This document shows positions 1 through 45,712 of a stretch of DNA of 45,712 nucleotides, in pieces (the stretch's first letter is position 1; each line of letters opens with the position of its first letter). The position numbers and the translations under genes were made by a program. The notes beneath the pieces were generated by a model, which was given only the letters and a program-made list of their open reading frames with translations, did no database searches and had not been told where the DNA came from. Source of the stretch: a virus; IMG/VR virus record IMGVR_UViG_3300020466_000008, positions 1 through 45,712 of that record. One strand, given 5' to 3'.

Positions 1-251
1 GTATGTTTCCTTATCTCACGGAACGCAGGCCCGTTCTGGCCTCTTGCAAGGCGGTTTCGTGTGTCATTTATACAGTTAATGACAGCTGGTAGTTTAGCTT
101 GGATGCCATACGTTCCATACTCTGATGCACTAGCATAATCCTTTTGCTCTAGTTTCCTGGTATTGGATTGTAGTTTATCCAGCCCTTTGCGTATCTGTTC
201 ACGCTCAAGGGCGATCTGTTCAGCAAGTAACAGTTCAGCTGGGTCGGGCAT
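1..251 (-). CDS. N-terminal fragment of the phage RNA polymerase (second copy, cut by window edge)
   Basis: The minus strand encodes the first 83 residues of the same single-subunit RNA polymerase that is complete at 43301-45649, starting from the ATG at 249-251. It runs off the window at base 1. It differs from the complete copy at four residues. It is best read as the same gene seen twice because the circular genome was cut here, not as a duplicated gene. A genuine truncated duplicate in the genome is the alternative but is less likely, because the fragment ends exactly at the contig edge. Confidence 0.85.
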   Translation of the reverse strand, partial: MPDPAELLLAEQIALEREQIRKGLDKLQSNTRKLEQKDYASASEYGTYGIQAKLPAVINCINDTRNRLARGQNGPAFREIRKH

Positions 252-314
252 ACGCGGTTGAGATGTCGTCTTTGAGTTGGTCCTGCATCAGTTGCAGCAG
301 TTCAGCCTTGTGAT
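1..314. repeat. Left copy of near-identical contig ends
   Basis: This stretch matches 45399-45712 over its whole 314 bases with 11 substitutions and no gap. It holds the start of the RNA polymerase gene and most of the small gene upstream of it. Nine differences fall in the polymerase frame (four change the residue: P4Q, L9I, R32K, A56S, left to right copy) and two in the small gene, both silent. The pattern of mostly silent change indicates two biological variants, not read errors. A true direct terminal repeat within one virion would be identical, so I read this as the overlap of a circular or strain-mixed assembly. Confidence 0.9.
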
Positions 315-348
315 TGTGGTGGTTAATCTCAGTGATAAGATTACTCAT
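235..348 (-). CDS. Small early protein upstream of RNA polymerase (37 aa)
   Basis: A 37-codon frame starts at an ATG (346-348) that overlaps the stop of the preceding gene by 8 bases, and ends 17 bases inside the RNA polymerase start. The protein is hydrophilic, with a His/Asn-rich start and an acidic middle. Both contig ends carry this frame, and the two substitutions between the copies are silent (TCA/TCG and GCG/GCT), which supports that it is translated. I do not recognise the family. It is probably translationally coupled to the RNA polymerase gene. Confidence 0.65.
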   Translation of the reverse strand: MSNLITEINHHNHKAELLQLMQDQLKDDISTAYARPS

Positions 349-685
349 CCGTCGATTGAATGTCTTCGGTTTCATCGTCGAGTTCTTCAGGGTAGAAATA
401 GTGGATAGATTCATGATCAGCAACTGTGAATTCAACATTCTTTTCGCCGCTAAATAGTTTTTGTATTTTACGTTTGGCTGCAGATGGACTGCGGTAGACA
501 TACTCTTTGACCTTGGATGTGTCTACATCTTGCACTCGTATCATACAGCACACAGTTTGTGGTAGTTCCCAACCTGCTACTTTCCATTCCATGATCTCAT
601 CATACGAATGTTGTACAAAGAAATCATCAGGTGCTTTCTTGTATAGCTCCCAGTTGTTGTCAAAGTAGGGTTGTTTTTTAGGCAT
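341..685 (-). CDS. Hypothetical early protein (114 aa)
   Basis: A 114-residue soluble protein with an aromatic N-terminal third and a strongly acidic C-terminal tail of mostly Glu and Asp over the last 17 residues. No signal peptide or membrane segment is visible. Its start overlaps the stop of the preceding gene by 8 bases, and its own stop overlaps the next start by 8 bases, so it belongs to a tightly coupled early operon. I do not recognise a family. The acidic tail could suggest a protein- or DNA-mimic role, but that is only a guess. Confidence 0.8.
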   Translation of the reverse strand: MPKKQPYFDNNWELYKKAPDDFFVQHSYDEIMEWKVAGWELPQTVCCMIRVQDVDTSKVKEYVYRSPSAAKRKIQKLFSGEKNVEFTVADHESIHYFYPEELDDETEDIQSTDE

Positions 686-845
686 CTTTGGTTACGTTGA
701 GTAGAGGTTTCTTAAGCTGTCTAGCTAGGTGATAGGCTTGCCATGCAGCTTCCTCATCATCATATGCTAATACATACTTGTGTACTTGATCAGTAAGTGT
801 CGCACGGTATACATGCAAGGACTTATGGCCTTGTGATTGTGACAT
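678..845 (-). CDS. Hypothetical early protein (55 aa)
   Basis: A 55-residue protein chosen from the ATG at 843-845. A longer version from 863 adds six residues and cannot be excluded. The middle reads like a small alpha-beta fold ending in a Lys-rich helix. The stop overlaps the next gene by 8 bases. Family not recognised. Confidence 0.65.
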   Translation of the reverse strand: MSQSQGHKSLHVYRATLTDQVHKYVLAYDDEEAAWQAYHLARQLKKPLLNVTKDA

Positions 846-963
846 TGTACTTGTTCTTGACATGTTGTAATCGGGCTTTGGCTGATTGTAATTGACGAGG
901 TTTTTTCTTACCTTTATCCTTACGTTTTCCGTCGGATGTTTTGTATATGTTTGGACTGTTCAT
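823..963 (-). CDS. Small basic protein (46 aa)
   Basis: A 46-codon frame whose ATG overlaps the TGA of the preceding gene (ATGA). It is very rich in Lys and Arg, with a Lys-Gly-Lys-Lys cluster near residues 16-21. It overlaps the next gene by 23 bases. Composition and the coupled start support a real gene, perhaps a nucleic-acid-binding peptide. Family not recognised. Confidence 0.55.
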   Translation of the reverse strand: MNSPNIYKTSDGKRKDKGKKKPRQLQSAKARLQHVKNKYNVTITRP

Positions 964-1133
964 AAAGAATAGACATAATCAAAGTAAGCATGTGGATATT
1001 GCTCGCTGTATTTATCAACGAGCTTTTGAGCAGCATTCTCACAAGAACAAACTGTCATTGTACGTGTGGCCAGTGTATCCCAGCACATCATACGCACACG
1101 ATAGTTTGTTCCCTGGTGATCAGGATTCAGCAT
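960..1133 (-). CDS. Hypothetical early protein (57 aa)
   Basis: A 57-codon frame starting at the ATG at 1131-1133, inside the last codons of the preceding gene, and ending in an ATGA overlap with the next gene. It has three cysteines (residues 17, 29, 31) and an aromatic C-terminus rich in Tyr. No membrane segment is visible. The coupled start and stop are the main evidence that it is expressed. Family not recognised. Confidence 0.6.
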   Translation of the reverse strand: MLNPDHQGTNYRVRMMCWDTLATRTMTVCSCENAAQKLVDKYSEQYPHAYFDYVYSL

Positions 1134-1416
1134 TAAAGTAATCGTAAAGAGTGGTCATAACAACTTTGAGATACTCGACAGCATCATCATTGAGTTTAAC
1201 AATGGCTCCCTTCTTATTGAGCTGATCGTTTGGCATAAGATAAGAGACCACAAAGTTACGCATGAACCGACAAACAGTTTCGGGATCGCAACCTACAGTC
1301 ATCTCATCTTGCCAAGCGCCAGCGCTATCGAAGTCAAACCATAGCTCATCGCTGAAGTCAAAGTACCCCATGTTGAGTACTTTTTCGTGAACTTTGAGGG
1401 TGGTGGAAGTGTTCAT
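1120..1416 (-). CDS. Hypothetical early protein (98 aa)
   Basis: A 98-residue acidic soluble protein, starting in a TAATG overlap with the previous gene. Residues 17-36 are dense in Asp, Phe and Trp. No known motif is recognised. It sits between the antirestriction gene and the RNA polymerase, the place where T7-like phages keep small host-takeover proteins. Its function is unknown. Confidence 0.75.
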   Translation of the reverse strand: MNTSTTLKVHEKVLNMGYFDFSDELWFDFDSAGAWQDEMTVGCDPETVCRFMRNFVVSYLMPNDQLNKKGAIVKLNDDAVEYLKVVMTTLYDYFNAES

Positions 1417-1589
1417 TAGATGTCGTCGGAGTAGATTTTGTGCAGTTCTTCCCTATATTCAAAGGGAAAATCGTATTGAAGATCGGAGTAATACTCTGTC
1501 AAGTCTGCCAAAGTATAGCGCCGGCACTCGTCATCGCTGAGCATGTCAACGATACGTTGTGCTAGCTCTTCTGGTTCGATGTCACGCAT
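1416..1589 (-). CDS. Hypothetical acidic early protein (57 aa)
   Basis: I chose the ATG at 1587-1589, which overlaps the stop of the ArdA-like gene by 8 bases, the same arrangement seen at other junctions in this operon. Starts at 1610 or 1652 would lengthen it by 7 or 21 residues. The protein is acidic and Tyr-rich in its second half. It may share the DNA-mimic style of its neighbour, but no family is recognised. Confidence 0.6.
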   Translation of the reverse strand: MRDIEPEELAQRIVDMLSDDECRRYTLADLTEYYSDLQYDFPFEYREELHKIYSDDI

Positions 1590-1950
1590 TGCGGAAGAAG
1601 AAGTTGTCATTGATGGTATTGTAATCGTATTGTACCAGACGATCCCATACATCCTGCCAGTCGATGAAGTTGTACAGTGGATGGTCCTCGCTGATGTAAC
1701 AACAGCAGTCTACCATGAGTTGCTCGGCAAAGTCAGCTGCAGGGTGCCAGCCGTCGAAGTGTCCCTCGTAGCGGTCCTCAAAGTCCTCCTTTGACTCAAT
1801 GCCAATATCGGACAGTTCATCCAACAAACGCTGCTCATCTTCGGGTTCATCGAAGTACTCAGCGAATGCGTTTGCAGTGTAGTCTGCAATGTAGTCAAGC
1901 ATTTCCTCTTGATCCTTGGTGAACACAGTGTTAACGTTGCAAGTGGTCAT
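1582..1950 (-). CDS. ArdA-like antirestriction protein
   Basis: A 122-residue, strongly acidic protein. Residues 54-84 contain the ArdA-style pattern of a Phe-Glu-Asp-x-Tyr-x-Gly core followed by an acidic loop, then Asp-Phe-Ala-Glu. A later Asp-Trp and a C-terminal aromatic segment also fit. ArdA proteins mimic bent B-DNA and block type I restriction enzymes, and T7 solves the same problem with gp0.3 (Ocr). Its position as one of the first early genes fits a defence-blocking role. It overlaps the next gene by 8 bases. The family call is by motif only. Three Cys in a row near residue 82 are unusual. Confidence 0.7.
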   Translation of the reverse strand: MTTCNVNTVFTKDQEEMLDYIADYTANAFAEYFDEPEDEQRLLDELSDIGIESKEDFEDRYEGHFDGWHPAADFAEQLMVDCCCYISEDHPLYNFIDWQDVWDRLVQYDYNTINDNFFFRNA

Positions 1951-1988
1951 GATCGGCCTTGTGGTAGGGTGTGTGATAGTGATGATAT

Positions 1989-2014
1989 AAAAAAATTACA
2001 CAGCGTTGTGTAAT
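1989..2014 (-). terminator. AT-rich hairpin with T-run, terminator-like
   Basis: Read on the minus strand, a perfect 8-bp stem (ATTACACA / TGTGTAAT, loop ACGC) is followed at once by seven T. It lies between the 37-residue membrane gene and ardA, about 40 bases before the ardA start. It has the geometry of an intrinsic terminator or attenuator, but the stem is weak and it is also the first unit of the 24-bp repeat array, so a protein-binding role is equally possible. Confidence 0.4.
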
Positions 2015-2072
2015 AAGAATTAATCAGTGTTGTTTAATTAGAATCAAACAGTACTGTATAATTATAATTACT
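2001..2072. repeat. Three tandem 24-bp AT-rich repeats
   Basis: Three copies start at 2001, 2025 and 2049 with an exact 24-base period. Each begins CAG[CT]GTTGT or CAGTACTGT and continues with TAATTA-type AT-rich sequence. Related single units occur at 2192-2215 and at 3093. The array lies in the promoter region of the early genes. Iterons of an origin, binding sites for a regulator, or overlapping promoters are all possible. TATAAT-like hexamers occur on both strands inside unit 3. Confidence 0.7.
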
Positions 2073-2181
2073 TAGAGTAGTAACGATAACTAATACGATT
2101 GGCACGTTGATATGTAACAGCAGTGCTGAATAGACCAATCATACCAATGACTGCAAGAATAATAGTAGACTCAGTGATCAT
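2068..2181 (-). CDS. Small single-span membrane protein (37 aa)
   Basis: A 37-codon frame with a hydrophobic helix at residues 6-23 followed by a Tyr/Arg-rich tail. It is flanked on both sides by copies of the 24-bp repeat, and its last codons lie in repeat unit 3. No Shine-Dalgarno sequence is visible. The hydrophobic span between polar ends, with a positive tail, looks designed rather than random. A T7-type early membrane toxin, or a small photosystem-like subunit, are guesses only. Confidence 0.5.
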   Translation of the reverse strand: MITESTIILAVIGMIGLFSTAVTYQRANRISYRYYSK

Positions 2182-2191
2182 AATAATTAGA

Positions 2192-2215
2192 TAGTAGTGT
2201 GTAATTGTAATTAAA
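2192..2215. repeat. Dispersed copy of the 24-bp repeat
   Basis: TAGTAGTGTGTAATTGTAAT followed by TAAA matches the array at 2001-2072 in length and layout. It lies between the 82-residue gene and the small membrane gene, directly upstream of the latter, which suggests a transcription or translation signal for it. Confidence 0.5.
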
Positions 2216-2221
2216 TAGTAA

Positions 2222-2470
2222 TCAGTATCCTAACCACTCGAGCATATGTAATGCGTTGTGTTGTGGGTTACCATCGCGCAAGTAATCTAGTTCATTACTA
2301 CCATGGTCACGCATTAGTTTAACACTCGCCCATTTAGGTATAGTACCATCATTCTTCGCGAGAGATAATACATCCAACACGTAGCCATTTGTATACTCGT
2401 CGTTATCGTAATGATCGTGGAAATAATCCCAAAGACGCTCGGTAACGTTGGACTCAGTGATGTTCATCAT
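2222..2470 (-). CDS. Hypothetical early protein (82 aa)
   Basis: An 82-residue soluble protein with an acidic, aromatic start (two His, several Asp and Tyr in residues 14-30) and a C-terminus ending in Leu-Gly-Tyr. Two adjacent ATGs are possible starts (2470 or 2467). It follows the 53-residue gene with a 2-base gap. I do not recognise a family. The position is in the early host-takeover region. Confidence 0.7.
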   Translation of the reverse strand: MMNITESNVTERLWDYFHDHYDNDEYTNGYVLDVLSLAKNDGTIPKWASVKLMRDHGSNELDYLRDGNPQHNALHMLEWLGY

Positions 2471-2472
2471 GA

Positions 2473-2634
2473 TTAGTATGCAGAAGTGATACGGTACTCG
2501 TAAGAGTTAAACTGGAAGTAGTCGCGATAAAATTGCAATCGCTCGCACGCCTCATTATATGTAACTGGATACGGTGTTAATGTATACCAACTACCGTTGA
2601 GTTTGTGTTGGAGTTTGTGCAATGGATGACGCAT
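2473..2634 (-). CDS. Hypothetical early protein (53 aa)
   Basis: A 53-codon frame with a basic start (His, Lys, Arg) and many aromatics in the second half. It sits in the same run as its neighbours, 2 bases before the next start and 39 bases after the previous stop. The composition is protein-like, with nine Tyr. No family is recognised. Confidence 0.6.
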   Translation of the reverse strand: MRHPLHKLQHKLNGSWYTLTPYPVTYNEACERLQFYRDYFQFNSYEYRITSAY

Positions 2635-2673
2635 AATCTAAAATTGAATGGATCGTTAAGAATAAACCAGGGA

Positions 2674-2847
2674 TCAGAACATAGCAGGCTCGCTAACAAC
2701 GTCCCAAGAAGTTTCTGGTTTGTTAAGAACAATCGCATTAGTTTCAGCAGTCAACTTACCCTCGCCAACGACAGCATCAAGAATCTTGAGAATCTCGTTA
2801 CCAGTCTTGCCACGACGGAGAAGCTCGACCATGAGTTTAGTAGACAT
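2674..2847 (-). CDS. Hypothetical early protein (57 aa)
   Basis: A 57-codon frame beginning with an amphipathic helix (residues 4-32) rich in Leu, Gly and Lys, then an acidic C-terminal segment. It is the first well-supported gene after the strong promoter at 2874-2902, whose predicted start site is about 20 bases upstream of the ATG. It resembles small proteins I associate with cyanophage early regions, but I cannot name a function. Confidence 0.65.
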   Translation of the reverse strand: MSTKLMVELLRRGKTGNEILKILDAVVGEGKLTAETNAIVLNKPETSWDVVSEPAMF

Positions 2848-2873
2848 GAAGTGTTGTTTGAGTTGATGTGTAC

Positions 2874-2902
2874 AATATACAGGATCAGAGCGTGAATGTC
2901 AA
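2874..2902 (-). promoter_or_regulatory. Consensus sigma-70 promoter (early promoter 2)
   Basis: On the minus strand: a perfect -35 TTGACA (2897-2902), a 17-base spacer, and -10 TATATT (2874-2879). Transcription would start near 2867 and run into the 57-residue early gene. A TGTACA hexamer (2869-2874) overlaps the -10 edge, one of three in the region. In T7-like phages such promoters let the host polymerase read the early genes before the phage polymerase is made. Confidence 0.75.
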
Positions 2903-2997
2903 GAGGTGCCGACCAGTTGCTGGATTGGCTGAGTGATGTTGGACTCATCTCCCTCACCTGTGTACACAGTGTAGCAAATTCTGAGGCCTGTGCTCAT
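2899..2997 (-). CDS. Possible 32-residue peptide
   Basis: An ATG-started 32-codon frame lies between the operator-like palindrome and the promoter at 2874-2902, and its stop overlaps the -35 element. It has no Shine-Dalgarno sequence and no recognised motif. It could be a leader peptide or chance. Confidence 0.25.
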   Translation of the reverse strand: MSTGLRICYTVYTGEGDESNITQPIQQLVGTS

Positions 2998-3002
2998 TTA
3001 TT

Positions 3003-3024
3003 GTGCCACTTGTACAGGTGTCAC
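3003..3024. promoter_or_regulatory. 22-bp quasi-palindrome, operator candidate
   Basis: The sequence GTGCCACTTGTACAGGTGTC plus AC is a palindrome with only two mismatched pairs, centred on TGTACA. The same TGTACA core recurs in a 12-bp palindrome at 2958-2969 and at 2869-2874 next to the promoter. The clustering around early promoters suggests a regulator-binding site. Confidence 0.45.
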
Positions 3025-3068
3025 ATCAGTATAACTAACTCAACGCTGGTCCATAGTGTCTAACCGTG

Positions 3069-3116
3069 TGTTGATAGTGAATTATAATTAAACAGTGTTG
3101 TTTTACATCGCAACAG
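3069..3116. repeat. Partial copies of the 24-bp repeat
   Basis: The second unit begins CAGTGTTGTTT at 3093, identical over 11 bases to unit 2 of the main array. The bases before it (GAATTATAATTAAA) match the AT-rich half of the same unit. It lies between the two early promoters. Confidence 0.45.
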
Positions 3117-3250
3117 ATCGCTTCGCTAATACTAATTAATATTGAAATGGCATTGTAATTATAATACGTATTGCCATCGGTATTTGTATTTATCAGCCTT
3201 GATTGCAAAGATTAAGGGCCGTACGGGGTAATTATCAGCCTTGTTTGTAC

Positions 3251-3278
3251 GTTATATCCCCTCAGAAAATTATGTCAA
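3251..3278 (-). promoter_or_regulatory. Sigma-70 promoter (early promoter 1) inside an inverted repeat
   Basis: On the minus strand: -35 TTGACA (3273-3278), a 16-base spacer, and -10 TATAAC (3251-3256). A 7-bp inverted repeat, CCCCTCA at 3258-3264 and TGAGGGG at 3283-3289, brackets the -35 element, a layout typical of a repressor site. The -35 overlaps the stop codon of the zinc-ribbon gene, so this promoter marks the late/early boundary. Confidence 0.65.
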
Positions 3279-3448
3279 AAATTGAGGGGTTTATCGGTAA
3301 GATCGGTACCATCCTGCCTTGGTGTACCCATCAGGTAACACGATTGGCAGGTAACTTCTGTAATAGGGTATGCCACATTAACTGGGACATCCCTTTTACA
3401 GACTTTACACGGTAGGATCTTCACTTCATCAAGTGTGAAGTCATCCAT
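3275..3448 (-). CDS. Small zinc-ribbon protein (57 aa)
   Basis: A 57-codon frame with two CxxC pairs (Cys14/Cys17 and Cys34/Cys37) separated by 16 residues, the spacing of a single zinc ribbon. It starts at the ATG at 3446-3448, within the last codons of the previous gene, and ends exactly at early promoter 1. Such small zinc proteins often bind nucleic acid or RNA polymerase, but the target here is unknown. It closes the run that follows thyX. Confidence 0.7.
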   Translation of the reverse strand: MDDFTLDEVKILPCKVCKRDVPVNVAYPITEVTCQSCYLMGTPRQDGTDLTDKPLNF

Positions 3449-3606
3449 TCTTCTTTTTCCTCTTTTTCGTAGGACTCAAGTGTACCGTCTTTAAGGAGTT
3501 TGTCTGTCCACATACGGCATAACTCCTCGGTAGGTGAGGTAATAGCGGGTTCATCGTCAATATAGCTGACGAAGACTCCACGTTCATTCCGAATCTGATA
3601 CGTCAT
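3421..3606 (-). CDS. Hypothetical protein (61 aa)
   Basis: A 61-residue protein with a beta-rich start and a Lys/Glu-rich C-terminal helix (residues 44-54). It overlaps the previous gene by 23 bases and the zinc-ribbon gene by 28. No family is recognised. It belongs to the small cluster between thyX and the early promoters. Confidence 0.65.
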   Translation of the reverse strand: MTYQIRNERGVFVSYIDDEPAITSPTEELCRMWTDKLLKDGTLESYEKEEKEEWMTSHLMK

Positions 3607-3697
3607 CAGTGTTTTCTTGTTGTTCAGTAGTTTCTTCAGTTTTGGGTTCTTCTTTAACGGCTTCAGGAGGTTGTACTCCTGGATGCCGGTAGGCCAT
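3584..3697 (-). CDS. Small acidic protein after thyX (37 aa)
   Basis: A 37-codon frame starting one base after the thyX stop codon. After a short basic start it is almost entirely Glu, Thr, Gln and Asp, so it is probably disordered. The tight spacing suggests co-translation with thyX. Function unknown. Confidence 0.55.
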   Translation of the reverse strand: MAYRHPGVQPPEAVKEEPKTEETTEQQENTDDVSDSE

Positions 3698-3698
3698 G

Positions 3699-4328
3699 CT
3701 ATGCATCGTTGAAAGCTGCTTTGTATACGGTGGGGTATTCGTGCTCTATAAGGGCTCTACAAGCCTCTGCAATGGCTCTGTGTTCCTCTTGGGTACCATT
3801 CCCACAGCGAAGGTCACAGTAGTGTATCCAGGACCGTAGAGTACCGTTCATGTAGAGGCGTGTTGGTGTGCACAGTGGCAGGGTGTCTCTTGCACACTCT
3901 TTTGCGACACCTGCTGACAACATTTCGAGGTAGAGGCTGTAGGAGTGGTCGTAGAGCTGTTGAAGACGGATCTCAAACTCTTGCTTAATAAACGGGTCAA
4001 GATCATCAGTGGAGTTCTGTCGATTCTTAGTGTCTTGTCGTCGTAGATCCTGAATACGTGGTGCATCTGTTTTTGAGTAGCGTTGACTGAATTCTTGGAA
4101 GCTGAAGGAACGATGGCGTAGGATCTGAGCAGCAACACTTCGGGTTGTGTTGATCTCTACACACATATTAACCATTTCAAAAGGAGACCAATGCTTATGC
4201 TTGATCAGGTATCGGATTAACTTCTCATACGATGGGTTATCCTGGTTGTCGGGATTACTTACACGTGCCATGTATGCAATCAGCTTCTCTCCCTCGGGTG
4301 TGGAGTGAATCAAGGTAACGTTGCTCAT
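3699..4328 (-). CDS. thyX: Flavin-dependent thymidylate synthase ThyX
   Basis: ThyX makes dTMP from dUMP using methylene-tetrahydrofolate and FAD. The 209-residue protein has the diagnostic RHRx7S signature at residues 71-81, followed by Gln-Arg-Tyr. A later basic segment including Arg and the Trp-Ile-His motif fits substrate binding. Length is near the usual 210-250. It lies after the large terminase and a terminator-like hairpin, at the far end of the late region, and overlaps a possible 74-residue gene upstream. With RNR, MazG-like protein and exonuclease it supports dNTP supply for phage DNA. Confidence 0.95.
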   Translation of the reverse strand: MSNVTLIHSTPEGEKLIAYMARVSNPDNQDNPSYEKLIRYLIKHKHWSPFEMVNMCVEINTTRSVAAQILRHRSFSFQEFSQRYSKTDAPRIQDLRRQDTKNRQNSTDDLDPFIKQEFEIRLQQLYDHSYSLYLEMLSAGVAKECARDTLPLCTPTRLYMNGTLRSWIHYCDLRCGNGTQEEHRAIAEACRALIEHEYPTVYKAAFNDA

Positions 4329-4479
4329 TACTGTAGGGGGGATCTGTTATAAAGGTTTTTAAGTCATTAACATACGGTGGTATCCACTCATGGACACTCA
4401 GGCATACGTCAAGGTTATTAGGACAGTTAATCAACATCATCTGTAGGAATCCAGTGATGTAGATATATGCAGTTGACAT
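4255..4479 (-). CDS. Possible 74-residue protein overlapping thyX
   Basis: An ATG-started frame fills most of the gap between the terminase and thyX, then overlaps thyX by 74 bases. The N-terminal part looks protein-like, while the part inside thyX is probably out-of-frame noise. A run of six C (minus strand) precedes the thyX start. One more C would end this frame at TAA in a TAATG overlap with the thyX ATG, a junction used elsewhere in this genome. So the true protein may be about 50 residues, with a one-base error in the contig. Family not recognised. Confidence 0.4.
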   Translation of the reverse strand: MSTAYIYITGFLQMMLINCPNNLDVCLSVHEWIPPYVNDLKTFITDPPYSNEQRYLDSLHTRGREADCIHGTCK

Positions 4480-4562
4480 ACAGTAGTATAGATATAAAGG
4501 GGGAGAGTTGTGTGGTCGTTTGTGGTATTCAGACTTTATCGGGATTCATACTGTAAGAAAGC

Positions 4563-4601
4563 AGGAGGGCCGAGTCCACCCCAGCTCGGTTGGTCCCCCC
4601 T
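4563..4601 (-). terminator. Strong hairpin downstream of the large terminase
   Basis: On the minus strand AGGGGGG pairs with CCCTCCT, and an inner CCGAG pairs with CTCGG, giving a two-part GC-rich stem. It begins about 20 bases after the terminase stop. The following bases are only moderately T-rich (GCTTTCTT). It probably ends or slows late transcription. A packaging or processing signal is the alternative. Confidence 0.5.
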
Positions 4602-4621
4602 GTATAAGGGAGCTGTTAACG

Positions 4622-6358
4622 TCACATCCAAGTTGGGACACCAGATCTACCCCCACTCTTTGCACGCGCATCACGGCGCTGCTGGAGGCCCAATCCGAGC
4701 ACTAAATGGTTAGTCATGGATTGTGGGTCTTCTTGAAATTGCTCAAGCATGTCTGCCCAATCTTCACGTTTACGTTGGTTAACAGTCTCCTGTGCACTAA
4801 TAGCTAGTGCGTCTGTAAAGTACTTCACACCCTGACTAAGGCAGTCTAGGCGGTCGTCATGTTTAATAGCACCTTTTTCTCTACACATTCTACTCATTTG
4901 GTAGAATAGCATGTATTGTAGTCGTTTTTCAGGTGCTTCTTCTGGATTACTACCATAATCCCAGTCAATGATGTCTTTATTTACAATAAGACGGTGCTGG
5001 TTCATGATAGGTTCTAGGGTATCAATAATACGGTCTTCTTTACGTACGTTAGCACGTACTTCTTCGACCTCCATACCCCATTTCATCTGTTGTAGGTGTT
5101 TTTTAAACAACTCAGCGACAATACCGTCACCAAAGTTACTTTCAATGACTAATTTAGTCGCTTTAAACTTTTTACATCCCCTTAAAATGTCCAATAACGT
5201 CTTGTCAGAGTATCCATCTCTGTAAGCTCGCATCTCCTGCACATACAGAAAACCATTGTGTTGGGAGATATAAGCCGCTGCTGTCTCATCCGAGCCTCTA
5301 CCCGATGGATCAACTGAGCAGATTGTCTCTTCGTAAGGGTGCCAGTCTCCCTGTAACTGCATTGGACTGTAGAAATAATCTCCAGGTAGACCGACAGTTG
5401 GGAGTTCTTTGAGGACATTTCTTGGATCGGAGCACCAGATGATTGAATCGGGAGCAGTGGTAGGGTTAACAGCGGTAACCACAAGGTCCGCCATTTTAAG
5501 CGGGAATTTGTCAGCGTCTGAGAGGCTTGTGTCAAGCATGAACTGTAGCATGAAGTTGCTACGTCCCATAGACGCTTCACGTTCAAGTAAGTCATCGTTA
5601 TCAAAGCGATCTGGGTCAGTTACTCCCCACTCTTCGGCTCCGTTATCAATATCCGATTGGAGCTGCGGTGCAAGGAGTCCATCATAACCAGTGGTATTCC
5701 GCGGGTAGCGGGCTGGCCACACGAATGGGCGATAACTCCTCTCGGCCAATTTTCTGTATACAGTAAAGGAGGTCTGAGGAGTACCGAGAAACAAAATCCT
5801 GCTATCATCTTTAGGTGTTAAAATAGATTCAGCTTCGGTACAGAGTTGCAGGAGTTTTTCCCGCATAAACTCTGTCATTGAGTTACCAGGAACTTCAATG
5901 TCGTCTAGAATCATTAAATCGGCGCGGCTTCCGGTTAGCTGTCCAGTGATGCCCACCGACTTTACGCTGGGCGCTTGGTGGGGTGAGCAGTTCACATCGA
6001 AGCTTATTCTCGACCATCTTGCATCGTCGGACTTCGGGCGTAAATGAGAAAGCCATGGTGTTTCAATAATGAGTTTTTGTAGGAAAATAGACATATTATC
6101 TGCACGCTCTTTTGAAGCGGAGATAATCATTATTTTTTTCTCAGGGTCATTAAAAAGTGTCCACAACACAAATGCTCCAGTAATCCAGCTCTTTCCAACA
6201 CCACGGAAAGCTTGTATCTGAAGACGCTTGGGTCCGTGTTGTAGGTAATCTGCAATTGCAAATTGTGCGCGTGTAGGATCGGGTAGATTGAGTTCATACC
6301 AGAGTGCCTGCAAGAAGACTTTAAAGTCCTCCTGCATGGCATCTAAGATCTGTGTCAT
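4622..6358 (-). CDS. Terminase large subunit (T7 gp19-like)
   Basis: This is the motor and nuclease that packages concatemeric DNA into the prohead. The 578-residue protein has a Walker A-like FRGVGKS at 51-57 and a Walker B LMILDD at 148-153. A C-terminal nuclease domain carries acidic residues near Asp350, Glu406 and a late Asp-Asp-Arg-Leu-Asp motif. Length matches T7 gp19 (586). Its start overlaps the stop of the 492-residue gene by one base (TAATG). A strong hairpin follows. Terminase in this family makes direct terminal repeats, which argues that the true genome ends are not where this contig was cut. Confidence 0.95.
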   Translation of the reverse strand: MTQILDAMQEDFKVFLQALWYELNLPDPTRAQFAIADYLQHGPKRLQIQAFRGVGKSWITGAFVLWTLFNDPEKKIMIISASKERADNMSIFLQKLIIETPWLSHLRPKSDDARWSRISFDVNCSPHQAPSVKSVGITGQLTGSRADLMILDDIEVPGNSMTEFMREKLLQLCTEAESILTPKDDSRILFLGTPQTSFTVYRKLAERSYRPFVWPARYPRNTTGYDGLLAPQLQSDIDNGAEEWGVTDPDRFDNDDLLEREASMGRSNFMLQFMLDTSLSDADKFPLKMADLVVTAVNPTTAPDSIIWCSDPRNVLKELPTVGLPGDYFYSPMQLQGDWHPYEETICSVDPSGRGSDETAAAYISQHNGFLYVQEMRAYRDGYSDKTLLDILRGCKKFKATKLVIESNFGDGIVAELFKKHLQQMKWGMEVEEVRANVRKEDRIIDTLEPIMNQHRLIVNKDIIDWDYGSNPEEAPEKRLQYMLFYQMSRMCREKGAIKHDDRLDCLSQGVKYFTDALAISAQETVNQRKREDWADMLEQFQEDPQSMTNHLVLGLGLQQRRDARAKSGGRSGVPTWM

Positions 6359-7836
6359 TAGTACGACCCCATCGTATTATCAGCACGTAGACGATACTGG
6401 CCTGGGATTGTATGCTCTAATCCTCTTTGAGCAGCTTGAGAACCAAAATTAATACCCCAAATTTCACGAATTTGTTTGTTGCTAGTATTTCGTACAGCAC
6501 CACTAGGAGCGCCGAATTTACGAAGTTGGTTTACATCTAGGATTTCCTCTCCTTTACCGATGTCTCTAATAAGATCGCCGTTGTTGTAAACGAATTCCTT
6601 AATTTGAGCTGCTGTTTTAAGTTCTGGGTAAGCTTTTTTGATTTGATCAGTTTTCCACTTAGCCCAACCAATAACAACTTCTTGCTGATCTTCTAAAACA
6701 ACATTCAGATATGCAGCAATACGTTTGGGTGACCAGTTTTTAATTTCACCAGATTTAACAACTTTTTCTAAATTTACACGAGAACTGAGCTTAGGATAAT
6801 ACTTTTGGTGGATAAGACCCTGGTGGTCGAAACCCATAGGAACTAACATTGCGTTAATGGAATCATTACCAGTACGTTTAAGATACTTTTTGTTTATTAA
6901 TTCCATCACTTTAGGAAATTTGTCAGTACCTTCTAAAGCAATCCCAACGTCACCAGTAAGGGCTAAATCCCCAACATGGTGCCAGTTAATTTTCATTTTA
7001 GCAGCTTGCGTAGCATCACGTGCCCATGCTCTTGGATTAGAGATCATGTAGTTTGTAGACCAAATTGCTCTTTGAATTCTACGTCGTTGAGCTTCTGTTG
7101 TAGGCATATTACTTTCGCCTAACTCTACAAGTTGAGATCTACGTGCTTGTAACCCTTCACCAGCCATTTCAGTGGTTTTTAATCCAGTTTTACCAAATGC
7201 TCCTTCTACGTTAGCATTAATCTGCATTACGTTATCAGGAAGCTGTGGATTATACCTGATACGTCCACGAGCTGAAGTTGCAACGGCTGCAGCTGGAGCT
7301 AGTTCTCTTACTGGTGCGGGAGGCGGTGTAATTTCATCTAATTTACCTAAAGCTGTTGGAATAGCAGCTGTAGCTACTTCTTCAGCAAGAGCAGCAGTAA
7401 CAGCACCGCCGACTGCTGGACCACGATCGTCTAATCGAATGTTAGTGTTTGCTTCAATAGCATCTTGACCACGTTGTAGACCCATTTCAGATCTTCCACC
7501 TATGATCTCACCCCAATCTTCAAAATTAGACAACACAAAGTCAACTTGCTCGATTCCGGGAACATCTTTGTTGTCACTAACGAATTGTCTAACTTGTTGT
7601 GCGGCTTCACCAATTGGCGCTAATCCAGGCGCTATTGCTTTAAACAGCTGTTCTCCAGCGTCATAAAGTGGGCTATCAAACCCTCGCCCGTCATCAGTTT
7701 TAGGTTTATTTTGTTGTTGTTCCCGCCAGTCAGCTATTCGTTTTCGTTGTTGATCCATCCAATGTGTGACAGGATCACCACCTAAAAATGGATCATTCCT
7801 ATCATACTCGAATGGGTCTTTTTCTTTTCCATCCAT
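6358..7836 (-). CDS. Late protein with possible HNH-like nuclease core (492 aa)
   Basis: The N-terminal 190 residues are Asp/Gln/Pro-rich with an Ala-rich stretch (140-190). Residues 286-343 carry His286-His287, then Asn328 and His338/His343 (pattern HH...N...HxxxxH), which resembles divergent HNH or LHH nuclease cores. A Lys-rich C-terminal part follows. The gene lies between an HNH endonuclease gene and the large terminase, so a role in packaging or as a virion protein is plausible. The nuclease reading is by pattern only. I do not recognise the protein family as a whole. Confidence 0.7.
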   Translation of the reverse strand: MDGKEKDPFEYDRNDPFLGGDPVTHWMDQQRKRIADWREQQQNKPKTDDGRGFDSPLYDAGEQLFKAIAPGLAPIGEAAQQVRQFVSDNKDVPGIEQVDFVLSNFEDWGEIIGGRSEMGLQRGQDAIEANTNIRLDDRGPAVGGAVTAALAEEVATAAIPTALGKLDEITPPPAPVRELAPAAAVATSARGRIRYNPQLPDNVMQINANVEGAFGKTGLKTTEMAGEGLQARRSQLVELGESNMPTTEAQRRRIQRAIWSTNYMISNPRAWARDATQAAKMKINWHHVGDLALTGDVGIALEGTDKFPKVMELINKKYLKRTGNDSINAMLVPMGFDHQGLIHQKYYPKLSSRVNLEKVVKSGEIKNWSPKRIAAYLNVVLEDQQEVVIGWAKWKTDQIKKAYPELKTAAQIKEFVYNNGDLIRDIGKGEEILDVNQLRKFGAPSGAVRNTSNKQIREIWGINFGSQAAQRGLEHTIPGQYRLRADNTMGSY

Positions 7837-7838
7837 AG

Positions 7839-8165
7839 TTAACTAATATGTGAGAGAATTAATTCCTCCCGTTCGGGTATTTGACCGAATTTTTTGCGCA
7901 TCCAGTCTAGCCAGTGTTCGCTTCCTTTGTCCTGATTACAACATCGACAAGCGGGTACGATGTTTTGTAAAATCGTCTCTCCGCCTTTACATTTAGGTTT
8001 AACATGATCTAAAGTTAATTGGTCTAATGTATACACTCCTCCACAATACACACAGGTATTGTCGAAGTGTTCCTTAATGGCACGCCTCCAAAGGCGTGTT
8101 GCTTCAGAGGATGTCATGCTTATTAAGTTATAAAGGTAGTAGTCAGGATTAGGAAGTGGGGTCAT
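7839..8165 (-). CDS. HNH endonuclease
   Basis: A 108-residue protein with the zinc-binding pairs Cys38/Cys41 and Cys73/Cys76 and the active-site Asp53-His54 with Asn68, the McrA-type HNH fold. The start at 8165 overlaps the previous stop (ATGA); an internal Met at 8117 is an alternative. HNH proteins beside the terminase are needed for packaging cleavage in several tailed phages. A homing endonuclease role is also possible. Confidence 0.88.
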   Translation of the reverse strand: MTPLPNPDYYLYNLISMTSSEATRLWRRAIKEHFDNTCVYCGGVYTLDQLTLDHVKPKCKGGETILQNIVPACRCCNQDKGSEHWLDWMRKKFGQIPEREELILSHIS

Positions 8166-8446
8166 GCAGTTCTATAACGTGGGCGTTTACCATGTCCGTT
8201 GTTTGCTCGATTTATTTTCAAGGATTGCCGAGATAATCGTCCCTTAGAATCGTGGGACATATCTCCGCCACCTTTTCCATAAATCCCGCGATCCCGCCTA
8301 GCTTTGTTCAGCTTTGCACGGTAACGGATTCTAGATGGTTTCTTGTTATACTTGCGCATGTACGCGTTTTTCTTTTCACGTGCATCCCCATTCGCTCGGT
8401 AGTATTTGGCAGTACTACCGGGATCTGCTATTCGTTGTCGAGCCAT
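8162..8446 (-). CDS. Small basic conserved phage protein (94 aa)
   Basis: A 94-residue protein with a very high content of Arg and Lys spread along its length, plus Gly/Asn/His near the end. It overlaps the small terminase gene by 32 bases. I associate similar basic proteins with marine cyanophage genomes, but no function is known. DNA binding during packaging is a reasonable guess given the charge and position. Confidence 0.75.
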   Translation of the reverse strand: MARQRIADPGSTAKYYRANGDAREKKNAYMRKYNKKPSRIRYRAKLNKARRDRGIYGKGGGDMSHDSKGRLSRQSLKINRANNGHGKRPRYRTA

Positions 8447-8678
8447 AGAGTCGTTGTTGTACTAGTTCGGGATCTACTTGGGGGAGCATCTGTGCTAGTT
8501 TCTCTAGATGAGAACCTTCAACTGCTACTCCACTGATGTCATTGGATTTCAACCAATCACATGCTGCTTTAAGATCTTGGGTAGTCGCTTCACCAGATTT
8601 AACCCTGGCTAGAAACTCTTGAGTTACTAAATTATGTAGCTCGTTAAATTGATCTTCTGTTGCTTTTTTGTTAGCCAT
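8415..8678 (-). CDS. Terminase small subunit (T7 gp18-like)
   Basis: An 87-residue helical protein with a Lys-rich start and a central helix pair, the size of T7 gp18 (89). It resembles the small terminase of marine cyanopodoviruses in its N-terminal half. Its start overlaps the previous gene by 8 bases. It would recognise concatemeric DNA and load the large subunit, which is two genes and one HNH endonuclease downstream. The call combines size, position and recalled sequence similarity. Confidence 0.75.
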   Translation of the reverse strand: MANKKATEDQFNELHNLVTQEFLARVKSGEATTQDLKAACDWLKSNDISGVAVEGSHLEKLAQMLPQVDPELVQQRLYGSTTNSRSR

Positions 8679-8925
8679 TTCGCAGGACTATTTGGTCTAA
8701 TTTGTTTTCAATGCGTATCATGTGATCCTCCATGCGTTTAGTCATGATGGATAGATCTGCTTTGGATACATAGTCCTGGGCGACGCCTAGTTCTATCGCA
8801 TCTATCCGCCTATCTAAGCCACTGATACGGTCATGTACATTATTTACTCTTTGATGTAGGCGGTTATTTAGAGCCGCTCCCGCCGCTATTCCGGCTATTG
8901 CTACGCTCACTAGTGCTTCCAGCAT
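8671..8925 (-). CDS. Membrane-anchored coiled-coil protein (84 aa)
   Basis: An N-terminal hydrophobic span (residues 1-19, Ala/Gly/Ile-rich) is followed by a long charged helix with heptad-like spacing through residue 80. It sits just before the small terminase, the place of the T7 holin (gp17.5). A holin or spanin-like role is possible, but one span plus a coiled coil is not decisive. Confidence 0.65.
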   Translation of the reverse strand: MLEALVSVAIAGIAAGAALNNRLHQRVNNVHDRISGLDRRIDAIELGVAQDYVSKADLSIMTKRMEDHMIRIENKLDQIVLRNG

Positions 8926-9565
8926 TGTTTATAGATACAATAGGTACTATGTCATGACACATCTTTTCTACACGCGATCCAGGTCTAAAAGTAAAACCTT
9001 TAATCTGTAGATCTGCGCATTTCTCAGCTCGTGTCAATTCATAGAGTAGACGCATTTTTTGCTCATGCCTTTTGGCAATCGATTTGCATTGTTCAATCAT
9101 ACCGCTATCTAGCGGAATCATGAAATTTACCTGTGCTCCCCAATTGGCGTTTTTAACGTACCCCTCTGGGTCTACCGGTCGTGTTTCGTTGCCCATCATA
9201 AATGGGCTTAATGTCATCGTTGGACCATTACAGGAATTGGACCCTGCAAAGTATTGACGTGATGGAGCTCCATTGTTCTGGAACTGCACCGCTTGATTTG
9301 TGACATTGCCAGTAGCAGCGGCAACAGGATTAGAGGTATTCTGCACACGAGGTTCTTCAGCATATGCCGGACCTATTGCGAGAAGATAGACAAGGATGTA
9401 GTGGTAGAAGTAACGTCGATGTCTTCCGTAATTGTAATCTCTTCGATCGTGCCCGCCGCCCGCGTGGTGATTTCCAGTTGAAAGGGATCGCCTGCGGTAT
9501 GCACCGAGAATGTAGTCGAAGTATTTGTTATATCCCCACTTGGGGTTACGTTTGTGCCAGACCAT
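8864..9565 (-). CDS. Secreted or virion protein with uncertain start
   Basis: The open frame gives 233 residues from the ATG at 9565, but the first 50 lie in the shadow of the upstream gene and look non-coding (Arg/His/Tyr noise). From residue 55 a hydrophobic stretch and Ala-Tyr-Ala cleavage site form a signal peptide, followed by a conserved-looking mature part with several Cys (about residues 110, 153, 176, 201). No ATG, GTG or TTG lies in frame just before the signal peptide. Translation may start at a rare codon, by coupling to the preceding stop, or by frameshift. I recall related proteins in cyanophages, function unknown. Confidence 0.65.
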   Translation of the reverse strand: MVWHKRNPKWGYNKYFDYILGAYRRRSLSTGNHHAGGGHDRRDYNYGRHRRYFYHYILVYLLAIGPAYAEEPRVQNTSNPVAAATGNVTNQAVQFQNNGAPSRQYFAGSNSCNGPTMTLSPFMMGNETRPVDPEGYVKNANWGAQVNFMIPLDSGMIEQCKSIAKRHEQKMRLLYELTRAEKCADLQIKGFTFRPGSRVEKMCHDIVPIVSINNAGSTSERSNSRNSGGSGSK

Positions 9566-9726
9566 GAAGAATAAGCTCCTCCCATCACCTCTGTTTCAAT
9601 GGTTCGGTCGATGGTCGTTGTGGTGGTAGTAGTCGCTTGCATACTCCCCTGTGTAAAATTGGGGGTAACGGTCTGAGCGTGTCCTACTGCTGGTACAAAT
9701 ACTAATAGTGCCAGTAGTTTTTTCAT
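9373..9726 (-). CDS. Secreted protein with signal peptide (117 aa)
   Basis: The ATG at 9724-9726 follows an AGAAAGA ribosome-binding site and overlaps the preceding TGA (ATGA). A classical signal peptide (two Lys, hydrophobic core, Gly-His-Ala cleavage near residue 16) leads into a Thr/Ser-rich beta protein. Export suggests a periplasmic, outer-membrane or virion-tail role. I associate it with conserved cyanophage proteins of unknown function, always paired with the next gene. Confidence 0.75.
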   Translation of the reverse strand: MKKLLALLVFVPAVGHAQTVTPNFTQGSMQATTTTTTTIDRTIETEVMGGAYSSWSGTNVTPSGDITNTSTTFSVHTAGDPFQLEITTRAAGTIEEITITEDIDVTSTTTSLSIFSQ

Positions 9727-9899
9727 TCTTTCTTTTCGCGTGTAATAGAGAATGTTGCAAGTGTGCCGCTCAGAATTGAAGCGACATAAGTTGGATCCAT
9801 TTTCTCCATCCATCCTGCGTATGATGCCGTCAGGAGTCCTGCGGACCAGACGAGGACGAGGAATTTGATGAATCCTTCTTTTTTGTTATCTTTGTCCAT
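9723..9899 (-). CDS. Holin-like small membrane protein (58 aa)
   Basis: A 58-codon frame with a charged start (Asp-Lys-Asp), a hydrophobic span at about residues 10-30, a short acidic loop, a second weaker span at 37-52, and a basic C-terminus. Two spans with a charged tail fit class II holins such as T7 gp17.5. It ends in an ATGA overlap with the secreted protein gene. The C-terminal Lys codons also provide the ribosome-binding site of that gene. A lysis role is inferred from topology only. Confidence 0.65.
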   Translation of the reverse strand: MDKDNKKEGFIKFLVLVWSAGLLTASYAGWMEKMDPTYVASILSGTLATFSITREKKE

Positions 9900-10297
9900 G
9901 CAGTTTTAATAAGTGGTTTTGCTATAGAAACAATGTGTTTAAAAACTGCGGTAGCTGTAAGGGTGGCTGCAACTGAGACAGTCGCTGTACTTACGGCAGT
10001 GACCAGAATTTCTTGACTAGGGATGGGTACTTCTTTGTCAATAATTGGTACCGTTACATAATCTACTTCCGGTGCTTTAGGTGGACTTGTAGGTGTATTT
10101 GGTTGTGTTGTCGATGGTTGTACTCCCTCCAGCGGCTTCCCCTTGACGCCAGGAGGCGGTCTAAGGTCGCTAGGAGGCGCCACAAGCGGCTTGTAACTGG
10201 GTACAAGGGCATCTGGTACCTCCAGGATCGGGACGGGCATCCTAGGCGGTTCTGGGAGGGCCATGTAGGGGAGCAACGGTGGCTCCCCCAGGTCCAT
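9830..10297 (-). CDS. Proline-rich protein with C-terminal membrane span (155 aa)
   Basis: Residues 1-90 are dominated by Pro, with short hydrophobic peptides. Residues 97-115 form an Ala/Thr/Val-rich span, followed by a basic segment and a Ser-rich tail. It starts in a TGATG overlap with the 55-residue gene and overlaps the holin-like gene by 70 bases. A virion or envelope-associated role is possible. I recall similar proteins in cyanophages without a known function. Confidence 0.7.
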   Translation of the reverse strand: MDLGEPPLLPYMALPEPPRMPVPILEVPDALVPSYKPLVAPPSDLRPPPGVKGKPLEGVQPSTTQPNTPTSPPKAPEVDYVTVPIIDKEVPIPSQEILVTAVSTATVSVAATLTATAVFKHIVSIAKPLIKTAWTKITKKKDSSNSSSSSGPQDS

Positions 10298-10464
10298 CAG
10301 AGCTTAGGAGCAGGGAACAAACCGTTGCGAATAAACTCAACGGCTTTGTCATCAACTTCGTTATCAGTAGATTCTGCCAATTTAGTCAGCATGTCAACGA
10401 TAAGCATTTTAACTTTATCAGAGTTCAGAAAACTGAACAGGATTGGACGGATAAGGGTGATCAT
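10297..10464 (-). CDS. Small conserved-looking protein (55 aa)
   Basis: A 55-codon frame coupled on both sides: its ATG overlaps the oxygenase stop (ATGA), and its TGA overlaps the next ATG. It has an N-terminal hydrophobic segment (residues 2-13), then an amphipathic acidic helix. Function unknown. It looks like a small cyanophage protein I have seen next to the proline-rich gene. Confidence 0.65.
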   Translation of the reverse strand: MITLIRPILFSFLNSDKVKMLIVDMLTKLAESTDNEVDDKAVEFIRNGLFPAPKL

Positions 10465-11096
10465 TGTTTTAAAAAATAAAGGTTAAAACTGAGAATAATT
10501 CTATCTTTACCTGATTTATTAGGTTTAGTAGAATGAGGAAGGTAGGCTGGAAATAAAACCATCCTACCTGGTGTTGGTTCAACCCAAAAATTAATAGCTT
10601 TAGGCAGCTTAGGGTTGGGATTATTGTAATAATGAATAGACTGTTTAACCAACCATGCTGGATCTTCAAACTCAATATTACCGCATTCTTCTTCAGCTTT
10701 AACGTAGTAAACTCCAGAAACTGTTGAACCAGGATGTGTGTGTTTTGGAATAAACCCTTCTTCTGGGTAAATCGTTGTCCACATGTTTTCCATGCCTAGT
10801 TTATATTCAGAACCTAGAGTCTGTTCAGCTTGATCGAGAATGCTTATTACTACTTCTTTCCATTCTGGATTGGTAGCTAAATTGTCAGAATAATAAGAAG
10901 TAACTCCTTTACTTTTAAAATCTTCTTGTGAAGAAGACTTTTCAAAATCACTCCAACCGTCAGAAACGAGTCCAGCGTTAACAGCATTATCTCTAAACTT
11001 ATAAGCTAGAGAAGCAACTTTGTCGTTGAACTCGTTATCGTCACGGTTAGAAATCCAAAGTGGAGTAGAAAATAAATTGTGTTGAAAATCGTTCAT
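10461..11096 (-). CDS. 2-oxoglutarate/Fe(II)-dependent oxygenase
   Basis: A 211-residue protein with the double-stranded beta-helix signature of the phage 2OG-FeII_Oxy_5 group. The proximal iron ligands lie in His119-Thr-His121, followed by Ser-Gly-x-Tyr-Tyr; the distal His188 and 2OG-binding Arg199 sit in a Phe-Pro-x-x-Leu-x-His ... Arg-Ile context. Such enzymes hydroxylate proteins, nucleic acids or small molecules. In cyanophages they are common and the substrate is unknown. The gene lies between tail-adhesin genes and the lysis-type genes. Confidence 0.85.
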   Translation of the reverse strand: MNDFQHNLFSTPLWISNRDDNEFNDKVASLAYKFRDNAVNAGLVSDGWSDFEKSSSQEDFKSKGVTSYYSDNLATNPEWKEVVISILDQAEQTLGSEYKLGMENMWTTIYPEEGFIPKHTHPGSTVSGVYYVKAEEECGNIEFEDPAWLVKQSIHYYNNPNPKLPKAINFWVEPTPGRMVLFPAYLPHSTKPNKSGKDRIILSFNLYFLKQ

Positions 11097-11114
11097 GGGT
11101 GGAAAAATAAATAA

Positions 11115-11387
11115 TTATACAGCAGGAGGGGGAGACCCAGCAGGCATCATTGCAGCCGGGTTTTCTACGTCACCTCTAGCAAGCGCTGCAGCTGCATCAG
11201 GTGGGGAGCAATCCAACGGTGTTAAAGTAGAAGTTTCTACATCGTAGCCTGCACCTTCTTCGTAATCACCAGTAGGATCTTCATCAACTGAAGGGCATTC
11301 TACTACGGTAGAACCTTCAGGAAAAACAGCAGCACTAAGTGCCATTTCGGCAATTTTGCCGTCTACAATCATTGCGTAACGTTTCAT
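11115..11387 (-). CDS. Small protein after the adhesin (90 aa)
   Basis: The ATG at 11385-11387 overlaps the adhesin stop (ATGA). The N-terminal 30 residues look like a small beta fold, the rest is acidic and then Ala/Pro-rich. Tight coupling to the adhesin suggests a chaperone or accessory tail part. No family is recognised. Confidence 0.65.
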   Translation of the reverse strand: MKRYAMIVDGKIAEMALSAAVFPEGSTVVECPSVDEDPTGDYEEGAGYDVETSTLTPLDCSPPDAAAALARGDVENPAAMMPAGSPPPAV

Positions 11388-14284
11388 TCGTCGTACTTCC
11401 ATTCAATAAGAACATAACCTACACCACCGTCGCCACCGCGACCGTTGTAAGAGGAATAGCTGTGGTTGCCAGCACCACCGCCGCCTCCACCACCAATTCC
11501 ACCATGACCAGAGTGGAAGAAAGAACCACCTGATCCGCCGCCGCCAAGGGCGCCGCCCATACCACCGTATGCACCACGGTAGTAACGAGCATCATCGAGA
11601 GCAGAGTCCTTAACACGCCAGGCCAGGTTAGCTGGATCCCAAACGTGGTAAGTGCTTACATCATGAGTGTTACCAACACCCCAACAGGAGTAGGTCCAAG
11701 TAGCGCCACCGCCACCGCCGCCTGAGCCACCGCAGCCACCAGCATGAGCAACTGCCTCATTGGTAACATTATGACCTTGATCGACACTCTTACAGCCATG
11801 ACCAGCACCGCCGCCACCCCAAAGGCGTCCGAGAACACCATTGAAAGCTTTAGCTGGGAAAGTCACACCAGTAGCACGAGTTGCGGCAGGCTTATCGCCC
11901 AAATATTTCCGCATTTTATCTCTCAGTGTATTGGTATCATCAACACCGCCAACAGGTCCAGTTACTTCACCGTCACCGTAACGAGCACCGAAACTAACAG
12001 AGTGGTCAGCTACGTTACCAGGGCCAGCGGTATAATACATTCTTGCACTGTTTTGTCCACGAACATAATGAGTTTGTTTGTCATTAACGTAAGGTGCGAC
12101 AAAAGGATAATCAAAAGCACCAACACCACCTTCAGCAAACTGTGCGCCGCTGCCACCGTAAGGAGTACCAGACGTTTCACCACGACCACCGCTAATGCCA
12201 GGGCCGTAAGATCCACCGCCTGAGCCAGCACAACCATCATAGTAGTTTGTAGTTGTGTCGCTTGCGCGGGAGAATCCACCGCCACCGCCAATTCCAGCAC
12301 CACCTGGGTGAGGACTACTGTAGCCACCGCCACCGCCGTCTCCACCTTTGAAGCCGTTTCCAAACATAGAGCCAGCAGAACCGCCGCCTCCAGCTGGATA
12401 GTCTTCATTAGTAAAACCGTGGGCGTTTTGAGAACCGTAGCCACCTCGGCCACCAGCACTAGAGATAATAGTAGTGCTATCAATACCAGAACCAGAAGGA
12501 GATGCAGCAGAAGCTCCACCACCAGCATAAGTGGAGTAGTAACCTCCACCTTGGCCACCGTTAGCTGCGATGTTTACACCAGTACCAGTGACTTGAGTTG
12601 TACCACCGTTTCCACCGTAAACAACACCGGTATTACTCAGATAGTGTGCACCATAACCACCTTTACCAGTAGTAACAGTAAGAACAGTACCAGCAGTTAC
12701 AGTATATTCAGCAGAGGTAAATCCGCCACCGCCACCGCCGTGACCAGAGTAGTAGTTACTGTTGTAGTTACCACCACCGCCACCGCCGCCAACGCAAGTG
12801 ATGCGAACGCGGGTAACGTTATCAGGCACAGTCCAACTTGCAGTACCAGTGTTCGAGGGAATACGCCGAGAAACTAAAGGAGAATCAGCTTCTCCAAGAG
12901 GACGGCGTTGGTGATCAGTTGTATCATAACCAAGACCAGATTGAATACCGCTTGCACCGTATGCATACCAATCTTGCCAGTGAGTAAACTCACGGTTATT
13001 GACAATACCTGCACCCTGTTCTTGTTGAGGAGCAGCAGTACCCCATGATGGCACATAAGCCATGTCGTGTACGTTAATGACCAAGTTGTTAGTCATTGCG
13101 CTGTTACGGTTACCGATGTAAACCACGTCAGGTGTGGTTTCATTAGGAGTAAACGTAATAGTTTGAGTACTACCAGTAGTCCACACAACACCACTGTTAG
13201 TAGTGCTAGTAAATGCAGAGTTACCTTCTGCTGCAGTTACGGAGTCGTTTGCAGTAGAGTGTCCGCCAGCAGTAGTGTAAAGGTCATAGTTTTGACCATT
13301 AGACAGGTTGCTAGAGAAGGTAATAGTGTAGGATTTACCACGAGTAACATCAATAGTACCGTTACCAGTATTGCTACCTTGTGGATTAGTAGTATCAACC
13401 ACAGTAATGGTACCAAGCATACCAGCGTGTGAAGTACACTCATAGTAGTAAGTACCAGCAGCAACACCAGTCGTTACCCAAGTGACAGTACCAGCCGCAC
13501 CAGCACCAGTAAGAGTACCAGTTGTTACTTGAGCTCCACCAGCAGCAACACGAATGTCTAGCGGGTGAGCACCCATTGAATTATTAAAGACAAGAGTGTC
13601 TCCAATGTTTACAGTAATATTAGGGTCATGCTTTTTGGTAATTGCACCGTTACGATCAGAGCCAGTAATGATATAACTACCAGCTGCATAGCCGTTACCA
13701 GAACGTTGTGCGGTAACAGTCTGAGTATAGGTTTCCGCAGCAATACTGCCAGGTGTATTAAGTGACTTACCGTAATCACCGTCTTCTTCATAAGAGAAAG
13801 CGAGACTTGGATAAGTTTGTCGTGGTTGTTCTTGAACAGTCAGACCTTTGTTAACGGTCGGGTTAATAACAAGTTCGCTAGTAGCGTTCTCATTATTTCG
13901 GTACTCCATAGCACCGATGCTGTTCATAACGTTTCCAGCAGGAGCTGCTTGGAATAGACTCCATGGAGCAGAGCCAGGAGTTTGATTGGTCGAATCGTTT
14001 GCACCACTCAAAATATAGAGGTTTGAGTTGTGACGAACAATGTCGTAGCGATAATAAGTACTTGCACCAGCCCAGTCTCCATCTTCCCTGAAGTGGACAC
14101 CAGCTGCCATTAAATCCCACTGAGTAAGATTTGCAGAAGGAGCAGTAGCAGTAGCAGTGTGTGTAACCCTGCAAACAAATGAATGGTTGTCATAAAAAAC
14201 AACATCATCTACTTCGTAATCGGTAGAGGCTGACCAGTCACCCTGCCAATTAAATTTAAGTTTTCCGAGATCAATAAATGCCAT
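11384..14284 (-). CDS. Glycine-rich tail adhesin with cupredoxin-like and carbohydrate-binding-like domains
   Basis: A 966-residue virion protein with a modular build. Residues 14-60 and 68-111 are two repeats of a Trp-x-x-x-x-x-Tyr...Asp-x-Val pattern like CBM5/12 modules. Residues 218-297 look like a cupredoxin: His240, then Cys283, His286 and Met289 in a CxxHxxM loop, the full type 1 copper ligand set. Residues 305-405 resemble a second, degenerate copy without the ligands. From about residue 490 the protein is extremely Gly-rich (many runs of 4-7 Gly), like polyglycine-helix receptor-binding tips of phage adhesins. It follows the T7-type fibre gene with a one-base overlap, so it probably docks on the fibre and sets host range. 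Confidence 0.8.
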   Translation of the reverse strand: MAFIDLGKLKFNWQGDWSASTDYEVDDVVFYDNHSFVCRVTHTATATAPSANLTQWDLMAAGVHFREDGDWAGASTYYRYDIVRHNSNLYILSGANDSTNQTPGSAPWSLFQAAPAGNVMNSIGAMEYRNNENATSELVINPTVNKGLTVQEQPRQTYPSLAFSYEEDGDYGKSLNTPGSIAAETYTQTVTAQRSGNGYAAGSYIITGSDRNGAITKKHDPNITVNIGDTLVFNNSMGAHPLDIRVAAGGAQVTTGTLTGAGAAGTVTWVTTGVAAGTYYYECTSHAGMLGTITVVDTTNPQGSNTGNGTIDVTRGKSYTITFSSNLSNGQNYDLYTTAGGHSTANDSVTAAEGNSAFTSTTNSGVVWTTGSTQTITFTPNETTPDVVYIGNRNSAMTNNLVINVHDMAYVPSWGTAAPQQEQGAGIVNNREFTHWQDWYAYGASGIQSGLGYDTTDHQRRPLGEADSPLVSRRIPSNTGTASWTVPDNVTRVRITCVGGGGGGGNYNSNYYSGHGGGGGGFTSAEYTVTAGTVLTVTTGKGGYGAHYLSNTGVVYGGNGGTTQVTGTGVNIAANGGQGGGYYSTYAGGGASAASPSGSGIDSTTIISSAGGRGGYGSQNAHGFTNEDYPAGGGGSAGSMFGNGFKGGDGGGGGYSSPHPGGAGIGGGGGFSRASDTTTNYYDGCAGSGGGSYGPGISGGRGETSGTPYGGSGAQFAEGGVGAFDYPFVAPYVNDKQTHYVRGQNSARMYYTAGPGNVADHSVSFGARYGDGEVTGPVGGVDDTNTLRDKMRKYLGDKPAATRATGVTFPAKAFNGVLGRLWGGGGAGHGCKSVDQGHNVTNEAVAHAGGCGGSGGGGGGATWTYSCWGVGNTHDVSTYHVWDPANLAWRVKDSALDDARYYRGAYGGMGGALGGGGSGGSFFHSGHGGIGGGGGGGAGNHSYSSYNGRGGDGGVGYVLIEWKYDE

Positions 14285-15210
14285 TAGTCGTGTAGTTGTA
14301 TGTAAACGTGTCCAGAAGGTTGATACGCGAATTTAGGTTTACCAATGTCAGGTCCAGAAGTGTGGAGCAAACCATTGGTACCAAAGAAGCAGGTACCCTT
14401 GTCTTTGTAGTTGTAATTACTAGGATCATACACTGTTGCATTTTCAACAGACGTATTAAGGCTGTACTCAACTCTTAATGCGGTTCTGCCGTTTGCAACA
14501 TAGCGCCTGACTCCATAAAATACAGGGTCAACAGCGAAAGCAGCCGCAGTGTTTGCAAAGTTTTCAGCTGAATCACGTGCATCTTGTGAATCATCTCTTG
14601 CTTGTTCTGCGTAAGTTCGAGCTGTGACTGCTTGGTTTTTAGCCAACACAGCAGCATCTTTTGCATCACTAGCTGATTGCTGGTGACCGTCTGCAGTTGT
14701 TGCTGACGCAGCAGCAGCAGAAACAGAGTTTGCTAATTGTGTATCGTTATAGTTCTGGGATGCATCAACATAAGCTTTAGTTGCTGCAGCATTGGACGGG
14801 GTTGCAGATGTTGTTGGAGGTACAATAACAGTACCAGTAAACGTCACACCCTGCGAACCCACAGAACGTTCATTTAGTTCTTGACCTTGATACAGCACCT
14901 GAAGCTGGTTGTTGTTCAAGTCTTCAGCACGAATGGCTGATCCAGGTGCAAATGTAATGGTCGGCTCGTCAACTTGGGTTTCGCGACGCACAATGTACGT
15001 CTCTCCTTCCGCAAAGTTGCCGGCTATAATTTCAATGGATTGCCTAGTTTTAAATTGCCACTGGGCATCCGGTACGGGTGTGTTAGTGTCTGTACGGTAG
15101 ACTTTAATGTCGTTTTCGTCAAGCCACGCAAATGAGAAAGGAATCTCATAATTAACCGCAAGGTTAGTGCCGACGTTAATGACTTCTGTAGTTGAATACT
15201 GTAGTGTCAT
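14284..15210 (-). CDS. Tail fibre (T7 gp17 N-terminal domain)
   Basis: The first 130 residues match the T7 tail-fibre attachment domain: a beta-rich start, a Tyr-Ile-Val-Arg-Arg-Glu-Thr segment near 72-78 and the Arg-Ala-Glu-Asp-Leu-Asn motif near 93-98. Residues 135-225 form an Ala/Asp/Gln-rich coiled coil, and a short C-terminal domain follows. At 308 residues it is much shorter than T7 gp17 (553), so receptor binding is probably done by the adhesin encoded next. It starts 2 bases after the internal core gene. Confidence 0.88.
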   Translation of the reverse strand: MTLQYSTTEVINVGTNLAVNYEIPFSFAWLDENDIKVYRTDTNTPVPDAQWQFKTRQSIEIIAGNFAEGETYIVRRETQVDEPTITFAPGSAIRAEDLNNNQLQVLYQGQELNERSVGSQGVTFTGTVIVPPTTSATPSNAAATKAYVDASQNYNDTQLANSVSAAAASATTADGHQQSASDAKDAAVLAKNQAVTARTYAEQARDDSQDARDSAENFANTAAAFAVDPVFYGVRRYVANGRTALRVEYSLNTSVENATVYDPSNYNYKDKGTCFFGTNGLLHTSGPDIGKPKFAYQPSGHVYIQLHD

Positions 15211-15212
15211 AA

Positions 15213-18200
15213 TTACTTATTCTTTAAAAGTGGTAATTTACCTTGAAGTTGTCGTGCCTTATTAACATCAAAGTCGATACGAGTCCGACGGATGGCGTCA
15301 CGATCAGTCATCAAGTTTTCGGCACGTTGCTTAGCAATAGCAAGCACACGGTCAATTTCATTGTATAAACCATCGTATAGTGTTACATCAACTTCTTCGG
15401 ATGAGAATCCGGTGCGCATTTGACCGTTACGTGGGTCAATCATGAAGGGTTTACCACGTAGATCTTGAATTTTATTAATCCAATCTTTGTCTTTATATTT
15501 ACGCATAATGCGGTTAAGTTCGCGTTTAAAGAAACCATCCTCACCCATAAGGCTGGCTACTTCACTTCGTTGTTCTGGTGTATACTCATGTCCTTTAGAA
15601 GACCTAAGCCACGATGGTGTAGAGTCGTATTCAATGTCAATCAGGAATTGCTTTTCAGGAGACAAGCCGGGAGATACTTGAATAGGACTTACAAAGTTAA
15701 ACAGTCGTTCAAACATGCTCAAATCACCACCAACCAACTCACCATCAATCCAGCTATATTTAGCAGGCAAGGTACCTTTTTGATCAAGTACATCGAGGTA
15801 GCGGTTACGGTTCTTGATACCATCCATCAGGTCGTTGTTCATCTCTCGGTCACCCTCAGACAACAATTTACCAAATGCATTTCGCATACCAGCCAGTGGG
15901 AATAGAGCGTTGAGGTTTTGTGCACCAAAGCGTGCCAAATCTTCAGGTCTACCACCAAGGATCTTAAAGAACGGTTCAACACCAGCCATTGCTGTACGAT
16001 CAGTCAGAGACGATGCAAGTACAAACGTAGACTTTTGAAGCAGTTTTTCAGTCTCAGCCAAACCTAGTTGATCGAAGTTATCGGTAATGTTAGTAACCAA
16101 AGCAACGTGGTCACCAACAGGACCGAGACCCTCGTAGCTATACCAGTTACCATCAACCGGTGATTGACAGCTGCGACGTGCCCACTTCAACTTATCCCGT
16201 ACGCGTTGTACAGCTGGGTTCATGTGACCGTCACCGTGACAAGCATCTGCCAATACCATATTGACAATACCGAACGTAATAGCTGTAGAAACAGCGACAC
16301 GTCCTTGCATTTCAGCTTGCAACGCACGGAACTTAGTTCCCATGTTTTCGTCAATAGTCATTCCACGTTTTTGGAAGATTTGACGGATTTCATCCTCTGA
16401 ATGTTTATATCCAGGGAATCCAACAATCTCGTGGTAGTCACCAACAAAAGCAGAGAGAGGTGAGTGATTCCAAGCAGCACCCAACACGTTAATACCAGTA
16501 CGGTTAAACATGAAGAATGGTTTAATTGCTGGAATATAGTTAATCAATGCAGTCACAGCATCGACAACAGGGTGATCCAGACTCATGGATACTTCACGAG
16601 CACTGAACTCAACCTCAGGATCTAAAATAAATCCTTCATCGTTCTGCATCTCTTTGAAATAATTATCACGAGATGCTTTTAAACTTTCTGGTCGCATATC
16701 GCCAAACTTAATGCCTTCATCGTAGGAACGAGATCTAGCAATACCGTTAGCAATAACACCACGTCCAAAGCCGTCAAGAGCTCCAAGAGCGTTAGTACCC
16801 CAGCGAGCAACCGGGTGATTCTGAAGATCACGCAAATCCCTCATCATATTGACGAAGTAGCGTACACCAAAATTACCTTGTTCTTCCGCAGCTTTAGCTG
16901 TTTCTTCCATCAATTCCATACGCTGACCATCTAGAACGTAGTGGTTTTCACGCATTACGTACGGCACAGCGTCAGGATTTTGAACTGATTTATTCCAAAC
17001 CAAAGCCATGTGTCGGAATCCTTCCTGCATGGTTTCGGCAAATGCTCGGTAAGTATACCAACCACGCTTGACTTGATCCCAGTCACCACTAGTAATACCA
17101 CGAACCATAGAACCAGCCATTACGTTGGCAGGCTTCTGGAGCAGCATAGCGGTGTTGGAGAGTGCAGCGATAGCAGGTGTACGGGGAGCAGAGAGTAGCG
17201 AGTTATAAACATTAGACATAACCCCGTTGTTAATCATTGACTGAACCTTAGGATCAGCGTTAAAGATCAACTTACGGAATACTGACATGCTTCCTTTCAT
17301 GTATTCATTAAAACGATACATGCTATGAACGTCACCATCTGTCAGCTCATTAGCCAACATAAAGGGACGCAGGAACTCGGGATTCTCTTTAGCCAGTTCA
17401 CGTAGCTCATTAAAATACTGTTTGTTCTTTTGAGCAGCGTTTAGAATAGCACCTTCAGCTTTAAGACCCAAGGACTCAGCTTCTCTGATCATAGCTTCTG
17501 AAGCTGCCTTAGGATTTCTCCACTTTTTATGTCCTTTCCACAAACGGTTAAAGACATTAACAAAGTTCAGTGCAGAACCACGTAGGTAATTAGCAACTTG
17601 CTTTTCGTGAGTCATCAGCTCCATACGATCGATGATCATACGTTGAGCGTTGGCTATAGTTTCGGGAGAGTCAAAGAGACGTGCACCTTCTGCAATGTCA
17701 GCAATCTGACCAGCAGTGGATGTCTGTAGAAGGGCACTTGCCTTCATAGCATCCAAGTTAAAGAATTCATCAGTCCAGTAACGCAGAGCTTTGGTGACAG
17801 CAGCTAAGCCAATATCATCCAAGTTCTCAACACTACGGGTAATCTGTTTGTAATCCTTTAGGAGTTCTTTAATGAAAGGACCATCAGCAAGGGGATCAAT
17901 GAGATACTCAGCCAGTTCAGTACTAGCTTTATCGATGTCCTTCCACTTCGTCTTGCCAAGATCATAATGACCGGCATCTTCGAGCGTTTGTTTAACACTG
18001 TTGAGTAGGGTGCGGCGGGTTAATTCATCAACATTAATACCAGCACGTAGAGCGGTTTCGCTAATCATGTTGCGAAGTCTACCGTGAACGGTACCATCGT
18101 TTTTAACAATACGTGCCTGGTCAGCAGCAGCTCCAGCAGCTCCAAGATCGTCTACTGTAAGTGCAGCTTCTTCATGCATACTATAGGCATCACGATTGAC

Positions 18201-19250
18201 ACCCAGCATAGGTTCATCAAGGCTAGATGTAGCACGGCTGTAGGCAGCCATCTCATCCAAATCGTCAGCACGCAGCAGCATGGCACGCTCATAGCTTTCA
18301 CGAGCGATCTCTGCGGCGTCTAGCAGGTCATCCCCGGTCTGTGCAGCCTCCATCATACCCATTGCCTCCAGCTCCAACGTTTCACGCGTTGCAGCCTCGT
18401 CTAGGCGCTTCTGAAAGGCGTCACCCTGGGCGTTCTTTCCGACAAATTGCAATGCTTCATCTTTACGCTTGAGAGCGTGGAAGAATTTAGCAGCAGCTGG
18501 TAAGAGCTCAGCAACGGCATTGAAGGTCATACCCTCTAGCACGTTCTTCTTTTGTCTAATATCAGCACTATCTGACGGCAAAGTTTCCAGGTGTGCTGGA
18601 ATCATAAACTTAAACCGCTCAGGTAGTTTATCTTTAAGCCAGGTAGCGAATGTATCGTCTTCTTGGTTGACTTTGTGAATTTGGTCAACAGCACCACCGG
18701 CACCAAATGTAATACCTAAAAGTGCAAATTTCTCAAACAACTTGTCAGCACCAAGGCGAGACAAATACTTAGCAGGTACATTTCCTCTACCAGCAGCACG
18801 TAGCATGGCGCTTTGTGCTCCAACACCACCAGCTGTAGTAAGACCACCTAACCAAATAGAAGGTAGGATAAGACCACTTATGTTTCGGATAGCTTGGAAA
18901 GCTTCGTTCTCAAACTCTGGTGGCTTAGGAATGTCAATCTGACCTTTAGATAAAGCATATAAAGCATCAATACCGAAGTCAACTGGACCAAGAGGTACTG
19001 CTGCAGCACCTTCCGCTTCGCCCATGATAACGGCGTCTTGCTCTTCACTGAATCCAACAGACCTGACACCTGCAAATGCAGCTGGGTCAATTTCAGGTTT
19101 TTCTCCTTCAAAACGTTCCTCACTAGATTCTACTTGTTCTACTTGTGGAGCAGGAGGAAGTTCTGGTTGTTCTTCAGGTAACTCAGGGGTTACCGGGTTT
19201 ATAATCGATTGCCGTTCAGCATTCGACATCTCTAAATTTAGTTCTTCCAT
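15213..19250 (-). CDS. Internal virion core protein (T7 gp16-like)
   Basis: A 1345-residue protein, close in length to T7 gp16 (1318), in the gp16 position before the fibre gene. The N-terminus is Pro/Glu-rich. Hydrophobic segments lie near residues 120-150 and 970-990. I see no transglycosylase motif at the N-terminus, unlike T7 gp16. A lysozyme-like protein is encoded separately at 29221-29802. In T7 such proteins are ejected to form the DNA translocation channel. The call rests on position and length. Confidence 0.8.
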   Translation of the reverse strand: MEELNLEMSNAERQSIINPVTPELPEEQPELPPAPQVEQVESSEERFEGEKPEIDPAAFAGVRSVGFSEEQDAVIMGEAEGAAAVPLGPVDFGIDALYALSKGQIDIPKPPEFENEAFQAIRNISGLILPSIWLGGLTTAGGVGAQSAMLRAAGRGNVPAKYLSRLGADKLFEKFALLGITFGAGGAVDQIHKVNQEDDTFATWLKDKLPERFKFMIPAHLETLPSDSADIRQKKNVLEGMTFNAVAELLPAAAKFFHALKRKDEALQFVGKNAQGDAFQKRLDEAATRETLELEAMGMMEAAQTGDDLLDAAEIARESYERAMLLRADDLDEMAAYSRATSSLDEPMLGVNRDAYSMHEEAALTVDDLGAAGAAADQARIVKNDGTVHGRLRNMISETALRAGINVDELTRRTLLNSVKQTLEDAGHYDLGKTKWKDIDKASTELAEYLIDPLADGPFIKELLKDYKQITRSVENLDDIGLAAVTKALRYWTDEFFNLDAMKASALLQTSTAGQIADIAEGARLFDSPETIANAQRMIIDRMELMTHEKQVANYLRGSALNFVNVFNRLWKGHKKWRNPKAASEAMIREAESLGLKAEGAILNAAQKNKQYFNELRELAKENPEFLRPFMLANELTDGDVHSMYRFNEYMKGSMSVFRKLIFNADPKVQSMINNGVMSNVYNSLLSAPRTPAIAALSNTAMLLQKPANVMAGSMVRGITSGDWDQVKRGWYTYRAFAETMQEGFRHMALVWNKSVQNPDAVPYVMRENHYVLDGQRMELMEETAKAAEEQGNFGVRYFVNMMRDLRDLQNHPVARWGTNALGALDGFGRGVIANGIARSRSYDEGIKFGDMRPESLKASRDNYFKEMQNDEGFILDPEVEFSAREVSMSLDHPVVDAVTALINYIPAIKPFFMFNRTGINVLGAAWNHSPLSAFVGDYHEIVGFPGYKHSEDEIRQIFQKRGMTIDENMGTKFRALQAEMQGRVAVSTAITFGIVNMVLADACHGDGHMNPAVQRVRDKLKWARRSCQSPVDGNWYSYEGLGPVGDHVALVTNITDNFDQLGLAETEKLLQKSTFVLASSLTDRTAMAGVEPFFKILGGRPEDLARFGAQNLNALFPLAGMRNAFGKLLSEGDREMNNDLMDGIKNRNRYLDVLDQKGTLPAKYSWIDGELVGGDLSMFERLFNFVSPIQVSPGLSPEKQFLIDIEYDSTPSWLRSSKGHEYTPEQRSEVASLMGEDGFFKRELNRIMRKYKDKDWINKIQDLRGKPFMIDPRNGQMRTGFSSEEVDVTLYDGLYNEIDRVLAIAKQRAENLMTDRDAIRRTRIDFDVNKARQLQGKLPLLKNK

Positions 19251-21781
19251 TACTCAGGGTATTCCACAATAACGTTTTCAAATCCAGGTATCTGGCGGAA
19301 TCTAGCTATAACTTCTTCTTCTTGACCAGGGAATTTAGCCAATAATTCTTGGAAAAGTTGATTCGCTTGTTCATACCTTGCAGCAGGACTGTCTGCTGTA
19401 ATGTATTGGAGTAAGTTTTCAACTTCTGGTAGTGTTTCAAATGTACCACTAAACTCAGCAAATGATCCAGGAGGACCACCAGCAGCTCCATCTCTTGTAG
19501 CTTGTGCGTATACATCTGATCCAGTTGCTTGTGGAGGTGTGTAGTGACCAGCAGCACGACCCTGTGCTTTTTCACCTGGACCAGCAGACCTCATTCGTCG
19601 AAGTACATCTTGATTTGCTGCAAACCTGTTGGCATTAAACGTACTCATTTGATTAGTCGGTTGGACTATACCAGTAAGGTTAGCCATATGATTGTACACG
19701 TCCAAGATTGTAGTGGGGTTACCACCTTGTCTGGGGAGAATAGATGCCACAGTATCGAGACCAGTACCATCAGGAATTTTTGCACCTCGTATTAGGGCTT
19801 GTTCTGCTTGTTTTAATGCGTCTTCAGAGGTCCACGTCTGCCACACACCATCTTCAAACAACACACCCCAGCTACCAGATTTAGCAGCTTTAACTTTAAG
19901 ATCGTGTACTTTACGTTGATGACGTGCCCATGGAGTTACGGTAGGACCGATAGCATAATTACTAGACAGTACTTCACCGGCTTCACCGGTCATTTTGAAG
20001 GCATTGGGGAATTGTTCTGATTCATCCATACCACCCTGATTCCAGTAGAACACACTGTTCTTACTTTTAGCACCAGAGGTTATAATATCCATGGTGCTCT
20101 GAGCAGCGAGTTTTGGGTTGTTTGGGTTTTTAGGACTTTCTTGCTCTAAAATCTTTAACTGTTGGTAGTAAATGTTTTCAGCTTCTTGAGCAAGGATGCC
20201 ACCAGTAGCTGTTTCTGATTTACCAAGCATGTTAAGTTTCAAGCTTAAACCGTTACCATCACCAGGATTAGTACCAGAATTAAGGAACGTTTTAACAGAA
20301 TTTAGACTTGTTTTAGAACCAGGCAGACTCCTCAACGTATTGTTTCCTGTAGGACCATCAAGTAAATCTTTAACTTGTGCGTAAGCTTGTGGAGATACAT
20401 CGTTAGGGTCCACGGTATGACCGTTTTTAACCCTCCTTGTAATCTCAGCTACTTCGTTAGCAATTGCAACATCATCCATTGAGTTACCGTTTGACCAACG
20501 ATCTAACAATTTAATGTATTTATGAGTTGGTTTGTAACCACGGTCCAGTGCTTCATTTTTCAAACCAGTTAAGGTAGCTTCGTTCGGTCTCTCACCAGTA
20601 CCGTCAGATGGGTAGATTTGCAAAAATTCAGCGTGTTTAGCATCAGCTTCACGAGCTAAATCGAATTCACGGTTAGCTACGCCTTGCTTGTTGTACTCAC
20701 GCATACCCTTCCACAATTTATCAAACACCCACTTCTTTTCCTTTGAATCACTGATAGGTCTTGAAGGATCTTGAATACCAGCTTCCTGTTCCATTCGGAG
20801 CAGAGTAGTGACATCCATGCCGCCTTCTTTAATGCGTGCATAGAGATCATTTGCCAACAATTCCCAGCCTCGTGCCCTACCAATTGCCAAACCTGTTTCT
20901 TTGTCTAGCAAACGACCATAGATTTCAGCTGTCTTTTTAATCGACATACCACCTATGACGGCATTTAAAGCAGAGTGCCTTTCAGCAATACTCTGTTGCT
21001 TGTTAATCTGCAGGTTACGCTTACTGAGAGCATCACCGGAATGTTCCGCAATCCTCTGTTTGGCTACACTCTGCAGCTCAATAGGCATACGGTCGATACC
21101 AGAGCGTGAGAGAAAACTCCGCTGGTATGCATTAATGACAGCTGCTGCTTCAGCTTTGGTGTTAGCCTCCCGTGGCATAATAGTTTCACCACTGGGAAGT
21201 GTAACCTGCTCATCACTTTGCAGGAACGTTTGAAGACCAACCTTGTAGCTTTTATCTGATTGTTCTTGTAAATACTTAGCAGCCCAGTGTTGTTGTTCTG
21301 GGTCTAGTTGTTGAAGGCGTGCAATAACACTATAGTCTTTGCCTTCTTTAGATGCTTTATTAGCTAGCTTATCGATTGCATCACCGGCATTACGGAGGTC
21401 AGCGTAGCCGCCTCCGAATTCCATAGCAAATCGAGCAGCTTCTGCTGCAGCACTTTGAGCCTCTTTACGGCGATCATCAAGCCTTCGCTTTTGAATACCA
21501 TCAATAACACTGTTAATTGTGTCAGAGAATGGTGCGAGTTTACTAAGGAAAGTTTCCTCAGGAGTCTTCGATGCTGCCTCGTTTAACGCTATTTGATTGT
21601 CTAAATCCCGTGCTACTTTGTTTAGCTCAAACTGTAGCTGGGATGCTTCCATCTGTACCTTGAACGGCTGTGCAGCCTGTGCGGACGTGTCCGGCGTTCT
21701 GGCACCTTTAGTCGGATTCAGATCGTATTGATCTGCTTTATACCCCACCTTAGTGGAGAATATTGTGTCTTGTTGAGCCAT
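19250..21781 (-). CDS. Internal virion core protein (T7 gp15-like)
   Basis: An 843-residue, largely helical protein rich in Gln, Lys and Ala, in the T7 gp15 position (747 residues in T7). Residues 30-75 and 95-145 look like coiled coil. No enzymatic motif is seen. Its stop overlaps the next start by one base. It is expected to form part of the ejectable core and the channel through the cell envelope. Confidence 0.8.
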   Translation of the reverse strand: MAQQDTIFSTKVGYKADQYDLNPTKGARTPDTSAQAAQPFKVQMEASQLQFELNKVARDLDNQIALNEAASKTPEETFLSKLAPFSDTINSVIDGIQKRRLDDRRKEAQSAAAEAARFAMEFGGGYADLRNAGDAIDKLANKASKEGKDYSVIARLQQLDPEQQHWAAKYLQEQSDKSYKVGLQTFLQSDEQVTLPSGETIMPREANTKAEAAAVINAYQRSFLSRSGIDRMPIELQSVAKQRIAEHSGDALSKRNLQINKQQSIAERHSALNAVIGGMSIKKTAEIYGRLLDKETGLAIGRARGWELLANDLYARIKEGGMDVTTLLRMEQEAGIQDPSRPISDSKEKKWVFDKLWKGMREYNKQGVANREFDLAREADAKHAEFLQIYPSDGTGERPNEATLTGLKNEALDRGYKPTHKYIKLLDRWSNGNSMDDVAIANEVAEITRRVKNGHTVDPNDVSPQAYAQVKDLLDGPTGNNTLRSLPGSKTSLNSVKTFLNSGTNPGDGNGLSLKLNMLGKSETATGGILAQEAENIYYQQLKILEQESPKNPNNPKLAAQSTMDIITSGAKSKNSVFYWNQGGMDESEQFPNAFKMTGEAGEVLSSNYAIGPTVTPWARHQRKVHDLKVKAAKSGSWGVLFEDGVWQTWTSEDALKQAEQALIRGAKIPDGTGLDTVASILPRQGGNPTTILDVYNHMANLTGIVQPTNQMSTFNANRFAANQDVLRRMRSAGPGEKAQGRAAGHYTPPQATGSDVYAQATRDGAAGGPPGSFAEFSGTFETLPEVENLLQYITADSPAARYEQANQLFQELLAKFPGQEEEVIARFRQIPGFENVIVEYPE

Positions 21782-22636
21782 TTAAGTTGCTGTGCCTTGC
21801 ATTGAGGAGAATGGATCGGGTCCACCCATACTCACGTTTCCACCACCGAGATTTGTAATAGGTGTATTCTCGGTTACTTGTTCTGTAATTTGATCTGCAC
21901 CTGCTCCACTGAATACATTCTTCATGAGGTACGGAGTCGCCGTAGCAACACCCGCTTTAACGAGGTCTGGTGCAATATCCTTGAAGCCCAAACGGTTGGC
22001 CTTCAGATGGCTTGGAGTTTTATAGCTGGGTAGAGCACCCATCCTAGGATACGGTCTAAGGGTTGGTTTATCTTTGACTGCTGCATACCATGCATCACGT
22101 TGAGCATTTCCAACATACTCAATCTTCTCGATAGTACGCACTACTTGTCCAAGATCGTTTAACGCACCCGTACGTGTTCGTCTCCTAGCGTCTAAGAATC
22201 CTCCTTCCATATTTTTCATTTCAGCCAGCTTAGCTGAGGCACTGTTGATACCCTTTGCGGCTAACGTACCAGATTGCTGTACGTAGTTTTTAAGGAGATC
22301 AATGTTCTCCTCCATAAACTCTGCAACCTCGCCGTTAGCCTGCATCTGGGCATCATTGTAAGCTCTTGTTTCCTCATCAGCTAGCTGAGCTACGTTCGTG
22401 TTGTATTGATTAACACGAGCATTATGCTGTGCAACAAGAGCTTGGTTGTAGAAATGAACTTGCTCAGTTGCCTGATTAAATTCATTAAGATACTTACTTC
22501 GCTCTTGTTGAAATTTCAATTTATCCATACGACGCAGCGATTCCTTTTGCCGGTTCGCCGCGTCATTATTCATGGCCCGGTTAAAAATACTGGACCCTGC
22601 TTGCAGTGCAAATGTAGCCAGAAGATTCCAGGCCAT
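21782..22636 (-). CDS. Internal virion protein (T7 gp14-like)
   Basis: A 284-residue protein in the T7 gp14 position (196 residues in T7). A short hydrophobic start is followed by a long Gln/Asn-rich helical region (25-150) and a Gly-rich end. T7 gp14 forms the outer-membrane part of the ejection channel. Its start shares one base with the stop of tail tube B. Confidence 0.78.
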   Translation of the reverse strand: MAWNLLATFALQAGSSIFNRAMNNDAANRQKESLRRMDKLKFQQERSKYLNEFNQATEQVHFYNQALVAQHNARVNQYNTNVAQLADEETRAYNDAQMQANGEVAEFMEENIDLLKNYVQQSGTLAAKGINSASAKLAEMKNMEGGFLDARRRTRTGALNDLGQVVRTIEKIEYVGNAQRDAWYAAVKDKPTLRPYPRMGALPSYKTPSHLKANRLGFKDIAPDLVKAGVATATPYLMKNVFSGAGADQITEQVTENTPITNLGGGNVSMGGPDPFSSMQGTAT

Positions 22637-25600
22637 TAACTCCTCCTATAATAATTAGTCGAATAGCGCCCTTCCCAGTTGATAGATTCAATAGTTGTAG
22701 GGAATGCTGTATTACTTTGAATAGTAATAGTAGTGTTGTTGTTGCGCTGATAGACAGGAACGTCATGCACAGCACTCTCGGTCATGTTAGTACTGTTCAG
22801 TAGATACTGCTCAGGAGGTGTGACCGATACAGTGCTAGTTCGCACTGGGATACCGATAATTTTAATCTTATAATCAACTGGACCAGTCAAACCAGTCTTC
22901 ACACGTAGACGGTGAAGGATCAGGTCAGCATCAATATCAGAACTGACTTGCTGGTTCTCTGATTTCTTGTAATACATCCTCGGTAACTCTACCGACATAT
23001 CAAACTTATAACCAATAAATACATCAGAGCCTCGCCAATCACCGGAAACTTCGACATAATCGCCATACGAGTCACTCCCTGTTGTGTATGTCACATTGTC
23101 CTCATCGAACACCTGTGACCGGTTTGAGTACATCACAACAACCAATTTAAGGCCTGTGACTTTATTAGTAGGTAGGTAAACCTTTGTCTTGTTGACATAG
23201 CTACCAGCAGCCACTTCTGTGTAAGTAGTGAATGGGTTGTTTTGGAATACATCAAGGTGAAGGTCAGTCTTCTTACCACTCTCCAAACTCAACACACCGT
23301 CAGTAGAACTTTGAGCCACGTCAAAAGATACAACAACGTGCTCATTGTTATCGGTACGGAGAATAGTGTGGTAGGAGTTACCGTCAAAGAATTGATGCTC
23401 TAGGTTACCAGGTAGTTTCCATCTATACCAGGCACTACCAATTTCTTGATCAGCAGCTCTGAGATAGTTAAAGTGATAAAGGTCTTTTGTACCAACCTTA
23501 CCAAACGACACCAAACCAACGTCAGGAGATCCTACAATAGAGTCTACATCAGTAGGTACCAGTTCTGGAACTGTCCGTGTCTGTTCAATACTTTGAGGAG
23601 GTTCAAGAGCGTTAACTTTTAGCAGCTCAAACATCTTAGTTGTACTTGCTGTCTTAGAGATAAACGCAGTTGTAGAACCAAGGCTGATAGCTGGGTTATC
23701 CATATCAGCCTCGTAGCCAGCCACTTTGTTAATTTTAGCAGTGGTTGGAGAGAGAATGTCAGAGTCAGTTGCCAGCAAGTATTGACCAGTTTTACCGTAC
23801 AACAGCAAACCAGCAGTCTCCTTACTCACATAGTTAAGGCTAGGACTATCATTGTCAGAAACAGAAATATCAATAGGGTCATCGTTACCTGAAGCGACAG
23901 CGGATTTAGCGAAGAAGTTGAAGAACTCACCAGCTTTACTCAAGCTTACGTAGTCTTCAGTCAAGAAACCTAGACGGTTACGGTAGACAAAGATGTCTTT
24001 AATGTATCTGTTAATACCACCAGTTGTGGAGATAAAGTGTGGTGTTGGGTTAGTAACCTCGTCACCAACTAATCTATCTTCCCAGTGTGGCCAAGGAGCA
24101 AAACTAAAACTTCCATCAGAATTGATTGTCAATGCATGCGGCATTGTAGTCTTATCAATTTTAATGGGGATATTAAAACCAGGAGCTTCGACCCAGGTAC
24201 CAGCACTGAACTCGTTATCGGTTTCAGTTCGGAATTCTAGATACATGTCATCAGCGTTAACATCAGTAGTGTTAACAATTTTGACTTTGTACCCATCTTT
24301 AATTTGTGTTGGGAGCTGTGACGCTGAACCTATTTCATGACGAACTGCTTCAAACGCACCTGATTGCGGACTCTCAACTTCAAGTTCAAATTGAACACCA
24401 GCAAAGCCTGCTTTAGATTTAATGTAAATACCATTACCAGATTTAATAAAATCAAAGTTACTGGTAAAGCTACCATAGGCAGACTGGAACGAACTTTCTA
24501 ACGCCGCTCTCATGGCCTCCACAGTGGCTGTAGAGGTACTGTAAGTAGCTGTAGCTGTAATGACACCGTTAGTACCGAAACTAGTGTCTACAGTCCGAAT
24601 ATAGTTGAGCTCGTGGGGTTGATTACCGCTTGGGTCATTCAACAGTTTAGTAAGATTAACTTTGTAGTCACCTGAAGTGAGCACATTAAAGAATAAAAAT
24701 CCATCTTCAAATGTAGAGACTGGAGTTTTATAAGTAGTGTACGATACCTTTTTAGTAGGGTTAAGGATAAATGTAGTATCCTGGAAAGTTACAACCTTAA
24801 GCTTAGTTAAGTCAACAGTGCCACCATTTAAATCGTCTGCAAAATAATCGTTTGCAGGTGCTATGCTTGTGTCAAATGTAGGGTAACTACCATCTGTTGT
24901 AGTTATTGCGTTATTATGAGCAGTAATTAAACCCTCGTAAGTTGTCTGTTCTGTAGCATAAGTTCCAGCCTCATAAGTTGCCAAAGCTGAACCATCAGCA
25001 TCAGTAGCTTTAGTAACTTCAATCAATTCCCAAATTTTAGAATCAGGATCCAACCTATTCATCAAGATAGGGTAAGCGTCTGTTTTATCGACACCAATTC
25101 TAAAGACTCGATTTGTTGAAGTTTCTGTAAACTCACCAGTACTAGCAGAAATTGGAAATGTAGTACCAGCTTGCAAACTTGGCGTAGAAATAGTTAGAGT
25201 AGGATTACTAGTATAATTACTATCTCCACCTGTAACTGTAATGTTTTGGATCTTACCTTGTGAAATATCAATAGAAGCTGTAGCTCCTGTACCCCCACCA
25301 CCTGTAATAGTACCAGTAGCTGTCACATAACCAAGACCAACATTTGTAGCAGCGGCAGTGAAACTAGGAGTAATAGTAAGTTCTGCTGTAGCAGGTGTTG
25401 TTGGATTACCTCCACTAAAAGCAACAGTTGTAGGTGTACCAACGTTGTAACCACTACCAGCTGAAGTCAGACTTACGCCTGTAATTTCCTTACCAACTTT
25501 AATATTAGCAGCAGCTGATACAGGATTACCTGTTTCTAAAGAGTTGTTAGTAAATGTCAGGTCAACATCAGAACCAGTTCGTGTTGTAGGAATCAATTCG

Positions 25601-27243
25601 ATAGAACCGACAGCGTAGTTATTTGCTGCAATTTTAACACCCAAACTGTAATAAGGGTCTCCCTTAAAGGGTTGATCAATCCTTATGTAAACGTTCTTTT
25701 TACGAAACTCTGGTGGAATAGTAATGTCAACAGGTGTGTACTCAGTATCATCAGACGGATAATCGTTGGAGAAAGTACCAGTTGTTGGATCAGTTACACA
25801 CGCACAATAAGGGTGAACAGTACCTGCAGTAGTAGGTTGAAATGGAGAAACGTAGCAGTCTTTAACTAGATGGTGATCAGCGTCATTCCAATCATTCCAA
25901 CCAGGATCAGTGCCATCTATATCTTTATCATAGAATGACAGGATTAGCCTTTGTAGTGCTCTTTTGTAAACACCATTATAGCTACTGTGTTCCCAGCTTG
26001 GTTTTTCACCACCATTACTACCACTACCAGCTTGAGCGTAAACTCTAATCGTTGAATAATTAGTTAAATCTTGAGCTGGAATATCGATGTATCGGTTGCC
26101 GTCATGGTAAAAACTACAAGCTGCATAACCACAGCCATAAATATACCTACCAAAAAACCAATAATCTGATCCAATTTTAAAACCGCTGTTTACGGTATTA
26201 CCTGCTCCACTTGGGTTTGTCAGAATAGCAGAACCTAAAGTAACCTCACTAGTGTTATCATTAGGAGAAAACCGTTTGTCACCATCTAAATAGACAGCAC
26301 TTACATTACCACTAGTGTTAATAAGAGCTGTAGCATTATAATTGGGAAAACCTGAGTCAACACTTACAATTGGTCGTTGGCTGTACCCACTTCCAGAATT
26401 ACTTACGTTAAGTAATTTGTAAGTACCGATTGTTGACATAGTAAACGAGGCAAGTGCCTGTGTACCAGATCCAGAAATAGTTAGTGTAGGAGTTGTTTCA
26501 TAACCAGAGCCACCATCTGTTAAAGTTATAGCAGTGATTTGGTTGTCATCAAGGTTGATAGAAGCTGTTGCTTGAATAGACGGTAGGCCACCAGTCATAG
26601 TACCACCATCTCTGATGTAACTAATGTTACCGTTGGAGTCTTCTAGGATGGCATTGTTGATAAACTGGTAAACTTCTCCCAAGTTGTAGGTAGTACTAAT
26701 ATCAAAAATATTATTGAATTGATCGTTAGTAGCTTGGAAATTAGTGTAGTAAGTTTTCTGTTCATTCTGGAAAGTTGTCAGACCAGAGATCTTAGAAGAT
26801 AAAGCAGAAGCTTCGGAGTTGATGTTGGCAACGTATGTAGCCCAGGAACCACTAGAGATATAAGCTGGGTTGCTGTAGTAGTCATCGTAACTAACAGCTC
26901 TAGGTAGTCCACTATCTTTATACCAAAGTTTTAAATTAATATGATGATCTGTTAAACCAGTGTGGTTGTAGTCATTAATTTGACCAACATACGGAACACC
27001 GTCAATGTTAATGTCGAACCACTTTTCAGTAGCTCCCCATTCTCTTGTGCCTTCAGTTCCTCCTGGGGTAGCTGCTCCCCTAAGAGAGGATTCCAGCTTA
27101 GCGCCAGGACGCTTCATCAGACCCAGAGCATACTCAGGAAATGCGTTAACCATGTCACGCACTTCACCGGGATATTTTTTAGCGTCAGGTTGTTGGCTAA
27201 TGCCTCCCAACAGGTTAGGTATCTTCTGGGTAATTGTTGTCAT
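22636..27243 (-). CDS. Tail tubular protein B, expanded (T7 gp12-like)
   Basis: The N-terminal 55 residues (Gly-Gly-Ile-Ser-Gln-Gln-Pro core and a Lys-Arg-Pro-Gly segment near 44-47) and the C-terminal 500 residues match the T7 nozzle protein. At 1535 residues it is about twice T7 gp12 (794). The extra length lies between about 160 and 730 and includes two blocks (240-300 and 588-690) of beta repeats of the form Gly-Ser-Gly-Tyr-x(4)-Pro-x-Val/Leu-x-Ile. It starts in an ATGA overlap with tail tube A. The insertion probably decorates the tail nozzle and may touch the host surface. Confidence 0.9.
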   Translation of the reverse strand: MTTITQKIPNLLGGISQQPDAKKYPGEVRDMVNAFPEYALGLMKRPGAKLESSLRGAATPGGTEGTREWGATEKWFDINIDGVPYVGQINDYNHTGLTDHHINLKLWYKDSGLPRAVSYDDYYSNPAYISSGSWATYVANINSEASALSSKISGLTTFQNEQKTYYTNFQATNDQFNNIFDISTTYNLGEVYQFINNAILEDSNGNISYIRDGGTMTGGLPSIQATASINLDDNQITAITLTDGGSGYETTPTLTISGSGTQALASFTMSTIGTYKLLNVSNSGSGYSQRPIVSVDSGFPNYNATALINTSGNVSAVYLDGDKRFSPNDNTSEVTLGSAILTNPSGAGNTVNSGFKIGSDYWFFGRYIYGCGYAACSFYHDGNRYIDIPAQDLTNYSTIRVYAQAGSGSNGGEKPSWEHSSYNGVYKRALQRLILSFYDKDIDGTDPGWNDWNDADHHLVKDCYVSPFQPTTAGTVHPYCACVTDPTTGTFSNDYPSDDTEYTPVDITIPPEFRKKNVYIRIDQPFKGDPYYSLGVKIAANNYAVGSIELIPTTRTGSDVDLTFTNNSLETGNPVSAAANIKVGKEITGVSLTSAGSGYNVGTPTTVAFSGGNPTTPATAELTITPSFTAAATNVGLGYVTATGTITGGGGTGATASIDISQGKIQNITVTGGDSNYTSNPTLTISTPSLQAGTTFPISASTGEFTETSTNRVFRIGVDKTDAYPILMNRLDPDSKIWELIEVTKATDADGSALATYEAGTYATEQTTYEGLITAHNNAITTTDGSYPTFDTSIAPANDYFADDLNGGTVDLTKLKVVTFQDTTFILNPTKKVSYTTYKTPVSTFEDGFLFFNVLTSGDYKVNLTKLLNDPSGNQPHELNYIRTVDTSFGTNGVITATATYSTSTATVEAMRAALESSFQSAYGSFTSNFDFIKSGNGIYIKSKAGFAGVQFELEVESPQSGAFEAVRHEIGSASQLPTQIKDGYKVKIVNTTDVNADDMYLEFRTETDNEFSAGTWVEAPGFNIPIKIDKTTMPHALTINSDGSFSFAPWPHWEDRLVGDEVTNPTPHFISTTGGINRYIKDIFVYRNRLGFLTEDYVSLSKAGEFFNFFAKSAVASGNDDPIDISVSDNDSPSLNYVSKETAGLLLYGKTGQYLLATDSDILSPTTAKINKVAGYEADMDNPAISLGSTTAFISKTASTTKMFELLKVNALEPPQSIEQTRTVPELVPTDVDSIVGSPDVGLVSFGKVGTKDLYHFNYLRAADQEIGSAWYRWKLPGNLEHQFFDGNSYHTILRTDNNEHVVVSFDVAQSSTDGVLSLESGKKTDLHLDVFQNNPFTTYTEVAAGSYVNKTKVYLPTNKVTGLKLVVVMYSNRSQVFDEDNVTYTTGSDSYGDYVEVSGDWRGSDVFIGYKFDMSVELPRMYYKKSENQQVSSDIDADLILHRLRVKTGLTGPVDYKIKIIGIPVRTSTVSVTPPEQYLLNSTNMTESAVHDVPVYQRNNNTTITIQSNTAFPTTIESINWEGRYSTNYYRRS

Positions 27244-27854
27244 CGTGCAAGTGCCTGGAAGGGTTTATAGCTGCTATATGTATTATAGCCGTCTTTCCAA
27301 CCAAACATTGAGTAGTCACCTTGTTGGGTCTCATACTCCATCATAGCTTGCTTAGTCATTTCCTCATCAATAGAGAGTAGTCGAACGAGTTCTTGATCGC
27401 CAACTAGTTTCAGAGCGATTTGACGTGCAGCTTTTGCTTGAATGTGTGCTTGGAAAGCGTAGGGGAGATCGTTAAAGTCGTAGTAGTAAACGACATCACA
27501 GTAGATGTCTTCGTCAAATTCGTTGGTATGATTATACTTATCATACAACAAACGTTTCTTTTGAATTAAATTGTACGTGTCACGATGCATGTCTCTACTA
27601 GCATCGATTTGTAGAATATCAAACTCAAGTGCAATAGTCTTATCAGCACGTGGAGTGAACTTGACACGACGTTCAGTGTTAAACACCCACCCCTCAGCTT
27701 GGAGGTTTCGGCTTACTTCACGCAAAGTCTGCAGTGTTGTGTAAACCTCAGGGTTTTGCATATCCAGCGTAGTGACAGGAGCCTGTCCCACGGAGCTTAG
27801 TATTTGGTTTACTGCATCCAGTTCTGTGGACACTGCATAGTTAGGATTAGGCAT
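27240..27854 (-). CDS. Tail tubular protein A (T7 gp11-like)
   Basis: A 204-residue protein, close to T7 gp11 (196), with the typical start (Ala-Val-Asn-Gln-Ile-Leu-style helix near residues 12-18) and a Phe-Asn-Thr-Glu segment near 58-61. It connects the portal to the nozzle. It follows the capsid gene after a strong terminator and overlaps tail tube B by 4 bases. Confidence 0.92.
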   Translation of the reverse strand: MPNPNYAVSTELDAVNQILSSVGQAPVTTLDMQNPEVYTTLQTLREVSRNLQAEGWVFNTERRVKFTPRADKTIALEFDILQIDASRDMHRDTYNLIQKKRLLYDKYNHTNEFDEDIYCDVVYYYDFNDLPYAFQAHIQAKAARQIALKLVGDQELVRLLSIDEEMTKQAMMEYETQQGDYSMFGWKDGYNTYSSYKPFQALAR

Positions 27855-27871
27855 TGTCTAATTTTGGATAT

Positions 27872-27904
27872 AAAAAAAGGGAGACCCCAGTTAAGGAGCC
27901 TCCC
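27872..27904 (-). terminator. Intrinsic terminator after the capsid gene
   Basis: Read on the minus strand: GGGAG ... CTCCC with an inner CTCC/GGGG pairing around a six-base loop, followed by seven T. It lies 22 bases after the capsid stop. T7 has its main terminator (T-phi) at the same place, where it tunes capsid against tail expression. Confidence 0.88.
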
Positions 27905-27925
27905 AAGGAGAAAAAATTAATTGGA

Positions 27926-29062
27926 TCAGACAGTCAGGACGACACCAGCGGTTTCAGTACCGGCGGTGGTAGCAGTCAGATCGGTGGCAGCACCGGAGGA
28001 ATCTCCACCAGCGTGGATGGCGACAGCGCCAGCACAGTTCAGGTGAGATGCACCCATAGCCAAGCGTCCCACGACCAGATCGCCCTGGTACATGATCGAC
28101 ACGTCACCAGAAGTGGTTTGAACGGAAGGACCAATTGCCTCAACCACACCCACAGAATCCTTGTGCATGATAATGCCTTGGAGGTTCTGGTTTGCAGCGA
28201 AGCTGTAGTCGTTGTTCTCACCATCAGTGTGAGTCGAAGCGCTAGTGCCAGTAGGCAGGTTGTTGGAGCGCAGGATCTTGATGCCAGCGATGCTGACCAG
28301 ACCGTCACCGTTCTGCAAGGAAGAACCAACCACGTCGCGGTTGATCAGTGCAGCGTCAACCTTAGTAATCAGGTCATAGTAGCTAGCGGGAGGGAGAATA
28401 GCAACACGTCCTTCAGCAGGCACGTTAGTCTCATCAAAGCGAGTAGCTGCTGCAAAGAATGCATCAACCATCTTCTGAGCGTGACCAGAAGTACCTTGGA
28501 TGTTAGCGTTACCGATCTCGATACGAGCGCCAGCGAACTGACCAGCCACAGCGCGACCCTGTTGGGAAGCAATAGCGGCAGCACGGAAGATTTTCTGATC
28601 GTATGCATTTGCGAGGCTGTAGCCAAGCTTGCGTGCGATTTCACCGCGCAGGTCATAATGAGCCAGAACTTCGTCAAGGTCATCAACGAAAGTCGAAGCG
28701 ATCAGCAGGTCATCCATGATGATCGTCTTTTCAGCCACGTCGAGCTGGTTAGCAGAACCCCCACCTTCAGTAGTCTCACCGAGAATCGGTTTACCAGGAG
28801 TATGGTAGTAAGCATCCAGAACGCCGGTGAAGATGAACTGCATCGATTTGCCGTTCTTAAGAGTACGGCGGGTGCAGAGATCTTTGGCGATAGTTTTGTT
28901 CTGATAAGCCTTGAACAGCTCACCGCTGAACAGCTTCAGATACGTAGAATATTTGCCGGATTGGATACCAGCGTCATAGCCTTGGGTGTTAGAATTAAAC
29001 CCAAGGGATCCAGTCAGTGCAGGCGTTGCACCATACAGACCGGATACAACTTGATCAGCCAT
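27926..29062 (-). CDS. Major capsid protein (T7 gp10-like)
   Basis: A 378-residue HK97-fold capsid protein by position and length (T7 gp10A 345, cyanopodovirus capsids about 375). Conserved features include an N-terminal region before a Phe-Ser-Gly-Glu segment near residues 46-49 and a central Glu-rich/Asp-rich domain. It stands alone between a hairpin-rich leader (29063-29220) and an intrinsic terminator, so it can be expressed more strongly than its neighbours. No Shine-Dalgarno sequence is visible before the ATG, odd for the most abundant virion protein. The plus strand also has a long open frame here, which I treat as a shadow. Confidence 0.95.
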   Translation of the reverse strand: MADQVVSGLYGATPALTGSLGFNSNTQGYDAGIQSGKYSTYLKLFSGELFKAYQNKTIAKDLCTRRTLKNGKSMQFIFTGVLDAYYHTPGKPILGETTEGGGSANQLDVAEKTIIMDDLLIASTFVDDLDEVLAHYDLRGEIARKLGYSLANAYDQKIFRAAAIASQQGRAVAGQFAGARIEIGNANIQGTSGHAQKMVDAFFAAATRFDETNVPAEGRVAILPPASYYDLITKVDAALINRDVVGSSLQNGDGLVSIAGIKILRSNNLPTGTSASTHTDGENNDYSFAANQNLQGIIMHKDSVGVVEAIGPSVQTTSGDVSIMYQGDLVVGRLAMGASHLNCAGAVAIHAGGDSSGAATDLTATTAGTETAGVVLTV

Positions 29063-29078
29063 TGTATTGTTTTAAAAG

Positions 29079-29109
29079 AAGGTTTACGTTTACCTTCAAG
29101 CGCTTGAAG
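29079..29109 (-). promoter_or_regulatory. Competing hairpins in the capsid mRNA leader
   Basis: On the minus strand the palindrome CTTCAAGCGCTTGAAG (29094-29109) is followed by GAAGGT-AAACGTAA-ACCTTC (29079-29098) and then TTTT. The two stems share GAAG, so only one can form at a time, and the second with its T-run looks like a weak terminator about 16 bases before the capsid ATG. Attenuation or RNA processing is possible. Confidence 0.45.
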
Positions 29110-29187
29110 TATTCAATTTGTATTGTGGTCTATCCCACCGTCTAGACGGCAGCAAGGTATCCGCGTACGGGCTTGATGCCAATGCAA

Positions 29188-29214
29188 GGGAGGTCCGACT
29201 CTGAGGTGCCTCCC
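29188..29214 (-). terminator. Hairpin between the lysozyme-like gene and the capsid gene
   Basis: GGGAGG and CCTCCC form a 6-bp stem with a 15-base loop, 6 bases after the lysozyme-like stop. The T-run is weak. The rest of the 158-base gap (29063-29220) holds a 12-bp palindrome CCGTCTAGACGG at about 29139-29150 and the leader hairpins. The capsid promoter must be here, but I cannot identify it. Confidence 0.4.
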
Positions 29215-29220
29215 AAGCTG

Positions 29221-29802
29221 TTAAATAAAGTAGCCCATACTAGTGGGCTGTTTCTCTAGCTGTTTCTGTTTGAACCTTGTATACATACGCTCTGCCTCTT
29301 CAGCCCTTCGATCGTAATGAGGAATACTTGGCTTGAAGTAGGTGCGAGTAAAGTATTCAGATGCTTCAGAAGCTGAACCAAAGCGATCGGGATTATCGAA
29401 AGCTCTAGTATAACCAGACAATGATGCACCGTTTGGATCATGTTGTCCACCATACTCTTGTGCAAAGTAAAGTAGTTGAGAACTCATAAGGTTAGGATCT
29501 AACCCAGTTCTCATCCACGATTCTCTTTGCGCATCATATGCTTTCCTACGCGGTCCAGTATATTGTGATAAACCACGACCAGCAGCGTAGCCACGCTCAA
29601 CCACATCCAATTGCATGAGGTTGGGGTCACCGGTCTCAACAGCCCAAGAGCCTAAGAGACCAGCCGCAGCTTGTGCGCTGAATGGTCGTGGGATTCTGCC
29701 ACCAGAGTCTTGAACAACTTGAGGTGACATCAGATACGTGAAAGCCGCATCGATGTTTCTGTAATCCTGTTGGGATATTTGTGGAGGTTGTTGTTCAGAC
29801 AT
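29221..29802 (-). CDS. Lysozyme-like peptidoglycan hydrolase
   Basis: A 193-residue protein (start ATG 29800-29802; a TTG start nine codons upstream is possible) with the Phage_lysozyme2-type core. An Ala-Ala-Gly-Leu-Leu-Gly helix near 46-51 leads to Glu56 in Val-Glu-Thr-Gly, then Gly-Arg-Gly-Leu-Ser-Gln-Tyr-Thr-Gly near 75-83. Glu56 is the likely catalytic acid. There is no signal peptide. It sits between the photosynthesis cassette and the capsid. It may be the endolysin or a virion hydrolase replacing the activity missing from the gp16-like protein. Confidence 0.7.
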   Translation of the reverse strand: MSEQQPPQISQQDYRNIDAAFTYLMSPQVVQDSGGRIPRPFSAQAAAGLLGSWAVETGDPNLMQLDVVERGYAAGRGLSQYTGPRRKAYDAQRESWMRTGLDPNLMSSQLLYFAQEYGGQHDPNGASLSGYTRAFDNPDRFGSASEASEYFTRTYFKPSIPHYDRRAEEAERMYTRFKQKQLEKQPTSMGYFI

Positions 29803-29825
29803 AGTAGCATAAAGGACAAATTCTA

Positions 29826-29939
29826 TCAACTGTAAACTTTGTTTTTAACAAGATAGGTAACGCCGCGATACTTCAGCTTGGCTTGTTTGTCAGCGGCCTT
29901 TTGCTCTTTGAGTCGAGCTTGCAGTTCAACATTAGGCAT
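29826..29939 (-). CDS. Micro-protein with DUF4278-like motif (37 aa)
   Basis: The ATG at 29937-29939 has a clear GGAG ribosome-binding site at a 6-base spacing. After a charged helix the C-terminus contains Lys-Tyr-Arg-Gly-Val-x-Tyr, the core of DUF4278, a short domain typical of cyanobacteria and their phages. Function unknown. The good ribosome-binding site supports expression. Confidence 0.65.
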   Translation of the reverse strand: MPNVELQARLKEQKAADKQAKLKYRGVTYLVKNKVYS

Positions 29940-29984
29940 GTTAATCTCCATGAAGTATCACACCCCCGTTCCATGGTGTGAGTG

Positions 29985-30167
29985 TTATGCGTCCAGCATG
30001 TAAGTCTCCTCTAAGAGTACACGTTGCAGACTATCTTTTAAATACTCATAGTATTGCTGTTCCACTGGGTCTCCACCTGGCCAGTTCTTATGGGCAAAGG
30101 TGACAGCCTTGTGGAGCATTCGTAAAGAGGTGACTGTAAATTGTAGCTCGTAGATGCTTTCTTCCAT
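29985..30167 (-). CDS. Hypothetical helical protein (60 aa)
   Basis: A 60-residue, probably all-helical protein with Trp-Pro-Gly-Gly-Asp-Pro in the middle, separating two helices. I associate similar small proteins with cyanophages. Function unknown. A 7-bp stem (TCACACC/GGTGTGA, 29958-29981) follows its stop. Confidence 0.7.
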   Translation of the reverse strand: MEESIYELQFTVTSLRMLHKAVTFAHKNWPGGDPVEQQYYEYLKDSLQRVLLEETYMLDA

Positions 30168-30187
30168 GATGGATGAACGTACGTTAC

Positions 30188-30556
30188 TTAGAAGGAATAT
30201 TTGAGACCAGCTTTGGTCCCGACGCCAAGGCCTTCCAGCTCCAGACCCTCTTTGGTTGCAGCAGAGACTTCACCGTATGCACTGAGGCGCTTAGTAACTT
30301 TGAACTTCATACCGGTTTTGCCAGAGGCAGCGCCGACTTGTTCAGCATTATCAGGAAAACGAATCTGAGGACCGCCTTGGATATACCAAGAGGCAGAGTC
30401 ACCAAGCTTGTTTTCATAGCCCACGTGTGTCTCAAGAGTGGCTGATTTGTAGTCTTCACCAGACCACTTCTGCTTTGCTTCGAGGTTCACATAAGGACCA
30501 GCTGCAACGGGAGCAGCAAAGGCGAGAGTAGAGATAATAAGGAGGGCGTTTTTCAT
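30188..30556 (-). CDS. Secreted outer-membrane-barrel-like protein (122 aa)
   Basis: A signal peptide (residues 1-19, cleavage after Ala-Ala-Gly) is followed by alternating beta strands, and the chain ends in Tyr-Ser-Phe, the C-terminal Phe signature of outer-membrane beta-barrels. It could place a small barrel in the host outer membrane, perhaps for lysis or superinfection exclusion. It starts in an ATGA overlap with the 30-residue basic gene, as part of the psbA-hli operon. Confidence 0.72.
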   Translation of the reverse strand: MKNALLIISTLAFAAPVAAGPYVNLEAKQKWSGEDYKSATLETHVGYENKLGDSASWYIQGGPQIRFPDNAEQVGAASGKTGMKFKVTKRLSAYGEVSAATKEGLELEGLGVGTKAGLKYSF

Positions 30557-30645
30557 TTCTTTTTAGTAGATTTCTTTTTAGCGTTTTCTGCAGCTTTCAT
30601 CCCCGCTGCAGTGTAGGGGTATTTTTTACCACCAACTTTAGGCAT
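30553..30645 (-). CDS. Tiny basic protein (30 aa)
   Basis: A 30-codon frame with twelve Lys, ending in a Lys-rich tail, coupled at both ends (ATGCCTAA overlap before, ATGA after). The composition suggests nucleic-acid binding. I recall similar tiny proteins in cyanophages. Function unknown. Confidence 0.55.
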   Translation of the reverse strand: MPKVGGKKYPYTAAGMKAAENAKKKSTKKK

Positions 30646-30793
30646 TTTTTTTCTTAGCAGTTTTTGCAGATTGTTTGAAATTGGCTGCCGTAGGAGCACC
30701 TTTGCTCCCAGGCTTCCTCATTTTTTCACCACTACCTTTTGCGATACGTTCGCGCTTGGCGTGGATGTTTGCATACAAACCTTGTTTAGCCAT
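30638..30793 (-). CDS. Small basic protein with Arg-Lys-Pro-Gly-Ser motif (51 aa)
   Basis: A 51-codon frame with a Met-Arg-Lys-Pro-Gly-Ser-Lys-Gly-Ala-Pro-Thr segment at 25-35, which I recognise from a conserved phage domain (DUF6321-like). Its ATG overlaps the hli stop (TAATG). It is probably a nucleic-acid-binding or virion-associated peptide. Confidence 0.65.
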   Translation of the reverse strand: MAKQGLYANIHAKRERIAKGSGEKMRKPGSKGAPTAANFKQSAKTAKKKNA

Positions 30794-30963
30794 TACCAGA
30801 ATCCTGGAATAAGTTGACCGGTTACAGCATAGGAGCCGATCGCAGCGATGACTCCCAGCATAGCTAGGCGCCCGTTAAGGCGCTCAGCTTTTTCGTTATG
30901 TGGGACTGAGTTTTCGTCGATGTACATGCGGGGTTCAGTAGGCCAAATTTGTGTGTCGTTCAT
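30793..30963 (-). CDS. hli: High-light-inducible protein (Hli)
   Basis: A 56-residue protein with the Hli signature: Ala-Glu-Arg-x-Asn-Gly-Arg-x-Ala-Met-x-Gly at residues 27-38, then one membrane helix (to about 50) ending in Pro-Gly-Phe-Trp. Hli proteins bind chlorophyll and carotenoid and protect photosystem II under light stress. The start shares one base with the psbA stop (TAATG), so both are made from one mRNA during infection. Confidence 0.92.
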   Translation of the reverse strand: MNDTQIWPTEPRMYIDENSVPHNEKAERLNGRLAMLGVIAAIGSYAVTGQLIPGFW

Positions 30964-32042
30964 TAAGCAATAGCGGGTGCAGTGAGAGCAATGGGAGTGG
31001 ACTCAGCAGCTGCCAAGTCAAGAGGGAAGTTGTGAGCATTACGTTCATGCATCACCTCCATCCCCAAACCTTGACGGTTCAGAATGTCAGCCCAAGTAGG
31101 AATGACACGGTTAGAACTGTCAATGATAGATTGATTAAAGTTGAATCCATTTAGATTGAATGCCATAGTGCTTACCCCCAAAGAAGTAAACCAAATACCA
31201 ACAACTGGCCAAGCAGCAAGAAAGAAATGCAGACTGCGTGAGTTGTTGAAGCTGGCGTATTGAAAAATGAGTCTACCAAAGTAACCATGAGCTGCTACAA
31301 TATTGTACGTTTCTTCTTCCTGGCCAAACTTGTAGCCTTGGTTCTGACTAACTGTTTCAGTAGTCTCACGAACCAGAGAAGAAGTAACAAGACTACCATG
31401 CATGGCGCTAAACAAACTGCCGCCAAAAACACCAGCGACCCCAAGCATATGGAAAGGGTGCATAAGAATGTTATGCTCAGCTTGAAATACCAGCATGTAG
31501 TTGAAGGTACCCGAGATTCCCAGCGGCATTCCATCAGAGAAGCTGCCTTGTCCAAAAGGATAGACAAGGAATACAGCTGTTGCAGCAGCAACTGGTGCGG
31601 AGTATGCGACAAAGATCCAGGGCCTCATCCCAAGTCGGTAACTAAGTTCCCATTCGCGTCCCATATAAGCGAAGACGCCAAGGAGAAAGTGGAAGACAAC
31701 AAGCTGGTATGGTCCTCCGTTGTAGAGCCATTCACTAAGTGAGTTGGCTTCCCAGATGGGGTAAAAGTGGAGCCCGATTGCGTTACTAGAGGGTACGACG
31801 GCTCCTGAAATGATGTTGTTTCCATAGAGGAGTGCTCCTGAAACTGGTTCTCTAATTCCATCGATGTCTACTGGAGGTGCAGCGATAAACGCAATGATAA
31901 AACAGGTAGTTGCGGCAAGCAACGCGGGGATCATCAAGACCCCGAAGTGTCCAACGTAAAGTCGGTTGTCAGTACTTGTCACCCAGTTGAGATAGTTATC
32001 CCACAGTGATGACTGCTGACGTGTAGCAATAGTAGCAGCCAT
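30963..32042 (-). CDS. psbA: Photosystem II D1 protein
   Basis: The reaction-centre protein D1, 359 residues and full length. Key residues are in place: Tyr161 (TyrZ), Asp170 and the C-terminal Asp342/Ala344 of the Mn cluster, His190 and His198. Residue 130 is Glu, the form found in high-light D1 isoforms. A 15-residue extension after Ala344 would be removed by CtpA. Five membrane helices are expected in the host thylakoid. Phage D1 replaces damaged host D1 and keeps photosynthesis running. It sits 11 bases after the scaffold gene and heads a cassette with hli and small basic genes. No own promoter is evident. Confidence 0.98.
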
Positions 32043-32053
32043 TTATTTAAAAA

Positions 32054-32794
32054 TTAAAATTCAAGGTTAGGGGAGTTAGCAAGTTTGTTCATGACATCGT
32101 TGCGATAAGCAGGATCATTCTCATACTTAGGATCGTTCATGTCACGGATCAACTCTTGCTGACTTCGATAAGATTGATTATTTATAGCTTGGCGACCAGT
32201 CAAGGTAGTACCTTCTTGGCCATTGGCGTCGAAGAAACGTTTGGCAACTGCATCAACTGCCATATTAATCTGGGTCACATTTGCTGAATCAATGATTTGA
32301 TCAAATTGTTGGATTTCTTCTGGAGGAAAGACTGATGCTGCCCACCTCATCATTTGTTCGTACTGCTCTTGTCCACCAACTCTACCAACAACATCGTTAA
32401 TCTGTTGGTCGGAAAGATCAGCCGGAGCTTCTGAGTTATCAAAGAAAGCTTTGATCAGCTCTTCCTTTGAAACATCGTTAAAAGCTTCTGCGTTGAATTG
32501 TTTTTCGTTTGTGTAAGCCTCAAATGCCTCAGCCAGTTTGTCTCCAACAGAGGATGGTTGTTCAAACTGTTGTTGCTGTTCAGGTTGTTGAGGGGTGGGG
32601 TTTTGCTCACTAAATTTAGTTTGCAATTCCAGATAACCACGTTCGAGATCCTCTGCGGATTTATATTTACCAGCCAGAAGCTGGTTCTCAGCTTGAGAAA
32701 GTTGCTCACCAATTTCTAGTGAGCTAGCTTCATCAGCTGCTTGAGCTTCTGACTGTTCGGCAGGTACACTGCCATCAAATTGCATTTCAGACAT
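32054..32794 (-). CDS. Capsid assembly scaffold (T7 gp9-like)
   Basis: A 246-residue acidic, Gln/Glu-rich helical protein directly after the portal gene, the T7 gp9 position. Residues 48-75 are Pro/Gln-rich. The C-terminal third is a charged helix expected to contact the capsid protein. In T7 the capsid gene follows directly. Here the psbA cassette and lysozyme-like gene are inserted between them. Confidence 0.88.
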   Translation of the reverse strand: MSEMQFDGSVPAEQSEAQAADEASSLEIGEQLSQAENQLLAGKYKSAEDLERGYLELQTKFSEQNPTPQQPEQQQQFEQPSSVGDKLAEAFEAYTNEKQFNAEAFNDVSKEELIKAFFDNSEAPADLSDQQINDVVGRVGGQEQYEQMMRWAASVFPPEEIQQFDQIIDSANVTQINMAVDAVAKRFFDANGQEGTTLTGRQAINNQSYRSQQELIRDMNDPKYENDPAYRNDVMNKLANSPNLEF

Positions 32795-32921
32795 TAGGGC
32801 GAGTTACTTTAATATTTGGTTTGACTTTTCCATCCACAGTAATAGTTTTAGTTTCTTCAGATTTCTGTGGATTCGGGGAGGTCTTCGGCGTCACCTTCCT
32901 GGGGTTCTTGGATGTTCTCAT
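32787..32921 (-). CDS. Small basic protein between portal and scaffold (44 aa)
   Basis: A 44-codon frame overlapping the portal end by 65 bases and the scaffold start by 8. It is rich in Lys, Arg, Thr and Pro, with a Val-x-Gly-Lys-Val-Lys-Pro-Asn-Ile-Lys-Val C-terminal segment. It fills the gap between portal and scaffold exactly. Function unknown, perhaps a head-assembly or DNA-binding peptide. Confidence 0.55.
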   Translation of the reverse strand: MRTSKNPRKVTPKTSPNPQKSEETKTITVDGKVKPNIKVTRPNV

Positions 32922-34452
32922 TTTTAGAGGGATCGAGTAGTGGAGCTTTGGCTAGCTGTCCAGCCTGTTGCAGAATCGTCATGTCCTGCTGCTGTTGCAT
33001 AGCTGCCTCTTGCTCTTGCTGCATCTGATCCATAGACTTAACCAGGTTAAGAACGTCGATGCCTTGTGCAGCTGCGAGGCGTTTGATAGCTTCGTCAGCG
33101 TTAACGAAATTGACCAGTGCTTCAGGTCCAAGTGTGGCTGCAATAGTTTGCAGGAACATAGTCAAGGATTGTTGATCTTGACCACGACCAAGACTATTAA
33201 TGCCAGCAACAATAGTTGGATTAACAATATCTTTGGGGTAGCGTGGTAACTCACCGGTACGTTGAAGCACCAGCAGTTTACGATTAAGATAAGGGACTAG
33301 GAACTCTACAGTCAGCAGGGAGAACAGTCCCCCAAGGCTGGATTCGAGTTCGAGTTGGGTCAACCTGATCTCTTCGGCTGTGACGCGTTCCGCTTGCCGT
33401 GGATTCATTACTAGGAATGCTTCCAGTAGCCTACGTTCGTAGTCACCAATCATGGCAGCAGCGGTAGAGAAGTCCATCGACTTCCCAACTTGCACCACAC
33501 CGATGTCATCAGGACGGCCTGCAATGATAGCACCATTGCCAGCAGCGGCTAGTGCCTGCGGCTTAGTCATGCTGCTTGGGGAGACCGTGAACACCACCTT
33601 AGCAGCTGCAGCGCTGCCTTCGACCAGTGCTTGTGACAGTGCGTCAAGTGACTTGAAGTCGCCCAGGAATTCACCCACGCGTCCACGTCCATAACTTTCA
33701 CCGTCAACAGTATTGAATCTCAATGCGAGCCAGGGTGATGCATCCTTAGGAGCTTTGCCTTGGCTACCAGGAATGATTTGATCATAAGCTTCCTGGTGCC
33801 ACACCCAACGGTTGCCTTGCAGCACTACGTGAGTGTACACTTCACATTCTTTTTCATAGGACACACTGTTGTCAGTGTCTCCGTTCATTTCTCTTGCTTG
33901 CTGTGCTTTAGCTTTAAAGTTATCAGGCAGCAAGTCTTCATGGATCAGTTCTTTTGTGACAATCTCTATCACATTTCCGTTGCCGTCTCTGTCTATGACA
34001 TAACGGTTGAGCGGGTAGTGTTTGACACCAGCCTTACCCATAAACAACAACGCGTTACCGCCCACAACAAGGTGCTTGATTGCTTGGTGAATCGTGACAC
34101 GATCACTGGATGCTGCAATGCTATCCATCACCATGCGCTCCATCTTAGCAAAGCTTAGATCAAGTTCGGATCGTACTTCAGCTGGGAGCTCATCTCCAAG
34201 CTTGTCGTCACGAATCTGGAACTTAAAGAATGTGGTTTGTGGTGGTAACAAAGCAAGCATTAGTTTACTTGCCAGAGTTACCACGCACTTAGCACCAACA
34301 CTTTGCCAGGGAGTTTTAACCTTGTTAAATGTAGTACGAGTTACGTCATCAATGATGAGGTAAGGTAGAGTCAACCGGGCACACTCAACCGCTTCGTCTA
34401 GAAACTGCTGCCGGTATGATGTGAGGCGACTGTATCTGTTACGAGCGGTCAT
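32857..34452 (-). CDS. Portal protein (T7 gp8-like)
   Basis: A 531-residue protein matching T7 gp8 in length (536) and in conserved segments, including Arg-Tyr-x-x-Leu near the start and the Pro-Arg-Gln-Ala-Glu-Arg-Val-Thr-Ala-Glu-Glu-Ile segment near 365-376. The C-terminus is Gln/Glu-rich. It forms the dodecameric vertex through which DNA is packaged. It follows the 148-residue gene and precedes the scaffold. Confidence 0.95.
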   Translation of the reverse strand: MTARNRYSRLTSYRQQFLDEAVECARLTLPYLIIDDVTRTTFNKVKTPWQSVGAKCVVTLASKLMLALLPPQTTFFKFQIRDDKLGDELPAEVRSELDLSFAKMERMVMDSIAASSDRVTIHQAIKHLVVGGNALLFMGKAGVKHYPLNRYVIDRDGNGNVIEIVTKELIHEDLLPDNFKAKAQQAREMNGDTDNSVSYEKECEVYTHVVLQGNRWVWHQEAYDQIIPGSQGKAPKDASPWLALRFNTVDGESYGRGRVGEFLGDFKSLDALSQALVEGSAAAAKVVFTVSPSSMTKPQALAAAGNGAIIAGRPDDIGVVQVGKSMDFSTAAAMIGDYERRLLEAFLVMNPRQAERVTAEEIRLTQLELESSLGGLFSLLTVEFLVPYLNRKLLVLQRTGELPRYPKDIVNPTIVAGINSLGRGQDQQSLTMFLQTIAATLGPEALVNFVNADEAIKRLAAAQGIDVLNLVKSMDQMQQEQEAAMQQQQDMTILQQAGQLAKAPLLDPSKNENIQEPQEGDAEDLPESTEI

Positions 34453-34458
34453 TGTTTA

Positions 34459-34905
34459 TCAGGCCATGTTGATTGATGCGCCAATTGGTTTGGCTTGCAG
34501 TGAGCTATCACCAGTACCACCGAGATAGCCGCTGGCTTGCAGCACGTTAGTGTTGCGTACGCCAGATTGTTGTGCACGTTTCTGTGTCTTAGATCGAGCA
34601 CCACGTGGACCAGCATTAGCTGCCTTCAGTGTGCTGACTAGTTGTTTGGTTTGTGCTTTAGCAGGAGCTGCCTGGGAGCGTGCCGCTGCTGCTGCTTGTT
34701 GCATCTGCTGTTGCATCTGTTGCATCCGCAGTTGGTTGCGACGATTTTGAGCAGCAGCTTGGATGCCACCGCCGTGCGCTTGCCAGTGCTTCAGTGCGTT
34801 CTTTTCTGAGACCGCATTCATGTGGTGAGCTGCGACGCTTGCTGCTTCAGGCAGTCCAGCGTAGGCACCCATGACTAGGTTATAAAGTTGTTGCTTCTTG
34901 CTCAT
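34459..34905 (-). CDS. Gln/Ala-rich protein before the portal (T7 gp7.3 position)
   Basis: A 148-residue protein with a Gln/Met/Ala-rich helix (60-90), a basic segment (98-112) and a Gly/Ser/Asn-rich end. T7 gp7.3, a tail-assembly and host-range protein, sits in the same place just before the portal and also has a basic, Gly-rich C-terminus. I give the equivalence as inference, since direct similarity is weak. Confidence 0.7.
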   Translation of the reverse strand: MSKKQQLYNLVMGAYAGLPEAASVAAHHMNAVSEKNALKHWQAHGGGIQAAAQNRRNQLRMQQMQQQMQQAAAAARSQAAPAKAQTKQLVSTLKAANAGPRGARSKTQKRAQQSGVRNTNVLQASGYLGGTGDSSLQAKPIGASINMA

Positions 34906-34907
34906 GA

Positions 34908-35093
34908 TTAGAATTCCTCTTCTAGTTTCTTGTTCAACCAGTCGATGACTGATCGTTGTCCAGCCCGGTACATAATAGTAGACATACTATCGCCAGGTCC
35001 GGGGTTGGTTGGGGGGAATGATTCATCAGCTTGGTTGAGCAATGTCCTTACGGTCATGCCGTATGCTTCAAGCGTATTGAGGGAGATTGACAT
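34908..35093 (-). CDS. Hypothetical protein (61 aa)
   Basis: A 61-residue protein with two helices separated by a Pro-rich loop (residues 27-35). It overlaps the end of the ribonucleotide reductase beta candidate by 26 bases. I associate similar small proteins with cyanopodoviruses. Function unknown. Confidence 0.7.
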   Translation of the reverse strand: MSISLNTLEAYGMTVRTLLNQADESFPPTNPGPGDSMSTIMYRAGQRSVIDWLNKKLEEEF

Positions 35094-35784
35094 TGGAGTG
35101 TTCGAAGAAAGCAGGCATTCTGGCCCGCTGTGTTTCTAAAAGACCTTCGGCTTTCCCTGCGTACATTAAAGAGTCGCTTTGATCGAGCCAAAATTTTTTG
35201 TCTAAATATTTATCGGTAGTATTTATACCTAATGGCTGCATAATCCAGTTAATGGTAGCTTTACGCAGCTTATCAAGGGAGGGGGAAATTGTCAAGCCCA
35301 GCTCCCTGGAAACCAAGGAATTACATGCAACGTGGACCTGTTCGTCTCGGCTTATGTCGGCACTGACTGTTCGCATTCCTGGATCACCATTAAATCGCAG
35401 GAACGGGAGGAGCACGAAAAAAATCGCACGCTCGGCAACCATCGCTTTGAGGATTGTGTGATCAGGATGAGCAACCCACGCGTCTCTGAGTCTGATGGCT
35501 TCGGCTTCAGCTTTTTCATCAACCCCGAAAGAATTGGCGATGTAACCGAGAGCAAGGTCGTGCTTTTCCTCGTCTTTAACGTTGGATAGGAGTAGATCAC
35601 GCGCCGATTCAGGGACATCATTTTCGAGAGCATCTTGTATAAAATCTCCTACGGGGAGTTCCATGTGCCGTATGGCAAGGGCTCGGTAGATAGTTTCCTC
35701 CGAGCCTTCGCGCACCTTGCCAGCAGTTGTCTGCACTGGAGTCCAGGTGCGCTTTCGATTAAGTAGTTTTGTATAAGGGTTCAT
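35068..35784 (-). CDS. Ferritin-like diiron protein, candidate ribonucleotide reductase beta subunit
   Basis: A 238-residue helical protein starting in an ATGA overlap with the RNR alpha gene. It carries two ExxH motifs, Glu72-x-x-His75 and Glu148-x-x-His151, plus Glu42 and Glu118 at plausible spacing, a full six-ligand dimetal site. At the place of the radical Tyr of class I beta subunits (four after the first His) there is Leu79. Tyr81 is close by. NrdB-type subunits generate the radical that alpha uses. It is shorter than usual NrdB (about 340-375). I recall a published reassignment of the related P-SSP7 enzyme from class II to class I with such an unannotated partner, which fits this gene. 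Confidence 0.72.
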   Translation of the reverse strand: MNPYTKLLNRKRTWTPVQTTAGKVREGSEETIYRALAIRHMELPVGDFIQDALENDVPESARDLLLSNVKDEEKHDLALGYIANSFGVDEKAEAEAIRLRDAWVAHPDHTILKAMVAERAIFFVLLPFLRFNGDPGMRTVSADISRDEQVHVACNSLVSRELGLTISPSLDKLRKATINWIMQPLGINTTDKYLDKKFWLDQSDSLMYAGKAEGLLETQRARMPAFFEHSNVNLPQYA

Positions 35785-37160
35785 TCGCCGCAATTACAAT
35801 CAGGAACAGGGGATAGAAGTTCCTCCAGGTAATCATCAACATCAGCTTCATCTAGAGCAGCATAAACGTTGCTCTTGTCTTGAGTGTCATGCATAACCTG
35901 CAAGGAATAGTAAAGGGAAGTTTGCGGTGAAGCTAACCACTCTTCGACGAATTCATTGTCGTAGGTTACAATATCACTCCAAGAGTTGAAACTGTATCCG
36001 TGAAGAAGTCCCGTGTTATTAAGCAGCGTCATCAAACCATCCGCTACTTTTTTGTATGCAGCCCAACCGACTTCACTAGCGATTTCAACATCGCCGTAGT
36101 CGTAGGACTCAACTCCAAACGTCCCGCTGTCTCGATCGACGGTGCGGGAGATAGGTGGAGCAATTTCTGGGGTAGTAGTAAAGCCATCAGTATCTTTGTA
36201 CCGGTAGCTGCAGGAGGCCGTAGGAGCCACTGCAAATGCCCTGACCATGCCATGGTCCCGAGCCACCTCTGCAGCCGCCTTGATGGCGGTCTGAAAGGCC
36301 TCTGCGAGGGCGTATCCAGCGGAAGCGGACAGCCTGCCACGGTTCAGATCCTCTAGACCTTGACCGAACTCTTTGTAAGATACTTTGTATCGTCGCAGCA
36401 TGTTGGCAAGTCCAAGCATACCGAGACCAACTTGACGATCTACCTCTGGAGACAGGTATTCACCTGATTCCTCGATGTTTGTTTTAGAGTGCAGCTCACA
36501 CAGCTGCCTCATACCTTCTACAAAGGCAGGCTCAAGATCACCCACAGTAGCAGCGCCACAGTTAATATGCTGCAGCAAGCAAGTACCACGGGAAGGTAGA
36601 TAAACCTCCAAACAAACGTTACCATAAATTCGGTCGCCATTTTTATCGTATTTAATTTTGTTTAACCAGATGTCGCCTTGACGAATACCACGTAGCAGGT
36701 CTTCCTTTGTTTGGGGAGATGACTCATCCCACATGGTCTGGTTCAAGTTAACACAACGCTTAACCCACGGCAACTCGTGACGTGGAACGTTGATAAAGTC
36801 AAGAATATCAGGGTGCGAGAGGTCCAAATGACACACTACGGCACCGTTTTTGTACACTCCGCCGCGACGGAGAATCTCATTGAGGGTACTGTAAATTTTA
36901 GCGAAGCTAACCGGCCCTGAAGCTACAAGTCCATTTTTGTTCTCAGAACCTTTTGGACGGAGCTTTGTCAGGTGGACAGCACAGCCTGCGCCAAAACGCA
37001 GAGCATGGCTGACAAAACGCCAAGACGCTTCAATACCGTTTTCTCCCTCGATGCTGTCCTCCACGGAAAAAACCGTGCAGCTGACAGGTAATCTGGAAGT
37101 GGGATCATCGATCCAAGATTGTACGCGCCCAGTGCGGGCTACAAGATCGGAAATACTCAT
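35781..37160 (-). CDS. Ribonucleotide reductase catalytic subunit (compact)
   Basis: It reduces ribonucleotides to deoxyribonucleotides. The 459-residue chain is compact. It has the radical/catalytic loop Asn181-x-Cys183-x-Glu185, redox Cys28 and Cys201, and a C-terminal Cys455-x-Cys457 pair that would shuttle electrons. Related cyanopodovirus enzymes were first called class II (B12-dependent). The overlapping dimetal-protein gene instead suggests a class I enzyme. The start lies 3 bases after the MazG-like gene. With ThyX, exonuclease and MazG it feeds phage DNA synthesis. Confidence 0.92.
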   Translation of the reverse strand: MSISDLVARTGRVQSWIDDPTSRLPVSCTVFSVEDSIEGENGIEASWRFVSHALRFGAGCAVHLTKLRPKGSENKNGLVASGPVSFAKIYSTLNEILRRGGVYKNGAVVCHLDLSHPDILDFINVPRHELPWVKRCVNLNQTMWDESSPQTKEDLLRGIRQGDIWLNKIKYDKNGDRIYGNVCLEVYLPSRGTCLLQHINCGAATVGDLEPAFVEGMRQLCELHSKTNIEESGEYLSPEVDRQVGLGMLGLANMLRRYKVSYKEFGQGLEDLNRGRLSASAGYALAEAFQTAIKAAAEVARDHGMVRAFAVAPTASCSYRYKDTDGFTTTPEIAPPISRTVDRDSGTFGVESYDYGDVEIASEVGWAAYKKVADGLMTLLNNTGLLHGYSFNSWSDIVTYDNEFVEEWLASPQTSLYYSLQVMHDTQDKSNVYAALDEADVDDYLEELLSPVPDCNCGE

Positions 37161-37163
37161 TAT

Positions 37164-37532
37164 TTAAACTAGGTCTGACAGGTTGGGTGGTTCGTAATTT
37201 GGTCCTTTTAGGACTTTACCATCTTTACGGTAAATTGGTTTGCCGTCATTATCGAGTTTACTCATGTTACTTTTATGGACACGGCGCAATGCTTGCTCCA
37301 AGTCCCAGTCCATGTTCTCAGCGTACTGAGCACAAACATACACTAGATCGGCTAGTTCTTTGAGGCAGTCAGCACGGCTACTGATGTCCATCATAGCCAT
37401 GTTGTAATCTGCTTCAATAAACTCTTTGAATTCTTCAACGATCAAATTCTTCTGCATAAGGCGTCGGTTCAAATCGTTCCGTATACCGTAGGAGTTCCGG
37501 AACTCGATCGCTTGGTTGCTGAGCAGTGACAT
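37164..37532 (-). CDS. MazG-like nucleotide pyrophosphohydrolase
   Basis: A 122-residue all-helical protein with the MazG metal motif: Glu33-Glu34-x-x-Glu37 and Glu59-Leu-Ala-Asp62. The C-terminal part (His-x-Ser-Asn-Met-Ser-Lys) fits the MazG-like/HisE-like group of phages. Such enzymes hydrolyse NTPs or ppGpp-type alarmones, which could keep the host in a growth state. It overlaps the DUF3310 gene by 98 bases, unusually long. Confidence 0.82.
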   Translation of the reverse strand: MSLLSNQAIEFRNSYGIRNDLNRRLMQKNLIVEEFKEFIEADYNMAMMDISSRADCLKELADLVYVCAQYAENMDWDLEQALRRVHKSNMSKLDNDGKPIYRKDGKVLKGPNYEPPNLSDLV

Positions 37533-37713
37533 ATTTCAGTTCGTTGGTGAGGTAGTGAATTGCTTTTTCTAAGTCTTCGACATAATTGTCTTTGTATCCA
37601 GCTCGGCAGATGTATTTTACCGCATTGCCTAAGTGGTAGGATAGTTCTTGATCACGAATAAAGTCCCATACTTCGATGGATCCGCGTCGGTAATAGTCTG
37701 GGGAGTGGGCCAT
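37435..37713 (-). CDS. DUF3310 protein (T7 gp1.7-like nucleotide kinase family)
   Basis: A 92-residue protein with the DUF3310 core: Gly-x-Ile-Glu-Val-x-Asp-Phe-Ile, then Leu-Gly-Asn-Ala-x-Lys-Tyr-Ile-x-Arg-Ala-Gly and Asp-Leu-x-Lys/Glu-Ala-x-x-Tyr-Leu. T7 gp1.7 of this family is a dTMP/dGMP kinase, so a role in dNTP supply is likely. It overlaps the NblA-like gene by 85 bases and the MazG-like gene by 98. Confidence 0.85.
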   Translation of the reverse strand: MAHSPDYYRRGSIEVWDFIRDQELSYHLGNAVKYICRAGYKDNYVEDLEKAIHYLTNELKYVTAQQPSDRVPELLRYTERFEPTPYAEEFDR

Positions 37714-37871
37714 TCTTTAAGCAGTTGCTTAACTGTATTTGTTAGTGCGTAGTTTTGTCGTTGTAGTGCCATAAGGATGGTAATAATGTCATCCTTAGAA
37801 GCTTTAGGTAGGAGGTCTTCAAGCCGCTTCAGTGCGAACTCCTGCTCCATTGTTGGTTGTGTTACGGGCAT
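37629..37871 (-). CDS. nblA: NblA-like phycobilisome degradation adaptor
   Basis: NblA brings Clp protease to phycobiliproteins and starts phycobilisome breakdown. The frame contains Met-Glu-Gln-Glu-Phe-x-Leu-Lys, then a helix with Ser-Lys-Asp-Asp and Leu-x-Arg-Gln-Asn, ending in Val-Lys-Gln-Leu-Leu-Lys, the full NblA pattern in about 50 residues. I chose the ATG at 37869-37871, which gives the usual short N-terminus. An upstream ATG at 37913 (14 more codons) is possible. The C-terminus after Leu-Leu-Lys has about 25 extra residues inside the DUF3310 gene. An NblA that is active has been described from an uncultured marine cyanophage, and Microcystis phage Ma-LMM01 also has one. Confidence 0.72.
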   Translation of the reverse strand: MPVTQPTMEQEFALKRLEDLLPKASKDDIITILMALQRQNYALTNTVKQLLKEWPTPQTITDADPSKYGTLFVIKNYPTT

Positions 37872-38589
37872 CGGGGGGAGTCCAGTAGAGGATTTGTTTT
37901 CGTCCGGCGTCATAATGTTCGTTATGTAGAATCTTTGCCAGTCGAGCATTCAGTAAAGCATCGTCTTCCGACAATCCCTTAGCTTTGTAAGCCTTGACTA
38001 CAGTATCCCATGTACAGCCATCTTTGTCAAGCAGTGCTGCTGCACGCTTAACGCCGATACCAGGGATGCCACTGTAACCATCTGTTTGGTCTCCTGACAT
38101 TGTTTGAATAAGATGCCAACGTTCTGCTTCCTCAGGTGTGATAGTGATAACACCATCGGACAGGTCAAATAAATCTCCTGGGATTTGACGCATATCCTTG
38201 TCAGGAGAAACGACTATATTACCAGGGTGCCTTGTTGCATAGATACCAATAGCATCATCAGCTTCAAGGAATGGGTGAATAATAACGTGGTGCTCTTTCT
38301 TCAGTTGGTTAATCGCTCTTCGGTAACCACAGGGCTTCTTTCGATTACGGTGTCCTTTATACGCTGGATAGAGTAATTTACGAAAGTTGCGGCTACTAGA
38401 AAAGAAAAGAATAAAATCATCGAAACATCCAAGATCACTTGCGATGTCATAGAGGTTTGATTCGATTGTTTCCATGACTTCGGAGAATCTGGAGGTGACG
38501 ACGATAACGTCGTTTCCGAAATCAATTTCTGTCTCGCAGGCTGCACAGGCCTTGTAGACGATGTAGTCTGCATCAATTAGTAGTGTCAT
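37819..38589 (-). CDS. 5'-3' exonuclease (T7 gp6-like, FEN family)
   Basis: A 256-residue FEN-type nuclease that removes RNA primers and degrades host DNA. Metal-binding acids are seen at Asp5/Asp7, in Leu-Glu-Ala-Asp-Asp near 108-112, and Ser-Pro-Asp-Lys-Asp near 128-132. The helix-hairpin-helix Gly-Ile-Pro-Gly-Ile-Gly-Val follows near 173-179. The last 17 residues lie after a C6 run (minus strand). One more C would end the protein eight residues after that run with a short overlap into nblA, so the tail may be an artefact. Confidence 0.9.
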   Translation of the reverse strand: MTLLIDADYIVYKACAACETEIDFGNDVIVVTSRFSEVMETIESNLYDIASDLGCFDDFILFFSSSRNFRKLLYPAYKGHRNRKKPCGYRRAINQLKKEHHVIIHPFLEADDAIGIYATRHPGNIVVSPDKDMRQIPGDLFDLSDGVITITPEEAERWHLIQTMSGDQTDGYSGIPGIGVKRAAALLDKDGCTWDTVVKAYKAKGLSEDDALLNARLAKILHNEHYDAGRKQILYWTPPDARNTTNNGAGVRTEAA

Positions 38590-38590
38590 A

Positions 38591-39862
38591 TTAGTGTACC
38601 TCTGCCCAATTTACACCAATTTTGCCTTCGGCTGCAATAGGACAGCGTATGTTGTAGAACTCTCCAGCAAGTGTAGCGGATAGTTCCAGAGCAAATTTAA
38701 GTTCATCGGCTTGAGGTGGGTGGCATTCATATTGCAATTCGTCATGTACAAACGCTAGTTGCGATGCACACAAGTTTGTTTCTTTAACAGTGTCGTTAGC
38801 TATGACTAACCATTTCTTCGCCAAAGATGCGCTAGACCCTTGTAGTAGAAAGTTGAGTGCTTTATGCGGTGAGTCAACGTTAAGTCGTCTTCCATCAATC
38901 GCGTTAACATAGCCACGATCAGCCGCAGTTTGAACAGCAGCAAGTAGGTCAGCAAGACCCGGAATGGCTTCGATATAAGCCTTGCGAATCTCTTTGCCTT
39001 TTGCTTTAGCCTGTGAAGGGGGGAGTTGCTTGTCATAGCTTAATCCAATTTTAATGTCTCCAGCGCCGTAGAGGAAGGCGTAAGTAACTGTTTTGACGAG
39101 TTTCCTACTGATTCCAATTTTGTCTGCATTGGTTTGATGTATGTCGCCGGTGAGGAGAATGTGTGCATAACGACCCTCATCGTAGCGATGAAGATAATGG
39201 GAGAGCATACGAAGCTCAATACCAGCAAGGTCCGCACCCACCAGTATTTGTCCGGGCGTGGCGGTAAATAATTGTCTAAATCGTTCGTCACTAGGCGTCT
39301 GCGCAAGGTTTGGGTTTCGGTGGGCACAACGGCCCGTGTTAGTAGCTACACTACAATGGTGGTGGATGCGTTTAGATCTCGTAACAAGCTTCAGCCAGGC
39401 GTTCTTCCCTTCGGAGAGCATCCCTAACATCTTCGTAATCTCCAGCATCCTCAAGAACGAGAGCGCCAGGTCGGTTCCAATATCCTTCAAAGATGTTTCG
39501 TCTACGATAGGCTTCCCAGTAGCTGTCAAAGCGGTGGGGATCCATCCGCTGTGTGTCTTCAATATCCATGCTATGTGGTCCCGTGATGTGGGGTTAAACT
39601 CCTTCAGTCGTGTAAATTCGGCACCTGCGATGTAGCCTTTGCTTTTGTTATCTCGCTTAGGAGTGAATCTCTGTCCTGGGACGAGAGGGTACCGCTTTCG
39701 TAGTAGTGAATCAATGTTTTCAAGTTCAGTTCGGAGAGCTGATGCAAGTTCCCATGCAGCTCGTTCATCAAAATACCATCCATGTTGTTCCTGTGCAGTT
39801 AATATAGTAGCTACTTGGTGCTCCATTTGGAGCCAGTCAGGTAGGGGAGGAAATGCTTCCAT
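38591..39862 (-). CDS. DNA polymerase, polymerase domain (family A, T7 gp5-like)
   Basis: The thumb, palm and fingers of a T7-type DNA polymerase (423 residues). Motif A reads Ala-Asp-Leu-Ala-Gly-x-Glu-Leu-Arg, motif B Lys-Thr-Val-x-Tyr-x-Phe-Leu-Tyr-Gly-Ala-Gly, motif C Val-His-Asp-Glu. The exonuclease domain is in a separate frame upstream, overlapping by 52 bases. Adding one C to a C4 run (39844-39847) would fuse both into a single protein of about 590 residues with a natural linker, so the split is either real or a one-base assembly error. Confidence 0.93.
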   Translation of the reverse strand: MEAFPPLPDWLQMEHQVATILTAQEQHGWYFDERAAWELASALRTELENIDSLLRKRYPLVPGQRFTPKRDNKSKGYIAGAEFTRLKEFNPTSRDHIAWILKTHSGWIPTALTATGKPIVDETSLKDIGTDLALSFLRMLEITKMLGMLSEGKNAWLKLVTRSKRIHHHCSVATNTGRCAHRNPNLAQTPSDERFRQLFTATPGQILVGADLAGIELRMLSHYLHRYDEGRYAHILLTGDIHQTNADKIGISRKLVKTVTYAFLYGAGDIKIGLSYDKQLPPSQAKAKGKEIRKAYIEAIPGLADLLAAVQTAADRGYVNAIDGRRLNVDSPHKALNFLLQGSSASLAKKWLVIANDTVKETNLCASQLAFVHDELQYECHPPQADELKFALELSATLAGEFYNIRCPIAAEGKIGVNWAEVH

Positions 39863-40335
39863 AATTTACGTGTTACAACAACGTCTTGTGCCATATAATC
39901 TTCCATCTCTTGACTCCATGAATCCCACGCTGTTTCGATCTCAGCCTTATGTTCACCCAGGCGGTAACCGTAGGCTTTGAGACTGTGTGATCCGTACAGT
40001 TTAGCAGGCATGTCAAGCCATTTGCGTTTCTTATCAATGTCTAATAGATTAGCGTGATACACGTGAGACAGGATAAGAGTGTCAACTGCTTGACCTTTAA
40101 AGTCAAAGAATGGGTAGCATTTCTTAAGAGCCGGTAAATCGTAGTTAATAATGTTATGGCCGACCACATGTTCTGCTTCTTCAAGCATTGTGACAGCCCT
40201 TGTTATCGGTTCACCGGTTCCAACGTCGTTAAAGATTGAAGTCTGATCATTATCTATATCATAGATACAGACACAGTGAATAGAGCTTACATCTTTCAAA
40301 AGGCCATTAGCCTCAACGTCAAATACTAGGTTCAT
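39811..40335 (-). CDS. DNA polymerase, 3'-5' exonuclease domain
   Basis: A 174-residue DEDD proofreading domain: Asp6-x-Glu8 (ExoI), an Asn-x-x-x-Tyr-Asp-Leu-Pro element (ExoII) near 61-68, and Tyr-Met-Ala-Gln-Asp (ExoIII) near 148-152. The last residues after Phe-Leu-Pro (about 163) run on in a frame that stops 11 codons later, while the polymerase frame continues the expected linker. The start overlaps the previous small gene by 17 bases. Confidence 0.92.
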   Translation of the reverse strand: MNLVFDVEANGLLKDVSSIHCVCIYDIDNDQTSIFNDVGTGEPITRAVTMLEEAEHVVGHNIINYDLPALKKCYPFFDFKGQAVDTLILSHVYHANLLDIDKKRKWLDMPAKLYGSHSLKAYGYRLGEHKAEIETAWDSWSQEMEDYMAQDVVVTRKLWKHFLPYLTGSKWSTK

Positions 40336-40492
40336 TGAAAGTCTCTTGCTTTCGTACTTTCTTTAAAGTTTTAAGTTCTTTTTTTATTTCTTGATACGCT
40401 TCCTCTGGGCCAATCTTTCCTCCTCGTTCCATGGCAATAAGAACTTCGCATCTAATTCCAAATAAATAAAGACTTTGTTCATAGGGATTCAT
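40319..40492 (-). CDS. Hypothetical protein (57 aa)
   Basis: The ATG at 40490-40492 overlaps the TGA of the previous gene (ATGA). An ATG four codons upstream is possible. It is a helical protein with a Lys-rich second half (residues 39-50). Position between primase-helicase and DNA polymerase matches small T7 genes 4.x. Function unknown. Confidence 0.65.
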   Translation of the reverse strand: MNPYEQSLYLFGIRCEVLIAMERGGKIGPEEAYQEIKKELKTLKKVRKQETFNEPSI

Positions 40493-40683
40493 CGGTGATT
40501 CCATACGTAAGTCTTATCTACAAATTGTGCTTTGTCGATCATCGCCTGTGTTGGAGGGTTAGGCCGCTTTAATTGTGAGTAATCTAGCGATGGGTGCTCA
40601 TACTCATACCAAGGATGCACCCAGGGTTTATAGGGACTAGATTCAGAAATCGGTTGACGGGTTGAAATGGGGTTCAGCTTCAT
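40489..40683 (-). CDS. Hypothetical protein (64 aa)
   Basis: A 64-residue protein rich in Pro, Tyr and Trp in its first half. It starts 41 bases inside the end of the primase-helicase gene and ends in an ATGA overlap. No family is recognised. Confidence 0.65.
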   Translation of the reverse strand: MKLNPISTRQPISESSPYKPWVHPWYEYEHPSLDYSQLKRPNPPTQAMIDKAQFVDKTYVWNHR

Positions 40684-42220
40684 TAGTTTCTGTAAATTGG
40701 CATGTATTAAGGTTATATTTCAAGTGGCAAGCGATGCCAGTCTCGCCAGAGTATCGATTTTTAAGGACTCGCACAGTTGTATTAGCGTCAGCAGATCTGT
40801 CTTGTTGATCTCTTTCGAGTCCAATAACTCCGTCAGATAGCTGTGCAATTGCCGCGCTTCCGCGGAGCTGTCCAAGTGTGACGCGTGCTCCTTCCTCATG
40901 GCCTTGATCAGTTTGTGAACGTCGTAAATGTGAAACTAGAAATAATGCGATGCCAGTACGTTCAACAAGTGATCGTAGCTTAGTCATCGTGGTATCAATC
41001 ATACGGCGCTCATCACCATCGAGACCGCTAAGTAGAATAGAAAGGTGATCAAGGAAGATAACCTTACAGTCCAAGGCGCTACTGAGATACTCAATACGAT
41101 TGTAGATAATGTCCGGCTCATAGCTGCCAAATCCGTCGTAGAGGAACAATTGCCATTTATCAAGAGTCCGCTGGAATGCGGTGTCAAGTTCATCGTGTTC
41201 ATGTTCTCCAAGATGGTAGGCCTTATGTTCGGCCACCGACATCAATCCAAGTGCAGTTCGTCTATTTGATTCCTCAAGAGCCAGGTAACCGAGTCGCTCC
41301 CCGTTCTGCAGTAGTGAAGTAGCAATGTGCCTACAGAATGAGGACTTGCCAACACCGCTACCCGCAGTGATTGTGATAAGTTCTCCATACCTAATACCGT
41401 GTAAGATCCGGTGTAGGCCTTGGAAGGGGTAGTCATGATTAGATGGAGGACTAGGTGTTGTTACTAGAGATCGTAATGTTTTACCATCGACAATCCCATC
41501 TGGTCGGTACTCTGTTGCATCCCAAATTGCTTTGCGGATTGCTTCAGTGTCATCAGCCATAAGTGCATCAGAAGCGTCCTTATACTTATCGTCCAACAGG
41601 GCGATGCTCACCTTTCCGGGTGGCAGAACACTAGCTGCTTCTTCAGCGGCCTTACGGCCAGGCTCGTCATTATCAAAGAATAAGACAACCTCTTCATATC
41701 CTTGTAACCAATCCAGTGATTGCTGAATACTCTTACGAGCTGAGGCAGCACCAGATGGCAGTGATACGTGAGGCCAGTTCGGCATAGCTACAGCACAGCT
41801 GGCAGCATCAAGCTCACCCTCTGTAATAACTACGCGTCTTCCATTTGATGGGAAAAGGTTCTGACCCCAAAGGGCACCAGCAACCTTGCCTTCATACTTG
41901 AAGGTCTTGTCCTTTGATTTAACTTTACATCCAACGATACGTCCACTTTTGTCTGTGTAGTAGAAACGTAGAACATTACCATCGGTGTAAATTTTGTATT
42001 TAGTACATACGTCTTCAGATATTTTCCTTCGCTTGAGCCGCACGGGCTCGCCTTGTATAGTTACGTCATGTGTCATGTGTGGTGTGGATTCGACATCATG
42101 TTGATAGGTGTGACAAGAGAAACAGAAAGTATGTCCGTCTGAGTACAACGAATTGGCATCAGACGAACCACAGTTATCACATGGTATGTGTCGTACAAAC
42201 TCACTCTCTAATTCAGCCAT
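40643..42220 (-). CDS. Primase-helicase (T7 gp4-like)
   Basis: A bifunctional primase and replicative helicase of 525 residues (T7 gp4A 566). The zinc-binding domain has Cys14/Cys17 and Cys33/Cys36. The TOPRIM primase core has Glu135 in Ile-Thr-Glu-Gly-Glu and Asp-Asn-Asp at 183-185. The RecA-type helicase has Walker A Gly-Ser-Gly-Val-Gly-Lys292-Ser and a Walker B Ile-Phe-Leu-Asp-His. Order after endonuclease I and before DNA polymerase is as in T7. Confidence 0.95.
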   Translation of the reverse strand: MAELESEFVRHIPCDNCGSSDANSLYSDGHTFCFSCHTYQHDVESTPHMTHDVTIQGEPVRLKRRKISEDVCTKYKIYTDGNVLRFYYTDKSGRIVGCKVKSKDKTFKYEGKVAGALWGQNLFPSNGRRVVITEGELDAASCAVAMPNWPHVSLPSGAASARKSIQQSLDWLQGYEEVVLFFDNDEPGRKAAEEAASVLPPGKVSIALLDDKYKDASDALMADDTEAIRKAIWDATEYRPDGIVDGKTLRSLVTTPSPPSNHDYPFQGLHRILHGIRYGELITITAGSGVGKSSFCRHIATSLLQNGERLGYLALEESNRRTALGLMSVAEHKAYHLGEHEHDELDTAFQRTLDKWQLFLYDGFGSYEPDIIYNRIEYLSSALDCKVIFLDHLSILLSGLDGDERRMIDTTMTKLRSLVERTGIALFLVSHLRRSQTDQGHEEGARVTLGQLRGSAAIAQLSDGVIGLERDQQDRSADANTTVRVLKNRYSGETGIACHLKYNLNTCQFTETNEAEPHFNPSTDF

Positions 42221-42564
42221 TCGTTGGGGATAGATCGAAAATGTGTCCAGGGAAAACCATGCTTTTCAGCCCACTTCGCATATGTAGTACGTGAGCCCTT
42301 GTATATTTTATTGTAAGGAGCTTGGAATACAAAGCGAATATCAAGATCGGGATGTTGCTTTTTAACAGCAATCATCTTGCGTCTATCATCCGGGCTAAGG
42401 TGGCCCTTGGCTTCAAGCATAATACCTGATGGCAAAATGAAGTCGGGTGAGTAGTTGCAGCTTAATACATATGGTAGTTTAACACTTTCGTATTCATAAC
42501 AAACTCCAGAGTCGGAGAGAAAGTCAGCGACCTTCTTCTCCAAACCAGAGCGGAAGTTAGTCAT
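42208..42564 (-). CDS. Endonuclease I, Holliday junction resolvase (T7 gp3-like)
   Basis: A 118-residue nuclease with the T7 endonuclease I active site: an early Glu (residue 9 or 24), then Pro-Asp-Phe near 39-41 and Leu-Glu-Ala-Lys near 50-53. It resolves branched replication intermediates and breaks down host DNA. Length is shorter than T7 gp3 (149). It overlaps its two neighbours by 8 and 13 bases. Confidence 0.92.
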   Translation of the reverse strand: MTNFRSGLEKKVADFLSDSGVCYEYESVKLPYVLSCNYSPDFILPSGIMLEAKGHLSPDDRRKMIAVKKQHPDLDIRFVFQAPYNKIYKGSRTTYAKWAEKHGFPWTHFRSIPNEWLN

Positions 42565-42742
42565 CGATTGCTTTTTCTACGATTTCTTCCACAATTTCGC
42601 CAACAGCTCGCCGCATTTCGTATTTGAAATCGTTGCGGTCAGCCTTGTAACGGGTGACAGTAATAGCAGGCAGATCGATGGTGAATACACCCTCGTAGAG
42701 TCCGAGTTCGGCATTCTTTGTTACGGTAAAATCAGAAGTCAT
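42557..42742 (-). CDS. Hypothetical protein between SSB and endonuclease I (61 aa)
   Basis: The ATG at 42740-42742 lies inside the SSB end. The protein has a beta-rich start and an acidic C-terminal helix (residues 48-61). T7 has the host polymerase inhibitors gp2 and gp2.8 near this place, but I see no similarity that would identify it. Confidence 0.65.
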   Translation of the reverse strand: MTSDFTVTKNAELGLYEGVFTIDLPAITVTRYKADRNDFKYEMRRAVGEIVEEIVEKAIDD

Positions 42743-43301
42743 CAGCAACATCCTCATCGTTATTGGTCAGGCCAACAGCAGCGTCAGCTTTGAAACCATC
42801 GGTCTTACCAAACAGTTCAGCAACAGCGGAGTCACTCAGCTCAGCTTCACCACCAGCAGTGGTGCCGCCAAGTTCGACAACCTGTACGCCAACGAGTTTA
42901 AGGCTAGTACCGTAGGTAACACCATCTTTGAGGATGTAGGGTTTTTGGAAGAAAGCAAGTTTGACCTTGGAACCACTGTACAGCGGCACGTTTTCATCAA
43001 CGATAGGAGTACCTTCAGCGTCAACCACGGGCGGGCGACGGTCTTCCTTCCAGGAGAACTTAACTTTGTAGCTATTCTCTGCGAGCTCCTCCCAGGGAGT
43101 AGGCTTCAGAGTAGAACGCTTGGGGTTCTTCAGTTTAGATTCGCACCACTTCAATACTTCGGTGCGATCTTCTTCAAGGTGCGACACCATGTTGGCGTCC
43201 ACAACAGCAGTCAGTGAGTAACCAAACTTACCGGGTTGCAGGATAGCTTGGAAGCCATCGAGCATCACAGGATCATCAGTTACAAAAGGGGCTTTAGACA
43301 T
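42732..43301 (-). CDS. Single-stranded DNA-binding protein (T7 gp2.5-like)
   Basis: A 189-residue OB-fold protein with an acidic C-terminal tail ending in Asp-Asp-Phe, as in T7 gp2.5, where the terminal Phe contacts polymerase and helicase. Basic and aromatic residues are spread through 60-125. It starts in a TAATG overlap with the RNA polymerase stop. Confidence 0.88.
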   Translation of the reverse strand: MSKAPFVTDDPVMLDGFQAILQPGKFGYSLTAVVDANMVSHLEEDRTEVLKWCESKLKNPKRSTLKPTPWEELAENSYKVKFSWKEDRRPPVVDAEGTPIVDENVPLYSGSKVKLAFFQKPYILKDGVTYGTSLKLVGVQVVELGGTTAGGEAELSDSAVAELFGKTDGFKADAAVGLTNNDEDVADDF

Positions 43302-45649
43302 TAGCAGAAAAAATAAGTAGAGTTAGTCACCATCTCGGGTTCAAGATCCCCGATCATAGGCGGTTCAGTTTCAGCGCCGATAGAATCAGCAAACTGTTTC
43401 AGGATTTCATGCTCTGCAAATAAGTGCAGGTAAGTTTCTCTGACGACGGATGATAGAGAATCCATGTCGCCAGCGCGGCATAAAACCGAATCGTGTATGA
43501 CGGCCAACGGGCCGTGAAAGCGGAGTGCAGAAATGTGGAGTAAGCTTGCATCAAGTGAATGTACTAAATTAGGTGCGGTTGCATTTTTATGATGTTTAAT
43601 ATCAACTTCGTCGCCTTGTTTAGCCACACTTACTTGACATCGACCCAGTAACTGGAGCGACAGCCTTTCAACTTCAAGCTTATTGAGTTTTTGGTGGACG
43701 ATAAAACCAGAGGGTGTTTTCCATTGAAGGAATCGATCCCCTCTCTTGATTGATTTAGCGACCTCCTCCTCAATCCATTTCATTACTGACATAGGACCAG
43801 GAAAGACCTTGTTCATGGCATCACGAACAGCAGTAACAATCTGTGTTAGCTCATCCTTATTCACTTCAACGTCAATCTCAGTAAAAGCATCACGTATGTA
43901 CTGACGGTTTGAATAAGGTTTAGCGTTATAACAAATTGTCATAACCGATCGTTTGGTTTTCTTACGATCCCAGTAAGGTCTCAATCGTTCCGGGATCTGA
44001 TCAACACTGGCTTCAGCGATAGCCTTGTAGGCATCCTGTGGCCGGTCACTAGGTAGGACATTAACCATCCGAGCTGTTGAGGCATCTTTTGCAAGACCTG
44101 CCAGGATTTGTAACCCTGAGCATGTTGCATCGACAGCAATTGGTAAGCGAGTGTAGTGCCTAGAACAATCAATAAAACAAGCATAGTAATCTTCACATGC
44201 AGCTAGGAAACACCACGGTTCAGAGACCTCCTCCCAATCGCCAATGTTACCAATCGGATCAGTAGCAACCCGCGTAATTAGCGCGTGATTGTGACTAACC
44301 CAATCGTGACGATCAGCAAGAGTAGCCTTGTCCAGACCATAAGTAGTAGCTACTTGAAACGACAACCATTTCTCATCTTCAGGGAATACAAAGGAAGCAT
44401 CCGCAAAGCTAAGTAATGATTTACCAAAGTCTGTATCTTGTGGTGTGAGAAATGCAGGTATTGGATACACCCTTCCGCGGTAATCGTAAGACCACGGCAG
44501 GTAGAATCGTTCCCGATCCTTAAATCTCCTAACAGCCTCCATCGTCATACGAGTACGACAACTCCTGCGAAAGGCTTGGCTATTTACATTGTTAACAAGA
44601 GCAGCCTTGCGCCTGTATGCGTGCCGAGATTCTTTGTTCTCTGCAATATCTACAGGTTTAGGAGGTAGTGGCATCTCAGTAATAGGAATAAACTTCCCCA
44701 CCTTAATCCCACTCTTCTCTAACTGTTCAGCTACTTCTACAATAAAGGGGTTTAACCTGTATCCTACTTTCTGGATACGGTTGAGAAATTCGTAGATTTC
44801 CTCCCCCTGTAATAGGGAGCTGTTACCCCGGCGGACCATATCGTGACCCTGCATAACCTCATTTAGTACATAGCCGCCTTGTGTATTAGGCGCCCAATCC
44901 TTTGGAGGTGTAACCATTGGCCACGCAAGCGGACTAAATAACTCGCAGTCATGCATGATGGTATCTTTCATGCGAGTGAACTCATCTGTAATGACTACAA
45001 AGTTTTCAGTCTTACGTCCGCGACGTTGGGATTCGATCGTAAACCACCCTGTTCCTTTGATAACTTGTTCAAGTAACCAGTTACCAATCTTGATGTTGTG
45101 GTTTGTGGACCATGATTCCCAAGCTGGTACATCAGCATTGTTCATAGCTTGTCGGGTATTCTTCAGCTTTTGCTGTGTACCCATGCCGCTATGTCCCTTC
45201 CAGTACTTCTTCTTGAGATACTCAAGTAAGCCTGGTGCCTCTGTTTCATAGTGTCGCATCTGACACTCATCCTGTACGGCTCTACCAATTGCAGCATTTA
45301 CTGTTGCAAGTAGTGAGTTGCGAGGTTTTGGTGAGCATACCTTATCGACTGTGACCTTGAGCGCAATGGACGCTAGAGCCAGTGATTCGATGTCATCGGT
45401 ATGTTTCCTTATCTCACGGAACGCAGGCCCGTTCTGGCCTCTTGCAAGGCGGTTTCGTGTGTCATTTATACAGTTGATGACAGAAGGTAGTTTAGCTTGG
45501 ATGCCATACGTTCCATACTCTGATGCACTAGCGTAATCTTTTTGCTCTAGTTTCTTGGTATTGGATTGTAGTTTATCCAGCCCTTTGCGTATCTGTTCAC
45601 GCTCAAGGGCGATCTGTTCTGCAATTAACAGTTCAGCTTGGTCGGGCAT
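43301..45649 (-). CDS. Single-subunit RNA polymerase (T7 gp1-like)
   Basis: This 782-residue DNA-directed RNA polymerase transcribes middle and late phage genes. Catalytic residues match T7: Asp507 (T7 D537) in Asp-Ala-Thr-Cys-Ser-Gly-Leu-Gln, Lys566 (K631), Tyr574 (Y639) and Asp720 (D812) in His-Asp-Ser. The Gly after the conserved Tyr is Asn575 here. The C-terminus ends Tyr-Phe-Phe-Cys instead of the T7 Phe-Ala-Phe-Ala. It is shorter than T7 gp1 (883), mainly in the N-terminal part. The upstream small gene overlaps its start by 17 bases. Confidence 0.96.
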   Translation of the reverse strand: MPDQAELLIAEQIALEREQIRKGLDKLQSNTKKLEQKDYASASEYGTYGIQAKLPSVINCINDTRNRLARGQNGPAFREIRKHTDDIESLALASIALKVTVDKVCSPKPRNSLLATVNAAIGRAVQDECQMRHYETEAPGLLEYLKKKYWKGHSGMGTQQKLKNTRQAMNNADVPAWESWSTNHNIKIGNWLLEQVIKGTGWFTIESQRRGRKTENFVVITDEFTRMKDTIMHDCELFSPLAWPMVTPPKDWAPNTQGGYVLNEVMQGHDMVRRGNSSLLQGEEIYEFLNRIQKVGYRLNPFIVEVAEQLEKSGIKVGKFIPITEMPLPPKPVDIAENKESRHAYRRKAALVNNVNSQAFRRSCRTRMTMEAVRRFKDRERFYLPWSYDYRGRVYPIPAFLTPQDTDFGKSLLSFADASFVFPEDEKWLSFQVATTYGLDKATLADRHDWVSHNHALITRVATDPIGNIGDWEEVSEPWCFLAACEDYYACFIDCSRHYTRLPIAVDATCSGLQILAGLAKDASTARMVNVLPSDRPQDAYKAIAEASVDQIPERLRPYWDRKKTKRSVMTICYNAKPYSNRQYIRDAFTEIDVEVNKDELTQIVTAVRDAMNKVFPGPMSVMKWIEEEVAKSIKRGDRFLQWKTPSGFIVHQKLNKLEVERLSLQLLGRCQVSVAKQGDEVDIKHHKNATAPNLVHSLDASLLHISALRFHGPLAVIHDSVLCRAGDMDSLSSVVRETYLHLFAEHEILKQFADSIGAETEPPMIGDLEPEMVTNSTYFFC

Positions 45650-45712
45650 AAGCGGTCGAGATGTCGTCTTTGAGTTGGTCCTGCATCAGTTGCAGCAGTT
45701 CAGCCTTGTGAT
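45399..45712. repeat. Right copy of near-identical contig ends
   Basis: The last 314 bases repeat bases 1-314 with 11 substitutions. They cover the first 84 codons of the complete RNA polymerase gene and the 3' part of the small gene before it. Joining the ends here restores the expected order early genes, small gene, RNA polymerase. Confidence 0.9.
45633..45712 (-). CDS. 3' part of the small early gene (second copy, cut by window edge)
   Basis: The same small protein that is complete at 235-348, here missing its first codons because the window ends. The overlapping residues are identical to the left copy, with two silent base changes. Confidence 0.6.
   Translation of the reverse strand, partial: HKAELLQLMQDQLKDDISTAYARPS

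Follow-up and report, generated by a model that had tools for sequence, protein, structure and literature searches.

Plastocyanin and amicyanin are the described cupredoxins closest to the domain that we discuss here, and in both of them an asparagine usually follows the first histidine ligand of the copper site (H-N). Plastocyanin proper is a known phage-encoded gene (PMC3037559, PMC2984593). On the side of the particle, PMC3037559 reports 41 proteins detected in virions of phage S-SM1. In open-access papers we found no description of a cupredoxin or plastocyanin as a part of a phage tail.

The window, by which we mean the whole stretch of DNA analyzed, is a virus record 45,712 bases long. 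It encodes a T7-type RNA polymerase, a DNA polymerase, a head-tail adaptor and internal virion proteins, together with psbA, the gene for the photosystem II D1 protein (30963-32042, minus strand), flanked by structural genes as is usual in marine cyanophages. The terminase is 82-83% identical to those of the cyanopodoviruses S-RIP2 and KBS-P-1A and 81% identical to that of P-GSP1. Taken together, psbA, the T7-type gene set and the terminase identities identify the virus as a marine T7-like cyanopodovirus. Its DNA polymerase is encoded by two overlapping ORFs in different frames (38591-39862 and 39811-40335, minus strand), both of which match DNA polymerase families; this is either a split gene or a frameshift.

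The ORF listing and translation place a tail adhesin, or distal fibre protein, of 966 residues at 11384..14284 on the minus strand. It lies directly after a gene (14284..15210, minus strand) for a protein of 308 residues whose T7 tail-fibre N-terminal domain anchors the fibre to the virion (PF03906, E 8.6e-9; T7 gp17 and the P-SCSP1u fibre in the PDB). The same order is seen in L002-L004 and in the more distant L026, and we infer that the anchor protein is the attachment partner of the adhesin. Near its N-terminus the adhesin carries a CBM_5_12 carbohydrate-binding module at residues 17-56 (14117..14236, minus strand; PF02839, 31.9 bits, two stretches in the protein). Its C-terminal region, residues 479-966 (11387..12850, minus strand), is glycine-rich, with nine runs of 4-7 glycines and a match to Gly_rich_2 at residues 479-702 (PF21722, 40.7 bits), and is the presumed receptor-binding tip. 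The neighbouring PF03906 protein, the combination of CBM_5_12 with Gly_rich_2 and the exchange of the tip in L026 are features of the distal fibres or adhesins of T7-like podoviruses. Close downstream of the adhesin is a 2OG-Fe(II) oxygenase gene (10461-11096, minus strand), which is 99-100% identical in L002 and L004.

Between these modules, residues 204-297 of the adhesin (13394..13675, minus strand) form a cupredoxin domain with a full type 1 ligand set, recognized by Pfam, PDB and family-profile searches and by structure modelling. The four ligand codons were read directly from the DNA, all on the minus strand: His240 (CAC, 13565..13567), Cys283 (TGT, 13436..13438), His286 in C-x2-H spacing (CAC, 13427..13429) and the axial Met289 in the H-x2-M spacing of amicyanin (ATG, 13418..13420). 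The arrangement is that of the cupredoxin superfamily, with a histidine in a middle loop and Cys-x(2-4)-His-x(2-4)-Met in the last loop. The initial annotation had proposed a cupredoxin-like domain with a complete His-Cys-His-Met set in a tail adhesin, and the PF00127 match, the PDB relatives, the codons and the confident model all bear this out; its residue numbers and its C-x2-H-x2-M loop, which is of amicyanin type, were also correct. The profile match covers about 204-295, a slightly wider extent at the N-terminus than the proposed 218-297.

The Pfam match to PF00127 (Copper-bind, residues 221-295) is a marginal pass: the cut-off is 21.2 bits, and the whole protein scores 21.3 and the excised domain 24.3. 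When the excised domain was searched alone against the PDB, Prochlorothrix plastocyanin (1b3i) was found at E 1e-5 and amicyanin at about 2e-4; with a 17-sequence family profile, amicyanin was reached at 4.7e-8. Profiles that were built from relatives of quite different origin also recognize the domain, the Bacteroidota-only profile of cellular copies at 69.2 bits (E 4e-19), which is far beyond chance, and the gp9-only profile at 40.2 bits (E 4e-10). Residues 204-295 are thus confirmed as a true cupredoxin domain, one whose sequence suggests that it works like a cupredoxin and that belongs marginally to PF00127. Because proline replaces the usual asparagine after the first histidine ligand, we propose to call the grouping HP-type. 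Its two signatures, H-P-[FLMI] and Y-x-C-x2-H-x2-M near the C-terminus, read HPL and YECTSHAGM in the window. The proline in that position counts against the reading as a copper site. As another assignment, the At5g54830-like family PF25489 was rejected; it gave low E-values in 8 of 17 members, but members checked singly scored 14.6-15.7 bits against a cut-off of 27.

An AlphaFold2 model of residues 200-299, made with 87 family sequences, has nine strands and high confidence (pLDDT 95.1, pTM 0.88). In the numbering of the model, His41 is placed in the loop that joins strands 31-36 and 43-46, Cys84 (Cys283 of the adhesin) is the last residue of strand 78-84, and His87 and Met90 occupy the loop preceding strand 91-97. 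The modelled layout is the cupredoxin order of strands and ligands, with a loop of amicyanin length. In a Foldseek search of the PDB the first 21 matches were all copper proteins at probability 1.0, led by amicyanin, plastocyanin, the Nitrosopumilus purple cupredoxin and the three-domain copper nitrite reductase. Against this, the TM-scores were modest (0.41-0.59) and the E-values about 1e-3, with none passing 0.001, and immunoglobulin domains appeared further down the list at similar TM. Among predicted viral structures the best matches were cyanophage S8 peptidases (TM 0.92 and 0.90), followed by a MED4-213 protein (0.88), the P-SSM2 proximal tail fibre (0.84) and S-H34 gp9 (0.82). A two-domain model of residues 196-410 was discarded for fold assignment, its second domain being of low confidence and Foldseek returning generic tandem Ig proteins. 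In the sources searched we found no metal, spectrum or solved structure for any HP-type member, and no solved cyanophage gp9 or adhesin with the domain.

The HP-type cupredoxin is a recurrent module of cyanophage tails. With the window domain as the tblastn query, 13 phage records matched at E 1e-5, a number that rose to 207 at E 1; with a gp9 copy as the query, the matches at E 0.01 came to at least 356 out of 50,697 records. By name, 347 of these 356 are Synechococcus phages, Prochlorococcus phages or cyanophages, 6 are "Marine", 2 are Pelagibacter phages and 1 is an Actinomycetia phage. An IMG/VR scan with one degenerate pattern gave at least 496 relatives, and plasmids, when searched for the domain, gave no match. 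In phages the domain is most often found at the C-terminal end of gp9, the baseplate wedge-tail fibre connector. Other carriers are proximal tail fibres, subtilases, RCC1-like and LamG-like repeat proteins and glycine-rich proteins, and the domain sometimes occurs in tandem. In the isolated podoviruses P-GSP1 and P-SCSP2, which are related to the window, it is found near the N-terminus of a protein of the tail-fibre region. The nearest relatives of the window domain are marine phage tail proteins, at 51-54% identity, and PHROG 677 and PHROG 9158 include the domain under annotations that do not mention copper. The initial annotation had called a copper protein on a phage tail unexpected. As a module of cyanophage tails the domain is commonplace, and in this respect more general than was then thought; the surprise stands insofar as we found no description of it as a copper protein in open-access papers.

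Several of these loci have features of their own. In the cyanomyoviruses L015-L022 the ORF after gp9 contains a second copy that has diverged further (HP[MI]RF ... CxxHxxM), and behind it a ligand-free one. Viral subtilases (S8), from cyanophages and other viruses, also carry the copper-site domain (L009 2246-4294, L148 752-2758 and L083), at the C-terminus in the L009 and L148 proteins, so that protease and cupredoxin are paired in virion gene neighbourhoods. In Synechococcus phage S-SCSM2R (L146 2264-2770), a 168-residue protein named PetE, that is, plastocyanin, has an HP-type domain and adjoins a peptidase S8 gene; the PetE label is probably a misannotation.

The domain is also found in cells. 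A scan of cell genomes in GTDB (84,980 species) with one pattern, which detects AGTYYY(Q/E)C-type copies only, returned 41 loci, nearly all in marine Bacteroidota, and no cyanobacterial genome among the species scanned matched that pattern. In a sample of the phylum Bacteroidota the domain was present in 6 of 296 genomes at E 1e-12. Some cellular copies are stand-alone proteins of 124-151 residues with a hydrophobic or lipoprotein-type N-terminus, and others make up the C-terminal domain of large proteins of the cell surface. The secreted proteins of marine Bacteroidota are about 45-48% identical to the window domain. At the loci inspected, contigs of up to 1.86 Mb and ordinary bacterial neighbours indicate that the Bacteroidota copies are cellular. 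For example, a Marinoscillum MAG (L128 4869-5759) has two adjacent stand-alone, lipoprotein-like HP-type cupredoxins. A contig filed under a Euryarchaeota MAG (L135) encodes a 1236-residue protein that resembles phage proteins (L041), and is probably a misbinned phage.

How the four ligands vary within this family bears directly on function. In an 87-row alignment of sequences 32-96% identical to the window domain, His240, Pro241, Cys283 and His286 never vary, and Met289 is conserved in at least 90%. Of the distinct viral copies, 148 have all four columns present; the full set of ligands survives in 125 of these, three ligands in 6, two in none, a single one in 11 and not one in 6. If ligands were lost independently, about 94, 45, 8, 0.6 and 0 would be expected, an expectation that is a guide only, related sequences not being independent. 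Under a stricter profile (n=132) the corresponding counts are 121, 4, 0, 5 and 2. All four ligands are present in 36 of 37 cellular copies and also in copies less than 45% identical, and free variation of the four residues, which the initial annotation had regarded as an argument against a copper site, was not seen. Glutamine is the axial ligand of stellacyanins, and in 2 of the 6 three-ligand viral copies the methionine is replaced by glutamine. The IMG/VR pattern needed the cysteine in the seed copy, which inflates the proportion of intact sites. This bias and kinship nevertheless leave the empty middle class unexplained, because partly degenerate copies would be easier to detect than fully degenerate ones. 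Such all-or-none behaviour of the ligands speaks for a working copper site, with some copies retired, and is the strongest evidence that the site works as a unit. In one record, L006, the cysteine is missing; compared with L005, this reads like a local sequence error.

A retired copy is probably present in the adhesin itself. Residues 303-403 (13076..13378, minus strand) appear to be a degenerate, ligand-free cupredoxin, recognized weakly by the family profile (9.8 bits) and by hhalign (61% probability) and modelled with low confidence. The related podovirus L026 has the same pair, an intact domain and then a ligand-free one that is 48% identical to its counterpart in the window, and the same gene order of internal virion protein, fibre anchor and adhesin. 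The first 418 residues of the L026 adhesin are 49% identical to those of the window, and the C-terminus is unrelated. From this comparison the conserved part comprises the carbohydrate-binding modules, the copper domain and the degenerate domain, and the tip is exchangeable, which makes the copper domain a module of the shaft. The choice of receptor therefore probably lies outside the copper domain, and, to judge from the ligand-free domain next to it, the fold as such does not seem to depend on metal.

We consider it likely that the adhesin domain is a cupredoxin with a type 1-like His-Cys-His-Met copper site in the fibre shaft, where the copper acts at the interface between virion and cell. 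The parts of this reading deserve separate weights. That the domain binds copper is very probable, because the ligand set, its all-or-none conservation and the existence of stand-alone members agree on this point. Selection for a copper function at the site, that is, for a role beyond scaffolding, is only slightly less probable, because ligand-free copies keep the scaffold role in the same fibres. The domain would hold one copper ion and would be built into a modular shaft between the carbohydrate-binding modules and the exchangeable receptor-binding tip; the fibre would be assembled, released to sea water and then loaded with copper, and the bound ion would carry out chemistry at the virion-cell interface instead of merely filling space. 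What that chemistry might be is a matter of guesswork. Our tentative preference is a copper-gated or redox-switched contact with the cell surface, and a static role of the metal is about as likely. A wider version, in which cyanophage tails carry working type 1 centres (in gp9 of myoviruses and the fibre shaft of podoviruses) and the redox state set at the sunlit host surface gates the contact between fibre and envelope, is a long shot. If it were true, such a virion-borne redox switch could, speculatively, bear on the light-dependent adsorption of several cyanophages. Light-dependent adsorption is reported for several marine cyanomyoviruses (PMC2984593), and PMC9229316 cites Jia et al. 2010 for it in cyanophages.

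The static role would have copper, or another soft metal, do no more than stiffen the beta-sandwich, protect the fibre in sea water and take the place of a disulphide, with no redox part to play. This possibility agrees with the position of the domain as a shaft module, tandem in places, and with the lack of a known partner protein. It also agrees with the single cysteine in the domain, because of which an intradomain disulphide is impossible. However, the fold persists in degenerate copies of the same fibres that have lost the ligands, the solved apo-plastocyanin (2pcy, among the Foldseek matches) folds without copper, and the axial methionine is retained although a simple lock would not need it.

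Another potential reason for the persistence of the ligands is recent descent, the domain being an Ig-like beta-sandwich spacer that binds no metal in nature. Clear ligand-free members of the family do exist, and the domain turns up in varied contexts among fibre and LamG-type proteins. We regard this as unlikely, since copies less than 45% identical still have all four ligands, stand-alone cellular members retain them too, and ligands are lost three or four together, as would be expected only when a working site is abandoned. The initial annotation had also suggested capture of a host photosynthesis gene, which would here mean a cyanobacterial petE taken up to contact the photosynthetic electron chain; despite psbA in the genome, the cyanophage relatives and the phage-encoded plastocyanins noted above (PMC3037559, PMC2984593), a recent capture is hardly credible, because the nearest proteins are those of phage tails and Bacteroidota (45-54% identity for marine phage and Bacteroidota copies, against about 24-33% for solved plastocyanins), the plastocyanin of phage S-WAM1 matches the domain model at TM 0.45 against 0.82-0.92 for virion proteins, the NCBIfam plastocyanin score of 17.5 bits misses the cut-off of 87.85 widely, the one-pattern GTDB scan had no cyanobacterial match, and a tail fibre acts outside the cell whereas plastocyanin resides in the thylakoid lumen.

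A site that acts through its copper, which we prefer, would have consequences beyond this one fibre. In the sunlit ocean cyanophages rank with the most abundant viruses, and hundreds of their genomes encode the domain; copper probably plays a part, so far unstudied, on cyanophage particles. Should copper be bound, it and its redox chemistry would become factors in how phages adsorb, how stable they are and how copper cycles in the sea. The HP-type family also connects proteins of the virion with a family that marine Bacteroidota secrete, and it accounts for at least one probable misannotation, that of the 168-residue virion-type protein named PetE.

Among known systems, amicyanin (PDB 1aac, 1sf3; TIGR02657) is the top solved relative by both profile (4.7e-8) and fold, and shares with the window domain the C-x2-H-x2-M loop and the order of strands and ligands. 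The two differ in that amicyanin is the soluble periplasmic partner of methylamine dehydrogenase, whereas the window domain is part of a putative virion protein, and in that the domain scores 21.6 bits against the amicyanin equivalog cut-off of 110.2. Plastocyanin (PF00127, TIGR02656) has the fold class and the four ligands in common with the domain, but the TIGR02656 score is 17.5 bits against 87.85, the ligand loop of the domain is two residues shorter, and solved plastocyanins align at about 24-33%. After the first ligand the window domain has H-P, in contrast to H-N in both amicyanin and plastocyanin. By the NCBIfam cut-offs, the domain classes as neither of the two. Closer in kind is the gp9 of cyanomyoviruses (PHROG 677), whose C-terminal HP-type domain has all four ligands; there it caps a T4 gp9/10-like protein (PF07880), whereas the window copy sits in a podovirus fibre. 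The secreted HP-type cupredoxins of marine Bacteroidota (L128, L132, L137) have the same domain as the window but are not virion proteins. The HP-type is a cupredoxin subfamily that serves as a virion tail module and is common to marine phages and to secreted proteins of Bacteroidota.

Follow-up and report, generated by a model that had tools for sequence, protein, structure and literature searches.

A putative NblA adaptor gene between the exonuclease and DUF3310 genes of a marine T7-like cyanophage

The window analysed here, a stretch of 45,712 nucleotides of viral DNA, carries on its minus strand a short gene, very probably for a phage NblA, which as an adaptor would link the host Clp protease (ClpC) to phycobilisome proteins and so promote antenna breakdown in the infected host. 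Assignment of the protein to the NblA family is supported by profile comparisons and by its predicted secondary structure; by analogy with that family, the protein would be expected to bind ClpC and phycobiliproteins, to cause antenna degradation and to benefit the phage. The occurrence of nblA in marine cyanopodoviruses is already published, the gene being a further member of a known family and the genome one more uncultured lineage that carries it. PMC9602691 credits Nadel et al. 2019 with predicting the gene in 14 isolates of cyanopodoviruses and with showing that phage nblA from marine viral metagenomes, when expressed in S. elongatus, leads to phycobilin loss; the original prediction, which named as carriers Ma-LMM01 and one uncultured marine cyanophage, was too narrow by this account, far more phages being concerned. 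According to the summary in PMC12892361, Nadel et al. 2025 (Nature 648:434-442) found that oceanic cyanophage NblA degrades host light-harvesting complexes, and the same review, citing that work, describes NblA-bearing cyanophages as thought to reduce light harvesting by oceanic picocyanobacteria, with an effect put at up to 5% of photosynthetic light capture worldwide.

Genome context and extent of the gene

The window belongs to a marine T7-like cyanophage (Autographiviridae), with a single-subunit RNA polymerase (PF00940), a DnaB-type primase-helicase, DNA polymerase A, endonuclease I, a head-tail connector and a capsid protein, and it represents a nearly complete genome, since direct terminal repeats of 300 nt stand at both ends (1-300 and 45399-45698; 96% identical, hence not identical copies). 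On the minus strand, the gene of interest follows a T7 gp6-like 5'-3' exonuclease (37819-38589; PF02739, E = 4e-11) and precedes a DUF3310 protein, often annotated as 'nucleotide kinase' (37435-37713; PF11753, E = 1e-14), a MazG/PRA-PH-like pyrophosphohydrolase (37164-37532; PF01503, E = 1.5e-7) and the large subunit of ribonucleotide reductase (RNR) (35781-37160; PF02867, E = 7e-22). Also on the minus strand are psbA, encoding the photosystem II D1 protein of 359 aa (30963-32042; PF00124, E = 2e-87), and a gene for a high-light-inducible-like protein of 56 aa (30793-30963; PF00504, E = 3e-4, just under the cut-off). Profile matches thus bear out a T7-like phage with psbA, an hli-like gene and nucleotide-supply genes beside nblA, as originally described. 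The DNA polymerase region (38591-40335) is divided between two frames overlapping by 52 nt, one for the polymerase and one for the 3'-5' exonuclease, a split likewise found in S-TIP37 and P-SSP7 and possibly reflecting a frameshift.

The order exonuclease–nblA–DUF3310–MazG–RNR is common to many marine T7-like cyanophage isolates, some of them missing single neighbours, and nblA occupies the same slot in S-TIP37, S-SBP1, S-RIP2 and others. In phages 9515-10a and NATL2A-133 the exonuclease gene overlaps DUF3310 directly with no nblA between them, and the gene therefore behaves as a cassette.

The open frame at 37629-37871 comprises 80 codons plus a stop on the minus strand (MPVTQPTMEQEFALKRLEDLLPKASKDDIITILMALQRQNYALTNTVKQLLKEWPTPQTITDADPSKYGTLFVIKNYPTT) and lies inside an open frame of 106 aa that begins at the ATG at 37949, plus-strand reading of the same interval being ruled out by in-frame stops. 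The frame first proposed, for which no strand had been given, is therefore real and on the minus strand, and all the motifs listed for it (EQEF, SKDD, LQRQN and LLK) are found in its 80 residues; its start at 37871 is probably wrong, the ATG at 37913 being likelier. From the latter, the gene would span 37629-37913 on the minus strand and encode 94 aa (MTPDENKSSTGLPPMPVTQPTMEQEF...). This start is probable because an in-frame ATG is retained upstream of the T-x-E-Q motif, at a distance of 10-24 codons (mostly 19-21), in 126 of the 127 unique relatives. The exonuclease codon overlapped by this ATG differs among relatives (TAT, GAT, CAT, AAT) and the ATG is constant, and the deposited gene of P-SSP7, PSSP7_019A, has the same ATG start. 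The M/V position of T-[MV]-E-Q was also considered as a start codon and was ruled out, as relatives have GTT, ACT, ACA or ATA there.

Overlapping frames and selection

Both ends of nblA overlap its neighbours on the minus strand, its N-terminal part sharing 95 nt with the 3' end of the exonuclease gene (37819-37913) and its tail 85 nt with the start of DUF3310 (37629-37713), whose ATG lies across the E53-W54 codons. As the short gene is packed between these two neighbours, it possesses an N-terminal extension and a tail, and only 35 of its codons (37714-37818, minus strand) are read in a single frame. In these non-overlapping codons, pN/pS calculated for each reading frame among 14 close relatives, whose pairs are not independent, is 0.10 in the nblA frame vs 1.26 and 5.85 for the remaining frames, and they are under strong purifying selection. 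Within the overlaps the values are rough, since each frame distorts the other, with 0.71 in the nblA frame vs 0.32 in the DUF3310 frame for the tail, and 0.50 in the nblA frame vs 1.94 in the exonuclease frame for the N-terminal stretch. These values suggest that the tail sequence is mostly dictated by the DUF3310 gene, and that the N-terminal stretch is constrained by nblA at least as much as by the exonuclease. The 25-residue tail, initially regarded as unusual, is consequently not an added domain; it corresponds to the overlap with the DUF3310 start.

That the frame might be an untranslated by-product of gene overlap is scarcely conceivable. Most of it does overlap the exonuclease and DUF3310 genes, and several GenBank records leave nblA unannotated, but the low pN/pS in its non-overlapping core relative to the alternative frames and the upstream ATG retained across relatives both argue for translation. 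In the GenBank records of S-TIP37, S-SBP1 and S-RIP2 no separate gene is annotated at the nblA position, probably because the overlaps at both ends hid it; in practice, annotation often misses nblA for having both ends within its neighbours. In S-RIP1, nblA (2699-3108) runs over two separate frames, and the DNA polymerase and exonuclease matches of that phage are broken in the same way; this nblA copy is either a pseudogene or the product of a sequencing error.

Relationship to the NblA family

In a profile search against Pfam NblA (PF04485), proposed with the original prediction, the protein exceeded the curated threshold of 25 with a score of 30.8 bits (E = 4e-7). The matched core domain spans T7-E53 of the 80-residue frame (37713-37853, minus strand) and positions 3-49 of the Pfam model. 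Three alignments were used, containing 24 window-like proteins, 26 cores including the Prochlorococcus-phage type, and 14 cyanobacterial NblAs. Pfam NblA was matched by each of the 24 window-like relatives (best E 1.2e-7), being the sole family to match all of them and the sole one above its curated cut-off for the window protein, which also matched PHROG 27006, a family with no stated function, at 5e-18. When the phage profile was compared by hhalign with that of the 14 cyanobacterial NblAs, probabilities of 86-88% and pairwise E values of 3e-6 to 5e-6 were obtained over 50-51 columns, which span the short domain in full. Searches against the PDB gave weaker signals: the best match of the 24-relative profile, itself weak, was Synechococcus NblA 3cs5 at E = 0.018, where as a yardstick the accepted NblAs 1ojh and 3cs5 match each other at E = 9e-4 only in a similar search, and single-sequence phmmer produced weak matches only, NblA among them at E = 1.7.

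Conserved residues point in the same direction, the EQxF start and LxK end aligning with NblA free of gaps. The N-terminal motif T-M-E-Q-E-F is present, with E, Q and F invariant in the 24 relatives; for NblA, a conserved N-terminal motif is reported as ClpC-binding (PMC4103541). At the C-terminal end L50-x-K52 is found, the leucine being invariant in the 24 window-like relatives and the lysine present in 50 of 53 unique window-type cores. We take L50 and K52 to be the counterparts of Anabaena NblA L51 and K53, known from mutant work on phycobiliprotein binding. The C-terminal lysine was also considered as a marker of phycobilisome binding and was dropped, this position being elsewhere occupied by E, D, K, T, S or others (T in S-TIP37). 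By tblastn, relatives were found in 37 phage records, all of them T7-like cyanophages or uncultured relatives and nearly all marine or estuarine, and relatives are encoded on at least 107 viral contigs; among cyanobacteria, NblA is present in 47 of 117 genomes surveyed.

Structure prediction, likewise suggested at the outset, yields for the 58-residue core a short helix (8-20) and a long one (26-53) joined by a loop, with a mean pLDDT of 85, an arrangement that, as far as secondary structure goes, agrees with published accounts of NblA as a helix-loop-helix (PMC7966870; PMC4103541); the 80-residue model has a mean pLDDT of 63. The outcomes named at the outset as refuting the prediction, no profile hit and a predicted fold of another kind, were thus not obtained at the sequence level. 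With both models, no NblA chain was listed among Foldseek and VIA-align matches, such searches being uninformative where the query is a helical hairpin; strong matches were absent altogether, and the best (VIA Z 4.5) was to unrelated small helical proteins. Considering that (i) small helical proteins weakly match many families, SpoVIF and Cnl2_NKP2 occurring among the matches of the relatives, (ii) Foldseek provided no NblA match, and (iii) PHROG 27006 has no assigned function, the protein might be no NblA homologue but a short helical hairpin resembling it by chance, with a role, as for its neighbours, in DNA or nucleotide metabolism. This is very improbable, since NblA alone is common to all 24 relatives and exceeds its curated cut-off, both ends of the core align with it, the profile-profile comparison agrees, and, according to PMC9602691, published studies have predicted and expressed related genes from marine phages.

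Host, target and comparison with known systems

In a DNA polymerase comparison, Synechococcus phages come nearest among isolates (66-69%), and, because the closest isolates of the window phage mostly infect Synechococcus, a Synechococcus-like, phycobilisome-bearing host is likely. In such a host, nblA would be made together with the replication and nucleotide-supply genes, and the infected cell would dismantle its antennae, which would free amino acids and cut light capture, while the phage psbA and hli products may keep photosystem II running.

The pointer to a phycobilisome-bearing host that was originally drawn from the gene holds as likely for this phage and is unsafe for the gene family as a whole, for Prochlorococcus has neither phycobilisomes nor nblA (PMC7439483), and its phages P-SSP7, P-SSP3, NATL1A-7 and, more diverged, P-GSP1 carry an NblA relative in the same slot; the nblA gene alone is thus no proof of such a host. 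Relatives sharing 62-100% identity with the P-SSP7 protein are encoded on a further 80 contigs. When tested, the proteins of P-SSP7, P-SSP3 and NATL1A-7, which carry a two-residue loop insertion, gave no match to Pfam NblA, and the P-GSP1 protein no longer has the Trp or the E of EQ. Given these diverged relatives in phages of a phycobilisome-free host, phycobilisomes may not be the target throughout the family; the relatives may act on something else, or their phages may also infect Synechococcus.

It follows that the window protein too could be a Clp adaptor of NblA fold whose main host target is a different pigment, defence or metabolic protein instead of the phycobilisome, a reading favoured by the retention of these relatives and yet quite unlikely here. 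The window protein is devoid of the insertion and falls in a group scoring over or near the Pfam cut-off, whereas the insertion-type proteins tested, those of Prochlorococcus phages among them, either fall short of it or give no match, and Synechococcus is the host of most of the closest isolates. A wider proposal, which we regard as doubtful, is that cyanopodovirus NblA is a general Clp-retargeting adaptor, directed at the antenna with phycobilisome-bearing hosts and re-aimed at other proteins in Prochlorococcus, the overlap-encoded N-terminal extension and tail perhaps helping to set the target. For the window phage, phycobilisome proteins are by far the likelier target.

Among known systems, the nblA genes of marine T7-like cyanophages (S-TIP37, S-SBP1, S-RIP2, S-CBP1/3/4; PHROG 27006) share with the window gene the same core and the same slot from exonuclease to DUF3310/MazG/RNR. 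The NblAs of S-TIP37 and S-SBP1 are 53-58% identical to the window protein (53% for S-TIP37), and the 2025 work of Nadel and colleagues reportedly used an nblA mutant of S-TIP37. The window clade differs from these phages in its longer, DUF3310-overlapping tail, and, unlike some members, it has no two-residue insertion in the loop. The relatives in P-SSP7, P-SSP3, NATL1A-7 and P-GSP1 show clear kinship to the phage family, the hosts of these phages having no phycobilisomes. In freshwater, the myoviruses Ma-LMM01 and MaMV-DC also bear NblA, theirs standing much nearer to cyanobacterial NblA than to the cyanopodovirus group (E = 1.4e-16 with the profile of the 14 cyanobacterial NblAs, 0.008 with the 26-core profile); in the region 1-683 examined from Microcystis phage Ma-LMM01, which is unrelated to the window phage, nblA directly adjoins the ribonucleotide reductase alpha gene and overlaps it. 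Cyanobacterial NblA itself (PF04485; Anabaena 1ojh, S. elongatus 3cs5) resembles the phage protein in its P-x-x-x-[LP]-[ST]-x-E-Q-x-F start, its helix-loop-helix and its C-terminal L-x-K, despite a low identity of about 24-25% to the phage family in the profile alignment, the phage protein having in addition an N-terminal extension and a tail, with the Trp near the end displaced by one residue.
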